A stretch of DNA of 64,000 bases, taken from contig JAGVVL010000018.1 of the NCBI GenBank assembly GCA_018287875.1, positions 2,968,501 to 3,032,500 of the forward strand. The letters are read 5' to 3'. This DNA is from Nigrospora sphaerica (Eukaryota > Ascomycota > Sordariomycetes > Amphisphaeriales > Apiosporaceae). A program made the position numbers and the translations under genes. A model generated the notes under the pieces. It made no database searches and was not told the DNA's origin. It worked only from the letters and a program-made list of their open reading frames with translations. Shown here piece by piece: positions 1 to 64,000 of the stretch. Positions within the stretch are counted from its first letter, which is position 1, and every line of letters starts with the position of its first letter.

Positions 1-1912
1 CTCGCTGGAGATCTTGGAGAAGACCGCAATGAACTCGGCTTGGCGTTTCATTGTCTGCCTGGTTTCCACGCCGCCAGGTTTGCTTTCAAGCTCTCGCATG
101 AAGTCGTACTGCACCTTCGCATACATCGTCCTCACTTCCTGGCCTTGTTCCTGGCTCTTATCGTCCCACTCGACCCCCAGGTACCAGTAAAAATAGTTCC
201 CCAGGGTGAAGTTTTCGACGGCTCTGGATATTAGGAAAGTCGCCAGAGATGATGCTTCGGTTGCTGGCTGGTTGGAGTCGGTTGATATGTGCTCAAACTT
301 GAGTGCCTGAACGAGTTGCAGCAGGTACAGTAGCAGCTCGTCGTCGTCGGCTTTCCTCAGGCGGTTGACGGCATAGGCCCGGACGGCGGGGCTGTCGAAT
401 GTAGGGCCAAGGAGCTCCAGCGCGTCGTCGACTTCGATGGCGGTCCACTTCCCAAGCACCTGAATGGCTTGCTTGGACTCACTTTGGTCCTGCCAATTGA
501 CTGACTTCACGAACTTGGTCAAGGCCCGCTTGTCCTTGGTCAAGTGGTACCGGAACTTCCAGACCAGGTCTTTCTCCTCCAGGGTCAAGGTGTGGGTGGG
601 CGAGTAGGCCATGATTGTGTTGAGCTCGTCGCGGACCTTGGCGTTGGGTCTCAAGTCTTTATCAAGAATACCATGGCGGTGCTGGCTGCGCACAAGACGT
701 CTATGTTTGCTTTCTGCGGGGTTGTCCTTGGCGGCCACTTCCGGGTCGTATATCTTGACTATACGCGTGTTTCTGTCGACAGTGTCATTGATGCCCGGTC
801 CAAACTGCACCTCCGGAGGCGGCTTGAGATCGACGTTCGACTGTGAGGCCGAGAGGTGTTGAACGGCCGAGATGGGAGCAGGCGGATACTCGTGGTCGGT
901 GAAAACAACTGGAAAGTCAAAGCGCGGCAACTCGACGGTTAAGGTGAATTTGGAAGGGCCTGGCTGGTCGGGCTTCAGAGACCCGTCCTGATCTCCCTGT
1001 TGCGAATTGGCCTGGCGCCGTAGTGACCTGACCGAGTTCCGTGTTGCCTCGGAGGCGCGTCGCTCGGAAACTCGCCATACGAGTTGGTCCAGCCATTCCA
1101 CCTTGGGTATCTCGTTCATCTCGTATTTTTTGAAGAGCTGATCCAAACGCTCGAGTTCTTCGGCCTCCTTGTCCACCGTTGCCATATCCTCCTTCTTTGC
1201 TCCCTCACGCCTCCGGGGCAGGACGAAGGGGGTCTTCGTATCGTCGTTCCCATCTGCTTGCTCGTGCCGGTGTACCACACATTTCAGCCGCCCTTTCTGA
1301 ACCTGGTTATCTTTGTCAAACAGGGGAAGAGTGGTCCCGCCGAAGGGGATCGCATGACCCTGGGCCTGTCTTCCTCCCGTCGGCGAAACATCCCATATGG
1401 TTATGGCGAGACAGGAGTTAAGCGGAAGGGACTTGTAAGGTATAGGTAAGTCGAGCCATTCGTTCCAGCTGATTTGTTCTTGTCAGTGCCCGCTGCCACC
1501 GACGGTGGGGGAAAGGCGTGGCGTCCTTGACCGACCTTCGTTCGTTCTTGAAAGCCTTGTAGGATGTCTGCACCGGCACTGTCAAGGGCTTGGAGCCTGC
1601 CCAGACTTGGACCGTGACATAGAGGTCGGAATTAGGGCTGTTGGGCCGAAACCGTGTTAACGATGATTCTTTGCTCGACGCGTGTCCGGTCACTAGTAGG
1701 TGTCGTACCTGGTATTCGAGCCGATGTACCTAAGGTCGGGCCGTTGTAGCAGAGTCGAGTGTTTCTGCGGAGTCTCGTCGCCTTCCAGGTTGACACTAGG
1801 TTGGCGGGCTCTCGGTCAGTGCCAAACACCCCAGCAAAAGGGCGGGTTCTTACATGCGTATGCTCAGAGGGTAGTCCAGCGACTCCGAGGTCGCAAATGA
1901 GAAGGGATCCAT
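1..1912 (-). CDS. VPS34: Phosphatidylinositol 3-kinase Vps34, N-terminal two thirds (cut by window edge)
   Basis: Class III PI3-kinase, which makes PI3P on endosomes and autophagic membranes with Vps15. Four exons are visible: 1854-1912, 1709-1795, 1536-1637 and 1-1468, with introns 1796-1853, 1638-1708 and 1469-1535. They join in frame to 572 residues and leave the window on a codon boundary. The start ATG (1910-1912) opens MDPFSFATSESLDYPLSIRI, the usual fungal Vps34 beginning; an ATG ending at 1932 is out of frame. The PI3K C2 domain follows (SDLYVTVQVWAGSKPLTVPV, then WNEWLDLPI). A long charged linker precedes the PIK helical domain (LTKDKRALTKFVKSVNWQD, KQAIQVLGKWTAIEVDDALE). The catalytic kinase domain lies outside the window. 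Intron 3 has a GTCGGT donor, slightly off consensus. Family identity is firm; splice sites are inferred. Confidence 0.93.
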
Positions 1913-2843
1913 AGCGAGGCTCTGCGATCCATGGATGACAGCCGAGGGTTGAGTACAGAGATAGACGTCTGCTCCGGACCTGGAGCGGATGGGAGGTACG
2001 ACACTGGCCCTATCCAGTATGCGAAACAACGGCGAACAGTACGTGATCAGCTGGAGGTGCCTGGCGTGCGCTGCTGCCCTTTATCGATGGGAGTTCACGT
2101 CACCGGGCACCGACCCCGTGGATGTATTCATGCATGTGCTGCCCGGTTGGAAGCTTGGGCCCGCAAGCTTGGACTAGTGTGGGAGGGGTCCTGGGAGGAA
2201 GGGAGGAAGGTTCCGTTCAGCCCCGCGGGCGTACCACTCAACGGTCACTCACTACCTACGGTACCACAACTACACCCTATGCCTATTTCTCCCTCGAGAC
2301 CGAGCATAGTTATCAGAAGGGCTGACTGCTCGGGGCGATCAAAACAGGCATTTCTGGAAACCGGGATCTGTCATCCTCTGAGCCTTCACATAAGAGTTGC
2401 ACGATCGAAACTAGATTTCACGCGGTGGGTTGGGCTTCGGTTTGCCAACACCGAAGGTACTTGTCCCTTCCCGTCAGCCGGCCAAATGTACTTTCTCTGT
2501 ACCTACTAACCATCTATTGTACCCGGGCCTGTGGTGCAGTTAAGTGTGGGTCAGCTCGAAACCGCCCGCACAGCGTGGAGACCAGAACAGCAGCGCTTGA
2601 CCCAAACGACACCATTTGACAAAAGCCAATCTACGCGTCTAGATCGTGTCGCGTCTCCCCCATCCTTTAATGGGTAGGACCCATCACCAGCTCCAAGCCG
2701 ACCCAGCAAATATTGATCCTGGGGTCATAACGCTTGACATCACTACGGGCTTCAAGTATCCGTCTTCGACCCGGTACGGTCAACTTGCTCTCTCGCCCGC
2801 CCATCTTCCCCCGGCGTGGGCAGCAACTCCGTGCGCCCTCAAG
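1913..2843. other. Intergenic, divergent promoter region VPS34/NSE4
   Basis: About 930 bp between two genes transcribed away from each other, so it should carry both promoters. Open frames here, such as one running from 1931 to 2509, have no recognisable domain and no splice support. The frame of the downstream gene stays open upstream to 2646 without a convincing N-terminus. Confidence 0.5.
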
Positions 2844-4238
2844 ATGTCGTCACAATCCCCCGAGCCGCCGTCTCCGTCACAGCGGTCAGACAAGGAGAAC
2901 AGCCCGCGGCCTCTAGCCATGAGAGATAAGGGAAAGGCCCCCGAAGGCTCTTCCAAGAGGAAGCGCGCCATGGGCAACGGAGTTGAACGAACGGCTTCGC
3001 GGCGTCGTGTCTCCGCCCACAATTCCAACGATGACGCCGATGAGTCCAACCAGTATGACCCGGACCAGCCCATCGAGCAGAGGCGTGAGGTCCAAAGAGA
3101 GTTGCGGGGGCTGCTCAAGGATGTCCAGGAGAACATGGATGAGTACATGCAAGCCGACTCGGAAGGCCTACACAAGACCCTGCGGAGGGCAAACGCGCTG
3201 TCAGCGGGGATTAAGCAGACATCAGAAGCAACCATCGACTCTAAATTACTAGTGAGCACGGTTGATGCGGCCAACCGGAAAACAATGCGCCTCACAGCCG
3301 GCAACGTCGCCCACGGTGTCGATGTGGATGAGTTTGTTTCAAAATGCATTACTTTCATGAGAATAGGGGGTGGGATAGTGGAGGACGACGCTCCTGAGTT
3401 GTCGAGCACGCAGCGACAGCGAAGACACCCCAATCGACGCGCCCTAGACCGTATGGACGAGGACGAGGACGATGATGCAATTGGCGACGAGGGAGACATG
3501 TTCAATTGGGAGCACCTGGGCAGATTCGCCTGCCTGCCCAATATACGACACCCCGCGACCTCGGGCTTCCTCCTCGGGCCTCTTTCCGTCGAGAAGAAAG
3601 CTCGCAAAATTGTCAAAAGGAGTGCCCCGTTCCGACCCCAGAACCTCCAGGAGACCCGCCCAGAGGTATTGGATATTGGAGATATCGAGAAGAACGAGAA
3701 TAACGATCTCGCTGGTATCTGCGCCAAGATCCTGCAGCGGCTTAAAGACGTACAGGAACGAGCACAGGAAGAGGCCGAGAGTGCATTTCAGGCCGAAGAC
3801 GACGAGGAAACCGAACTGATTATGCGGAAATACGGCCTGAAAGACAATGGTTGCATCGACTTGCTGAAGTTTGTCGTCAACCCCAAGTCGTTCGGCCAGA
3901 CGGTGGAGAACATGTTCTATGTCAGCTTCCTCATACGCGATGCGAAAGTCAAGCTCACATATGATTCGGAAGAGTTCCCGACACTTGGTAGGTTAACCCC
4001 CACCTTACGAACAGTGGGCGAGACAGCTGGCTTACTGAGCGACGCAGATCCGATCGACTCGCATGAACGTGACCACAACGGTCCGCGGCGCGACGCCCAC
4101 AAACAGCAAGCTGTGTTCCACCTGGATATGGACGTGTGGCGGGATCTGATCAACGCATACGAGATGACGGAGCCCCTGATCGAGCACCGGAAAGAGGGAA
4201 AGAGCCAAATGCCTGGGGCTCGGGGTTGGTATAGCTAA
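2844..4238 (+). CDS. NSE4: SMC5/6 complex kleisin subunit Nse4
   Basis: Nse4 is the kleisin that bridges the Smc5 and Smc6 heads and binds Nse1/Nse3 in the nuclear DNA-repair complex. Exons are 2844-3987 and 4048-4238 (444 residues); the intron is 60 bp, so its phase cannot be tested by frame alone. I chose the ATG at 2844 (MSSQSPEPPSPSQRS) because the in-frame sequence upstream looks like leader, not protein. Visible in order: a low-complexity basic N-terminus; the kleisin N-terminal helices (EQRREVQRELRGLLKDVQEN, then LHKTLRRANALSAGIKQTSE); an acidic linker; and the Nse4 C-terminal domain (GCIDLLKFVVNPKSFGQTVE, NMFYVSFLIRDAKVKLTYD). It ends GARGWYS. Recognition is strong. Confidence 0.93.
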   Translation: MSSQSPEPPSPSQRSDKENSPRPLAMRDKGKAPEGSSKRKRAMGNGVERTASRRRVSAHNSNDDADESNQYDPDQPIEQRREVQRELRGLLKDVQENMDEYMQADSEGLHKTLRRANALSAGIKQTSEATIDSKLLVSTVDAANRKTMRLTAGNVAHGVDVDEFVSKCITFMRIGGGIVEDDAPELSSTQRQRRHPNRRALDRMDEDEDDDAIGDEGDMFNWEHLGRFACLPNIRHPATSGFLLGPLSVEKKARKIVKRSAPFRPQNLQETRPEVLDIGDIEKNENNDLAGICAKILQRLKDVQERAQEEAESAFQAEDDEETELIMRKYGLKDNGCIDLLKFVVNPKSFGQTVENMFYVSFLIRDAKVKLTYDSEEFPTLGRLTPTLRTVGETAGLLSDADPIDSHERDHNGPRRDAHKQQAVFHLDMDVWRDLINAYEMTEPLIEHRKEGKSQMPGARGWYS

Positions 4239-4677
4239 CCAGCTTCCGCCCCATCCCAGGCTCCCTTTCCCCGGCGGACCCGTCGATATTGCGATGAAGT
4301 ACTTGTCTCCTTCGGATACGAGCACTGTCTTGTCCGGCATGACTCTTATCCTCAAGTCTGGGGGTTCTGTGGGAATGAAGGATATTTTCTAGTGGCTGGA
4401 ATGCATGATGTGCCGCTTATGGCCGGTGTTTGAGCTGGACGCTTGTACAAGTAACGATACCCAAAGCCACATCACATCTGATGACTCCCAGCTGAATTAT
4501 AATGACGAGTGCGGCACAACACGACAGGACAACCTAGTCACACCCCCCAAAATTAGGTTCTCGGTCAGACAAGGAATTACCACAGGGCCTATTAACGTTG
4601 GCATAGGCGGCCATGTGTTGGTTTGGGAATAACCTCAGAGATTGGTGCTTTTTACTTGGTCCGCCGTGGTCTCACAG
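4239..4677. other. Intergenic between convergent genes
   Basis: Mostly 3' flank. A frame open from about 4250 to a TAG at 4389-4391 reads GPVDIAMKYLSPSDTSTVLS and looks protein-like, but it has no start, no partner exon I can identify and no known domain. It may be 3' UTR of NSE4 or a relic exon. Confidence 0.35.
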
Positions 4678-5516
4678 CTAACCCAACACGAGGGTAGTCT
4701 TGAGCGTGGCCTTTCGTCCCAGCAAAGCAATGATATACTTGTACATCTCACGCAGCTGCAGAAGGTCCACGTGGAGTCTGGATAAACAACTTGGACCGTC
4801 GCGGTGGGCATCGAAGTAAACGAAGCCGAAGGGGTCGAACCGCCTCTGTTCCCAGTTTTCGTGCGGCCTTTGTCGCCAGTTGTCCTCGGATGCTCTGTAT
4901 GGCAAGACGACAAGGATCAGCTCCGTCATACCAACAAAGGGCTCCAACGACTTTACCGCCCATTCCCAGAAGCCTTCGCCGCGCGCCTGGGCCCTTCTCA
5001 GCCAAAGAGCCAAGGTCGTGATGCAGGCCCTGTTGAAGAGGACGGCGAGGTGTTGGATCATAGGGGTCCACCAGTGACCGTGGGCCCAGAACCAGGGATC
5101 GTCGGTGACTTCGGGGAATTTAAGGAAGGTCAGGTCCGTACCCCAGTTTACCATCGCCGGAAACGTGAGCATTCTGTACTCCCCCGGCGGAAGATAGCAA
5201 GGGAGCCGGGCCAGTACTCCCTAGTGGGCGCCCTCGAGTACGAGCCTGCGCCGTGTGACATCGACCCCAGGGTCGCGAGGCTGCTTGTGTCGGCGCGCCA
5301 AGCCCAATCGAGGGACAAGTTATGGCCGGCGGAGGCCGCCCTAGGCACCTTGGTCGTGTTGAAGTAGATACGGATCGCGCGGCCGTGCATGGGGTGGTTG
5401 ATCACGGTGGGGAGGCACCTGATGGCGTGCGTATGCGGATTTAGGTATTCCAACGCCCCGATCGTGCGACGAATCTCAGGGGGAAACTCAAACTCCGGAA
5501 TCGGGCTTCCAGACAT
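4678..5516 (-). pseudogene. 2EXR-like fungal protein, apparently broken
   Basis: The frame opening at the ATG at 5514-5516 starts MSGSPIPEFEFPPEIRRTIG, resembling the 2EXR signature (LPPEIR.xIW) with Gly where Trp is usual. It runs to a stop at 5148. A second frame carries the rest of a plausible protein down to 4678 (GEYRMLTFPAMVNWGTDLTF, WTPMIQHLAVLFNRACITTL). That second frame also reads sensibly upstream (DVTRRRLVLEGAH, then a TAG, then GVLARLPCYL), so the two halves are separated by at least one frame change and one stop. An intron ending in CACTAG before GGAGTACTG is an alternative, but I found no good donor in the right phase. The role of 2EXR proteins is unknown. Decayed gene is the better reading. 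Confidence 0.5.
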
Positions 5517-6212
5517 CGTTGAAAAGCCCCAAAGGTATCACTTCTGGGGAAGGAAGCAAGTACTCGCCATGACATCCGCTATCTTCCCTTAGGTACAAAA
5601 TCCGGCCCCAGCGAGACAACCCATTGCGCAGCTTAGGAAGCTACCAGTGAGCGTTTATGACTTCTTCGAGCGGAGCAGCCTTCTCGTCATCAGGCCGTCG
5701 CGTTGGATGGGAACTTGCGACAACTCTGGACCATACATTTGCAAGCCGGACGACGGTAAGCGCCAGTGACTTTTTGGCAGATGGATAGGTATGTACTTAT
5801 TTCTATCCCGTTACTGTGCTTTTGCTGTTGACATAAGTCACGTCTCCAACCGCTGGTGAAGGGTTGCTGCCCAGGCGTCGTCGAGACGATATCCAATATG
5901 CCAGCGCTCTGGGAAGAACTCGACTGGCCTTTCAGACACTACCTCTGGATATCTCAGAACGTATCGTGCACCGACTTCTGTCGCGTCTTTCGGGGATAGG
6001 GTACCCTGTATTCAGCACACAGCCTACATAGCCTAGGTCTTGAATTTTGGGATCACAAACATTTACTTTAAACAGCGGCCCTACCCTAAACCGGGCACCA
6101 GGAACATATCTCCTTATATACATAGGTATAGCAGTCTGGACTGCAAACTCCAGGCGCCAGAACAAGCCCATTCATGCCACATAACTCGTGAGAAACGACC
6201 GAAACAGCCGGC
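5517..6212. other. Intergenic
   Basis: About 700 bp with only short, unconvincing open frames. No RNA gene, repeat or mobile element is recognisable. Confidence 0.5.
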
Positions 6213-7112
6213 TCAGCTCTCCAACTCCAGCATCTGGCGTAGTCCCATCTCTGAAGCCCTGTACCACCGTCCCCTCTCCTCCAGGTCATCCTCAACACCG
6301 CCCACTGCCCCGTCCTTGCGCCGCCGTGCCTCTCTCGCGGCCGCTGTGCTGTTTGCTCGCTTTGTTTCCAAAGGCTGCAGTTCGGCCTGGAGCCTGTCCA
6401 GCTCCTTCTTCTTGCGCGGCACCTGACTCTGCAGCTGTTGCAGTGTCCGGTCCAGCTCGTCCCGTTGTCTTTTCTTCTCGTCGACAAGCTCCAGCGTTTT
6501 CTGAAGCGGGAGGTTCATCTCGGGGTTTTCGTGCATTCTTTCCGACCGTGTCGCCCTCAGCTCCTGGACTTTCTCCTCCAAGCCCTCGATCTGGGCGGGC
6601 AACTGCTCCAGTCTGGTCGTCTGCAGCTTCACACCATCGTATCTCTTGGCCAGTTCGCGACCTTTCTTTTCCAGCTCCTCGACCATGGTGGCGACTTCGG
6701 TCTTGAGGGCCTTCAGTTCGGCTTTGGCGACCGAGTTCTGCAGCTCCATATCGACATTCTCCTGCGGTGATACGATAAGGGGCGGATCGCCTACGATAGC
6801 GCGGATGAATTTCTCCTTGGTGACTTGTTCGACATAGCTGAAGCGTAGTTTGGCGAAAAGCTCGCGGTAGTGCGTCAGGTCGGCCTCGAGCGATGCTGGG
6901 GTAGGCGCATCGAGGGAGGTGTTGGAAACATCGGACGTCCGCTGCTGCTGTAGGGCCTGCTGCTGGGCTGCTAGGTCTGTAGAGATGGGTTCGGAGAGTC
7001 TGAGTATGTTGAGTTGGTGACCGGAAGCGAGGGATTTGAGCGCATCTAGGGCCTCCTGGGCGGACTGTGGTTGAGCAGTCCCGATTGATTTGGCACTCTT
7101 TCTCTTGGCCAT
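6213..7112 (-). CDS. SOS7: Kinetochore protein Sos7-like
   Basis: Predicted 299-residue coiled-coil protein. The start at 7110-7112 (MAKRKSAKSIG) is preferred; the frame extends upstream to 7214 but that part reads like leader. Residues roughly 75-115 carry the diagnostic block (LTHYRELFAKLRFSYVEQVT, then KEKFIRAIVGDPPLIVSPQE) seen in Sos7 proteins, which act with the Spc7/KNL1 outer-kinetochore scaffold. The remainder is almost all heptad-like helix rich in E, K, L and Q (ELKALKTEVATMVEELEKKG; LDRTLQQLQSQVPRKKKELD), expected for a rod-like subunit. No intron is needed. The family call rests on the conserved N-terminal block. Confidence 0.82.
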   Translation of the reverse strand: MAKRKSAKSIGTAQPQSAQEALDALKSLASGHQLNILRLSEPISTDLAAQQQALQQQRTSDVSNTSLDAPTPASLEADLTHYRELFAKLRFSYVEQVTKEKFIRAIVGDPPLIVSPQENVDMELQNSVAKAELKALKTEVATMVEELEKKGRELAKRYDGVKLQTTRLEQLPAQIEGLEEKVQELRATRSERMHENPEMNLPLQKTLELVDEKKRQRDELDRTLQQLQSQVPRKKKELDRLQAELQPLETKRANSTAAAREARRRKDGAVGGVEDDLEERGRWYRASEMGLRQMLELES

Positions 7113-7930
7113 GGTTGTGTTGTGACTGGATGCGCGCGCCGGATTTGGTGTGCTGTGGACCAAACGAAGCTGTTGATGTGAATTTCGGCAGTTCGACTGG
7201 CGTGGCGTGCTCAACGTTGGTCACAATAGTGGAGCACAGCGACGTCTTTGTGAGTACGCGATAAGTAGACAAAACGATTCGAAGTCACCAAGTTGGTAAA
7301 GGGAAGTTGGAGATGTAAGTACAAGGGATGCGACAGGCGTCGCGATGTGCCGCCCCGCCATTATTTACATTGGTCCCAGAAGTGGCATAGCGCATCTGGA
7401 TAGCCGATAAGCAACTCCCCTCATCAATCCTGGAGGATTAGCATGAATAGGCGGAATCGGCAGGTGCGAGTGGGGCCCCGGGAATCGTACCGACGTCAAT
7501 GGGAATACTGCATAGGTTCTCACCACGAAGTAGCCTCCATATGCTGGACTGCCCACATCCATCCAGGTCCCCTGCAAAGCAACAACCAGTCTCCATGCGG
7601 CCCCAGCCCCAGTTGCAGTCCCGTCAGCTTGGTACGCTTTAGTGGACGGGACTTCGAATCGGTTACCATCCCTCGTCTGCCGCCTGCTATTCCTCATCCC
7701 CCTCCGATCGCGCGACTGGCTTGGTGAGGGGGTTCTTGCTCCTGTGCGAGCCGCTCGACTCGCCTCACTCACCGCCCCCACTGCTTACTCTGAGGGCTAT
7801 CCATTCCTTGGCCGCTTTTCCATTCTCAAAGGACCCTCCACTACTACGCTGCATCAGTACGCCTCTCCTGCGCCCGTCGGCCCCCCCCATCGGAACAAGA
7901 TTACTTTGCGTCTCGTCACAAGAAGCCATC
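7113..7930. other. Intergenic, divergent promoters
   Basis: About 820 bp between the Sos7-like gene and the RS-rich gene, which are divergently transcribed. A C/T-rich tract around 7650-7920 just before the downstream ATG is typical of a fungal 5' UTR. No other feature seen. Confidence 0.5.
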
Positions 7931-9251
7931 ATGCCGCCGCCATCGCACGAGCTGCTCACCGACGACTATGTGGCCGAGATGCTGGCCAACGAGGCCAAGG
8001 ATTGTTCACTGAAGTACTCTGCCATGGGCCTGGAAGCATTCAACCGACCAGCCAAGTACGTAAACTACATACCTACCTCCGCCTACCCCTATACCGGCTC
8101 TCTCTATATCTGGATCCCGCCGCCATCGACTGCGTCTAACCCGCGTACCTTCCAGGCGTCCAGCGAACCAGCCCAAGCCCAACACCCGCTTCCTGAACAA
8201 TATTATCCGGGATACCAACAGTCACAACCGTGCGCTGCTCGCGAAAGAAAGCGCCGAGTCAGCAGCCCGCCTGCGCGACCTGGAACGCACTGAAGAGTCG
8301 AAGCGCCATACTGAAGAGAACCGGCAGCGCAGGCTGCGGCCGGGTCCCAGCGATACACGCAAGCGCATGCTGGGTGACATACATGCCATCATCGGCGGCT
8401 CGTCTAAGAAACGCAAGGCCGATGACGGCAACAGCGATGCGGCAGAAGGGGGAAACGCTAGGAAAGCCAGTAGGCGCGAGGGCGGCGAACGGGACTCCAG
8501 AGAAGGTCGCTCGAAGCGCGACGAGTCGCGGTCGAGAGACAGCAACTCTAAGAAAGAGCTGTTTGCCGACCACGACGAGCGGCACGCCTTGTCGTGGCAT
8601 AAACGGACGCACAAAGATAGGTCCAGGTCGAGAGAGCGCAGCCATCGGAGGGAGTCCTCAGGCCCGTCGAAAAGTCGCAATGACAGCCGGCACCGAAGTC
8701 ACCGTCATCGAAGTCACCGTCATCGTTCGGATCGGGATGGTTCTGGCGACGAGAAAAGTCGTTCGCACAGCAAGACGAAGAGCAGCATGGGACGCGAGTC
8801 AGAGCGACGTCACCGTCGGCATGAACCTGCCGAGCTTTCCAGCCCGAACGCCTCGGATTCCGACCCCCTCGACGACCTGATCGGCCCTGCGCCTCCTCCC
8901 CAGGATGCCCCTGCGGCTCGCCCCCCGCGTGGCCGGGGCGCTGTGATGGGCATGTCGGGCATTGATCGCCGCTTCGCTGCCGACTACGACCCGAAGAACG
9001 ACATTTCGTTAGACGCCGGCGAGGAGGACGATGACTGGGGCACGGCTTTGGAAGCCCTGAAAGACAGGGAGCGTTGGAAGAAGCAAGGAGGTGATCGATT
9101 ACGCACGGCCGGGTTTACCGAGGACCAAATCAAGAAATGGGAAAAGGGCGGGCCCACCGAGGAGGACGTTAGCTGGTCCAAAAAAGGAGAGCAGCGTGAG
9201 TGGGATCGAGGAAAGGATTCAAAGACACTGGCCGATGAAACAATGGATTAG
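7931..9251 (+). CDS. RS-rich nuclear protein, possible splicing-related factor
   Basis: Two exons, 7931-8055 and 8156-9251, give 406 residues; the intron 8056-8155 begins GTACGT and ends TTCCAG. The N-terminus (HELLTDDYVAEMLANEAKDC, LKYSAMGLEAF, then RPANQPKPNTRFLNNIIRDT) is a compact conserved-looking block. The middle is dominated by SR/RS and HR repeats (DRSRSRERSHRRES; RHRSHRHRSHRHRSDR), as in splicing-associated proteins. The C-terminus is again ordered (GMSGIDRRFAADYDPKNDIS, WGTALEALKDRERWKKQG). I recall similar fungal proteins labelled pre-mRNA-splicing factor 38B, but I see no PRP38 domain and would not assert that function. A short DNA duplication around 8695-8725 creates the repeated SHRHR units. 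Confidence 0.75.
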
Positions 9252-10474
9252 GTGGTCCGGGAGATTTCCCCCTATCCCGCCTATCTAGGGGCGGGATCGG
9301 CCTTGTCAGCTCAGCAACCCGAGGCATTTTTGTTATCTCATGAGGAGCGGTTGCTTGCATACGACGGAGTTTTAGAAGATCGGATTTGCGTTGTCTTGTC
9401 GACGCGAATAGTTGCGACGCATGGTACATGGACGGTCAACACATTGCGGCATTGAGATTTTCACGGATGCTTTTTGGGGTGGACAAATATAATGCCATCA
9501 TACCCTGGTCGGGCGTGCCACTGCTGCTTGATACCCCCGCCTATGCCGGGCAGAGCAGACTGTGTCTGCTGCTTTGGGAATTCTCCACGCGGCCCTTGGT
9601 AGTAGGATGTACGGAGCTGGAGCGAGAGTTTCCTCGTTTCCGACCACCCGGTGGCTTTTTCCGCCTGGCCATCGATCTTCCCCCTCTTCTCGAGGGTCCG
9701 GGGCCAGGTGTAGTTTTGTGTTGTGTCACCCCTTCTTCACTTTGCGAGACCGCTGCGTGCACCGCGTGTGGGCCTCGGGGCATGACCCCGTCCGTGTCGA
9801 CGTGGCTGATGCATCGAGGGGGAAAATACGGAGGCGCCCCCGCGGATAAGGCGACGTGACCCTCCCCGGGGGGCAGCGAGGGAGGGGAGGGCGGGGGGAC
9901 GCTTTGTTACTTCCACACCATGCGCAGCATGGGAGTGTGACTCTCGACGAGTCGCGGCGTTTCTTCCATATCCGGGTTCCCCGGGGTTCCCAACTCTCGG
10001 GCTGCCTAGACGAAGGCGCGCCGAGGATGAGAGTGGGAGACTTGGCGAGAAACACCGGGAGGGTTGTGGTGATGGTTTCGTGGGGGCCATCGGCCTACAC
10101 GACAGCGGCTTGTATTTATATATATGGCAACTAAAATCCCCGTACTGCAAAGCACTCGAGCCTCGATCCCATCCGGGGCCCTCTTTCCCAGCTCGTCAAG
10201 GTGGCAGCTCAGCAGCGCGTCTAAATCGGTAGCTTACACCGTTTCTGCAGAAAGGGGAACCCTCGAGGTAGCGCCATTCACAGCGGCGCCGGGCTGTGTT
10301 AGGAAAGAGCCTCTTATTACACCTATCGCTGGAGTCGCTGGTCCCGGGCACGGCATGTTTTGCGGGCTTCCAAAACCGCATGAATCACTCCGAGAAACGC
10401 CTCGCCATGCCCTCCCCAAACTTTGCAAGCAACCCCCACCCCCTGGAAGCGAGTCGACGTCCGTCGCTCTCTTT
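9252..10474. other. Intergenic between convergent genes
   Basis: About 1.2 kb, GC-rich with several short open frames on both strands. None shows a domain, signal peptide or plausible splicing, so I annotate no gene here. Confidence 0.5.
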
Positions 10475-13051
10475 CTACCACCCGTCGCCCCACCCGTCGT
10501 CCTCTGCTGGCTCCTTGGGCTTCAGATCCAGCTTCTTGGCCACGACCGGCTTCGGCTTCGGCGCCGCCGCCGAGGCCTTCCTCGCTCCAGTGGCGCCGCC
10601 GACGCTCTTGGTCAGACCTTTGGGCAGAGGCTTGCCGCCCGGCCCGCCCGCCTTCTTCTTCTCTTGGGCCGCGAGCCAGCCGGCAAAGTCGGGTTCGGCG
10701 CCGTCGTCCACGGGCGCGGCGGCCACCTTCTTGGTCGTAGCCGTCGTGGTCCGCGGCGTGCGTGTCAATCCATCGTCCGGGTCGTCATCCATGTCACCCA
10801 TGTCGCCCCAGGCGTCGCCTCCAAAATCGTCGTCCTCCGCCGCCGGCTCCGGATCCTTGAAGTAGGCGTCGGCGGCCGTCGTCGACGAGCTGCGCGAGAC
10901 AGGCGGTGGCGGCGAGACGGCGATCTGGCGGTGCAGGGCCGATGCCGACGATGTCGTCGTGGGCGTCGGGTGTAGGCCGACTGGCGCAGGCGAGGTTACC
11001 CGCGATGCTGCGGCGGACGCACCGTTGCTGGCGGCCGCCGGCTGCATCTCGCCCGCCGCGGCCGACAGTTTGTTAGTAAAGGAGGAAATGGCCCAGCCCG
11101 CCCACGAGTTGGCCTCGGCCGGTTGCGGCGTGCTCATCCGTGCGCCGGCAGCTTCAGAAGAGGGTTGCGGGGGCAGGACGGTGTCGGGCATAGCGGCTGC
11201 GGCCTTGCGGATCTTGGCCATGTAGACGTCCATGCACTTGTTTGCCTGGTCCCGGACCATTTTCTCCTTGTCGATGAGGGACGGGCAGATGGCCGGCAGC
11301 ACCTTCGTCGCGCAGTCTTCGTCACCGAAAAACTCAGCGGTGGCCCCCAGGGCCTGGAGCGCGGCGTTACGCGCGTGGACAAAGGGGTCGCGAAGCGAAC
11401 GGGTGAAGGCGGCGATTAGCACCTTGGTCCTTGAGCTGGGGCCCAGGTTCTTAGCGATCTTGCCGAGGCAGATGGTTGTGTTTGTGCGGATGCCGGGCTG
11501 CTCATCGTTGGCAGTCTTGGCCATATGTTTTAGCAGCTCGCCGTTGATGACGCGGTCCGACAGTTTGTTGATAATAACAAGCACCGACTTCACAGTTTGC
11601 TCTCGCACTATGGGCGCCTGATCCGTGAAGCCCGAGACCTGGACCGGGGTGTTAGGCGCCGTCCGTCAGCAATACGTGGTATACAGAACTCACCAAGTGG
11701 GGGAATATTTTGTCGTTGACGATCTTCTGCGGCAACCGGTCGATCATGTGAGGCAGATTGTCCAGTAGACAGACTCGCACAGCCCGGTCGGGGTTGCCGA
11801 AAAGTCTGATAACGACAGGCTGCACGCGCTGCTCGAAGTCTTCATTGGACAGTTTGGTCGATATCTTCATCACCATGCTGAAAGCCTTGGGACCGCCGCC
11901 GCCAAATTCCACCGATTTGAGGAGTTCCGGCAAAACTTTCATTTTGAAGAAGTCTTCGGGGAAATCATCCGTCAGGGATTCCAGGTCTTGCAAGAACTCC
12001 TCCCTTTCCTCCTCCGACTTGACGCCGAGGTTGTCGATACCCTCGGTGAGCTTAATCAGGGTCGAGTCGAAGAAGCCGCCGGACCGCCGCCCCTGGTCCA
12101 GGAACACGCCCACCGTCATCCTCGCCTTTGGGTTGGGGTTAACCAAGCGTTTGTAGCTTGCGTGCATCGTCGGCGGGATGCCCTTGGTCTGGCCGGCCTG
12201 GTCGGCGCCGGCAAAGTCGCCGTTGAAGACCTCGTATATCATGGTGCCTAAGTTGTAAGCGTCGATGGCCGAGTGCGGGTTCTTCTTGGCCGCCTCCCAG
12301 CCGCCGCCGCGCGCGAGCTCAGGGGGCGCATAGCGACCCGAGTCCGGCACCAGGCTCCCGTATGCGTATATGACGGCATCATCGTCCTTGACGTTGCTCA
12401 AGACCTCGAAGCCGCCCAGTTTCCACTCCCCGCTCTCGGATGTGTACACGGAGGCGACATTGAGGTTGCCGTGGATCGAGGTGCCCTCGTTGTTTATGAA
12501 TTTGATGGTGCGCTGCGTAAAGATCAGCAGTCGGCCGGGCGCCGGCGGAGACGTGGCCTCGTACCGCGACGCTATATAGTCCCCATTTAATGGTCTCGGG
12601 GCTCAGGCTCTTCCTCTTCACATGCCAGCGCAGGGGCACCACTCGCTCGGTCGCAATGTAGATGTACGTTTCGGTCTGTCGGCGGCCCGTCAGCATGCGC
12701 GGAGGGCTGGAGGCGGGCGGCAGGGTGCTGGTACCTCGACGGCATCCAGAACCTTGATGACACCGGGGTGTCGCATGGTCCGCAGCTTCTTCAGCGCGTT
12801 CTTGGCCAGGGGCAGGCGGCTTCTGTTGGCCGTGATGTCGAAGGAGAAGATGCTGCAGTTGCTCCCGTCTTCCTACGCGGCCGTCAGCATGTCGCCCCGC
12901 GTGCCGCGCGCCGGAGTGCAGCACTGACGCGCCTCGTGCCATTGTACAGCGTCCAGATGGACGCGTCGATATCAACCTTGTCGCCGAAGGTGTAGGGGAA
13001 GGGCGGCCCCTGGGCGATGGCCGAGGCCACCGCGGATTTGAGAAAGTTCAT
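10475..13051 (-). CDS. CEX1: SCY1-family pseudokinase (Scyl1/Cex1 type)
   Basis: Five exons: 12929-13051, 12735-12872, 12565-12675, 11694-12512 and 10475-11638. All junctions are GT-AG and the frame stays open to give 784 residues. The N-terminus (MNFLKSAVASAIAQGPPFPY) leads into a protein-kinase-like fold without a normal catalytic loop (GTSIHGNLNVASVYTSESGE in place of HRD). A HEAT-repeat region follows (PQKIVNDKIFPHLVSGFTDQ; MAKTANDEQPGIRTNTTICL; FVHARNAALQALGATAEFFG). The tail is low-complexity A/P/T-rich and ends in acidic-tryptophan sequence DDGWGDGW. Family members link tRNA export and COPI/Golgi traffic. Exons 2 and 3 encode NALKKLRTMRHPGVIKVLDA and TETYIYIATERVVPLRW, typical of Scy1 kinase lobes. 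Confidence 0.92.
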
Positions 13052-13814
13052 GGTGGCCACGTCGCATCCAGCGCAAACGAGCACAGATCGTAGGACAGGC
13101 TGGAAGTTGGAGACAACCACCTGGAGCGAGGAGGAAGGGGGCGCGGCACTTGTTGCGTTGGGCTGTTATCGATTAAGTACTTCTTGTACACAGCCCACGG
13201 CTGGAAGTCGGGTACAGTCGCTAGGTTGGCAAGTACGGATGTTTGGGATATATGGGAAGTATGCGAGGCATTACGGGATGAGAGGTACGAAAATAAGGGC
13301 GGCTCCTTTTTCTTGTCGTCAACCCGGAGTCGTAAGTCAGCCAACCCCTCCACTGGTGAAGGCCAGCTCAGCTTCAGGCACCCATTTGAAAGGCCACCCC
13401 GGCAGCAGAGCTCCCGAATTCGAAGGTACGGGTTATCCCCATACATGATGTACGCAGCAAGGAGGTACTTCAGTACATCCTAAAGTACATATTCTACCTA
13501 CCTCTTACGAAGCATGTGTATTAGGTTGCGCTGCCATTTGTTTTCCCCTCGCTAACCGAAAGGGTCATGGGTGGAAGTGGCAGGCGTTGGTGGGGCTTGA
13601 GCCCGCTGTTTAGCCTCGGGTCGCCCTGGAAGTCTTCCCGCTCGACGAGCCTCAACTGTCTACCCTTGGAAGCGCCAGCTGCCGCTTGCAACATAACAAG
13701 CTCGAATGATATGGAACTGTAGCAATGCATTGCCTTGTTGTCTCTCTGCCCCGTGGCTATTAGATGGTACGGGTATGTTAAAACCGCCCTTGGTATACGA
13801 AGTCCACCCCTTCT
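13052..13814. other. Intergenic
   Basis: Promoter of the SCY1-like gene and 3' flank of the FAD oxidase gene. Around 13450-13500 there are several short GTAC-containing palindromic stretches (for example AGTACTT, AGTACATC, AGTACATA). No gene recognised. Confidence 0.4.
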
Positions 13815-15391
13815 TCAAGGCTTGAACCCACTCGTTCTGTCCCTCCACATGCCAGTAGGATCTAGCTGTTTTTGAACCGCCCTGGCCAGTTTGCCCATCT
13901 CGGGCCTCAGCCTGCCAAAGTAGTCCTGGCGGTGGAAGGCCTCGTTCATTAGAAGCGGCAGGTACGCCTTTGCGAGTTTCCCGCGGCGCTGGAAGCTCTG
14001 CACCAGCGCCTGCAGTCCAGTGCAAGCCTCATGCATGGTCCCTTGTACGCGCTCGAGGCCGTCGGGTGGTTGGAAGGCAAAACTGAGGCCCAGCACGACG
14101 CGGTCAACATTCTCATCCAGGCCGTAGAGATCGATGCCGTTGGCTTTCGCCGCCCGTGCCATCGCCTTGGGCAGCGGCTGAAATGAAAGCGCCGCCGAAG
14201 TGCCCGCCACAGCCGCCGCCGCCGCGTTGCTCATGTCGGCCCAGTGCTCGTAGTAGGCCTGAAACACCTCGAGCGCGTCTTCGTGTCGAGGAAGCGGCGT
14301 GGTCTCGGTCCCGGTCGTATATGTGCTCCACTCGGCACGGCCTGTCTCGTTAACGAGGCTCCTCATGCTCTGGGTCCGGCAAGTGTCGTTCGTATGTTCG
14401 ATGGCCATGAAGCCATCAAAGACGCCCGCTGGTGGCTGCGGGGCGTTGTAGTAGAGAGACAGGCTCCATTTCTGGTGGAAGATGGCCGGCGTCCTTTCCG
14501 CAGTCAGAACGACGGCGGCCTTGTCGTCGGGATAATGTTCGGTGAAGTCGCGCAGGGCCGCGAACAAAGCCGGGGTCGTGTTCTCCTTGGCCTCGAACTC
14601 AACCTTGCCGCCCCAGACCTGGCCTTGCGGGTAGGCCTTGAGCAAGAACGAAGTGACGATGCCGTAGTTATTCCCGCCTGCCGTGAGGGCCGTGAAGATG
14701 TCCGGGTAGTTGGCTCTGGTCACCCGGACCACGGACGCGTTGGCGAGGACCAACGTGTACTCCAGCACGCTGTTGGCAGCCCAGCCATATTGGGCGCTCC
14801 AGGGACTCAGTCCGCCTTTTCACTGTCAGCTCGCAAGCACTCGAAAGGGCAAGACGACGAGCGTGAAAGGACGGTTTTACCTCCTAGCAGCGATCCACTG
14901 ACACTCAACCGGCCCGCTCTCCCGCCCACGACGGTATGTCCACTTCCCTCCAACGTCTGGAGGACGTCATCCCATCGGTTCCCAGCGCCGACCCGGACCG
15001 TCCCGGCGGCCTCGTCAAATTGTACCTGGTTCAGGAGCTCGGTAACAACCAGGGGCCCGCCGTGCACGCTGGCAAAATGGGGGTTTGCATTCCAGCCGCC
15101 TGACTTGATGGCGAACGTCTCATTCTGGGTGTTGAGGATGCGGACCATGTCGGCGACCTCGGGCGTGTCCTTGGGGAGGAGCATGCACGACGGCTTCAGG
15201 TCGCCGCAGGCCCTCGACCAGTAGTCGGCCATTTGTGCCATGAACTCGATGGACACGGGCGGCTCGATTTGTACCCGGCTGGCCATCTCCACGAGGCTGC
15301 ACGTGTTGGCCGTGCCTGCGTTCGCGGGTCTGCCCAGCAGAGCGATGACGACGGCGGCGATCAGGCCTCTTGGTGGTGAGCGCGCCAGCAT
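13815..15391 (-). CDS. Secreted FAD-linked oxidoreductase, VAO/BBE family
   Basis: Two exons, 14881-15391 and 13815-14815 (503 residues). The intron 14816-14880 has a GTAAAA donor and an AAG acceptor, chosen because it restores the family motif LLGGGLSPWSAQYGWAANSV. Residues 1-25 form a signal peptide (GLIAAVVIALLGRPANA). The FAD_binding_4 domain follows (SCMLLPKDTPEVADMVRILN; FAIKSGGWNANPHFASVHGG), and a BBE-type C-terminus ends in FGRLRPEMGKLARAVQKQLD. Most relatives have Gly-Gly-His where this protein has Gly-Gly-Trp. That His carries the covalent FAD link, so the flavin may be bound differently here (inference). Substrate is unknown; relatives oxidise sugars, alkaloids and polyketide intermediates. 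Confidence 0.85.
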
Positions 15392-16647
15392 GGTCGGATG
15401 GATTAGGGCTACTCAGGCGGTTGGCCGTGACAAGCCGAGACTACGGTCGCTTGGAAGATGAGAGCGAGTGCACTGCATCGCCGGACCGCATCGAGTCGGC
15501 GTGTGGCAGGAGAGAAGCCAGCAGATTCGGTCTGCCGGAAGCCCTGCAGAAGGGTAGCAATTTCTTGGCGACTGAGTAATCTCCCAACATGGAGACTTGG
15601 GGGAGCACTCAAGGCTGGGGAAGCCGGACCATGACAGCCCAGGAACAGCCGGCGACCTGAAAGGCTTAAGGATGAAAGAAGGCGGCGATTCGCCCCCGTC
15701 GTGCTGGCGGGACCCTTGGGCGAGATGCCGTGGTGGGAACCCCTGCAGATATCCGACGCAGCGACGTTCCACCGTCTGCGCCGTCGGAACTGTTGTTTGA
15801 TTGCGGAAGGATCGACAGCCTCTAGCATGTGACTTGTGCCGCACCAGCCGGCCCACGATGGATAGGCGGATACCTGCCTAGCAAGTAGACGGGAGAGTAA
15901 GCAGACGGGAGAATAAGTAGACGGGAGAGTCTTGGGGGGGCCGCAGTTTCCATTTCGCATCCTGGCCGACGATGGTCGGTGGGTATGTTTTTACATCTCC
16001 GTGGCAGCTCGCGCAGCTAGCTGGAGGGAAGCTAGGGTCCCCAGACGCCACGAACAGCTCGCGGCAGCGCATGGCCAAGTTTCCTCCGCCCGCTTCGGCT
16101 CCCGACCCCTCAAGGAACCCGTTGATTGCAGGGCTATATGGATCGACTCTCGGCGCAGTAAACGGGCGGAGGAGTAGTGGTGGGCGCAACCCGTTTTTCC
16201 TTCCTGCTGTACCGTTGCGTTCACCCAGGGTGCCCACGTGACGTTGGGGGACATGGTTCTGGACCGCCGGAATATGATGACCCTGTCACTAATACGGTGC
16301 AAAACGGTCGTGGGCTTGCTTTTTGTCACAGCGACGCATCCGCCAGACAAGCAAGACCTTCACTTCGCCTGTTGCGTGGATTCCCAGCCCGTCTATCGGG
16401 CTGAACTCTCGTCTTTAACGATGAGCTGGCGCCCGACTCGTCCACCCCACCTGGGCCGAACCCCCGAGATCGGCTTAAATATTTTCTCTACCAACCAGTC
16501 CCGTCGTGCTCTGGAAACCCGACACGGATCTGCCACCCTCGACGGCGCCCAAACTGTGCCGGCTTTTCGCTTACCCCCTTTTTCTTACTGAACCCCTCCC
16601 GTGTCTCCGTGTTTTGACCCCGGCGAGCCCCCTCCCCTTCTCCGAAA
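15392..16647. other. Intergenic, divergent promoters
   Basis: About 1.25 kb between the FAD oxidase and homoserine kinase genes. It includes the 16-bp triplicate at 15883-15930 (separate entry) and a C/T-rich 5' leader directly before the ATG at 16648. No gene recognised. Confidence 0.5.
15883..15930 (+). repeat. Three tandem 16-bp units
   Basis: AAGTAGACGGGAGAGT occurs at 15883-15898 and 15915-15930, with a variant AAGCAGACGGGAGAAT between them (15899-15914). It is intergenic and looks like a small minisatellite; no function is implied. Confidence 0.9.
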
Positions 16648-17878
16648 ATGGAGTCCTTCACCATCCGCACCCCCTGTTCGTCCGCCAACATAGGCCCCGG
16701 GTTCGACGTCATCGGTCTAGCCCTGTCCATCTACCTGGAGCTGACCGTCACCGTCGACCGGTCCAAGACGACGTCGGAGCACCCGCTAAACTGCCGCATC
16801 ACCTACGAGGGCCAGGGCGCCGACTCGGGCGAGGTCCCGCTGGACCCGGCCGCCAACCTCATCACCCGCGTCGCCCTGTACGTGCTGCGGTGCCACGACC
16901 AGCGGGCCTTCCCCGTCGAGACCCATGTGCACATCAAGAACCCCATCCCGCTGGGCCGCGGTCTGGGCTCCTCGGGCGCCGCCGTCGTGGCCGGCGCCAT
17001 GCTGGGCAAGCAGGTCGGCCGCCTCGAGATGAGCGACGAACGCCTGTTTGACTTTTGCCTCATGATCGGTGTGTAGACTCAAAGATGTGCCCCCTCCCTC
17101 CGTCTTCTTTTCGGACCGCTGACCTGGTGTCCCCCAGAGCGCCACCCCGACAACGTCGGCGCGGCCCTCTTCGGCGGGTTTGTGGGCACGTACCTGAAGC
17201 CGCTGACGCCGGCCGACGTGGCGCGGGTCGAGATACCGCTGAGCGAGGTGCTGCCGGCGCCGGCGGGCGGGCTGGACACGGGCGAGCGGCCGCCGGAGCC
17301 GCCGCACGGCATCGGGCATCACATCAAGTTCCCGTGGAGCCCGGAAATCAAGGCCGTAGCCATCATCCCGAGCTTCGAGGTGGCCACGGCCAAGGCCCGC
17401 GAGGTCCTGCCCACCCACTACCCGCGCCAGGACGTCACCTTTAACCTGCAGCGCATCGCCCTGCTGCCCGTCGCCCTCGGCCAGTCCCCGCCCGACCCGG
17501 ACCTCATCTTCCTCGCCATGCAGGACAAGCTGCACCAGCAGTACCGCCAGACCCTCATCCCCGGCCTGCAGGACATTGTCGAGTCCATGTCCCCCGCCAC
17601 CCAGCCCGGCCTCCTGGGCGTCTGCCTCTCGGGTGCCGGCCCCACCATTCTCGCCCTGGCTACGAGTACGTGACATCCTCCCCCGCTCGCCGCATTTTCC
17701 CCTTATTCCTGTGATAAGCGGACCCCCTTTGCCCGTACTGACCACCCCTCCCCCCCTCGCAGGCAACTTCGAAGAGATCGCGGACCGTATCATTGCCCGG
17801 TTCAAGAAGGAGAACATTGAGTGCCAGTGGAAGCTGCTGGAGCCCGCCGAGGGAACCAAGGTGATCAGGAACAACTAA
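16648..17878 (+). CDS. THR1: Homoserine kinase
   Basis: Phosphorylates L-homoserine to O-phosphohomoserine, the step before threonine synthase in threonine synthesis (cytosol). Three exons, 16648-17068, 17138-17665 and 17763-17878, give 354 residues; introns of 69 and 97 bp are GT-AG. Visible GHMP-kinase features: the N-terminal strand MESFTIRTPCSSANIGPGFD; the ATP-binding glycine loop at about 101-113 (PLGRGLGSSGAAV); ERHPDNVGAALFGGFVGTYL across intron 1; and the C-terminal GHMP motif LLGVCLSGAGPTILALATS before the last intron. Length and motif order match fungal homoserine kinases. Expression is probably constitutive; a C/T-rich leader precedes the ATG. Confidence 0.96.
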
Positions 17879-20476
17879 GCTGCCTCGTGACCCGTAACTC
17901 AATAGAACATGGCTTCACACGAGACCTCGGGCGCCCACCCCGGCGTCGGGCCCCATGCCACTTCCTGCTTGCTACCCGACGTGCCCTCGGTAGCGTCGCC
18001 CACGTGTAGCGAGCGCGTCACTCGGTCGGCGCATTACCCTCGGGCGCTTGACAGTTGGTAGTACACCGTCGCCCTTGCCCCGCGGTGCTTGGGGGCGCAG
18101 AGCACACAAAGACGAAGTGATCAGGCGGCCGGACTTGCGCGCGTCTCACCTCGGAAGCTACGTGACCAAGCGAGGCCAGGGCAAGGTGGTGGCGGTGATC
18201 TGGGCATCACGGCTTTGCTTTCTCCCCTCCTGGGAACATCACCGATACACACCGCCCACTTTCGGCCCGAACTGACGTGACGCTTGCATTTGGCCCTCGC
18301 GCGGGGAGCAAGGCGCGGCGTTTGGGGCACCCCGCTTAGAACGCGAGGGAGGGGGAAAGGGAAAGGATGGTGGCCGTAACGCGTATACGAGGGCATGTGG
18401 GTTCACGGCGTCTTCGCTTGAACCGTGACGACCGGGGGTCCAGGAATGCGTCGGCGCCACGCAAGGAAAACATTGACCGCGCACAGCAGGATATACACCA
18501 TAGCACAAGCGTGCTTCGGGCGTCGAAGGGGACCGTTGACGGCCAGACCCTAGCCGCGAAGACCCCCGATAAAAGGTTCCCTTTCTTTCCTTTGCCCTCT
18601 CCCGGCCGAAGACGACCGATCGGATCTTGTGTCTCTTCGCGCTCCATCGCCGCAACATCTACACATACCCAAAGCCACCCAAATAGCCACACAAGACCCA
18701 GAGCTCAGTATTCTTTGCGACTCCCAGATACTGACACACATCGAGCGTCGAACTCACAAATTATGCCCCCTCGCCGTGACGCCCCCGGCGCCCCCAACAA
18801 GCCGCTCCCGAAGCCGCCCACGCGCCCTTCCGCCTGAGGAGAGCAACGTCGTGCCACAGTGCTTTCGCATACGCACGCAAACCCTTGCCCTCTTAAGGGG
18901 GGAAGACCAACGCCGGTTTGCCGGACGCAGGGAAGAGGGCGTAAGGGGAGGCTTCAGTCGACCCGTAGTTCACTCTTTTCCCTCTCCGTATCCACGGTTC
19001 TCGCGATGCTCCGGTCGGGGAAAGGGGGTTGGGGGAGGTGCCATTGGCCGGACCTACGTGCCGGGCATTTCATATAGTTACAATCGCTCTCGCGGGCGAC
19101 ACTTTCGTTGAATGTCATGTCCGACCCGCCCGTGGGAAAACCCTTGTCACTGAACAAAAAGGGATCCCGACAGGGGAAGTGCTTGTTGGAAAAATGCCCG
19201 GCGATCGGTTTTCTTCTGTTCGAGTCGTGATTGCCCAGGTCCGGATGCGGGAGGCACACGACGGCGGTGGTGACAGATGGCTGGAGCAAGTAGAAAGAAA
19301 ATCAAAAGTCTCATCAGACATCACCGCTGAGTCTCGTACTTACCACTCATCAAAAGTACGTAGCGGTTGAGAAAATGACAGTGTCTATTGTCGGATTTGG
19401 CCCTTCTTGTCAAGTGCCTTCATGTGCAATAGCATCGCCAGGGCTGGTGAAAGCTGGTGCTGCTGATATAAGCCGTCAGGCTGGTATTTCTGGCACACGC
19501 TCTCTCAGGGCCTGGAAGACCCCGTTGCCGTACCTTTCCGATCGTTTAGAGCCGCAGAAATGTGAGGACCCCTCTCATGCTGCGGCAGTGGGACCCACGA
19601 GAGCCAGGAAACTGAACCAGACTATGACTGTGTCGTTTGAAGCGGGGTTCGGGCAGAGTATGCGAACGTGAGAGATTGCTGATGCGGGAAAAGAAAAAGA
19701 AGACTGGCGTCGAGAGCACAGCACCCACAAAGTATTCATGCGATTACTTCGTATCCGCTATATATATGAAGCGAATCCCTCATGAGGGCACCCCCGCCTG
19801 GAGATTGACGCGTTGGGCCAGTGGCCGCGATGGCTCCATCACCAAAAACCCACGACGGACTCACTCGCGTAGCGGGCCAAATTTCCTAATGGTTTTCAGG
19901 ACGACAAGGTATAGATAGTCCTTAGGACTGTCCTAATCGCTCTGTATTGCTACATACTGTTGACAATCTAGATTTTTACTCTGTGGGCTTGTGCAGGTAC
20001 TCGGCCCTCATGGCAAACGAACCCAGCAGCAACTTGTGTAAGGCGCTTCCTCGCAGAAAACAGTACCTTTCTACTGGTCACTGACTGATCCATCACGCGT
20101 ACGACTGGAAAGCGGCGGTTAATGGGCCGAAGCATCGATCGGATTCCATGGATGGCATTGCAGAAACTACGGGTTTCTATAATGGAACCCAGCGTGTCGT
20201 CATCCTCCCACGGGAATCTGATCAAGGCTCAAGTTACGGAAAATGCAGAGCATGGAGGGACAGACCTACGACCAAATCTGGTGCGTAGGGCGTCACACCA
20301 ACCATCAAGTATCTGGCAGCCCACATAACCGCTCCAAAGGTTCAGAGAAATGCCAACGCTTTCCAGAGGAATGTGTCGCTCAACGCCTTGAAAAACAATA
20401 AGGGGCGACGGCCAAAGATAAGCGAACCGACCGAAGACTCGAGTGTAGGGACGGAAGGCCGCGGGCGTCAGCCATG
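17879..20476. other. Long gene-poor stretch
   Basis: About 2.6 kb. From 18590 to 18760 there is an A/C-rich tract like a fungal 5' leader (CACATACCCAAAG), followed by a 24-codon frame at 18763-18837 rich in Pro and Arg (MPPRRDAPGAPNKPLPKPPT). This could be a tiny gene or a first exon, but I found no continuation. The rest shows nothing recognisable. Confidence 0.35.
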
Positions 20477-20920
20477 CTAGGTAGTTCGGTTGATTTTCCT
20501 GCTGCGGATTTCGAAAGCTTTGGGCCTGGCGCGGCCCGCTATAACGCGCTGATATCGGGGTGCCTGCATGATGTCTGGCAGATCCTCCCAGTCGTAATCC
20601 TTATCTGGCTCGCTCGAGCTAGCGATGGCCTGGCTCTCGAGGCTGCAACCCGTAATTTCAGCCATCCAGTCGCCCTCCAGAGCCTCCTCGCCGTCCTCGG
20701 TGAGGCCGGCGTCGGTGCGGCTGACATATGGGGAGGGAGGGCGTCGGCGAGACTTGTTCTTGCCCTGACCGTAATGACCGCGGGGGGTGGCTCTGCCTCG
20801 GAGCTGGTCGTACGCCACATGGCATTGCTGTTGCTGTTTCTGTCGCTGCTGCGGCTGAGGGTGGTCGAAACGCAGCGTCTCTATGGAGCTCTTCAGCACA
20901 GCATCGGTGGTAAACTGTCG
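20477..20920 (-). CDS. Uncertain open frame just downstream of LST8
   Basis: Open frame of about 145 codons on the LST8 strand, starting within 15 bp of the LST8 stop. It lacks an ATG: the first candidate is a GTG at 20899, and a CGACAG acceptor-like site lies just before it. Composition is protein-like: a Gln-rich run (PQPQQRQKQQQQCHVAYDQL), a basic patch (GKNKSRRRPP) and an acidic patch (SEPDKDYDWEDLPDIMQAPR). No domain recognised. It may be the last exon of an unseen gene, or 3' UTR of LST8. Confidence 0.25.
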   Translation of the reverse strand, partial: RQFTTDAVLKSSIETLRFDHPQPQQRQKQQQQCHVAYDQLRGRATPRGHYGQGKNKSRRRPPSPYVSRTDAGLTEDGEEALEGDWMAEITGCSLESQAIASSSEPDKDYDWEDLPDIMQAPRYQRVIAGRARPKAFEIRSRKINRTT

Positions 20921-20932
20921 AGAGGCTGAACC

Positions 20933-22258
20933 CTAACGGGCCTCCGAGTAGTCATTCAGCGCGACACAGACGGCACCGCGGTGGTGGCCGTTGTACTGGC
21001 GGATGACCTGCTGAGAGTGCAATTCCCAGAGGCGAGCGTAGTGATCCGAGCAGGCCGTTACGAGGTAGGCCGAGTCGGCACTAAAGGCACAGTCCCAAAC
21101 CCACCGTTGGTGGCCGGTAAGCGTGGCCTCCAAGGGCCAAGGCTTGGGCTTGTCAGGATCGCTGCCGTCCTTCTGGGGGTTGCTGGTGGGATCGGGTGAA
21201 GTAATTGGATTCGGGGCGATGGTCGTGTTGTTAAAACTGTCCGAAGGTGCAGTGGCTGGAGTCGACGTCTTCGGCTCGATGACTGGGACCTCGGCGTTGG
21301 GGTCGACATCGGTAACCACCCATATCTTGGCCGTGTGGTCAGCAGAGCAGGTGGCCAGCTTCTTGACATCAGGCGAGAGCAGGATACGTGTGATGGCCTC
21401 CTTGTGGGCCGAGAAGTGGGTGATGGGGACAAGGTCCGTCTTCTCTATGTTCTGAACAAGAGCCCAGACAAAGACGTTGCCCTGCAGCGGTGTAAGTCGG
21501 GTATTCCAAAAAGAGAGCTACCTTGGACGAGGCTTACGGCATTATTGGCAGCGCAGAGAAGCGTACCGTCGCTCGCAACAGTAACACTGCTGAGGCTGAC
21601 ATCCTCCTCGGGAATGAGCTCGTGGCTGCAATTGTTCTCTGCCAGGTCCCAGATGCGCACACTGCCTCGGCGATCGCAGCTGATGATCTCGCCCTGGTTG
21701 GGGTGGATCACGACATCATTGACGGGGCTGCCGTGGTTGTAACTGCGCTGGATGTTGCCGCTTCGTGTCTCCCAAATCTTGACAGTGCCATCCTCGGACG
21801 AGGTGACCATCCACTTGCCCTCGCAGTGGAAGGCCACGCCCGTGACGTTGTTGGTGTGACCCTCGAAGGTGAGGAGGGGGTTGGGGTTGGTCGATTTGAT
21901 GTCGTACAATTTGACCGTGTGATGGCCGGCAGCGGCGAGATAGCGCTTGTCGGGCGAGATACACAATCGGTTGACCTGGGAGTCGGGATGTTGAATTGTA
22001 CGCGAGCAAATGCCAGAGAGGGCCTCCCAGAATCTGGTCCAAGCAGGGTCAGCACCGTGTTTCACATTCGGCAGCATATGGAAGGGCGTCGGATCTGGGA
22101 GGGTGTGAAGCGGTGGCAGCAGAGAGCAGCAGTCACAGCAAGGGGCGCATACCTGATGGTGTGGTCGTAACCAGCTATGGTGGTGGGTTAGCCTCACGGC
22201 GACATGGGAAAGTTCGGGAGGCGTTGGAAGTGTTACCTGTGCACAGAATGACTGACAT
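20933..22258 (-). CDS. LST8: TOR-complex WD-repeat protein Lst8
   Basis: Seven-bladed WD40 subunit of TORC1 and TORC2 that stabilises the TOR kinase domain. Four exons: 22237-22258 and 22153-22174 (two 22-bp mini-exons), 21538-22033 and 20933-21481. They give 362 residues, and all introns are GT-AG. The N-terminus reads MSVILCTAGYDHTIRFWEAL. WD units follow (VNRLCISPDKRYLAAAGHHT; NNVTGVAFHCEGKWMVTSSE; VNDVVIHPNQGEIISCDRRG; ATCSADHTAKIWV) and it ends YNGHHRGAVCVALNDYSEAR. A Pro/Thr/Ser-rich insertion of about 45 residues sits before the last blade (PATAPSDSFNNTTIAPNPIT), making it longer than the roughly 300-residue family norm. Identification is firm. Confidence 0.95.
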
Positions 22259-23189
22259 GGTGTCTATCAGCAGCTGAGATGTTGGCTATCCTCGTCGACG
22301 GCGCTGGTGAAAAAGGGAGGAGAAGGAGAAATGGCGAGACTCTGTCGCGCAGAACGCCGAGCGTGTTGCTGTAGGATGAACGGCGAAGCCTGTTGACGCA
22401 AGAGGGACGGGAGCTTCTAGACGACCTAATGGGATTCCATTACCAGCTCTGGGGAACCTTGGCGTCCCTGAGGTACCCATAACTTGTACTTTTCTGCCCC
22501 GCCACTTTTTGATAGGCCAACGGAAAGCAATAAGCGAGGCAGGAGGCACTAGCGTATCGATAGGAGGTAGAGGTAGGCCTGGCGACGGCTTCCCTCGCAG
22601 GTATCAATCTTTCTTCCTAACAGGGCATTCACGACCTGTGTCTCGTAATCTTTCAACATCAATGACGCATATTGGATTAATGCCAAGTTGTCACTGAAAG
22701 AGGCACGATATGCTGAAATATCTACCCGCGCATCATGAGTACTTGTATCGGATAACACCGGTTGACCCTGTGCCATCTATCCGCATCTGACCCACGCAAA
22801 CTGCCAGTGATTCTTCTTTACCTCCCGTTAACAGAATCACAGCAAAGACTTCGCTCAATGAAAACTTTCGGCGTGGAAGAACGCTCTTTTTTTTTCTTGG
22901 CTCTAGTATTCTGGATAAGTACCTTTGCTCACTCGGTAATTGTACATTTGCCTGTGTACTAGCTCACCCAGTCACACACTCAATTCTCTTGACACTATGT
23001 GAACAAAAGATTGTTACACCGCTGTGAATGCAGCCTATTTGAAGTTTAATAACCCGCCAGGAGACTTAGGTCTCTGTTAGTACGCCATTTATAACCATGA
23101 CTAACTACCTCAGCCTCAGCTTCGCCCTTCTAGCTTCTAGCTTCTGCGCTACCTTCCTCTGCACCTATTGGCCCATTGATTGTCTCGCC
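22259..23189. other. Intergenic, AT-richer
   Basis: Contains the LST8 promoter. From about 22700 the sequence becomes visibly AT-richer and no coding sequence is recognised. Confidence 0.4.
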
Positions 23190-24345
23190 CGGAGACAAGA
23201 AGGTGTCATGGCGGCCCATGATGATGGCAGGACCTTTTACCCCTTCGGAAACCCCCCTGCTGAGTTGAGAAACATAGTGTGGCACGAAACCACCCCACAC
23301 GCTCTGGTCTACCCGGGGCTCAAGGGATCTGTCTTCCATCCCCATCCTTCGGCGCTCACTCAAGTCGACAGAAATTCACGCACTAAGGCATATGGGATAG
23401 GAGGATCAGTTGCAGTAGACACATGGGTCAGGAGGAGAAAGGCTACATGGTTGTAAGTGGCCATTACATCATCGCTTCCCCCCCATCCTTCTTACCAAGT
23501 ACTTTTCAAAGCCGTCGAAAGCTATTGCTATCTCCAAGATACTCCAGGAACCCCAGCTATGATATCGTGATCTACAGTAGAAACATACTTCCGAAAACCG
23601 TTGAGAATCCCATGGTAGGTGTGCCCATTAACCGCCGGGCCAAACAAGTCGTTCTTCCAGATAAGTGAAACTGGTCACGCTGAGTACCAATCGACCCTCA
23701 CTTTCTCAGCTCAACCACAACTGCATGGGTATTGTGGCCTCGACTGGAGAAGATTACGATCTAGCCCCAATGTCCACAAAAGGATTCCCGGTACGTGGCT
23801 CCTGGTGTGCTTCCCGACAAGCGTTACGGGCCCCGGGAACCATTAAATCCGGGTCTGGTAAGGAGCACATCCGACTTGTGGACCTGACCAAAAAGTCGAT
23901 AGCATTGTGGCCAAGCTCCTCTCTGACGGCGTTCGGCACGACCTACCACATGTCGTTTTACGTGCGAGGGATATTGCCAAGGGAATTGGCCCTGGTGCCC
24001 AAATTACTGGACTGAGGTGATGCGATCGTGCGAGAAAAAGGACTAAATTCTTGGTAAGTTTGCAGCCGCAATTACAAAACCAGCGGCCCAACAAGGCGGC
24101 GATGCCGGTACCAGCTGTACGCCTGTCGACATTTGCTCAATGACCACCAATTCGACCGAGATAATCCCTGGATCGAAAAGATGCTAGCGGAGATGCCAAA
24201 GCCACGACCCATCTTTCTGCTCACCCGTGCCGATGTAGGGACATTCTTGGACAGTCGGTCGCGGAAGTGTCGTTGGACGGAAATGCTCCCACGGTGTGAA
24301 TGTAACGACACATCTAGGCTCTTCAAGGACGCTCTGCCCTTTTGA
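23190..24345 (+). pseudogene. Decayed 2EXR-domain gene
   Basis: Pieces of one protein occur in order but in different frames and with stops. They are FYPFGNPPAELRNIVWHETT and FHPHPSALTQVDRNSRTKAY (the 2EXR signature and the S/R-rich second motif, 23235-23390), YDIVIYSRNILPKTVENPMV (about 23558-23618), a third block near 23665-24015, and HQFDRDNPWIEKMLAEMPKP near 24140-24200. No single splice model joins them. 2EXR proteins are a large fungal family of unknown function that often expands and decays near chromosome ends. The locus probably does not make a working protein. Confidence 0.55.
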
Positions 24346-26786
24346 GGCGATCGGTATTTTTTCCACCGGGAGCAGAAGTATACCGGAAGTCACAGAATGC
24401 CTGCTCCTATGGGCAGCTCGGCAGTGCTGACGACCCAAAAGGTCTCTTGCTGCACACATCAGTGGGGGTCTATCATTCAATACCCGAAAGTTCGTGAAAT
24501 TTGCCTGAGAAGGCGGTTCTGTTTGCCCCTATGAAAGCCGCGAGGTCCAGTGATCCTATAAACAGTGGCCAATCTTGCCTTGGTAGTAACTCAATCTACA
24601 TTAACTCCAGCCTTCCACATAACGTACAGGGGCGAATAATTTAGCAAAGATGGCGATAGTCTAATGATTGGGTAAACCTGCCGATGTATTCTAACAGCCC
24701 CCAATGTCACAGAAATATAACAAAGTTCACTGGGACTAGAGGGAAGGGTGTTGGCCCTCGATTTGTGCATCGATTCGTGCAACAGTTTCGAGGGAGAATA
24801 TTCCAATACCTTGACCGCCTTTGTCGCCCCCTGAGAACCGAAACCGTCTTTGCCCGACTCGAGTGTGCCACTGGGGATAAACTAATTCTCACCACTGATT
24901 ACCACCTTGTGGTTTCTCAGTACTTGATGGCAAACGAAGTAGAGAAGAGTGGCTTGCAGGAGAAGACCAGAAGACCCAAACAGCATAGCGACAAGGTTTC
25001 TGCGCCGGCAAACCCCTTTCAACTGTCTTCTGTATCCCTTCCCAAGATGTATACAAACAGGGCAAGCCCTTCCCGCTCTGGTTGCCTACACCCTCCAATT
25101 ATGGAAGAGACGAGCTACTTCAAAGTAATTGATGCAGTGCGTTCTATTCAACAACCGCTGAGAAAGTGACTACACACCACTCTTCCTATAAATTTGCGTG
25201 GAGGCTGATGCGAAGAGGGAGACGACATCATGTAATCAGAAGCCTCTCGCATGAATCCATCCAAGGGACCATGAGGCATCGATAGGTACACTTTTACTTC
25301 TGGTCCTCATCCTACATTGGGCAAAGCCGCTCATGTCGGAACGGACAAGTAATGTGCTGATTTTCTGTTCCAAATCCAATAAATTATTGAAGTTACAAAA
25401 CGACGCTGCATATTGAGCCAGACCGAGGACCATCCCCGACCCTACAAACAGGAACAAGCTTCTCGTGCACTATTTGCAAACGTTACTTGCATTTTAATAC
25501 AGACTGTGGTGCTATGCACGGAAACAGATTATATCAACACAAGAGTTCCAGTGTTCCTGTTATTGAGTATAAAAAGCTATTATAAACGAAGCGTTTTTGC
25601 TGTATGTGAGCCGTCCTCCTCATCGTCAGATGGGCTCTCATATATGGGGCGGTTCAAGTACTCCTTCCTCAACTATCCGCTCGCTCTGCAAACGCATATC
25701 CGGGCGATTCGCGCGGTCTCTTTCGTCTTTAACCCGCGCGACATCCCCAGACTACACTTACTCACCCGATAGCTGAAAGCGCCAGGTTCGTCCTCTCGGT
25801 CCTGACACTGGCAAGCTCTTCTACCCTTGCATCAAGAACTTCGACACATCGGTTCTGCCCCACACTTCAGCTCAAGTTTCAAGCTCCTTCGTACCAAGGT
25901 CGGCAAACGGCAGGGCTGCTCAAGATACGAGGCGAGATCCTTAAATCGGTGCCCAATGCAGGGGACAGCAATGCGGTATGCACTTTGCGCCAAAGAGGCG
26001 AACCTTGCCTCCAAGGTGCATTGCGCCTCATGCAGCCGCACGCGACGACTTGCTTGAGAAACTTGTTGTTTGCGAGCGTCTAGAGCTTCGCGCCGACAAC
26101 CTGATGGTGAAGGGACATAAGGGCACGCACAGTCTCTGGGAAATGACAAGATGGCTGATGCCTCTAGTTCACAGACAAGACAGTGCACGCAATCCAGCTC
26201 ACTGAAACAGGGCTAGTGTTCAAACTGCAGGATGGCAGGGCCTGGTTGTAAGGCTTGAGTGCCACTGCCCGTGAGAGCGGACACTCTACAACGCACCACG
26301 AAGAAGGTCAATGTTGGAAAGGAGGCGCCTGACGGTCTGGATTATGATTAGGTTTAACAGGGAACAGGACGCATTGGCCCCGGGAACTTCCTTCCCGACA
26401 GGTCGGCAAGGCAAGAGATGAAGCTGGTCCATCGTACAAGGTCCATTGGGAGGCTGGAGCGCCCAAGCCAACGACAGCCGCCGGCGCGTTTAGGGCTGGG
26501 GACTGCCGTTATTAGCGCGTCGAAGATCGGGAAGACCAGTTTCCGGTACTGTGTGTTTGCCGGTCCTGGGGAGACAATAATTGGCCGAGCGAGCTGTGAA
26601 AGAGCCACATGCTCAAGCAACAGGTCAGCGCAGGGACAGGCAACCGCACGGCCGTGACTTCAGAATGAGATCAGTCAAAGAAGGCCTAGAGCGGGGGTGT
26701 CCAGTGACGCCGAATTGACGGGTTGGTGTTGGGGGCCCGTGGCTGAACGCGCGCGCCGCGGGCGGTTAACGAAAAGGAGGGCTGTG
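24346..26786. other. Gene-poor degenerate region
   Basis: About 2.4 kb of AT-richer sequence. A plus-strand frame at 25590-25770 contains protein-like text (FKYSFLNYPLALQTHIRAIR, then VSFVFNPRDIPRL) that ends in stops. It may be another relic of a structural gene, but I cannot name the family. Confidence 0.35.
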
Positions 26787-27611
26787 TCACGGTTTGCCGA
26801 AATGCAATCGGCGAATGCGGTCCATCTCCAACTCGCAGGGCAGGGGCGTCAGGAACTTGTCGACCTCGCGCTGCCAGAAGGTGTTGCGCGGGCTGACGTT
26901 CCAGGCGCGGACGTACTCCCAGTAGTAAGGAAACCAGCCGGCAGCCTCCCAGTTGACGAGGCCGACGACGTCGTCGCCCTGGACGAGGACATTGAAACTG
27001 CTCAAGTCGCCGTGGGTGAGGACGACGCGGGGGAAGGAGTGGCGGTGAAAGGCCAACAGCTGGGCGACGTCGCTCGGGGCGGCGGCCAGTTCGGCATCCA
27101 AGGGCAGGTTGTTGCGGAGGGCGGCATGGAAGGCATCCTGGGTGGCGAAGGGGCCCATCAAAGGGTCGTTGGAGGATCGGCCGGAGCGGACGGGCCCGCC
27201 CATTATGCTGGAGACGGCGGCGGCGTCGGGGGGATCGACGGCGCGCAGCTGATCGGCCATGTCCCGGAGCTGGGCGAGGATCCTCTTCTTGGAGTCGTCG
27301 CTGCGCTTGACCCAGCCGACGGCGGCCAACTCACCGGGCAGGGTCTCCATGACGATGTAGGTCCAGCCCTTGTGCGTGAAGGTTGAGTAGACGCGGGGGA
27401 CGGGAATGGAGGTGCGCTGGGCAACGAAGCGCATGGTGTGCGCCTCGTCCAGGTTGGTGCCCGGCTTCCGCTTGATGCAAAACCGGGCCACGGGCAGCAC
27501 GTCGTTGGTGCAGGGGCGGAAGCGCCGCACGAGTCTGTGGCTCCCAACCTTGACGGCAATCAAGGTTAGGCGCCGACGCCAGAAGCTGTCGTTGATGGGT
27601 CTCGAGTCCAT
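26787..27611 (-). CDS. APH-family phosphotransferase-like protein
   Basis: Single exon, 274 residues, ATG at 27609-27611. The fold is that of aminoglycoside-phosphotransferase/choline-kinase-like proteins: N-lobe with VARFCIKRKPGTNLDEAHTM and WTYIVMETLPGELAAVGW, then the catalytic loop HGDLSSFN at 200-207. The metal-binding motif, usually Asp-Trp-Glu, reads Asn-Trp-Glu here (N220; GLVNWEAAGWFPYYWEYVRA). Catalytic Asp202 and Asn207 are present. The Asp-to-Asn change may lower or abolish kinase activity, so a binding role is possible. Fungal genomes carry dozens of such proteins with unknown substrates. The gene lies 329 bp downstream of the FAD oxidase gene on the same strand. Confidence 0.82.
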   Translation of the reverse strand: MDSRPINDSFWRRRLTLIAVKVGSHRLVRRFRPCTNDVLPVARFCIKRKPGTNLDEAHTMRFVAQRTSIPVPRVYSTFTHKGWTYIVMETLPGELAAVGWVKRSDDSKKRILAQLRDMADQLRAVDPPDAAAVSSIMGGPVRSGRSSNDPLMGPFATQDAFHAALRNNLPLDAELAAAPSDVAQLLAFHRHSFPRVVLTHGDLSSFNVLVQGDDVVGLVNWEAAGWFPYYWEYVRAWNVSPRNTFWQREVDKFLTPLPCELEMDRIRRLHFGKP

Positions 27612-27940
27612 CTAGCCCATGATTTTCGGCGATCAATTGGCGAGACTGGGCTGAAGGCCAGAGAGGGCGAGAAAGACCCGACGGTCGACGCTTCGCTTGG
27701 CTTCGGGGGGATCGAGAAAGAACGGCCGAGCAGGCGCCGTATCGATAAGGGAATCCATCCCTCCCCCCGTTGTCAGCCCATCCAAAACGAGCCCAACTAG
27801 GGCTGGCGTAGGTGCTTCCGTGTACCTACATGACAGCTATCTGACCTAATGAAGCCCCCCCTCCCCTCAGGCGCCCCCCCCATACGCGTCGCCAACGCAC
27901 ACGACCTCTCCTCTCCAGCTGCAACCTCGCTTACCATCAA
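27612..27940. other. Short intergenic spacer
   Basis: Contains the presumed promoter of the phosphotransferase-like gene; C-rich runs at 27845-27885. Nothing else seen. Confidence 0.5.
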
Positions 27941-29363
27941 TCACAGCTTGGCCTTCTCCTCGGGTGTGAATTCCCGGCGTATTGGTCCACCCCGGCTGCC
28001 ATCCAGCGCAAATGCCCCCTTGTCATCTTGGTATTCCGTCCTGAACCGCCACTTCTGCCTCAGGTTCGCCGGCAGCGACCCGTCCAGCGCGTTCGCGATG
28101 TAGCGCCCGAGAACAGGCAGGAACTTGAAGGCACTAGCGGCACCGTCAGCATTCGTCACCCGTCTGATGCAGGTACCGGGCTAACTTACTGCCCACTGCC
28201 CCCCGTGGCCAGGAGCAAGTTCTCGTGGTCGGGGTGATAGTCGACCACAAAGTCGCCCGTCGGCGTGTCCGTGTACCAGCACACGGCAGTACGCTCGAAG
28301 TCGCGCGACGCGAGCTCAGGGAGGATTTCCTTGAGCCCCGCCCGTAGCCGCTGCACGCCGTCCTTGGGCGAGAAGTTAGCCCGCTGGCTCCGCGGCTCCA
28401 GTGGCGGCGACGATGACAACGAGCCCGTGGCATTCCCCTCATCTGCCGCAGAATTGGTGTAGCCCCATCCGTGAACCGCCACCTTAAGGTACCCCGACGC
28501 CGCGTGCGGTGGGAAGCAGAACCAACCGCTGGTAAAGTTGATGTAAATCGGTAGGTCCTGGTATTTCTGCATCTCGGCCTCGGTCAGCTTGAGGAAACCT
28601 AGGATCTGGCCTGTCGCCAGCATTGAGTTGTACGTCGGGAGCAGCCCGGCCGTCCAGGCTCCCGTCGCCACCACGAACAAGTCGCCCTCCACCGAGTGAC
28701 CGGACTTCGTCTTAACGGCCTGGATCCTGCCGCTCTTCGCGTCCTTGACAAAATCGACCACGGTGCCACGGGATCCACTGATGAAAGAGACCCCTCTTTC
28801 GATACACTGGTCACGTAAATATGCAATGGCCCGCTCCGCATCCGCCCAGCCCGCCTGTCTGTTGAAATAGCCGTAGTAACCCGGCTCGTTGAGGGGTCCC
28901 TGCAGCACCGGAAAGTGCTTCCGCGCCTCATCTGAGCTCTCTAGTGACTGGTAGGGAAGCGAAAGCTGCTCCAGGCCATCGATGCATTTGCGGACCCAGA
29001 CACGCCCCGGCTCGGTCGAGGTCGTCAAAACAAAAGGCGACGGGAAGAAGATACCCTTGTACTCTGGGGAATTCGCCCACGCGTCAAAGGCTTCCTTTGC
29101 GATTGCCGTGTATACGGGATCGCCGTAGTCGAACCGGATGATGCGCGAGATGTCAACGCTCGAGCCGTCCGGGACCTGGCGACGTCATGGTTAGCGCAAA
29201 CAGTCCTAGGGGTCATGCAGGGCGACATCCGGGTTTAAGATACCGGAGGAACATGACGATCCAGGACGGTGATGTTCTGGAAACCTCTGTTGCTCAACTC
29301 TAGGGCTGTGCTCAGGCCAAACACGCCCGCGCCCACAATGACAATCTGGCTCTGCTTATTCAT
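27941..29363 (-). CDS. Peroxisomal FAD-dependent amine oxidase (sarcosine/pipecolate/saccharopine oxidase family)
   Basis: Three exons, 29244-29363, 28190-29175 and 27941-28133, give 432 residues; introns 29176-29243 and 28134-28189 are GT-AG. The dinucleotide motif GAGVFGLS is at residues 11-18. DAO-fold landmarks follow: [53 protein letters not shown]. The block [20 protein letters not shown] contains the Cys that covalently holds FAD in this family, and [18 protein letters not shown] follows across intron 2. The C-terminus is AKL, a type 1 peroxisomal signal. Such enzymes oxidise secondary amines or N-substituted amino acids with H2O2 release; the exact substrate is not readable. Fructosyl-amino-acid oxidase is a less likely alternative. 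Confidence 0.9.
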
Positions 29364-31053
29364 CCTGGGGTGCGACACGGTATGGGGCCGGCCGGATGAA
29401 GTCAGGCTGAGATATACGATAGCCAAGGAATTGAGTAGTAAGGAAGTAAAAGACCGACGGAACGGAACAAGACACAGCTTAATCCAGGCGTCTTGCCTTC
29501 ACGAATGAGTGATATCTCAAATGATGGGCTACCTACCTGGCGATCGGCCCCAATTTTAAATTCCGAGAAGGCGTCCGACGTCGGAACCACCCACTTTAGG
29601 CGCGCTATGGGGTGCAGATGGTCCATCTGTCAAAGACGCCCTATTGTAGATCGTACTTGCTTATGAAGTATGGAACTCTACCGAGTGCACTATCTCGTAT
29701 CGGCTATGAGCAAGTATTTTGTACAGCCCTGCACATGATAGTTCCCCGTCTTACTGATTACTGTGAAGAACGCCTCTCGCTCAAGACCGCCTGATTCTTC
29801 CGGTTAGATGTCAGAGTCTATGAGGGCAACCATTCGTAGGATTAGGTGCCTAAGGGCTCTTTTGCCATATGGGGCTGCCACATGGAGCCCAGTCACATAT
29901 CCCATGAGTGGTATTGGGCCTGAATTTATTCCCTGTGGACAGAGCTTGTACGTACCGTGCAGCAAATCGGGATGTAGAGTTGAATTAATCACATCATTCG
30001 CCTCTAGAGACAACAATGTGTACTCGGCATTCTTCCTAATCACGCGCAGTCAGTTTCGCCGCTACATCGGCCCTCGTAGGACAGCGGCCACCGTTATGGG
30101 AAAGCCTAACACCCGAGGTTATCCAGCGGCCTGATTCGCCTTCGCCGCTATCCTGTATTGGTAGGTATGCCCATGTTAGCTACGCCTGAAGCCGTCGTGC
30201 CGAGCGACGGCGCCCTTGACGGGGATCGCACGCCGAAACAAAAAGAAAGGCATCAAACCCGGCGCCCCGCGCTGCCGCCGTGTCTCAATGGGCGTGCCGT
30301 TAGAGGCTAGGCAGTGGCCAAGAACCGCGACATGTACTCCGCGGCCCTCGAAAGGCGGGGAAGCCAAAAGGGGAAGTTCTGTCATAGAGGAGTAGGTATT
30401 TTAAAGAAGCCCCCCTGGGGTAGGAATATAAGTGCCGGCGTCTTTTGGGTCGCCAAACCAAATAATAGGACACACGAGGGCGGTTTGGCACAGCTTTACC
30501 GCCGCTGGGATTGAATCCTCCACCGGTTATTCCGGCCGGATGCTGGAGGGCTTACTGTCATCAAACCCCCGGAGCGAGCGACGCAGTGCGTGTCTGCTCA
30601 GCTTGGTAGACTGTCAGCAAACCCTTTTTTTACTCATACACATAGGTTCCAAGAGTTCCTGCGCCTTGCCCAAGGCCTCGGACGCACCACGCGCTCGATC
30701 CTGATGACCGTCATTCGTAGTTGAGAACTCGGTGCCAAGCGATATACACTGGGTGGCCTTCCCAGTTGAAACAAATTACTAAGTAGAACGATCTTGGCCT
30801 CGGCGACGATCGTTTGAAACCCCCAATATCTTGGTTGAGGCAAGGTTGCATTGCTTCTGCCTGGACCGCTAGAGGGATGAAGAGGTTACCTGGACGGCCA
30901 CATATAAAAGAACGCCTCATTCGTGGTGACCTGGAACAAACAGATCAAGCCGTCACCTCTCCAACTGTACCCCCTTTCCCCAACAACTATCAAAAGACCC
31001 CACAGGCTTATCCCCTTCTCACTACAACACTCCGCAAAACGCAAGTCCCCAAG
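29364..31053. other. Gene-poor stretch before the cysteine-rich secreted gene
   Basis: About 1.7 kb. No recognisable coding sequence. The last 100 bp (30950-31050) are C/T- and A/C-rich (CCCCTTTCCCCAAC, TACAACACTCCGC) and look like a promoter plus 5' leader for the gene at 31054. Confidence 0.4.
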
Positions 31054-31450
31054 ATGAAGTTCTCCATTACTACCATTGGCACCATCTTCGCCGCGCTCGC
31101 CATGGCAGTCCCGCAGCCCGCCGGGGGTGTTCCGGCCATACCTGAAGACGGGACCGTCGACATGTGGGCTGTGACCAAGCTTATGTTGGGTTAGTTAGAC
31201 CAGTCCTTCGACCCAAGCGCGCGAGGGAGAGAGAGAGAGAGAAACCGGCAGTAAACTCGTGGCTTGGGCTAACTCATTCGTTTCCGCGTAAGAAAACCAC
31301 CCCGTGCAGGACAAGCCGCTCCAGCAACGCAAAAGTTGCGATCGCAAGTGGTATGACACGTGCCGGAGCAGCTGCTACGCGCCTGCGAACTGTTGGGGTT
31401 GCTCCTTCGGCTGCACCATCGGTTGCTGCTCCTCCTCCAGCTGCTGCTAG
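31054..31450 (+). CDS. Small cysteine-rich secreted protein
   Basis: Exon 1 starts at the ATG at 31054 with a clear signal peptide (MKFSITTIGTIFAALAMAVP). It runs to a GTTAGT donor at about 31191. Exon 2 ends at the TAG at 31448-31450 and encodes a dense cysteine tail (CDRKWYDTCRSSCYAPANCW, then GCSFGCTIGCC) with ten Cys in about 40 residues. The acceptor is uncertain. An AAG at about 31286-31288 keeps the phase with the GTTAGT donor; the stronger CAG at 31308-31310 would need another donor. The mature peptide would be about 60-75 residues. Ten closely spaced Cys suggest five disulphides, as in secreted effectors or antimicrobial peptides. I recognise no family. Confidence 0.65.
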
Positions 31451-32223
31451 GCGGACTATGCAGGAAGACGAGGACGATGATTATCTAGGGATATCTGCAC
31501 ATGGTAACAGTATGGCATGGCTGGGGAGCGGCAGCCCCGCTCCATGAATCTACTACGTTCACTATACTATCTATCAAAACTCTCCGAGCGCAATGAACGG
31601 CCCCGGATAATCCCTCTTGCTTGGGCTGCTCGGTCAACTTCTCGACAGAAATTAACCCGGTTCCGGTGACATGATACAAGTTAGGAAACAGTGATTGTTC
31701 CTAATGCCTTCAAGGGGCCAAATTTGTGTTCTTTGCGTCTTGCAGCCGATCTAGATCTGGAAGTCACCTTAGACCTGGTTGAAAAATTCCAGGCCGCTGT
31801 CGCGGAAGACGGCGTCGTTATTGCCGCACCAGCTAAAGCGCATGTTGTGCCGTGGGATCCTGTAGATGGGCAGTGACTCGCTAGGAATAAGGTTATTGAC
31901 GAAGACACCGTTACAGCGGGTCATATATTTTATACATTTAGTCTACGGGACTTCTAGGAAGTGTTTACACCGGAATACAACTGACAGAATGGGAGAGGTT
32001 AAGGTGGAAAGTAGATCGAGAAGAGAGAAGAGAGTGGTTAGGGGGTGAGGAGGGAACAAATCGGCAGATGAGCATAATTATCAGTTGAGTGGGTTACCCA
32101 GCACGAATGTTGATTGAATCTCTGTGGAGGTGATAGAATACGCCTGAGTGGGCTCCGGAGGGTCCTCAGTTGTTAAAGGTAGCCCCTCCTATCCGAGAAA
32201 GATATATAATGGGTGCAAAAAAG
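31451..32223. other. 3' flank and spacer
   Basis: At 31700-31875 a plus-strand frame is open and protein-like (FQAAVAEDGVVIAAPAKAHV) but ends within 60 codons and has no recognisable start exon or domain. Nothing else seen. Confidence 0.35.
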
Positions 32224-32310
32224 TGACCGAAGAGGGAATCGAACCCCCTTATGGTAGTAGGTAGGAGATACTATAATAATACTTCGCTGTACCATTACAC
32301 CAGTTCGGTC
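32224..32310 (-). tRNA. tRNA-like gene, anticodon not assignable
   Basis: On the minus strand, GACCGAA at the 5' end (32304-32310) pairs perfectly with TTCGGTC at the 3' end, leaving discriminator A. The T arm GGGGG-TTCGATT-CCCTC folds, and the pol III A box (TGGTGTAATGG) and B box (GGTTCGATTCC) are both perfect. The length is 87 nt. The D arm pairs only partly, with one base more than usual between acceptor stem and A box, and the anticodon arm does not fold cleanly unless a short intron of about 13 nt is assumed. It may be an intron-containing tRNA or a recently damaged copy. Confidence 0.55.
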
Positions 32311-34415
32311 AACAGCATTATGAAGCTAACATGCTTAAGTATGGTGGTCGGTCGTGGCTTGGAATTATGACAGTGTATTCGAGAGAAATAGGGGGGCGCG
32401 GGTAAGTGGGTAGATATGGCGGCCACGGCGGTGGCTGAACCTCATAACACAGCAGAAATCCCTCGACCTCCTTAGTTATCGAACTAGAGGCCGTAGTGGC
32501 GGAGTAGGACATGGGGTCCACGGCTGTCGGCGCAGAAGGAGCCGCGGCAGTCGTTTACCAGGGCACACGTCGACCCGAAAATCGACGCCGCCGTAAGACT
32601 AATGGATGTGAGGCCCCAGCTACCCTCCTAGCGCCTCTTATGTTGTCCAACGGCCAGAATGCCGTCACCCGCGTTCCCAGGATTCGGCGCGTAGAGGTTC
32701 TCGCCACAGGCGTACGTGGTGACAAACGGTGCCGTCTGCAGGAGACCGTATCTGCGCCGAATTACTTAACGGCGCTCAATACGTTAAAGTTCGAGGAATA
32801 TCCCAAATTCTAGCTGTCCTTGGAGCCATTTTTAGGTAGTTTCCAACACGTTGTTCGTATCCACAAACAGCCGAGGAATGTATCAAGGGATTTGCGCTTC
32901 TCTCCGCTTGGGGGTCTGTGGTATGGTCCAATTCCCAGCTGTGGATGCCCTGCCTGATACTACTCTGTCAATCCTCCTGTGAATTTCGTGCAGTTTTCGA
33001 ATGGATAGCAGTGTCCAGTAGTTTTCTTGGACCTCCAAGACATGTTGAGGACGGAGATGGCAGGCGATCGCCTGTCACTATTCATCTTGTCCCAACTTTT
33101 CGAAAGATTGTCCAAACCCAACAGGTTCAAATTCCAGCTGCAGTTGGGGGACGGCTATGGCAGTAGAGAGCCCGCTAGCGGGAGCCCCGGTCGTCATCGG
33201 ATTACCAGGGGGCTGCTGACTAGCGTCGAAGTGGTACAGGTGTACAACGTGCCGCTGCCACTAGATACATCACCACCCGCGATGGGTATGATGACGGGTC
33301 CCGTCGGGTCATGGTCAATGGGTGGCCGCGGCGGAAGGAGAATCTTGTGTGACGTGCGACTGCCTCGACCGCCGGGCAGGAGAACAGTGACTGGCAGGTG
33401 TCAACGCTTTGCATCATTTCGACGGCTGGTTGTTGAGACGAAATACTGTGGCTGCAATAGGCTTTCACGTCGATGGCGAAAGGAAGACGATGAGGAAAAT
33501 TTTCGTTTTGGTGGCGAGGCACGTCGCCGTGTCTGCGCCGTTTTGTGACACCGAACTCGCGGCTATGTACTCAAACGAAACAGTGGAAGGGCTGAGATAA
33601 TACATCTCAACGGGAGCGGCAAGGACCTTGTGAGAGACGTGTTGGAACAGGTTACAGTAGGTGCTTGCAGTCTTGTTGCTGCCTGCAGCTAAATCAGATA
33701 TTGCGACAGCAAATAGGCCGAAGGACGGGCACTGTTACCGTTGCAACTACTCAAGTCGCGGTCTCCAGGGAAGCTCTTGAAAATACCACTTATCACGGCG
33801 ATCCTTTTGATCCATCCAGGTTGGCCTCTTTTTTCAATCATCTAGATGGGCTGCCGTGAAAGGGGTCTGGCAACATCCCATCAGTTTTGGCCGTTCCTGC
33901 CATTTGTTCTTCCCCCAAGCTTTTCTATCCAGACTTCAATTCTCGGTTTCCCGGGTCGTTACTTCCACGTTACGCTGTATTTTTAAGGTATTTACCCAAC
34001 ATTGGCCTCCCCTTTGAGAAAATCGGTATGTATAATCCGACATGTATGATGCAATGTTCACAGCTACTGTGAACCACTTGAGTAGGAGCCGGTGCCAACT
34101 TACGGTTTCTTTGTCGTGGGCCAGGTCGCCAACCGTGCAGTTGGATTTTGATGGCGACCTTGAGCAAAACTTTCCCGTGGAAACAGCCGGTACAAGCAAA
34201 AGGAGAGCGGGGGAAAACATACTAGACGAGTAGTTTTTGGGTTTTAAGGGAATCAACACACCTCCGGTCTCCTGAGGAATATAACGGACTCTGGCAGCCT
34301 AGATGTGCCATCAACTTGAGCAATTCAGAGATGCCAAAACCCCATATACAGTGTCCAGCAATGACTTGTCTAGGTTCCCCTACAAAACTGCCTGCACAAA
34401 AATGGCAGTCATATG
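32311..34415. other. Gene-poor degenerate region
   Basis: About 2.1 kb. Open frames such as 33027-33548 (+) show no domain. On the minus strand near 32620-32740 there is a short protein-like run (FVTTYACGENLYAPNPGNAG) ending in a stop, perhaps a fragment of an old secreted-protein gene. No gene annotated. Confidence 0.4.
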
Positions 34416-36182
34416 CTAGTATGTGTAGCGAAACCGCTTATTCTGCACGTCGGTCTCATCATTTGCATCCCCTGCGGCCTCCGTAACCGATGCCTCCGCA
34501 GCGCCGTAGAGCGCGTCTCGCCGCTGGTTCTCGACGACACAGAGAATGAGATAGGCGGCACCGGAAGCCGCCATGAGCGCAAAGGCGAAAATCATGGCCG
34601 CGATACCCAAGGCATAGGTTGGTGCCTGGTGGGCGAGGAAAAGCTGAGGACCAATGATGTTTCCGATAGCTGAGCAGCTATTATAAGCCCGGTCCCCAAT
34701 GTGATATATTTAGAGGGGGGTTGGGGTTGGGGCTGGGTTTTACTCACCGTAGACCACGGCGACAGAGACTCCCATGAAGCTCTTCTTGGTGGCACCGGCC
34801 GTGTTCGACGACTGGAGGCTCAGCATGAAGACCCAGGGGACGTTGTAGAAGCCCATTATGTACACGCCCGCCAACGAAGCGTTGCGGCTCACGTGGGGAT
34901 CCAGAGCGTGCACCATGACGGCCCCGGCCAAACCGATCAGGGCCGAGACGATCCAGAAGACACAGCGCAGGTTCGGGCGGAAGAGCGAGACGGTGGTCAG
35001 GACGGCGCCGGCGATCATGGCCACTGCCGCCTGGGGCGTCGCCATGAGTGTCGTGCGTGTCGGCGAGAAACCGTAGCCCGAGATGATGAGCGGGTTGAAG
35101 TTGGTAATGCCGGCGTTGGCGACGGCGTACCCGAGCACGTTGGCCCAGATGCAGTAGCTCCGGGGGTCGCGAAAGGCTTCGAGGATCTGGCCACGGTCCG
35201 TTTTCTGGGCTGCCCGTCAGCGCATGGCGGCGAGGGGCGGAAAGGAGGCTCTCCCGCGAACCTTTTTCTGGGTTTCTATGCCGGTCTGGTTGGAGGTGAG
35301 GCGAAGAACGGCTAGCTTCTTCTCCTCCTCGTTGAAGAACCAGGCTGTGGACGGCGAATCCGGCAGCGCCACGAACAGAACGGCACCGACCAAGATGGTG
35401 ACAGACCCGTATAGGATGAAGATGTACTGCATACAGGCCCGTCAGTTCGCCGGCCAGCCGCGGCCCGAAGCGGAAAAAGCCCTTATCTCACCTTCCAGGT
35501 CGACAGCGAGCCCCGGATGCCGCCAATGGCGTACGAGAGGATGCCGCCGAAGACGCCGGCGAAGGTGTTATACCAAAACGCAGTGCGCAAGGGTTGCTCG
35601 TCGCGGCGGTACCAAGTGGCGTTGAGGACGATCATGCAGGGCAGCATGGCGGCCTCGAAGACGCCGAGGAGGAAGCGGATGGTGGCAAGGCCGGCGAAGC
35701 CGCGGCAGGCGGCCATGAGGGCGAGGGCGGCGCCCCAGAAGACGAGGCAAGCGCCGACGAAGCGGCCGACGGGCACGCGCGTCAGGAGCCACAGGCTGGG
35801 CCCCTCGGCGGCCAGGTAGCCGAAGTAGAAGACGCTGCCGAGCCAGCTGTACTCCTGCCCCTGCAGCTGCGCGTCCTCTTTGAGCCCGAACAGCGCCGCG
35901 TACCCCAGGGCGTTCTGGAAAAAGCGCCCCGACAGAGGGTTAGCAGAGCCCGGGGAGCGCGCCCGCGGCGGCGGCAGCGGCGCTGGGCGGCGGCCCACTG
36001 ACCTTGTCGAGGAAGGCGAGCGTCATGCCGAGGACGACCAGCGGCATGACGACGAGGTCCGTCTTCAGGACGATGCGGCGCGCCTGTGCCGTCGTGAGGG
36101 CCGGATACGCGTCACCGGCCTCCACCCCGACCTTGACTCGGGCGGCCTCGGGTGCCATTTTCACGTCGGCGTGGGAATCCAT
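34416..36182 (-). CDS. MFS transporter, anion:cation symporter (Dal5-like) family
   Basis: Plasma-membrane permease of the group that includes allantoate, nicotinate and other organic-anion carriers. Five exons, 36003-36182, 35492-35914, 35262-35426, 34748-35204 and 34416-34669, give 492 residues; all introns are GT-AG with 57-88 bp. Start MDSHADVK at 36180-36182; an in-frame ATG at 36227 is possible. The expected segments appear in order: TM1 VVMPLVVLGMTLAFLDKNAL; LQGQEYSWLGSVFYFGYLAA; FLLGVFEAAMLPCMIVLNAT; AFWYNTFAGVFGGILSYAIG; central loop WFFNEEEKKLAVLRL; ITNFNPLIISGYGFSPTRTT; GVYIMGFYNVPWVFMLSLQS; AIGNIIGPQLFLAHQAPTYA. Substrate is not readable. It lies between two genes for peroxisome-targeted enzymes. 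Confidence 0.9.
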
Positions 36183-36738
36183 AAGAGCACACGGTACTCT
36201 TTCTCTGTCTTTCTCTTGCGCACACAAATTGCGACGGAGACTCAGCAGAGGCCTACCGTCGTGGAACCCTGACGGGCGAGGTCGGTATATTTAAGTCATG
36301 ATCCCGGGAGCCCCATGATGCTAGCGGTGTCAAGCCCGGTCCGGGGGTCTGCGCACGCGGAGACTGGGGCCGATGGTGTAATCGGTATCGCGTGTCACAG
36401 ATACCAGGAATCGATCTCAAGGTGAGTCCCTGGTTTCCCCATAGCGCTCAGTAAAGAGGTACAAATTCGGCCAAGCCCAGGGGGTTTAATCAGTGCAGGG
36501 TTCGTATCAGTCCGAAGGGCCCCGCCCACAGAATGTGGGGTTGGCGATAGGCATGGGAAGCTCCCCACCTATGCAGGTGGATGGAGGGATGGAGGGATGG
36601 AGCCAGTGCGTAGAAGCCAAGACGGTTCTCGTTCATGAGGTACGTTACATGTCTATGTGTTAATGCCATTAGGCCAACACTGGTTTGACCAGTAGCTCAA
36701 GTACATATCGCGCCCTTTGTGAACAAGGCCGTGTTGAT
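36183..36738. other. Intergenic
   Basis: Holds the promoter of the transporter gene. A 75-bp stretch at 36366-36440 has a tRNA A-box-like run but fails elsewhere (see rejected items). A GGATGGAG triplet repeat occurs at about 36580-36602. Confidence 0.4.
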
Positions 36739-37887
36739 TTACAACTTGGACGGGATGTCGGGCAAGTCCAGTCTCCTCGGCTGCTCCACCTCGGCGCGGA
36801 TGGCACCGCGGTCGCGTCCGACATCGCGGGCGACCTCGGCCTTGTAGAGGCGCTGGATGAGGTCGGTGACAGGCCCCTTGCGGCCATCACCGATGGGCCG
36901 GCCGTCGATCTCGGCGACGTGGACTTGACCGGCGAAGGTGCCGGTGCAGAAGGCCTCGTCGGCGGCCCAGGCCTCGGTGAGGGTGAAGTCGAGCTCGCGC
37001 ACGGCGAGGCCGTGGGCGCGGCAGAGGTCGAGCGTCTTCTGGCGCGTGACGCCGGCCATCTGGTTGTCCTTGGTCGGGGCCCAGACCTCGGCGCCGCGCA
37101 CGATGAAGAAGTTGACCGAGTTGCACGTCTTGACGAAGCCGCGCAGGTCCAGCATCAGCGCCTCGTCGACCCCCATGACGCCCGCGCTGACGCACGCCTG
37201 CACGTCCGTCGCCTTGGACACGTGGTTCCACTGCTCGTCCTTGACGTCGGGCGGCCCGCGCCGCACCCACGTCGTCGCGAGCCGGAGCCCCCGCGCCGCC
37301 GCCGCCGCGTCCACCGCCTTGATCTCGGGTATCACCACGATGAGCGGCCCCCCAACGTTGGCCCCCGGCGACTGGTACGGCGTCCGCTTGAGCCCCCGGC
37401 TCACCACCAGCCGCACGTGCACGTGCGCCTCGTCCGCCAGGTCGTTGGCGTCGAGCGTCCGGTGCACGAGGTCTAGCAGCTCCCCCTTGCCCAGCCCAAG
37501 GTCCATCTGCATCGCCTTGGCCGCCTGGAATAGCCGGTCGAGGTGTGCTCGCGCGAACTGCACACGTCCGTGGACGGCGCGGATGCCCTCCTGGAATTCC
37601 GTCAGCGGCAGGGCCATAGAGGGAAAAGGGATGGTGGGCAGTGGACCGTACCCAGATGCCGTCGCCCACAAGAAAGTTGGAGTCAAACACAGACACGGTA
37701 GCCTGCTCTCTCGGCACAATCCTGAACTCGGACGTCACACCATCTCGTATACCAACCTGTCGACGTCAGCATCGGGCCAGGAATCGGGGCTCGTAAACAT
37801 GGTGCAAACCTTGATGAAGGCATTCTTCGGGTTCAGCACTGCCGTGTGGCTGTTGGCCGCTGGGGCTTTCTCTGCACTTGGAGACAT
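36739..37887 (-). CDS. Class IV PLP aminotransferase with peroxisomal signal
   Basis: Branched-chain/D-amino-acid aminotransferase-like enzyme (fold type IV). Three exons, 37810-37887, 37652-37756 and 36739-37590, give 344 residues; introns of 53 and 61 bp are GT-AG. The first exon (MSPSAEKAPAANSHTAVLNP) is inferred from phase and a CTGAC branch point. Landmarks: ATVSVFDSNFLVGDGIWEGI across intron 2; HVRLVVSRGLKRTPYQSPGA; WNHVSKATDVQACVSAGVMG with the likely PLP lysine; VDEALMLDLRGFVKTCNSVN; and NQMAGVTRQKTLDLCRAHGL. The C-terminus is PSKL, so the last three residues are a classic PTS1. Substrate range and D/L preference are unknown. Like the AKL-bearing oxidase at 27941-29363, it probably works in peroxisomes. 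Confidence 0.88.
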
Positions 37888-39764
37888 ACCTGCTCTCAGG
37901 TGATGGCAGCAGTGGTAATGGACGAGCTTGGCAATCCAAGATAACACCAAGCCGTCCTTAGATCTTCTTCAATCAGATGCACGCCCGTAGTGGCCGGAGA
38001 GATAGCCGGTCGGAGCGCGCGCCGGTGCATGAGGACCGCACTCCGTTAGGCTCGGCATCTTCCGGGCTTATCTGACCCCCCGCCCCGTCGGCCACATTGC
38101 GACATACTGCGCCAGATGACACCATGCCGACGCCTGCCCAGGAAGCAAACGCCATGTCTCTTCGATTGGCGGCAAACGAGCTCAGGAGCCCACGACGACC
38201 CCTTCACCATCGAGGCACTCCGGTTCGGGCCCTTGGGGCTATCCAGCCAATCACTGACCCACCGTTCACCAAATCTTCTTTTCGAACAAAAACGGTGCCG
38301 TCTCAGTCTCAGCATCCCGCCGCTCGCTTGCTACGTCTAGGGCGCCGGTCTCTTGCTGTGCCTTCTGATTCTTGTCTCCGGTGCCGTGCAAACCGTCCCG
38401 GCTCACTACGCTCCCACCCTAAGGCCGCATCACATGTTGTATTTGGCTGTCTTCTTGACTGCGACAATCGCCTTTACTAAACCCAAGTGCTCCCTGTCGT
38501 GTTGAAGCGCTAGATTTAGCCGTAACAGACACCGTTTACCTCCTCGCGCTGTAGAGGTACAGTAGGAACGCCGCTAAATAGGACTATTAAAACTGTACTC
38601 TTTCACACTTGTGGCTAATCTCATAAATTCAATGTATTTACATAAATCGTAGTGCTATCGACGGCGGAATAGTGAAACGCCTCGAACCACTGGGACTAAT
38701 CTTGCACTATTGCGGGTTTGTTCCCGTGTTTGTCCCCTTTGCTTTCGTGCGCATCAATACCATCTTCTACTTCGATCCAATCCCTACCGGTTGGAAGCGG
38801 TATCAGACTTCGAATCGTGCCAAAATCTACTGGCGTAAAACCGGCTGGACTTGTGACTGAGTGAATATTCTCTGTTATAGTACGAAAAAGGCAACATATC
38901 AACCCTGGCACCCTATCTTGAACGCGCCGCAGTGATGACGTCCATTGAGCCATAGAGCCGTCATCCCATTCTGCTAAATATGATAGCTTTCAAGTCACCA
39001 TGTTATCACACACGATCATAATTTCCAGGAAACTCGGGATCCCGTCCGCTCTCCCATAGATAAGCTGGAAAGCGGCCTTCTGTCTATGGGAGACCGGACA
39101 TTAGCACACGGATCATGTCTTGCGGATGGACTTGCGAACGGAGCTGTGGCGCTCTGGACCCACGACAGCACCGTGTTGTCATCCAGCCACAACAGTAGCA
39201 CCTACGTGTAGACCCTTGCTATCGATTACCCCCCTTACCTCCTCCCCCCGAGGTATACGTATTGGCTGAAACAGCTCCTATTCAACTCTAATCACTCTCC
39301 ACTTTCTCAATTTGCTCCCGCTAGTAGTAAGGTTATGTTTTTATTCCGTAACTACTTTTAAACGTTACTATTGGTCAAGAAGACAGAGGAGTCTTTTATA
39401 GCTAAATATTGTAAGTGCAGGATCCTATTTTCTAATTTTATAAGATAGAGGAGGATGACTATAGCCTGCCCTCAATACTGGAATTCCTCGAGAAGTTAGC
39501 CTTAGGTGAGCGGCGCATCGTTTTAGGGAGGATTATACTAGAGGCTATTGAATTGTGCGGCGAAGCTCACTTTCGAATTATAGGCCGCCTTAAGTGGAAA
39601 TGTGCGTTACTGCATAGTATATCGCGGGTCCATCCTGCTAGAGGTCTCACCCCCCCACACCTCTGTCACAGACATTTGGCTTCCTCCCACGCACTATAAT
39701 TCCACTCATACCCTCTCGTGGCTTGAACGTGTTGGCTCTGTCCTACGCGTAACATTGTTCCATT
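37888..39764. other. Gene-poor, AT-rich toward the RiPP locus
   Basis: About 1.9 kb with no gene recognised. From 39330 to 39600 the sequence is AT-rich, with a protein-like frame (SLPSILEFLEKLALGERRIV, about 39458-39520) that lacks start and partner exons. It may be a transposon or gene relic. Confidence 0.35.
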
Positions 39765-40122
39765 CTAGTTCTCGGCCGACTGCTCCTCGGGGTAGGAGAC
39801 CAAGTAGGCACGCTTGGCGACCTTGTCGTCCTCTTCGGGGTAGGACACCAGGTAGGCACGCTTGGCGACCTTGCCGTCCTCCTCGGGGTTGGAACGCTTG
39901 GCGACCTTGTCGTCCTCCTCGGGGTTGGAACGCTTGGCGACCTTGTCGTCCTCCTCGGGGTAGGACACCAGGTAGGCACGCTTGTTGGGGCTGTTTCGTT
40001 CTTGTGTTAGAGATAATTGCCTCCTGAGCCGGAGCTGATGTGGCAAACCTGTTGGCAGTGGTTGGCAAAGTCGCGCCGAGGGCGAGAAGCATCGCGATGC
40101 TCATCATCTGTGAGCACAACAT
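39765..40122 (-). CDS. RiPP precursor peptide with Kex2-bounded repeats (dikaritin type)
   Basis: Two exons, 40049-40122 and 39765-39990, give 99 residues. The 58-bp intron has a GTTTGC donor, a CTAAC branch point and a CAG acceptor, and is the only plausible one that joins the two frames. Residues 1-23 are a signal peptide (MMSIAMLLALGATLPTTA). After a first Lys-Arg at 28-29 come five units, each but the last ending in KR, the Golgi Kex2 site. Units 1 and 4 read AYLVSYPEEDDKVAKR, unit 5 reads AYLVSYPEEQSAEN, and units 2 and 3 are shorter (SNPEED.KVAKR). The predicted core is within AYLVSYP; the acidic spacer and KR are follower-like. It is divergent from a UstYa gene 624 bp away, which supports a tyrosine-cyclised peptide product (inference). 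Any toxicity is unknown. Confidence 0.85.
39768..39977 (-). repeat. In-frame repeat array inside the RiPP precursor gene
   Basis: Five units read on the minus strand: 39930-39977 (48 bp), 39894-39929 (36 bp), 39858-39893 (36 bp), 39810-39857 (48 bp) and 39768-39809 (42 bp, last). The 36-bp units equal the 48-bp unit minus its first four codons and carry Asn instead of Tyr, so the core tyrosines are lost. Third-position differences are few, which suggests recent duplication or gene conversion between units. Confidence 0.9.
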
Positions 40123-40746
40123 GTTGGGCGGGTTTGAGGGACAAAGTTACAGATGGAGGGCTACTGGAAGCTGAACAGGGTAGAATGATCGGAGAGGCGG
40201 AAGATATCAGGCTTCTGGAGAGTGACGTCGAAATGGAATATGAATGCCATATAAATAAAATCCGGCACGCTGGTACGATGGTGTCAACGAGTACGGAGCT
40301 GAAAAAGCAACCGACCAATAGAATTTGCACCCGATCCGGACTCATGATAATCGTCGTCCTTTTCCGGGAGCTGGTATTGTCGCCGTAATCGTATCCGGAT
40401 TTCCGTGCATAGCCGCTACAGCTACGGCCTTCCACTTGCCGGACATACAAAATTCGTTTCAGAGCACGCAGACCGGAAGAGCCGCCATGACCCGTTTCCG
40501 CCATGAGTCTCGGATTTGCCGTCATGAGCGGTTTCTGCCATGAGTCTCGGATTAGCTGACAGGATGCAGCCCCCCACTCCCCACCTCACATCCGGTCCGC
40601 TTACCGGATCTTGCATTATGAAGCCGGAATCCGCGTCGGCCGCATGGGGGACCCCTAAGCACCAAATCGACATCATCTCTTTGCATCTGTCGCCTACTCT
40701 CCATTCTTTACAACCAGGCAATGAGACAGCGACGGAAAGCCTTATC
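40123..40746. promoter_or_regulatory. Shared divergent promoter of RiPP precursor and UstYa gene
   Basis: 624 bp between the two start codons. It contains a 23-bp direct repeat, GTTTCYGCCATGAGTCTCGG plus ATT, at 40494-40516 and 40531-40553. This lies within a cluster of four CATGA cores (40485, 40502, 40523, 40539). A TATAAATA run sits at 40249-40258. Repeated cores in a shared promoter are what one expects for a pathway-specific regulator, but no regulator gene is recognisable in the window and the sites are unproven. Confidence 0.45.
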
Positions 40747-41630
40747 ATGTCTGATATCGACGCAAGAAATACGGTTAACGCAGCATTGTTGCCGCGAAAG
40801 AATTGGACCTCAGGGTCACGAGGTTGTCGAGAAAATGGTGTCTTTCCATGGTTTTGGACCATGGTGGGCTTTCTGACCGTTGCAGCACTCCTCCAGAGCG
40901 TGTTGCTGTGGAAGATCAGCACAAAGCATCAGTCCCCGGAAAGACTCGGCGAGCCAAACGGCCTGTTCCCTACAGGTTAGTGTGGTACTTGTGTTTAGCA
41001 GAAAACATTGAGACAGAAATACATATGACTGACTCGTAATTGCAGTGGGGACAAAGGTTGTGCAGTTTCGAGAGAATCTTCAGTTCCACCCACTGAATGT
41101 GTCAGACCCTTCGTGGGGAGCGGTCATGCCTCGTACGTACAGCTGCCTGGACGACAAGGAACATACAAGAAGAGCTGACATATCCTTTTCCCCAAATTGC
41201 AGAAGGCGGTGGCTTTGCGGTGGTGCCCAGTGGAGATACAGAGAGTCTACGCCTGCCACCCCCTATCCGCGTGGGTGGGAATACGGCATATAATGTCGCC
41301 GTTTTCCACCAGCTGCATTGCCTACACACCCTAGCAGCGGAATTCCAAGGGCTTCTAGCTGCCATGCGTAGCGGCGTTTCGGCGGGAACGGAATTCCCGC
41401 CGGCTCGACTCGAGCATGTCGAACACTGTCTGGCCTATATAAAAGAATCACTCGTGTGCTGTGGCGACACAGCATTCGAAGGACAGTCTTCCAAGGTAGA
41501 GAGTCCCGCTACGAGTGGATACGGATCATACCACGTGTGTAAGGACTTTAGTCAAATCCTAGCCTGGAGCGCGAGCCACCGGGCAAGCGACATGTCTGGG
41601 TACGGCCAACATGCGCAACATAACCAGTAA
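40747..41630 (+). CDS. UstYa-family (DUF3328) oxidative cyclase
   Basis: Three exons, 40747-40975, 41046-41132 and 41203-41630, give 247 residues; both introns are 70 bp and GT-AG. Start MSDIDARNTVNAALLPRKNW. One transmembrane helix lies at about 33-55 (FPWFWTMVGFLTVAALLQSV). The lumenal domain has the two family HxxHC motifs, HQLHC at 141-145 and HVEHC at 177-181, which bind the metal. Known members install side-chain ether or C-C bonds and cyclise dikaritin peptides such as ustiloxin. Position next to a Kex2-repeat precursor fits that role. No lesion seen. Identification is firm; the reaction is inferred. Confidence 0.92.
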
Positions 41631-41988
41631 TAGCGCTCTGTCAGGCATTTCTATAGTAATGTAAAGCTATATCTTAAGTGGGTAAAGAAGGCTTTGAATC
41701 AAGTGCCCTTTGCGCTTTGAAGACACGTAGGCCTTTCTGTACGATGGAGCACTAGGCCTGACCCGGGAGGACGCCGATACCTTGCCAAGATTACACTGGC
41801 CGATGAACGTGGTAGGTAGGCTCCAACATCATGCGACGCATCGCGTTAAAAGAATGAATTGCAACCATGGACCATGAATGAAACCGTGCGTCACATGGGG
41901 TAGGAAGTAGTTGATCCCTGGGTTAGGAAGACACATTATTTTTCTTAATATTGCTTCAGCTTGGGGCAGCGGCTAAACATGTGGTCTT
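41631..41988. other. Spacer between convergent genes
   Basis: About 360 bp between the stop codons of the UstYa gene and the acyltransferase gene. Nothing recognisable. Confidence 0.5.
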
Positions 41989-43446
41989 TTATTCGGGACC
42001 GAAGCACTCCAGGAGATGGCTTATCAGTCTGTGGGATGGCAGATCCACCAGTCTCATCGTCAGATCGGAGATCCACACTAGACATGCTGTCACCACAACG
42101 AACCCAAAGAGACCACCAAGGTATTCTGCTGGACCATGACGCATACCACCCAGGACGGAAGCATCAGAGATGTATTGGCGGCAGACCAGGTAGAGTCTCC
42201 ATCCCGCCAACTCGAGAAACGATTAATGGACCAGGTAGAGCGAGAACGACACAGAACCTAAATACTGTAGGGGGGTAGATCGTAGCAAGTCCCTGAGATG
42301 CCTTAGCTTGCTGGCCGACCAGATCACAGCAATAGCCCCCAGAGACTGCCAAAAGTCGGGGCTCTCGTACAGCTTGCTCATGAAGCCGAATCCAAGTGCC
42401 CGGCTTGCCTTGTCATCTGGATACGACAAGGCCCACAAGCCCAAGAAGAGTACGAACCAAGGGCCCGCCCGGCGGCAAGGTAGCAGAAAGGCTTGCCCCC
42501 TTGGTCTTTTGCCTCGGCCCTGCTCAGAGGGCGCGTTCGAAATTGGGATAGGCGGAGGTTGAGAGGTACGTCGTGTTCTCGCCTGATCTATCAGGCAGAG
42601 ATGCATACCGGCAAAAAAGAGGGCGACATCCCAGCGACCCCAACAGCTTGCGAAGACGGTCAGGGTGGCCGCAATGACATGACGGGCGCCGGTGTGTCGT
42701 AGGACGGAAACGGCCCCCAGGACCAAGAAGAGGATCATGAAGCAGCGGAACTCGGTCTGTATGGTCCACAAGTGAGGACCGTAGTATGAGTCGTGTTTGT
42801 TTGCGTACAGGTTCTCGACCCAGTCCCATGGATTTACCAGCTTGTGCGTGACGAAACCGAGCCAGTCGCAGATCTGGAGCCAGGGAGACGCTCGGGGAAC
42901 GACGGTATAGACGAGCAGGTGGGCGGGGAGGGCCCCGAGCGACTGCGGGGTCGGGAACAGGCCGGTCAAGACGAAGAGCAAGACAGCCAGCGTCGACAGG
43001 AGCGGGAGCAGGAAGAGACGGAACGGCCGCTTCAAGGCCGCCACGGCGAGACGGCGGTGAAGCGCCGCGGCGGCGGCGCCGCGCCCGAAGTGGCGGACGG
43101 GCCCCAGCGACAGGGCGTAGCCCGACAGCACGAAGAAGATGCGGACCATGGCCTTGCCGGCACGGAACAGACGCACGACGGGGGCGTGGTAGAAGGCGCC
43201 GCTGACGCCCGGGATGAGGCCGAGGAGCGTGTTGCGGTCCAAGGCCGTGGAGAGGTGCAGCACGTAGACTATAACGGCGGCGAGGCCGCGCAGGCCGTCC
43301 AGCTGGGCCGTCGCCTGGCGATCCGACGACGCCGGGGCGGCCGCGCGCGGCCGGCAGAAGGAGGGCAGAAACCCCGCGACGGAGGCCCAGAGGAGGCTCT
43401 CGAGCCGCCCGAAGAGCGAGGAACGGCGCTGCGTGGTGGTGCGCAT
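41989..43446 (-). pseudogene. Acyltransferase-3 family membrane protein with one in-frame stop
   Basis: Reading from the ATG at 43444-43446 (MRTTTQRRSSLFGRLESLLW), one frame covers 486 codons with a single interruption, a TAA at 42223-42225, about 84% of the way through. Before it come the family N-terminus (TAQLDGLRGLAAVIVYVLHL), several membrane helices (FRLFLLPLLSTLAVLLFVLT; FRCFMILFLVLGAVSVL) and LQYLGSVSFSLYLVH. After it the same frame continues with typical C-terminal sequence (AEYLGGLFGFVVVTACLVWI; LVDLPSHRLISHLLECFG). Everything downstream is intact, so the stop is probably recent. CAA to TAA would be a C-to-T change at CpA, the RIP signature, but the original codon is not known. Relatives O-acylate small molecules, so it could have tailored the peptide. 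Confidence 0.75.
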
Positions 43447-43873
43447 GATGGGCCACGAGGCTGGATGAGGGTTGTTTGGGGAAACAGTGGTGGTGATGGC
43501 GTGGCCAAGGGGGCGGCGGCGGCCAGGTCGCATAACCCTGAGGGCCCTCTCTTTCTCTACCTTTTTCTCTCTCCCTCTCGGCCTTTTGCCCGACGCGGTG
43601 TCATAGGTGAGCGAATTTCCTGACGCGAGAATGCGTGGCCCCGGTCGTGTGTGTTCGTGGGCAGTGGATAGGAGGAGAGCACGCCAAGCGTCGCGACCCG
43701 CACTTTACCGAGTACCGCAGTACCGAGATTCCCGGATCCGGATCCGGATCTGCGACCGGACAGGCCACGGCGCCGCCAAAGTACTTCCCCCGCCCCTCGT
43801 GTCGTCTTCGTGGCCGCGGCTGGCCGGCGGATGCGGTGCTGTTAAGACACCGAGACCTTTACTAGGCGCTGCG
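43447..43873. promoter_or_regulatory. Divergent promoter region
   Basis: Roughly 430 bp between the acyltransferase start and the second UstYa-like start. A short GGATCCGGATCCGGATC palindromic run lies at about 43734-43750. No further sites are identifiable. Confidence 0.35.
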
Positions 43874-44717
43874 ATGGCAAAACCGCTTGTTTCCCGCATT
43901 CGGGACTTTGTCCAGGTGGGTGGGCGCCCGGAGGGGCCCCGCGCGACGGCTGCTCGTTGGCCGTGGACGACGCTTACGCCTTCCAGGACCGCCCACAGAT
44001 CATGTCGTACAAGCATGTTTCCCTCGTCGACCCGGGCGATGAACCGCGACAGCTCGAGGGACGGGCAGAACGTATGCCGGGCTGTGGGGCCGACGCCGGC
44101 CTTTGGATCCGCGCCATGGCGTTTTTGGGGGGGGGTTGTCGTGGACCTCGTGTTGGTCACGGCGGCGCTCTGGTCGCAGCCGGCCGCCGCCGCCGTAGCA
44201 GCCGCAGCAGCGGTGCCGGCCGGGCCGGCCAGCGGGCAGCCGGCGGAGCTGTACTTTTCCGACACGACGGACCCGCCGCCGCTCCTCAACCAGAGCTGCG
44301 GGGCGTCGGTGGCGGAGGCGCGCCAGGCCGGCTGCGTCTTCGACATGCTGTCAACGGCGTGGACGCCGGCGGCGTGCGTCGATGCGGCGGTGACGGCCGA
44401 GTTCCTCGCGACCGTCACCGCCGCGGGGGTCTGGCCCTACTACCACGACAAGGCCGGGACGCGGCCCATGAGGGACCTGGCGGCGCTCGAGGCCGGCGAA
44501 TGGGTCGGCCGGGAGCTGTGGTCGACCATGCAGCTCCACCAGCACCACTGCTTCTTCACCCTGGCGGCGCATGCACATTGCCTACAACGGCGGCCCCCCC
44601 GTCGACACCGTCAGCCGCGGCCTGCGCCATACCAAGCACTGCGCCCGTATGCTGATGCACCGCGACAACCCTGACAGCGTTTCGGGCGTGCAGTCTGTGT
44701 ACTTCCGAAGCTGCTGA
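43874..44717 (+). pseudogene. Second UstYa-like (DUF3328-related) gene, frameshifted
   Basis: Plausible start MAKPLVSRIRDFVQ at 43874 with a donor-like GTGGGT after it. The next protein-like piece is AYAFQDRPQIMSYKHVSLVD (about 43971-44030). Beyond a run of Gs near 44129-44137 a different frame carries the membrane helix (VVVDLVLVTAALWS) and a lumenal domain (NQSCGASVAEARQAGCVFDM, VWPYYHDKAGTRPM, LHQHHCFFT). At the CCC run 44559-44561 the frame must change again to reach HIAYNGGPPVDTVSRGLRHT, KHCARMLMH and the TGA at 44715-44717. Both HxxHC motifs (HQHHC, HTKHC) survive in the DNA. Both shifts lie in homopolymers, so assembly error is an alternative to real inactivation. Confidence 0.65.
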
Positions 44718-44952
44718 CGGCCGGACGCGGGGATCCAGGCGGACTACTTCTCGATGGACATGGATGTGTGACTACATAGCTGCATGGAAATACGGTTGTT
44801 TGGGGGCCGCCGAGGAAGGGCTAGTTTTGGCACCCGTATCCAAAACGGCTCTTCCCTGTTACTGGCGTCGGCTGGCTATTGCTATTGTTGGACGACGTAC
44901 ATGCATCCGGCAGCCGTAACAGGAAGGCGACAATAGCATCGGATCTGTCATA

Positions 44953-44995
44953 ACGTAGATGACAAGCGAGTGGCGCAGACAAGCGAGTGGCGCAC
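44953..44995 (+). repeat. Left terminal inverted repeat
   Basis: 43 bp starting ACGTAGATGACAAGCGAGTG. Inside it the 17-mer GACAAGCGAGTGGCGCA occurs twice in tandem (44961-44977, 44978-44994), a likely double transposase-binding site. The preceding TA at 44951-44952 is the target duplication. Confidence 0.95.
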
Positions 44996-45076
44996 CTTTC
45001 GGCATCTCCACGAGAAATCAATTAATTATGCAACCACAACGCCGTAAATCAATTCAAACTAATCGGAATATGACTC

Positions 45077-46713
45077 TCAGGAGGTTTCTACATCTATTTC
45101 ACAAGTACGTGCATTATGACCGGTGTTTCCGCAGATGCCACAACGCTGTTCGCGCGGTTGCGCCCTCCTTACGCGACTACTACTCGCACGTGTTGCCTCC
45201 CTTAACTGCGCATCCACGTCCTTTTGATCTAAAAGATCTAATCCCTCGCCAATCTCGAGTGTTCCTCCTTGCCGTAGACGTGTTTTCTTCGCTCTCCGAC
45301 GTTTTGCGAGGCTAGAATTCGCCTCTCGAAGTGTCTTAACCTCCGCCCGTAAAAGGGCGTTCTCGTGCATTATCGCCATCGCACCCTTCGCAAACTGGTC
45401 GACTGCCGATAAAATCGGTGTCGGAGAGCTTCCCTGGTGACGGCGGATTCGGCTTTGAATAAAATCGGTTTGCGAAGTTGCCTCGGTCGGGTTGTGCGGC
45501 GTTTGGGAGGCCAAAGGGATAGTCGCAGCCGGGAGGCTTCCAGTCGGCGAAGGCGTTGATAACTTCACGTCGAGCTTCGAGATGACCTTGTCCGGGTTAA
45601 GAGGGACTAAACCAGCCCCGCGGAATCCGGATTTGACGTTTTCGGGTGTAAAAATCTTAACAAACGCGGCGTGGAAGGCGATGAGGAACTCGGCCTTCGT
45701 AATATGGTTCACGTGTGCCTTTATAAACCCTTCGATTTCGCGACCGTACGCCCGCTTCAATGGTCCAAAACATCCAACGTCAAGAGGCTGGAGTAGATGT
45801 GACGAATGAGGAGGCATTGAGACCGTGATAATGCTCTTCTCCTTACAGAAAGCCTGGAAATCGGCCGAAACGTGGCTCTCGTGCCCGTCGATGATCAACA
45901 TTCGATGTGTGCCCTTTGTACGCGCGGCAGTGTGTTTATCGAAATGCCGAATCCAGTCTAGCCCTGTCTCATTGTCGGTCCATCCATTGGAGGTTGGTTT
46001 AATCACCCAGTCGCGTGGTAGGGTGCTGTCGGCGTACCAGTTCGCGAGATGGTTCTTGCCCTTCACCGCTACGAATGGCGGGACGCACCAGCCGTCCGCA
46101 CACACGCCCTGGATCGCGGTAGCCCATTCTCGATTGCCAGGCTGGACTTTCTTTCGTTTGCCGCTGCGGTCGGCGCCTGTAACAACTATAGAGGACGTGA
46201 TCTGGCCCATCATGAAGCCAGTCTCGTCGAAATTGTACAGATCCTCGTCAAGGATACCGTACGTCGCCCTCATGTTGCGGAAAAGCTTGAACCAAGCCGC
46301 GATCTTTTAGGGTCCTCGCAGAGGGCCCTCTGGTAGTCGTATGCACGAGAAAGACGCGTCTTAAGTTGGGGTTGTCGCTTCACGAAGTTCGAGGCCCAGT
46401 GTATCCCGACGCGTGACGCGTCGCGCTCCGCGAGAATAACATTGGCCATCTCTTCCACATCAGGCATCCGGGGCGCGAATCCCCGCGAATCCAGGTCCAT
46501 TATATATGTGACAATCACATTCTCTTCTAGCTCCGTTAATCGAGTGCTGTTAGGGCGCGTGTCTTGCCGGGCGCGTGTTCCGTTCATTCTTCGACGTAGT
46601 GAGGTTTCGGAGACGTTATATGTCCTAGCCGCGGCTCTGCGGGTAAGATTGGGGTCGTTTTGGAGAGATTGGATAGCAAGAACCATCTGGCTTTCTTTCG
46701 ACGCGGTCTCCAT
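45077..46713 (-). pseudogene. Pogo/Fot1-type transposase, one frameshift
   Basis: About 545 codons. The first frame runs from the ATG at 46711-46713 (METASKESQMVLAIQSLQND) and encodes the psq-type helix-turn-helix (TRRAAARTYNVSETSLRRRM) and CENP-B-like DNA-binding region. At the AAAA run 46305-46308 (minus strand) the frame must move by one base to continue KIAAWFKLFRNMRATYGILD. The DDE core follows: NFDETGFMMG, MLIIDGHESHVS, and MPPHSSHLLQPLDVGCFGPL. The C-terminus carries a zinc knuckle (CGICGNTGHNARTC). Apart from the one-base loss the protein is complete, so this copy is probably non-autonomous only through that lesion, or it is an assembly error. Confidence 0.85.
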
Positions 46714-46768
46714 GTTTATTTGTGGTTATGTAGTGTCTTAAAGTTGAATTGGCGCCATTTGGCGGTAA

Positions 46769-46811
46769 GTGCGCCACTCGCTTGTCTGCGCCACTCGCTT
46801 GTCATCTACGT
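46769..46811 (-). repeat. Right terminal inverted repeat
   Basis: Exact reverse complement of 44953-44995, including the doubled 17-mer. The following TA (46812-46813) is the second target-site copy. Confidence 0.95.
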
Positions 46812-46813
46812 TA

Positions 46814-47224
46814 CCACATTTGGCCTAGTCGACGCGGCTGCAAGGGAGGGAGGGAGGTTACCCTGGAACCCCTGGCATCCCTGGACCCCTGTCTCCAGTC
46901 GTCCAATAACTTCCATTCTTTCTACACAAGCACATACATATGTGGTAGCATGCATATGCCCAGCCATGTACCAAGTGCTTCTTCCCGGTGGGCACACCCG
47001 CGCATCCCACGCATATATACATGTCTTTCCCAGAGGGGACTCAAGCATTGTTCGTCTTGGCTGTTGCTGAGGGCTGGGGTATAGCCCTTTAACATCACCA
47101 AGTGCACACCTTGGCCTTCTTCGTTTTCACCAAACTCGCTTGCACGAACCCAACGGGGGCCGAACCTGCCACTTTTCCTCGGCCAGAGCACACTCAGCCG
47201 GGTCCCCCGAGCCGGTTCTGCAGT
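46814..47224. other. Spacer
   Basis: About 410 bp between the transposon and the ABC-transporter remnant. An AT-rich run with ATGCATATGCC near 46950 and a C-rich leader near 47150-47220; nothing coding. Confidence 0.4.
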
Positions 47225-48828
47225 ATGGCCACCGCCTGCCGCAACGACGACGCCTTCGGTCCGACCGTGGTGGGCTACCGCGGCGGTTTCGACTTTACGC
47301 AGCTCTTCGAGGTCGCTATACTCTCCCTCCTGCCCAGCCTTCTGTTCATCGCGGCCGGCGCCGGCTGTTTCGCCGCGCAGCGCCGCGGCCCACCAGTCGC
47401 CGACCCCGACGCCCGTCTCGGGCGGCCGCCACGCGCCGCCTTATGGTCCCGCTACGCCCCCAAGTGAGTTGCCCCCCCCCCGGGCCCGCCGTGGTGGCAT
47501 CGACCGCACCTCCTGACAGGGGGACAGCTCGTCATCGGTGGCCTCGTCGCGGCCAAGTGCGCCTACGTGGCCGCTCTCGCGACAACGCCGAGCCTGCGGC
47601 CACGGCCCGTCACCCTCGCCTCCGGGGCCCTGGACCTGGTGGCAGCGGCGCTTCTGAGCCCGCTGGCGCTACTGGGACGCCGCCGGTCCCGCTATCCGTC
47701 CGACTTGGTGTGCGTCTACCTGGTCGTCACCATCCTCCTCGACATGGCCCGCTGCCGCACCCTGTGGCTCCTCTCGCAGTCGGACCGCCGCGTCTTCGCC
47801 GCCGTCTCTTTTACCGTGTCACTCGCCCTCAAGGTCCCGCTGCTGTTTCTCACCCCCCGCGGCCCGAGCCACGATGACGGTCCCAAAGCGTCCGCTCCGA
47901 CCCCGCCCCGCCCGGACACGACGGCGAGCGTCATCAGCATCAGCCTGTTTTGGTGGATCAACCCGCTCGTCCGGCTGGGCTACCGGCAGGCCTTGCGCTT
48001 GGACAACCTCTACACTTTGAGCCCGGCACTGGCCATGCCGGGCGCGACGGCCGACGCGGCCGGGGACGACGGGGCACCGGACGCGCCGAGCATGGTGCTG
48101 GGCCTTTTGCTGCACGCCGCCGGCTGGTCCGCTCTCTACCCCGTCGTCCCGCGTCTGCTGCTCATCGCCTGCGTGCTGGCGCAGGCCAGCCTGACGCGGC
48201 GCATCCTGAGCCTGCTCGCGGCGCCCGACGACGAGGCAGACCCCAACAGCAAGTATGGCCTCATCGGGGCCACGTTCCTCGTCTACCTCTGCGTGGCGCT
48301 GGCGACGGCGTGGTACGGCTATCTCCACGAGCGCGTGCTGACGCGGGTCCGCGGGTACCTCATCCGGCGCGTGTACGGGCACGCGGCCCGGCTGCCGGCG
48401 GCGGCGGCGGCGGGCGCGGCCAAGCCGTCGTCGCCGCCGTCGCCCCCGTCGCCGTGGCGCGCCAGCGTGTCTGGATGGCGGCGCTGCAGGCGCGCGTCGG
48501 CCAGACCACGGCCGTGCTTGAGGCCCTTAAGACGCTCAAAATGGCCGGCTTCGCCCGCCGCGCCGGCGCCCTGTTCCGCCTCGTCGTCACCGTCTCGGCC
48601 ACCCTGTCCCAGGTCCCGGCCATCGCGGCGTCCGTCGTCGTCTTTGCCGCCAGCCGCCGCCGCCTCGACGCCGCCTCGGCCTTTACGGCCCTGGGCTACC
48701 TGAACGTCATGACGCAGCCGCTCGCGACGGCCATCCAGGTGGTGCCCCTCGTGCTGGCCTCCTGGGTCTGTCTGCAGCGCATCCGCGACTTCCTGGCGAC
48801 GCCCGTCCACATCGACATGCGCCGGCTC
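47225..48828 (+). pseudogene. Truncated ABCC-type ABC transporter, no nucleotide-binding domains
   Basis: Start MATACRNDDAFGPTVVGYRG at 47225. The N-terminal membrane block follows (QLFEVAILSLLPSLLFIAAG), then after an intron-like GTGAGT the TMD0 helices (LVIGGLVAAKCAYVAALATT; YLVVTILLDMARCRTLWLLS) and the ABCC linker (SVISISLFWWINPLVRLGYR). The junction at about 47468-47526 does not keep phase. Near 48430-48475 the frame changes again and part of TMD1 is missing. It continues QARVGQTTAVLEALKTLKMA and LASWVCLQRIRDFL, the end of TMD1. Walker A, signature and Walker B sequences are absent. In an intact ABCC protein NBD1 would follow here; instead a UstYa-like segment begins. Confidence 0.7.
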
Positions 48829-49422
48829 TGTGGCGGTGGCACGGTGGGGCTCCCGACGGAACGCCCTGCTTTTCCTGGCCGCGAGCCTGTTGCTGGCCGC
48901 CTGTCTCGGGGCCGCCGGGCTCGTCGCGCTGGTGCGGATCGGGCCGTTCCGGCTGGAGCGGTACCACCAGCCGCCGCAGGACAACTTCTTCCAGGCGGCC
49001 ACTGAACGGCGTGGGCGGACCGGAACGACCTTGACGCGTGGCACCTCCGCAGCGACATCGGCGCCCTCTTGCCGTCGACGCAGTACGACGCCGAGCAGCT
49101 GCCGCGGCTCAAGCGGATCGAGGGCGAGGTACCCGAGCTGGCCCGGCTCTTCGGCAACGGCCGCTACCCGCCGCCCGACGACTACGGCAGCGTCATCCCC
49201 ACCGGCGAGGGTTACCACTTAGCCCACTGCGCCCTGACCCTGCGCCGCTTCTACTGGGCCCGCAAGTGCGGCTGGGGCCTGTGTCCCAAGGACCTCGATG
49301 ACGAGCACCTCACGTACTGCCTTGACGTGGTGGATGCGCATGCCTTTACCGTGAACGGAGCCGCTGTCATCCCCACGCCCAAGTCGACGATTCACTGGTT
49401 TTCCCCCATGGTGTGCTTTTGA
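48829..49422 (+). pseudogene. Third UstYa-like remnant abutting the ABC remnant
   Basis: Membrane helix NALLFLAASLLLAACLGAAG at about 48862-48921, then FRLERYHQPPQDNFFQAAT. The frame shifts near 49000-49010 to DLDAWHLRSDIGALLPSTQY. The lumenal part holds GYHLAHCALTLRRFYWARKC with one HxxHC (HLAHC). The second site reads HLTYC, having lost a His. It ends at the TGA at 49420-49422 after STIHWFSPMVCF. There is no ATG of its own near the helix. It may have been fused to the ABC remnant by a deletion. Confidence 0.55.
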
Positions 49423-51181
49423 GCAGCGCTGGGAGGCGGCTGGACATATAGCCTGGGTATCGGTGCCGCCATGGCCCCATGGCCCTTGGGCCCGGCTTCT
49501 TTTGTAGCAGCCCACATTTGGGGGACTTGGCGTTTAGGGGCAGTACGTTGTGATTAACTAAGTAGGTATATTGATGAATTTCCTTACCCATAGTTCTCGG
49601 CGACCTTGAAGAACTACGCCTCGGCGTGAACCAGTCTCAATTTTATCTCCTTAGACTCGAAAAGTAGCGATTTTGCTGAAACCTTAAATAGACCAGCTCG
49701 CAGATTACAACTAAGCTTCGGAGGCTAAGGAGTACTTGCCCCACAGCAAAAATGCCTGCAGGGGCGCGTCGCCTTGCTAGTGGAGCGCTTGGCCTCACGA
49801 CGATTGACGTGGTGTTGAGCTGCTGCTGCTGGCTCTAATAAAACTGCTGGCCTATTAAGCTGGCGAATGGAAACTGGCAAATAATTAGCTAGCGACAAAA
49901 CAGGCGCCCTTATTGCTCCGCTAGCAAAGGGTCAACCGGTATCTCCAGCGAACCTTAAAACACCATATCTGCCACATCTTTGGGGGCCGGATGACGATCC
50001 CCACTGGCTAAAACAGTCGCCGTTAGGAGCGCCGTCCGGACGAAAAGAGTGTTACCACATAATACAGCTAAGAGAGCCTCGTGGAGCCTGGCGAATAGCT
50101 GCGAAGCTGTCATGCTATAGTCTGTGCTGCCTCATGATGACTAAAACGCGTTTTCTGCTATTAGCATACCCTCGCGTAGCGACTTTGAAGCCCTCACATC
50201 CTCACTAGCTTATGATGTAGAGCCCGTTCCCCTCATATAAACCGTGTGGTATCTCCGGGTTCCGGCGGTGGTTGATGTGTGAAGGTCCCAGAGGGACTGA
50301 GGAATGAAGTCCTAGAGGACCCGCGTGACAGTGTGCAACGTCCAAGGTGAACAAATCTCCTCTGCTGACCTAATCCGGAGGCTTCCTGATGGGGCAGAGG
50401 GTATAAATTTCCTCCTTACTTCTCTTCTCGTAGTTTACTGGGCGGCCTTCTTCTTTACTTAATTGACACCCTTGTTACAGGTTGGGGCCTGGGAGATAGA
50501 CTCGGGCGCACCTGACCCGAGCGTCTCGCGAACCCCCACACGAGGTTCCTGATAGAGCCATGTTCGGATGCTTACTATAGTTGAGCTCATTGGCAGCTGG
50601 GGCGAAAACTAGGGCCTTTTGTGGGCCATGGCCTAATCCCGGGGCTAGGAGTACTTAGTGTACCTCTGACGCTTAGTGTTTTGTAATAAAAATCAAGTAC
50701 CAGCCGCAACTGGGGCTTGTAGCAGGAGGTTTCGATTATGCTATGCCACGTACTGTGGGTCGGTGCTAACATCGTTGGTTTTCCGAGTCTAAAGAGACGT
50801 ACTTGTCTTGGTGCACAGTGCTGCCCAGACGGTGGTGGTACCGGGGGGCTCACCAACAGGGTTCTAGACCGTCCGCAGGCACAACCGGCGTGCCCAGTGT
50901 CAGCAGTCCGGCCACACTGGAACTCGGAAAGGGCCTGCCGGGATCCGAGGCTGCCGTGTGCCGGTTGGGCCCCCAGATAGCCGTAGTCACGGCGCCACAC
51001 AGGCTTCCCGTATAAGAAAACCGGGCCGGTCCGCTTCCCTTTGGGGTTCACGATTCTTGGTGCTGGCCTTCACTCTGCAGATATTCCAGCCCCATTATCT
51101 GGAAGTCAGTCTACCGCGCGGTAGAGTCTCGCAGCCTCACCAACGAGAGCACTACACAGGTGCTGTGCCCCCGTTCCCGCG
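49423..51181. other. Gene-free stretch with a candidate solo LTR
   Basis: About 1.75 kb without coding sequence. Much is AT-richer repeat-like DNA (49600-50250). The candidate LTR is listed separately. From 50990 the sequence becomes promoter-like ahead of the sugar transporter gene. Confidence 0.4.
50276..50479. repeat. Candidate solo LTR
   Basis: A 204-bp stretch starting TGTGTGAAGG and ending TTGTTACA (TG...CA). It contains GGGTATAAATTTCC at about 50399-50412 as a possible promoter. The 5-mer GGTTG occurs at 50270-50274 and 50480-50484, as a target-site duplication would, though one extra A (50275) separates the left copy from TG. No internal retroelement coding is present. Confidence 0.4.
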
Positions 51182-53023
51182 ATGCCGACGGGCGCGATCC
51201 CCCCGCCGTCCGGCGGCGTGCACCGTTTCTCCCTGGTCCAAGAGCGGGCGGGTTTCGACTTGGGCGATACGCCGCAGCTGTGTCCCCCCTCTCCCTCCTC
51301 CTCCCCGCCGGACGATGCGGGGGATTCGGATGCCGAGACATGCGAAAAGGCATTGCTGCACGATAGTCCCACGGCGCGGGACGGCGAGGAGATGGGCTGG
51401 GCCTCTCTCTTGAAGCTGTCGATTTGCCTCGGGGGGTAAGGGGATCCCTCTCAGCCTGTGCCCTGGCTCCACCAACAACCATCGAGATGACTGACGGGCC
51501 CCTCTTTCCCCAGGCTACAAATGCCCTTCTCGATCCAGTTCGCCAACGGAACGGTACGTATGACTTGAGTCCTCCTGCCCGCCGCGCCCGCCCGCTAATC
51601 CGGATGTCGACGCACCGCCAGACTCATCTGCTTGACCTCGGCATCAGTCCGCCCATGGTCGGGCTCATCTGGCTGGCGCCGCCCGTGTGCGGCGCTTTCC
51701 TGCAGCCGTGCCTCGGCTTCTGGAGCGACCGCTGCGGCGGGGCGCGCCTGGGGCCGCGGAAGCCATTCATCGCGGGCGGCAGCGCGGCGCTCGCGCTCGC
51801 GCTCCTCGGCTTCGCCTGGACGACGCAGCCGGCGCTGGCGGGCCTCGCCATCCTTGCCGTCAACGTGGGGGCCCAGGCGCTCCAGACGGGCGCGCGCACC
51901 CTCCTCGTCGACTCCTGCCCCCGCGACGCGCAGCTGCGCGCCAACGCCTGGGCCGCCCGCGTCGTCAACACCGCCAGCATCGTCTCCTACCTGTTCTCTT
52001 ACGCCGACCTGCCCCGCCTGCTGCCCTTCCTCGGCAACACGCAGCTCAAGGCCCTCGCCGTCCTCGGCTGCCTCGTGCTCTCCGTCACCTCGGCCATTAC
52101 GTGTCTGTGCACGCCGACCCCGGCGCTTGGCGGCGGCGGCACTCCGACCCCGGAGAAGCCGGCCACGCCGGGCAGTTTTCTCGGAGACATGTGGCAAGTC
52201 GTCAAGGCACTCCCGCCACAGATTCACCGCATCCACGCCGTCCAGCTCTTCTCCTGGTTTGCTTGGTTCCCATTCCTGCTCTACATCAGCAGCTATGTAG
52301 GGAAGTCCCGTAAGGCCCGCCCGAATCCCCTCCCTCAGCCCTGTCCCCGCCATCTGGTGGTGGCATCGACCGCATTCACTAACCCCACCGCTAGATCTGG
52401 CGAGCATGGTGTCTCGGGACGCCTATCTTTCGCCTGCCCAACTGGCGGACCTTGGTGCAGTGGCCGACCGCTATGGCGCCCTCGCCCTGCTGACGCTGGC
52501 CCTCAGTGCCCTCACCCACTCCCTGATCCTCCCCCCGCTGCTTGCGCGCGTGACGGCCCGCCGCCTAGCCCGCCGCGGCGGGTTGCTCTCCCGACTGACC
52601 CACCGCAACATATGGCTCGTGTCGCAGGTCGTGTTCAGCGTCAGCCTGTACTTCCTGCTTTCCACCCGGTCCAGCACCGTCATGCTGGCGGCCGTGGGCT
52701 TTATCGGATTCAGCTGGGCGGTCACGCAGTGGATCCCCTTCGCCCTGATCAGCATGCAGGTGAAAACGATGGGCGAGGTCCAGGGAAACTCGGGAAAGGT
52801 GGGCGCGGTGCTGGGCATCCACAACGTCTTCATAGCGGCGCCACAGATCCTGGCGTCGATAGAGGGGACCGTCGTCTTCGGCATGACGGGCATGGCGAGT
52901 GGTGGTGATAATTCGGCCTCGGCAGTGTATGGTATCTGGTGGATCCTGGTGGGAAGCGGGCTCGTATCGGTAGTGGCTGCCTTCATGGTCCTCCGATTGG
53001 CCGAGACGGGTCGCCGTGGGTGA
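51182..53023 (+). CDS. MFS alpha-glucoside/sucrose transporter (SUT1-like, GPH family)
   Basis: Plasma-membrane proton-coupled sugar permease. Four exons, 51182-51435, 51514-51553, 51622-52309 and 52395-53023, give 536 residues; introns of 68-85 bp are GT-AG. A hydrophilic acidic N-terminus (ATG at 51182) precedes TM1. Expected landmarks follow: LQMPFSIQFANGTHLLDLGI, APPVCGAFLQPCLGFWSDRC, LGPRKPFIAGGSAALALALL, LLVDSCPRDAQLRANAWAAR, HRIHAVQLFSWFAWFPFLLY. The C-terminal half has IWLVSQVVFSVSLYFLLSTR, SWAVTQWIPFALISMQVKTM and LGIHNVFIAAPQILASIEGT. No lesion is visible, unlike the flanking genes. The substrate could be sucrose or maltose-type sugars, or a cluster product; the sequence does not decide. 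Confidence 0.88.
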
Positions 53024-53209
53024 GGGGAAGTGCGGGAAAAGCCCCGGGCGAGGGGACGGGGGCGCGCCGGGCGAAGACGATCCGGGTCAGCCGGTTCTGC
53101 GTGTTACGTGTTCTTTCCCGGTCGTAGACGTTTCTCTTACAGAACCAGCCGCGGTCCGCGACGAAGCCCGCAGGACAAGCAACACCCACTCCCACCCCCC
53201 GGTTTCATC

Positions 53210-53824
53210 ATGGCCACGGCACGGTTCATCCCCGCCGCTGCCCCTGCGGCGGATCTCGCCGGCCCAAGGCTCGGCCGGGGGGCTCTGCTCTACGTGCACG
53301 GCGGCGGGTGGTGCCTCAAGAGCGAGGCCATGCAGGACGCGCTCCTGGCGCACCTGGCCGACGAGGGCGGCCTCTGCGTCGTCAGCTTGGGCTACCGCCT
53401 CGCTCCCGAGCATGCCTTCCCCGCCGCCGTGGACACCCTCAGCCGCCCCTTTCTGGAGGCCTTGGTGCGCGCGTACGTGGGCGCCAACCCGGCGCTCGTG
53501 GCCCAGCCCGCGTGCTCGCCCGTGTACGAGCGCGTGGCGGACCTGCGCGGCCTCCCACCCGCCTTCTTCCTGGTGGGGTCCAACGACCTCCTTTTGGACG
53601 ACTCGTTGATCATGGCGGGCCGGTGGGCGGCGGCGGGCAACGACTGCGCCTTGCACATCGTCCAGCACGCGACGCATGGGTTCCTGGCCTTTCCCTTTGC
53701 CGGTGCTACGAGAGAGGGGTGGGATGCCATGTGCGGCTTCCTGAACGAACGGCTTGCATGGCCTGTGATAGCCACTTCCCATCTAGATGCCGCTCGAAAG
53801 AACAATCTACGCTGCCCCCGATGA
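53210..53824 (+). pseudogene. Alpha/beta hydrolase (HSL type) lacking the nucleophile segment
   Basis: An uninterrupted 204-codon frame from the ATG at 53210. It shows the oxyanion-hole motif (GALLYVHGGGWCLKSEAM), then VVSLGYRLAPEHAFPAAV. It passes directly to the end of the fold: LPPAFFLVGSNDLLLDDSLI with the acid Asp, and IVQHATHGFLAFPF with the catalytic His. The GDSAGG nucleophile elbow and roughly 80-100 residues around it are absent, without a frameshift or intron-like boundary. HSL-type esterases normally have more than 300 residues. As it stands the protein cannot act as a serine hydrolase. I treat it as an in-frame deletion derivative; expression is unknown. Confidence 0.7.
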
Positions 53825-54621
53825 CAGTGCGTCGTCCATCCTCTCTCCACGGTGACCATCCCCTGCTGTCGGCAATACCTACTGTGTACCAGGGCACTCG
53901 GTGGACCTGTGTTGACAAGCGGGTGCTTGGTGTGGCGGGCCGGAATTCCAAGGACAGAGGGCCATGTGAGGGGGGCTGTTGGCGACGCCGGATACCGGAT
54001 ACCGGCTATTTTATATGGGGCCGGCTATAACGAGCACATCCACGCCCATGATATCCGTCCGCATTTGTGGGCCCAATCCAAGGGAGCCGAAAAGTACGCT
54101 GTCAGCCTGCCGCCCCCAAATCCCAATTACGGCGTAGCTACATGGCGAATTACCGGGCGCGCAAGACAGGAAGAGGGTGCGGCTAGGTCGTTGGCGGCAG
54201 CGCCGCCTTGCTTGTGCGATGTAAGCGCCCCTCGAGTACAAGCTATGCGGTCCGCGGTCTATGGCGAAAGGCTTTTGTATGGGGGCAGCCGCAAGTCACC
54301 TAAGAGGCGGGTAGTAATTTTGGGTAACTTCAAGAGGTAAATACATGTTGCCCAGGGCAGCCTCCTGATGTGAAACATCATGGTTGAATTCGTGCGAGTC
54401 AGCTTACAAGCTCGGCAACCAGGCAATGAGGCTGTCTGCAGGTCGCCCATGCGCCGACTTCTACATTCACACCTAAATGCTGCCTACAGGTTGCTCGAGC
54501 TTGAAACTCTCCGTATTATCGGTTGTCGCCACCAACCACGGATGAGTAGGCCGGCTGGCTGTCACCAAGGTCTATCCGAACCACCCCGAAACCCCGCTTG
54601 GCGCACCGGAGGTGGGGGATG
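53825..54621. other. Intergenic
   Basis: About 800 bp between the hydrolase and the C45-like remnant, which is on the other strand. No gene or repeat recognised. Confidence 0.45.
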
Positions 54622-55190
54622 TCACGAAGTTGTGGGTCTGTATGCGTGCGAGCCGGGCATGAGGACAAGTGTGACGATGGGCTCGGTCGGCCGGCCGATC
54701 TTGACGGCTGCCTCCCGCGCCTCCAGGTCCATGGCGATGCTGAAGAGCGTCACGGCGGGGGTTTCCTTGCCCGCCGCCCGGTTGATGGAGTAGGGCCAGT
54801 ACAGCTCGTCGGCCAGGACGGCCTCGACGGCGGCCCGGCTCGCGGCCCGGCCGTGCGCCTCCCGCAGGAGCTCGTCGACGCGGCTCTGCCGGATCTGGGT
54901 CGCGAAGCTGACCTGCGACACGACGCCGCGCCCATGCGGGCGCAGGAAGTGGTTCGTGTGCGTCACGACGCCACGCGCGTCCATGGCCGCGCTGAACTCG
55001 AGGCCCACCCCGCCCGTGGCCGCGTCGGCGATCAGGATGTGGCAGGCCCTCGCCAGCCAGGAGCTCGATGTACTCGGTGGCTTCCATGAGAAAGCCGTGC
55101 AGCCGTCGCCAGCGTTCCCGAACATGACCTCGCTCCGCGCATTCAGGGCCAAGACGCCGCCCAGGGATAACGATGCGCCCTCGGCAATGC
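54622..55190 (-). pseudogene. Penicillin acyltransferase-like (peptidase C45/AAT) remnant
   Basis: The frame opens at a CTTAG acceptor-like site (55190) with GIAEGASLSLGGVLALNARS and EVMFGNAGDGCTAFSW. The Gly-Cys-Thr contains the cysteine that becomes the N-terminal nucleophile in this Ntn-hydrolase family. Sequence then jumps to LARACHILIADAATGGVGLE, VVTHTNHFLRPHG, ELYWPYSINRAAGKETPAVT and LEAREAAVKIGRPTEPI, the normal second half. About 80 residues between these parts are missing, and no N-terminal exon is recognisable upstream. The family includes fungal isopenicillin N acyltransferases and many uncharacterised proteins. Inactive relic is the best reading. Confidence 0.65.
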
Positions 55191-55721
55191 CTAAGGGGCG
55201 TCTCGACGTATGGGTGACTTTGCGAAGAGACGGCGTGGGGGTCTGAAGTAATCACGCACCGGCCACTTCCTCCCCCTGCGCGCCTGAGCCGGGTTCCGCA
55301 TGCATCGTCATCTTTCCTGATCGAGTGTCGGACTGAACATGGTGTATCAATGGGACTCAAAACCAGTCAAGCGTGCGATTTGGCGTTGGGGGCCGGCGAT
55401 TATATGAACTCGGCTTTGGAAGTCTGTCGAAAGCTTCCCGGTCGGAGACAGCGTTGGAGACGGATCCCGAAATCCGGTGCCGGGTTCCCCGCTGCCCACG
55501 GAACGGCGGGTTTGCCGTTACCTCTACGTATGGGGCCCGGAGCGCTCGAGAGGGATATAATTAAGGAGCTACAGCCGCGGCAGGAAAGGGTTGAGAAGAT
55601 TCACCCTGCACTATCACGACCCACCCAACGCGGCTGCTGCCCGCCCATCTATCCCTTCCGAGAGGAACGCTGTTCTTCTGATTCAAGCACGTCGACGCAC
55701 GCCTCCCCGCTCCCCCTAACC
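55191..55721. other. Intergenic, thioredoxin promoter side
   Basis: About 530 bp. The frame of the thioredoxin gene is open upstream to 55350 but reads as leader, not protein. A TATATAATTAAGG run at about 55553-55565 may be a TATA element. Confidence 0.4.
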
Positions 55722-56153
55722 ATGGGCGACAACGTGACGCCCAGCACCACTGCGGCGCCGCAGGGGCAGTCTGGGAACGACATCGTGAACATCGCTGTGC
55801 CGGCTGCCCTGGCCGACCTGCTGGCGGGCCACCGGCACGTCGTCGTCGATTTCCACGCGACGTGGTGCGGGCCGTGCCGGCTCGTCGCGCCCGTGTTCGC
55901 GCAGCTGGCCGCCGCGCACGCCGCCGCCGGCCGCGTGGCCTTTGCCAAGGTCGATGTCGACGACGTGCCCGAGGTCGCCTCCCGTTACAGCATCACCAGC
56001 CTGCCCACCTTCACCCTGATCCGCGACGGCGAGGTCTTCCGAGAGATCAAAGGCGCGCACCCGGCGCAACTGCGAACCGAAGTCGAGGCCATGGTAGGAG
56101 GGGCCGGGGACGATGGCAACATGGTCAAGAAGTCCATCGAGAACGAAAACTAG
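55722..56153 (+). CDS. Thioredoxin
   Basis: Single exon, 143 residues, ATG at 55722. The protein disulphide reductase active site WCGPC is at 48-52 within VVVDFHATWCGPCRLVAPVF. Then come VAFAKVDVDDVPEVASRYSI and the cis-Pro loop TSLPTFTLIRDGEVFREIKG. About 25 extra N-terminal residues rich in Thr, Ala and Gln precede the domain, and a short polar tail follows; no clear targeting signal. It is probably a cytosolic or nuclear thioredoxin reduced by thioredoxin reductase. No lesion. Placement beside a decayed cluster is probably incidental. Confidence 0.93.
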   Translation: MGDNVTPSTTAAPQGQSGNDIVNIAVPAALADLLAGHRHVVVDFHATWCGPCRLVAPVFAQLAAAHAAAGRVAFAKVDVDDVPEVASRYSITSLPTFTLIRDGEVFREIKGAHPAQLRTEVEAMVGGAGDDGNMVKKSIENEN

Positions 56154-57039
56154 TGATTTTGTCACAATTATAGCGTATTTCCCCGTATCGACTGCCTGCG
56201 CCACCATTATCCATCCCTTTAACACGGAGAAAAGCGCCTACAAAGAAATCTTTAAGCAAATAGTGTCCCCACCATTTTACTTTTGGATAGTTTGTCACTA
56301 GTAGGTAATGCTGGCTTCGCAGCCCTAGAACTGGCTCTCTAACTTACGCGGCCACCCTGTTCTAGTTACATGGGTTGCTTAGGTATACTGGCTTATCCTA
56401 ATTCTAGCACATTAAGCGGGCAGGGAATCCTTTCTGAAGCACAGAAAAACAACATCGATCCTGCCCCCTAACGTCGGCCTCCTTGACACCGGCACCGTAT
56501 GGTTTATCTCCGTCTCGCATTATACGCTTTACCTTTTGTTTCCCCTTCGCAGCGCTAGTTAGACGGCGGCTAGCACCAACGGGGTTTTTGATTCGGCAAC
56601 CGCTCTCCTGTAGACAAGCTGGAAAGCGCCGAATTAGTACTAGGGTCGGCGACGACCTGGGAATCCTCGGTGTTGTATGTTTTTTTTACCATTTTTGGCA
56701 TTTGGCCTTTTTATGAGCCCGGGCTCCCACATCTTAGTAAGTGTGCACCGTTGATGGCCTTGTATCCGGAGAACAGCTGCAGATAACCACACTTCTGATT
56801 AAGAGGTATCTGTCATCTGCCTGTCCACGTGGGTTGGAGCTGTCCACAAATCGACTTGCCCAAAGGACAGCACTATTGGATGTTGCTAGGCATCAGGTGC
56901 AACAACAATACTCTGATGAACGGATGAACATTATCAGAGCGGATACAAACAAGGATACCAATATTGTTAACAGGTTTATTAGTGGCAGGCTATAATTACG
57001 TTAAATTGGTATGTACACACACATTATACAGCCGGCATT
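56154..57039. other. Intergenic, AT-richer
   Basis: About 890 bp between the thioredoxin and CadD-like genes. Only short frames without domains; probably 3' flanks and degenerate sequence. Confidence 0.4.
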
Positions 57040-57891
57040 CTACTTGCTGGCGGGTCTGTCCGCACTCTCAGTAGTGTGTGTACTTGTTTGCGTCGTCTCT
57101 GCAACACAGCCAGCCTCTCCCGGGGTGTTCTCGGCATGGACGGCTCGCTGCAACGGAGTTTTAGCCAGCCTATACCAAACCATGGCACCCATGGCCAGCA
57201 GCAAGAGCAGAACCGTCATGGTCGACATTAGAGTCTGGCCGGGGTGCGTTTCGGGCAAGTCGTCGTCAATGTGCTCGATAGACCAGGGATAGCACTCGGA
57301 CTGGACAATGATGAAGATGCCGAGACCCATGTAGAGAAAGGGCAGGAGGTACTCGACGTACTTCTGCGCCAGCGCGAGAACGTGCCGCTGCCTCATGACC
57401 AGCCAGGCCGTCAGGCACCATACGCACAGCAGTATGTAGTACACAACCACGTAGACGACGATTTCGGCGCCCTTTGTCTGCGAGAACAAGGGAATGTAGG
57501 TTCCGATGTTGTCGCCTCCGTTCATCAAAGTGACGAGGGCCACCTTGAGGATGCTTCGGACGCCTTTCAGTCTTGTGGGGGGGGCGTCCTCTTCCTCTTG
57601 ACTCGGGGAGAAGAGACCGAACAAGTTCCAAATGCCAAGAAGAACAGGTAGCAAGCCCAGGAACCCGATGGGCTCGGACGGGAGAACAAGTGCGACGGCG
57701 AAGCCGATCATGCTGATGATCATAATGACGGTGAAGCCGAGTAACTGGCCCAGGGTGACCTTCCAGGGCGTCAGGCTGTCGCTCGTCGTGGCCTCGGCAA
57801 AGAAGGTGACGAGAACGAAGATGTCGTCGATGTTGGTGAGAGCAAACGTGGCGCAGGCCGTCGCGACGGCTTCTCGGAATTCGAAACCCAT
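57040..57891 (-). CDS. CadD-type cadmium-resistance transporter-like membrane protein
   Basis: Single exon, 283 residues, ATG at 57889-57891. It begins MGFEFREAVATACATFALTN and continues with the diagnostic IDDIFVLVTFFAEATT. Further helices are LGQLLGFTVIMIISMIGFAV and FLGLLPVLLGIWNLFGLFSP. A central repeat of the motif (LVTLMNGGDNIGTYIPLFSQ) follows, then EIVVYVVVYYILLCVWCLTA, VEYLLPFLYMGLGIFIIVQS and a last helix TMTVLLLLLAMGAMVWYRL. The two D/N-rich motifs at the helix ends match the cadmium-resistance (CadD) family. Fungal members probably export small cations or organic solutes; the true substrate is unproven. Confidence 0.85.
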   Translation of the reverse strand: MGFEFREAVATACATFALTNIDDIFVLVTFFAEATTSDSLTPWKVTLGQLLGFTVIMIISMIGFAVALVLPSEPIGFLGLLPVLLGIWNLFGLFSPSQEEEDAPPTRLKGVRSILKVALVTLMNGGDNIGTYIPLFSQTKGAEIVVYVVVYYILLCVWCLTAWLVMRQRHVLALAQKYVEYLLPFLYMGLGIFIIVQSECYPWSIEHIDDDLPETHPGQTLMSTMTVLLLLLAMGAMVWYRLAKTPLQRAVHAENTPGEAGCVAETTQTSTHTTESADRPASK

Positions 57892-59577
57892 GGGCGGGCG
57901 GGATCACCACGCTGGCGCGGTGAGCGGCGTACCAGTACGTCGGATGGGGCCAGCACAGACTACGGGGGGTAGGGAAACTTGAGCGCGGGCTAGCCGACTC
58001 GGGAACAACGAGTTGTCGAGGGATACCCGGGGGAGGCAGTGCAGCAGCGGGCAGGCGTAGCGCGTCTGGCCCCCGAAACGAGAAGAGAATGGCGATGGCG
58101 AAGCAGACTGGAAAGGTAGCAGAGAGAGGGATTGGGGTGGGCGGTAAAGCTTCTCGAAGCCCATCGCTTCCTTTCACCTTGGTGCCGTGTCTGGCATGAC
58201 GCGGCGGCCCAATAGAATCGAGAAAACCCCAGACAAAGAGGGTCGGTGGTGCAGAAGAAGGCTTGGCAACTCGCAAAGTCGGCACGGGCGAGCCGGGTAG
58301 CCGGCGAGGTAGAATGCCGATTTCCCGACAAGTGCCCTAGACGCGCATCGCGGCAAGGTGGTTCCCAAAACCGGGTCCTTCTCGTCAGCCACCGTCCGAG
58401 CGGGTAGGCGACCCCTATCGCGGCCGCTATCGGTTTCTTAGTGCGGAAAGTGGATACCCAATAGTCCTAGTAGTATACTACAGACACCAGGAACCGACTG
58501 TATTAGTATACTCCTCGCCGCAGTGCCAATCAGCCGACATTTTCTCCGGCCTTTCCCTGTATTTCAGTGTCCGTGATACGATATTGGACCATTCCGAATA
58601 GGATCGACTGCCTCGTTTTCACTGGAGCTGGCAACTGGTCGTCCGGATTGAGTTTGTTCCAACAGCCTTGTGCCTGTAAGCTGGCTCGACTGGTAAAGCT
58701 AAACTGGAAGATAAGGCCCCGGATTAGCCAAAATCTATCCACGGCCATGTGCGGGTTAGCAACTCGTATATAAAAAAATCAGACACCGGAGGAAGCTATA
58801 CGTCTACCCTAATGGCCAGCTACCCTTCTTCCACTTTGTGTTCGGTCTGGCTTGGGTGAAAGCTTCTTCAACGAGGCCAGCCTTGGATATAAAAGCACAC
58901 TGCACAAAGGGATTCTCTACCTATTTATGCTTGACGTCCAATCATCCGGCCGAACCATGTTATGGGCTGCGTCGGCGTTTCAAAGCGTCATCAAAACAGG
59001 GGATTAATGAAACTTGGATTACCCCATTGGTACGTGAGCGTGTTAGTGAGTGGCCGGATTCGAAAGCGAGGACGACCATAAATAGTAACATGTAGCAGAC
59101 ATTTTCCCTTTCACCCTCCATCCTGTGCTGGCTCTCAAGCCAACGGGAAGCAGCTGCCACGCGAGTAGCCGAGGTCTTTTGCTTGTCCATATTTTCGTTA
59201 AGCTAGGCCAAGCACTGATGCTCGCTTAGCAGCGCTGGGCACTTGGCGTGGTCCATTTTTGACCCGAGCAGCGTCTGTCCATTGGCTTACACGGAGAGCA
59301 AATTGATCTAATCAGATCATCTTATCAGATTAGATCGCTGGTCGCTGTATGACTTTGACATCATTGAGCGAGAATCATCTGCATTGCCGGTCGTGGCTCC
59401 TGGCGGAAGTGGGTGAGAGGAGGCCGGTACGGCCTTTCAAACGCGAGACGTCACTTGTGCCGGGCATCGAATAGGTTGAGTTACCCCTCTCGTGAGTTGC
59501 GCGTGTGTCTTGGGGCCTTCGCAAGCACGTTAGTCTTCTCCAGTCTCCCGAACAAACCCCAGTATCCGTCTGTCAAG
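57892..59577. other. Gene-poor stretch
   Basis: About 1.7 kb. A small AT-rich imperfect palindrome (ATCTAATCAGATCATCTTATCA, 59307-59328) lies near the right end. No gene recognised; 58400-59400 is AT-richer and repeat-like. Confidence 0.4.
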
Positions 59578-60379
59578 ATGATCGACACGAAACCCACACT
59601 CAACAAGCTCGCTGCCAAGGTCACGGAGCTGGCTGCAATCTTTACTAACCTTACTAGCCAGCATCAAGAGAACAAAGATTCTCCAGCCCACATTTGCCGC
59701 CGACAGCATTTCCAGCTATGAGGGCATCACCGGCAGGATGTTCACGACGCGCCAGATGCTTAATAATGTGTTGAACGACATGTATATTCTTTCCCAGGGC
59801 CACGGACTGGAAAGCGGCCGGCGAGGTCAAGGTAGTGGACGTAGGTGATAACCGCCCTAACAAACCAACGACACTGCTAGGTCTCTCTCCTAGGTACGCG
59901 GGTCTGCGGGTCCGCGGATCACGGCGCGTTCTTTCTGGCGCACAACTTCCCCAGCCTGACCACCGTCCTTGAGGACATGCCCAAGGTGAAGCACATCCTC
60001 GAGGCGGACTTTCCGGCCGAGCTCGCGGGCTGCGTGTCATACTTAGAGCACGACCTCTTCCAGCCGCAGCCGGTCGAGGCCGACATCTACGTTGTCAAAA
60101 TGATCCTGCACGACTAACCCGAGGCAGTGGTGTCCCAGATCCTGCGTAATCTCATGCGCGCTGCGGACAGGCAACTGCGTCCTCCTGATCGAATACACGG
60201 GCAAGGTGGACGAGGGGGAAACGGGGGACAAGAAGGAGGAGTTTGGGGGAAGGAAGGAGGGCACGGCCGAGGCGTACAGGGACATCGTGAACAACGCGGA
60301 CGAGCGCTTTGAGGTGGCCAAGATCGATGCCGACCTCCTGGCCTTCTTTGCGAGCATTGAGGTCGTATGGCGTGGCTGA
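59578..60379 (+). pseudogene. SAM-dependent O-methyltransferase relic
   Basis: Start MIDTKPTLNKLAAKVTELAA at 59578. One base is missing near 59688, after which the other frame reads SYEGITGRMFTTRQMLNNVL. The text then jumps, without the usual 150 or so residues of dimerisation and substrate domain, to GEVKVVDV before an intron-like GTGATA...CCTAG (about 59846-59893). After it come DHGAFFLAHNFPSLTTVLED, the SAM-binding region, and EADIYVVKMILHD. At 60115-60117 a TAA replaces the Trp codon of the conserved LHDWP. A further shift follows before AYRDIVNNADERFEVAKIDA. Fungal members of this family methylate secondary metabolites. The gene is dead by several independent lesions. Confidence 0.75.
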
Positions 60380-60622
60380 GGGAAGAGGGTGGATGGGAGG
60401 CACTGGAACCCGGATATGACCGTGATGTAAACTAAGCTGGGGAAAAGAATACATGATAGAGCAATCAAATACCACACAGAAGCGCGCACTCCGGAAGACA
60501 TATGGATGTAGTGACATGTATCAAGTGGACGTCAGCCCTTTGCTGATGAAGTCCAAGAAATTCCAGCGTTCCTGGGCATTCCAGGCTTCGACACCTTCCC
60601 CCCCGGTATCGCCAAGTCCCCT

Positions 60623-61055
60623 CTATCGCTTGCTGAACGAGGCTGGCCGAGGTTCCCCCCCCGAGGATCGCTTGGAACCGCCAGAAGCGCGCCTGGAACT
60701 GGCCGACGATCCTCCTGACCCGCCGCTCGGTGTCGAGTGTCTGGCGGGGGCGCGTGCCGCGTGGTCACTCACGGCAGCGCCGGCGCTACTCGCGTAGACA
60801 ATTCCCTGCCCGTTGCAGTGGGCACATGGGGCACGGTTCGGATCGGTGCGGCGGCTGGCAAAAGCGCGTGAGCCTGAGAAGCCACACACGGGAACGGGGG
60901 AAGGCTCACGGATTGCCACGGCATTCGGGACATGTGTACACCCCACTGAGGGCGTCGCCAACGCCGTAGGTTTCCCAATCCTCCTCGTCGCCGGGTTGTA
61001 TTGGATCATAGGACCCCGCGTAGAAGTTTGGAGGGCCGGCGGGTGAGCGCGGCAT
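60623..61055 (-). CDS. Small CxxC...CxxC zinc-ribbon-like protein
   Basis: Two exons, 60910-61055 and 60623-60854, give 125 residues. The 55-bp intron has GTGAGC and CCAG ends, and phase is kept. Start MPRSPAGPPNFYAGSYDPIQ at 61053-61055. Four cysteines form two CxxC pairs: C42/C45 (VYTCPECRGNP) and C59/C62 (RAPCAHCNGQGIVYASS). The CxxCxGxG pattern resembles DnaJ-type zinc repeats. The tail is low-complexity Ser/Gly/Arg (SGGSGGSSASSRRASGGSKR). I do not know a function; proteins with this layout occur widely in filamentous fungi. An alternative is that exon 2 ends elsewhere, because the tail is not conserved-looking. Confidence 0.6.
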
Positions 61056-64000
61056 CTTGCGTGACTATGGTACGGGCGAAAAGGGCAGTGTGGTAGATGG
61101 ACTGATGAATCAAGGACGGGCTGACGGCAAGAGTCGGTCAGTAAGAGACTGCGCGGGTACTCAAATCAGAATACTTTTCCGATCCTCCCATTCTTCCTCG
61201 ACGACGCCGGACGGGCGACCTCCTCTTATACAACGACAGCCCGTCCACGTGGCCCCCACGAGCAGGGCGATTCATCTTCACGATGCGGGCCGCGAGGCCT
61301 GGTGTTGCCGTCTTATGTCCGATATTCGCACCCTCATGGCCCCGAGCGGCTTGTCGAGTGGCGGCGATGTAGTGATGAAGATAATACGACTGCGATGTCG
61401 CTCTTCGACCGGCCGAGTGTGAGGCTCTATTCGACGCTTGCTCATGCACGAGCGGATGCACGGAGTCAGGCAACCACGAGGGCCAGGTCATTCCACCCGG
61501 TACAGCCAATGATTGGGCAAGCACATCTATTGGCTACGGAAATGGGATGATAAGGGTGGAATCTGGATTGTTCCTTTCACTGTCCACCTTCCGTCTCTTG
61601 TCTCTGGGCCACGCGATTGCCGTGCCTTCCCCAATATCCCGGCACTCAGAGCACGAACTGCAGGAAACCAATCCCCACCTGGTCTTCTTACTGTTCCTGT
61701 CCCTCTCCCGAAGACCCATGTAAGTATGCGTCTATCCGCCTACTTGGCGATTTTAACCATAACCTTCGTGCTCTTGTCCGCGTCGGGTGGCATTGCGCGA
61801 GCCACTGTATCCATCTGATCTTTCCTTCCTTGCAACTACCCGCACTCGTCGTGCGTCGTGTACCCTTCTGGCGCTCTGGGGAAACGCACCGAAACCCAGA
61901 AGAAAGCCACCGGTTCTGTTCCCTTCCCAGGCCCTGGGCCAGCTGCTCCCCACGCGTTGTACAATGCGCGTTCCCGTTGAGGCCAGCTTGGCACGCCGTC
62001 GTCCCGTTTTCCCCCGGCGGCCTTTCTCGACAACCTGCAACCGCCCGCGAGCCTTTTGGTCCTCAATGAATTAACACACCGGTCACGATATCACCACGGA
62101 GAGGCGTGCTCAAAGCCCGGAGAAAGGCGGTGTCAGCCCTCCCCATGAACAGCCCTTCCCGAGTTTCACGGCATACCGGTGAGCACGTTTTCGACGTAGG
62201 CCATGACACCAGGCACGCCTTGAACCCGACCAGAAGCCTACTATCCAAGGCGAGGCAGGGATCGCCACCCGTGGTAAGACAACGGGTATGCCTGCCTCAT
62301 GGGCTACGAATCTAAAATTGCTCAAAAGCCTCACTGTCGGCACTGCTACCTCGGATCGAGGGTTACGGAACCCGAGTCTCTGCAATTTGTCATTTTTGGG
62401 GTTCAGCTCGTAACACTCTTGCGACATCTCACCGAAGTCTCGAGTAATCGAATGGCCGGCGTGGATACTGGCGTACCACTGCATGTGCCGCCATCGTTCT
62501 CGGGCTTTTCCACCAGACTCGGGTCGGGACGCGATGCTATCATTGCCCCAGGAGATGCAGACGCCCCTGCATTCACCGAAGAATTAATCTCCAAGACTGC
62601 AGCTATCTTGCATCAATTCGAAGTGCATCATCTCCCCCCCCCCCAAGTTCGCTTGCGGAATGAGCGAATCAGCCAGCGCCCTGTGAGGCTCTCATTTCCC
62701 ACTCGTAAAAAATAGCCGTGGCCTTAGTCGACCCGATCTCCTTCATCACGAGACGTAGGCCGTCGGTTTATACGACCACAAGAAATTCACAGATTCAACT
62801 GTGTTCCATGACTCGCCGGAACCGTCCCAACTCGGCAAAGGGCTGCGGCCCCAAGTCTTGTGGTGCATCCCTCCGGGATACCCCGTTGACTTGACTGCTG
62901 GCAAGTCACGTTGGGGTTCCAGCTCATTGGATGATTTCCGTGGTGCGTGTGCTCGGTGTATGACCCGAGGTGAACTAGAGCCGAGCTTTATGACGGAGTG
63001 AAGTTGCCTTGTTACTTCAACATTTGTCGGGCCTGGCTTTCCCTGACGGTCTCACTATCCGACCCGCCATTTGGCGTTAATGAGCCACTTATCCAGCTTC
63101 AGTGACGGCTCGGCCGCTGTATCCTCTGTGGAAGTATGGCTGCCAGGTCGTTCACCTTTTTCGGTTACATGGTCATACGGCATGCTTACATGGCGCTTGA
63201 ACCAATCCCGCGCACACCTCGTCCTGTAATGCTCGATATTGCTTGTCGTGGGACTGAAGTAGGCATACGGACACCTGCTTCATTGGAAAATCACCGTCCA
63301 TCAAGCGAACGTTCGAGACACTAAAAGCGCCAGCGTGAAAGCATATGATCGCTTTGCAAGGCCGTACCGCTCGCGGATACTTTTCAAATGGCACCAACAT
63401 GCAACCTCACAAGATGACGAAAAGGAGGCATCACAGCGCTACCTAAAATAGGGTGTGGTGGCCTTGTCCTATCGGTGTGGCCTCTTCCCTGCTCACATGA
63501 CCGGAAGCTGCTGCGCGCTGCAGGTCGTGCCAGACCGGAGCAGAGGCGTGTGCTACACCTAACGCCGACGACGTTCACGATGGTGTCATCGCTCGTGGCA
63601 AGCGGTTCGGGTACACCTGCCTCTATTACCGTGGTTAGCTAGCCAGGATCACCGGATGGCAATACGTACCGGCCGGAACTTTGTAGCACGCTGATCTTAT
63701 CTAATAGGGGCCCTCCATGTAATACTCTGACCATGTACGCCGAATCACGTGCGAGCCCCAGCCGCTTGTATTTGATTACTTCGGAATTGAAACGTGCCAG
63801 CGGAGACCTTGGCTTCCGTACATGGTCATGAGGCAGGTCATCCCATGATTTGCGTAAGGATATCCGCAAAGCCGATACAATCCGTGACTCGACCAAGGTC
63901 GGCACATGGAGGTTCTGAACTCCTCGCAGTCTCAAGTTCACTTTCGGCCGATTCAGCTGTGTTGATCCCAGCTCCGTCTAAACATATGAAGCGGTGGTAC
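61056..64000. other. Gene-free right end
   Basis: About 2.9 kb. Open frames on both strands are short, lack domains and overlap each other, and no RNA gene, terminal repeat or transposase text was recognised. Composition is mixed with many short homopolymers (a C run at 62634-62644). Confidence 0.45.

Follow-up and report, generated by a model that had tools for sequence, protein, structure and literature searches.

Organization of the locus

Between positions 39765 and 41630 of the window (by which we mean the whole 64-kb stretch of DNA analyzed here, C10:2968501-3032500) a precursor frame with five repeat units lies next to an open ustYa gene in divergent orientation (Table 1). When the predicted intron is removed from the minus-strand stretch 40122-39765, a 300-nt frame is left that codes for 99 amino acids plus the stop codon (spliced translation). 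This agrees with an earlier note on this DNA, which had described a secreted-type precursor of 99 residues whose five units are delimited by Lys-Arg; each unit does end at Lys-Arg or, in the case of unit 5, at the C-terminus. The N-terminus of the precursor has a hydrophobic core, IAMLLALGA, with a hydropathy peak of 2.53 over 9 residues; in seven other precursor-like starts the peak goes from 2.07 to 2.91.

The splicing of 39991-40048 is a prediction made from the sequence. The CTAAC element ends 15 nt upstream of the 3' end of the putative intron and the exon side of the donor is good (CAG/GT), while GTTTGC itself is unusual when set against the fungal consensus. Only two other GTs are present in exon 1, both of them inside its first 7 bases. 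An alternative acceptor located 33 nt upstream, also in frame, was rejected by eye because the resulting intron, of 25 nt, would be too short.

Table 1. Position of the gene pair, its repeat units and motifs, and the neighbors identified by Pfam (coordinates of the window).
Feature	Position	Strand	Remarks
Precursor exon 1	40049..40122	-	signal-peptide-like N-terminus MLCSQMMSIAMLLALGATLPTTAN; spliced translation
Predicted 58-bp intron	39991..40048	-	donor GTTTGC, CTAAC branch-like element, ACAG acceptor
Precursor exon 2	39765..39990	-	five repeat units and stop codon; spliced translation
Unit 1, AYLVSYPEEDDKVAKR	39930..39977	-	carries AYLVSYP
Unit 2, SNPEEDDKVAKR	39894..39929	-	without core: 12 bp missing, Asn in place of Tyr
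Unit 3, SNPEEDGKVAKR	39858..39893	-	core lost
Unit 4, AYLVSYPEEDDKVAKR	39810..39857	-	carries AYLVSYP
Unit 5, AYLVSYPEEQSAEN	39768..39809	-	C-terminal, no KR after; carries AYLVSYP
Shared divergent intergenic region	40123..40746	.	624 bp between precursor ATG and ustYa
ustYa exon 1	40747..40975	+	N-terminal hydrophobic stretch, by eye
ustYa exon 2	41046..41132	+	spliced translation
ustYa exon 3	41203..41630	+	both HxxHC motifs and stop codon
First HxxHC motif, HQLHC	41307..41321	+	residues 141-145; translation, alignment
Second HxxHC motif, HVEHC	41415..41429	+	residues 177-181; translation, alignment
MFS fragments	34.7-36.0 kb	-	Pfam; near the pair
Class IV aminotransferase	36.7-37.7 kb	-	Pfam; near the pair
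Acyltransferase-3 protein	42.2-43.5 kb	-	Pfam; near the pair
MFS fragments	51.4-52.9 kb	+	Pfam

The three exons of ustYa, on the plus strand, join to a protein of 247 amino acids with no internal stop. It belongs to the UstYa family both by its match to the Pfam profile PF11807, formerly DUF3328 (E=1.1e-20, 74.9 bits versus a cut-off of 25), and by its two HxxHC motifs, so that the intact UstYa gene announced in the earlier note is indeed there. In an alignment with 24 of 60 relatives (25 sequences) there were 19 invariant columns, among them the H and C of both motifs. When exon 3 was compared with 56 of the 60 relatives (57 sequences) these residues were again invariant save the first H of the second motif, conserved in at least 90%. 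Its closest UstYa relatives come from ascomycetes, Colletotrichum among them. The best-scoring ones belong to Colletotrichum caudatum (P0001) and C. navitas (P0002), with 57% identity over 83% of the protein, and a protein of 138 amino acids (P0005, source lgn) has 68% identity across 55% of the query; Gnomoniopsis smithogilvyi has a homologue as well (P0004). No solved structure matched by sequence at E≤1, and exon 3, when modeled with AlphaFold2, gave a structure of middling confidence.

The distance of 624 bp between the two genes, given before, was confirmed when we measured the gap. This divergent region contains six ATCCGG/CCGGAT sites; the motif can be considered no more than suggestive as a shared-promoter element, because six is also the 95th percentile of the maxima found in 300 shuffles, the highest being 8. 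At 40481-40553 the same region contains two imperfect direct copies of a 37-bp sequence in which CATGA motifs are found, a possible regulator site.

The repeat units and the core

The core had been placed in AYLVSYP, with its two Tyr residues. This stands for units 1, 4 and 5, i.e., three out of five, and fails for the other two. Units 2 and 3 read SNPEED[D/G]KVAKR. The 12 bp absent from them are those encoding AYLV, and the remaining Tyr is replaced by Asn, so that only SNP is found at the place of the core and no Tyr is left to be modified. Over the comparable parts the units differ by five bases, of which three are silent in the KR frame versus one or two in each of the other five frames. 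Three of the differences fall within AYLVSYPEE, and none of these changes an amino acid; this agrees with selection on that stretch, although the numbers are small.

The array is also apparent in the DNA, where two of the nine rows given by Tandem Repeats Finder, of period 48 and 36, jointly cover 39783-39965. A detector of repeated 4-mers, designed after these loci had been seen and with the rest of the window as its sole non-UstYa control, gave five rows in the 64-kb window, all of them frames of the precursor array, and nothing else passed. A cruder count of dibasic sites retrieved also the array in another of its frames and three low-complexity poly-Arg stretches (35158-35622, 47822-48526 and 48342-48518); low-complexity and wrong-frame ORFs obtained with the cruder settings were discarded. 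Fungal Kex2-processed repeat proteins (KEPs) have been defined as having three or more tandem repeats, each of 8 amino acids or longer, between Kex2 sites (Umemura 2020, PMC7329392). Applying this definition directly to the units, independently of Umemura's own program, we found five units of 10-14 amino acids excluding Lys-Arg, the last of them ending at the C-terminus.

In the protein database, searched first at E≤0.001 and later at E≤10, none of 49 candidates proved to be a relative of the precursor and, when the precursor was compared with its own genome, only its own locus was matched, as two exons. The core AYLVSYP is likely new, since YLVSY together with RiPP was not met in PMC full texts, a search whose scope excludes supplementary tables, where such cores might be placed.

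Neighbors of the gene pair

None of the 59 tyrosinase matches listed for the genome is located in the window. The nearest listed ones on C10 are at 2711101-2711709 and 3574799-3575323, about 257 kb and 542 kb beyond the window edges. PF11807 has a single match in the window, and the one match of the genome to the Kex2-type P_proprotein is on another contig. The Pfam scan of 27 distinct window proteins, a subset of the genes, detected the MFS fragments and the enzymes included in Table 1 and no family of the methyltransferase, peptidase or isoflavone-reductase type.

Two other features lie on the ustYa side of the pair. An ORF at 43607-44671, with no Pfam match, encodes HQHHC, which is a motif of the HxxHC type, as well as the stretch GCVFD. 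It may correspond to a broken or mis-sequenced HxxHC protein, because a second motif of this type, HTKHC, sits in another frame. About 3.3 kb beyond ustYa there is a DDE_1 / Tc5-type transposon (44951-46813) with two minus-strand ORFs (45080-46306 and 46273-46725) and identical inverted ends of 45 nt, each containing two direct 17-bp copies.

Other UstYa loci in the genome

We searched the whole genome (51.6 Mb, 33 contigs) with PF11807. The 52 exon-level matches, merged when they were <15 kb apart, make 25 UstYa loci that, with 624 bp at each side, represent 0.17% of the genome. Tandem-repeat precursor-like ORFs were found at eight of the 17 loci surveyed among the other 24, nine ORFs in all, with two of them at a single locus (C5, 4.26-4.27 Mb); at the remaining nine the repeat detector gave no array. 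The nine ORFs are 0.7-3.1 kb from the nearest PF11807 match. Their repeats have mostly dibasic borders in L014, L025, L027, L029 and L030, and mostly single-basic ones in L015, L019, L021 and L024. Four ORFs (L019, L021, L029 and L030) have a signal-peptide-like start within their own open frame. For three more (L024, L025 and L027) such a start was seen in a stretch apart, upstream of the ORF, where the joining is only putative; for L014 and L015 no such start was found. Tyr appears in the repeated unit of seven of the nine, the exceptions being L019 (APHHKTKGGKGRKQQRD) and L029 (GGGAWAWSAAHK). None of them shares AYLVSYP; RAGWLY, DEYGITMKCDSAYADF, EDYVGGFEV and GGTIY are, together with the stretch of L029, among the sequences repeated.

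Some of these loci deserve a comment. L027 (C5:1315090-1315281) is a KR-repeat array near UstYa matches and near three places with tyrosinase matches (C5 1317661, 1320134 and 1323311); its set of genes is thereby more like that of ustiloxin or phomopsin than the one in the window. L019 (C1:7498734-7499999) is a long repeat ORF, 2.7 kb from a UstYa match, with many Tyr-less units that contain a His pair; di-histidine KEP types with DUF3328 neighbors are mentioned in the survey of Umemura (PMC7329392). The UstYa loci at C4:107823-108094 and C18:1193453-1193724, on different contigs, have near-identical match scores and the same spacing, perhaps as a consequence of a recent duplication.

Class assignment and proposed function

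In the broad sense, in which UstYa is the class-defining enzyme (PMC12048977), the locus has the genes of a dikaritin, given that a repeat precursor and a two-HxxHC UstYa gene are found in one cluster; the product would have to be a peptide cross-linked through a side chain. The narrow sense attributed to Ding et al. includes a tyrosinase, multiple DUF3328 genes, a methyltransferase and a transporter or peptidase in the cluster (PMC12048977); here there is one PF11807 match in the window and no tyrosinase there among the 59 matches listed. The dikaritin-type reading of the earlier note thus gains support from an open and divergent pair of this kind, and from the recurrence of the pairing in the genome. 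The rarity that the note implied finds no support, as 1,758 of the 7,878 KEPs in the fungal survey are accompanied by a DUF3328 gene (PMC7329392) and nine dikaritin clusters have been described in one genome of Venturia inaequalis (PMC9632046). Both the pairing and its recurrence in one genome have therefore precedents, and the locus is a further example of a known gene pairing, ordinary in principle. Tyr is present in 65.6% of the repeated sequences of the DUF3328-accompanied KEPs, according to the same survey (PMC7329392).

The most likely explanation, in our opinion, is a functional RiPP locus of dikaritin type, in the minimal form that has only one UstYa, whose product would be a Tyr-crosslinked peptide derived from (A)YLVSY(P). 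The precursor transcript would be spliced, the precursor would enter the secretory pathway, and Kex2 would cleave it after each Lys-Arg. UstYa, presumably anchored in the membrane, would oxidatively link the side chain of a core Tyr to another core residue, and the acidic follower PEEDDKVA would then be trimmed by peptidases. The three units with a core could give a Tyr-x-Val ring, which would recall the Tyr-x-Ile ring known from ustiloxin and phomopsin; alternatively, each Tyr could take part in a ring of its own, asperipin-2a being the precedent. Having no Tyr, units 2 and 3 should be released as linear peptides.

In favor of this reading we count the open and divergent gene pair, the invariant columns of UstYa with the H and C of its motifs, the silent differences in the KR frame, the UstA-like flanks of the core, the arrays at eight of the 17 other UstYa loci surveyed and the Kex2-type match in the genome. 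Other observations speak against it. The unusual donor and the loss of the core from two of the five units may point to decay. Nine of the 17 other UstYa loci surveyed are without an array, and the precursor is without relatives among the 49 candidates at E≤10. Besides, no tyrosinase match is listed in the window, though the Tyr-x-Ile relatives ustiloxin and phomopsin need this enzyme (PMC7329392).

The most serious competitors are two. The precursor might be a KEP that releases linear secreted peptides, signals or effectors, the adjoining UstYa having no action on it. Indeed, 6,120 of the 7,878 KEPs surveyed have no DUF3328 neighbor and some function as linear peptides; however, in the same survey the DUF3328 counts are highest at the position adjoining the KEP gene (PMC7329392), and the UstYa gene found here is adjacent, open and divergent, next to a core with two Tyr. 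We regard such an exclusively linear output as improbable. Identity of the units with the ascomycete alpha-pheromone was rejected by eye, as the units look unlike it.

The locus could also be the remains of a former dikaritin locus, now decaying, with two dead units, a weak intron donor and its product no longer made. The units without a core and the GTTTGC donor would fit, as would the transposon with its matching 45-nt ends and the ORF at 43.6-44.7 kb that looks broken. Yet both genes retain an open frame, UstYa keeps its two HxxHC motifs and the three cores differ from one another only at silent positions, and we give little credit to this scenario. Finally, it is very improbable that the tandem array is non-coding and owes its open KR frame to chance. 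Even if several of its frames are open and the encoded protein has no database relative among the 49 candidates, the signal-peptide-like start is joined to it in frame by the predicted 58-bp intron, Lys-Arg is found at the unit borders, three of the five differences are silent in the KR frame, and a UstYa gene is adjacent, with nine comparable ORFs at other UstYa loci.

If the locus is a working one, as we favor, the product might be more specific. A single UstYa, with no tyrosinase, could make a phomopsin-like 13-membered ring from the Tyr oxygen to the Val beta-carbon in YLV(S), with the second Tyr in a further ring or free, and the Tyr-less units secreted as linear companions. This precise outcome is rather doubtful, but if true it would show that a Tyr-x-(Ile/Val) ring can be formed with no need for tyrosinase. 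In any case, AYLVSYP adds a defined core to a class with few known products. One precursor and one putative cyclase make a simple test bed, in which the Tyr-less units are a built-in unmodified control, and the genome, with at least 10 repeat precursor-like ORFs near UstYa genes (the one of the window plus the nine described above), is a good setting for the matching of UstYa proteins to cores. What we find most interesting is that two of the units have no Tyr and that the genome contains about ten loci of this type.

Comparison with known systems

DUF3328 (UstY-type) proteins are required for cyclization in ustiloxin, phomopsin and asperipin-2a, the last of which has a single DUF3328 enzyme (PMC7329392, PMC6514808). 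Like those of ustiloxin and phomopsin, the precursor described here has KR-delimited repeats and an acidic flank, and where they have a signal peptide its N-terminus is signal-peptide-like. The core lies between an acidic stretch and KR, an arrangement similar to that of UstA, with ED and KR as flanks (PMC6514808). The first Tyr of the core is followed two positions on by a beta-branched residue, as in YAIG and YVIP (PMC7329392), the equivalent here being YLVS if the Ala is trimmed. In contrast, ustiloxin and phomopsin depend on a tyrosinase, and their DUF3328 genes are 2 and 5, respectively (PMC7329392), whereas we found one UstYa and no listed tyrosinase match in the window.

The asperipin-2a locus of Aspergillus flavus, as described in PMC6514808 and PMC7329392, consists of aprA, aprY, aprT and aprR, with the core FYYTGY. 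There too one UstYa-type gene is found beside a Kex2-repeat precursor, no tyrosinase appears among the four genes listed, and the core holds more than one Tyr. The differences are the core itself, AYLVSYP, and the isoflavone-reductase-type family, not detected among the 27 window proteins scanned. With its single UstYa, the locus is closer to asperipin-2a, the minimal type, than to ustiloxin or phomopsin; the presence of a second Tyr in the core and the fact that no tyrosinase match is listed in the window point in the same direction.
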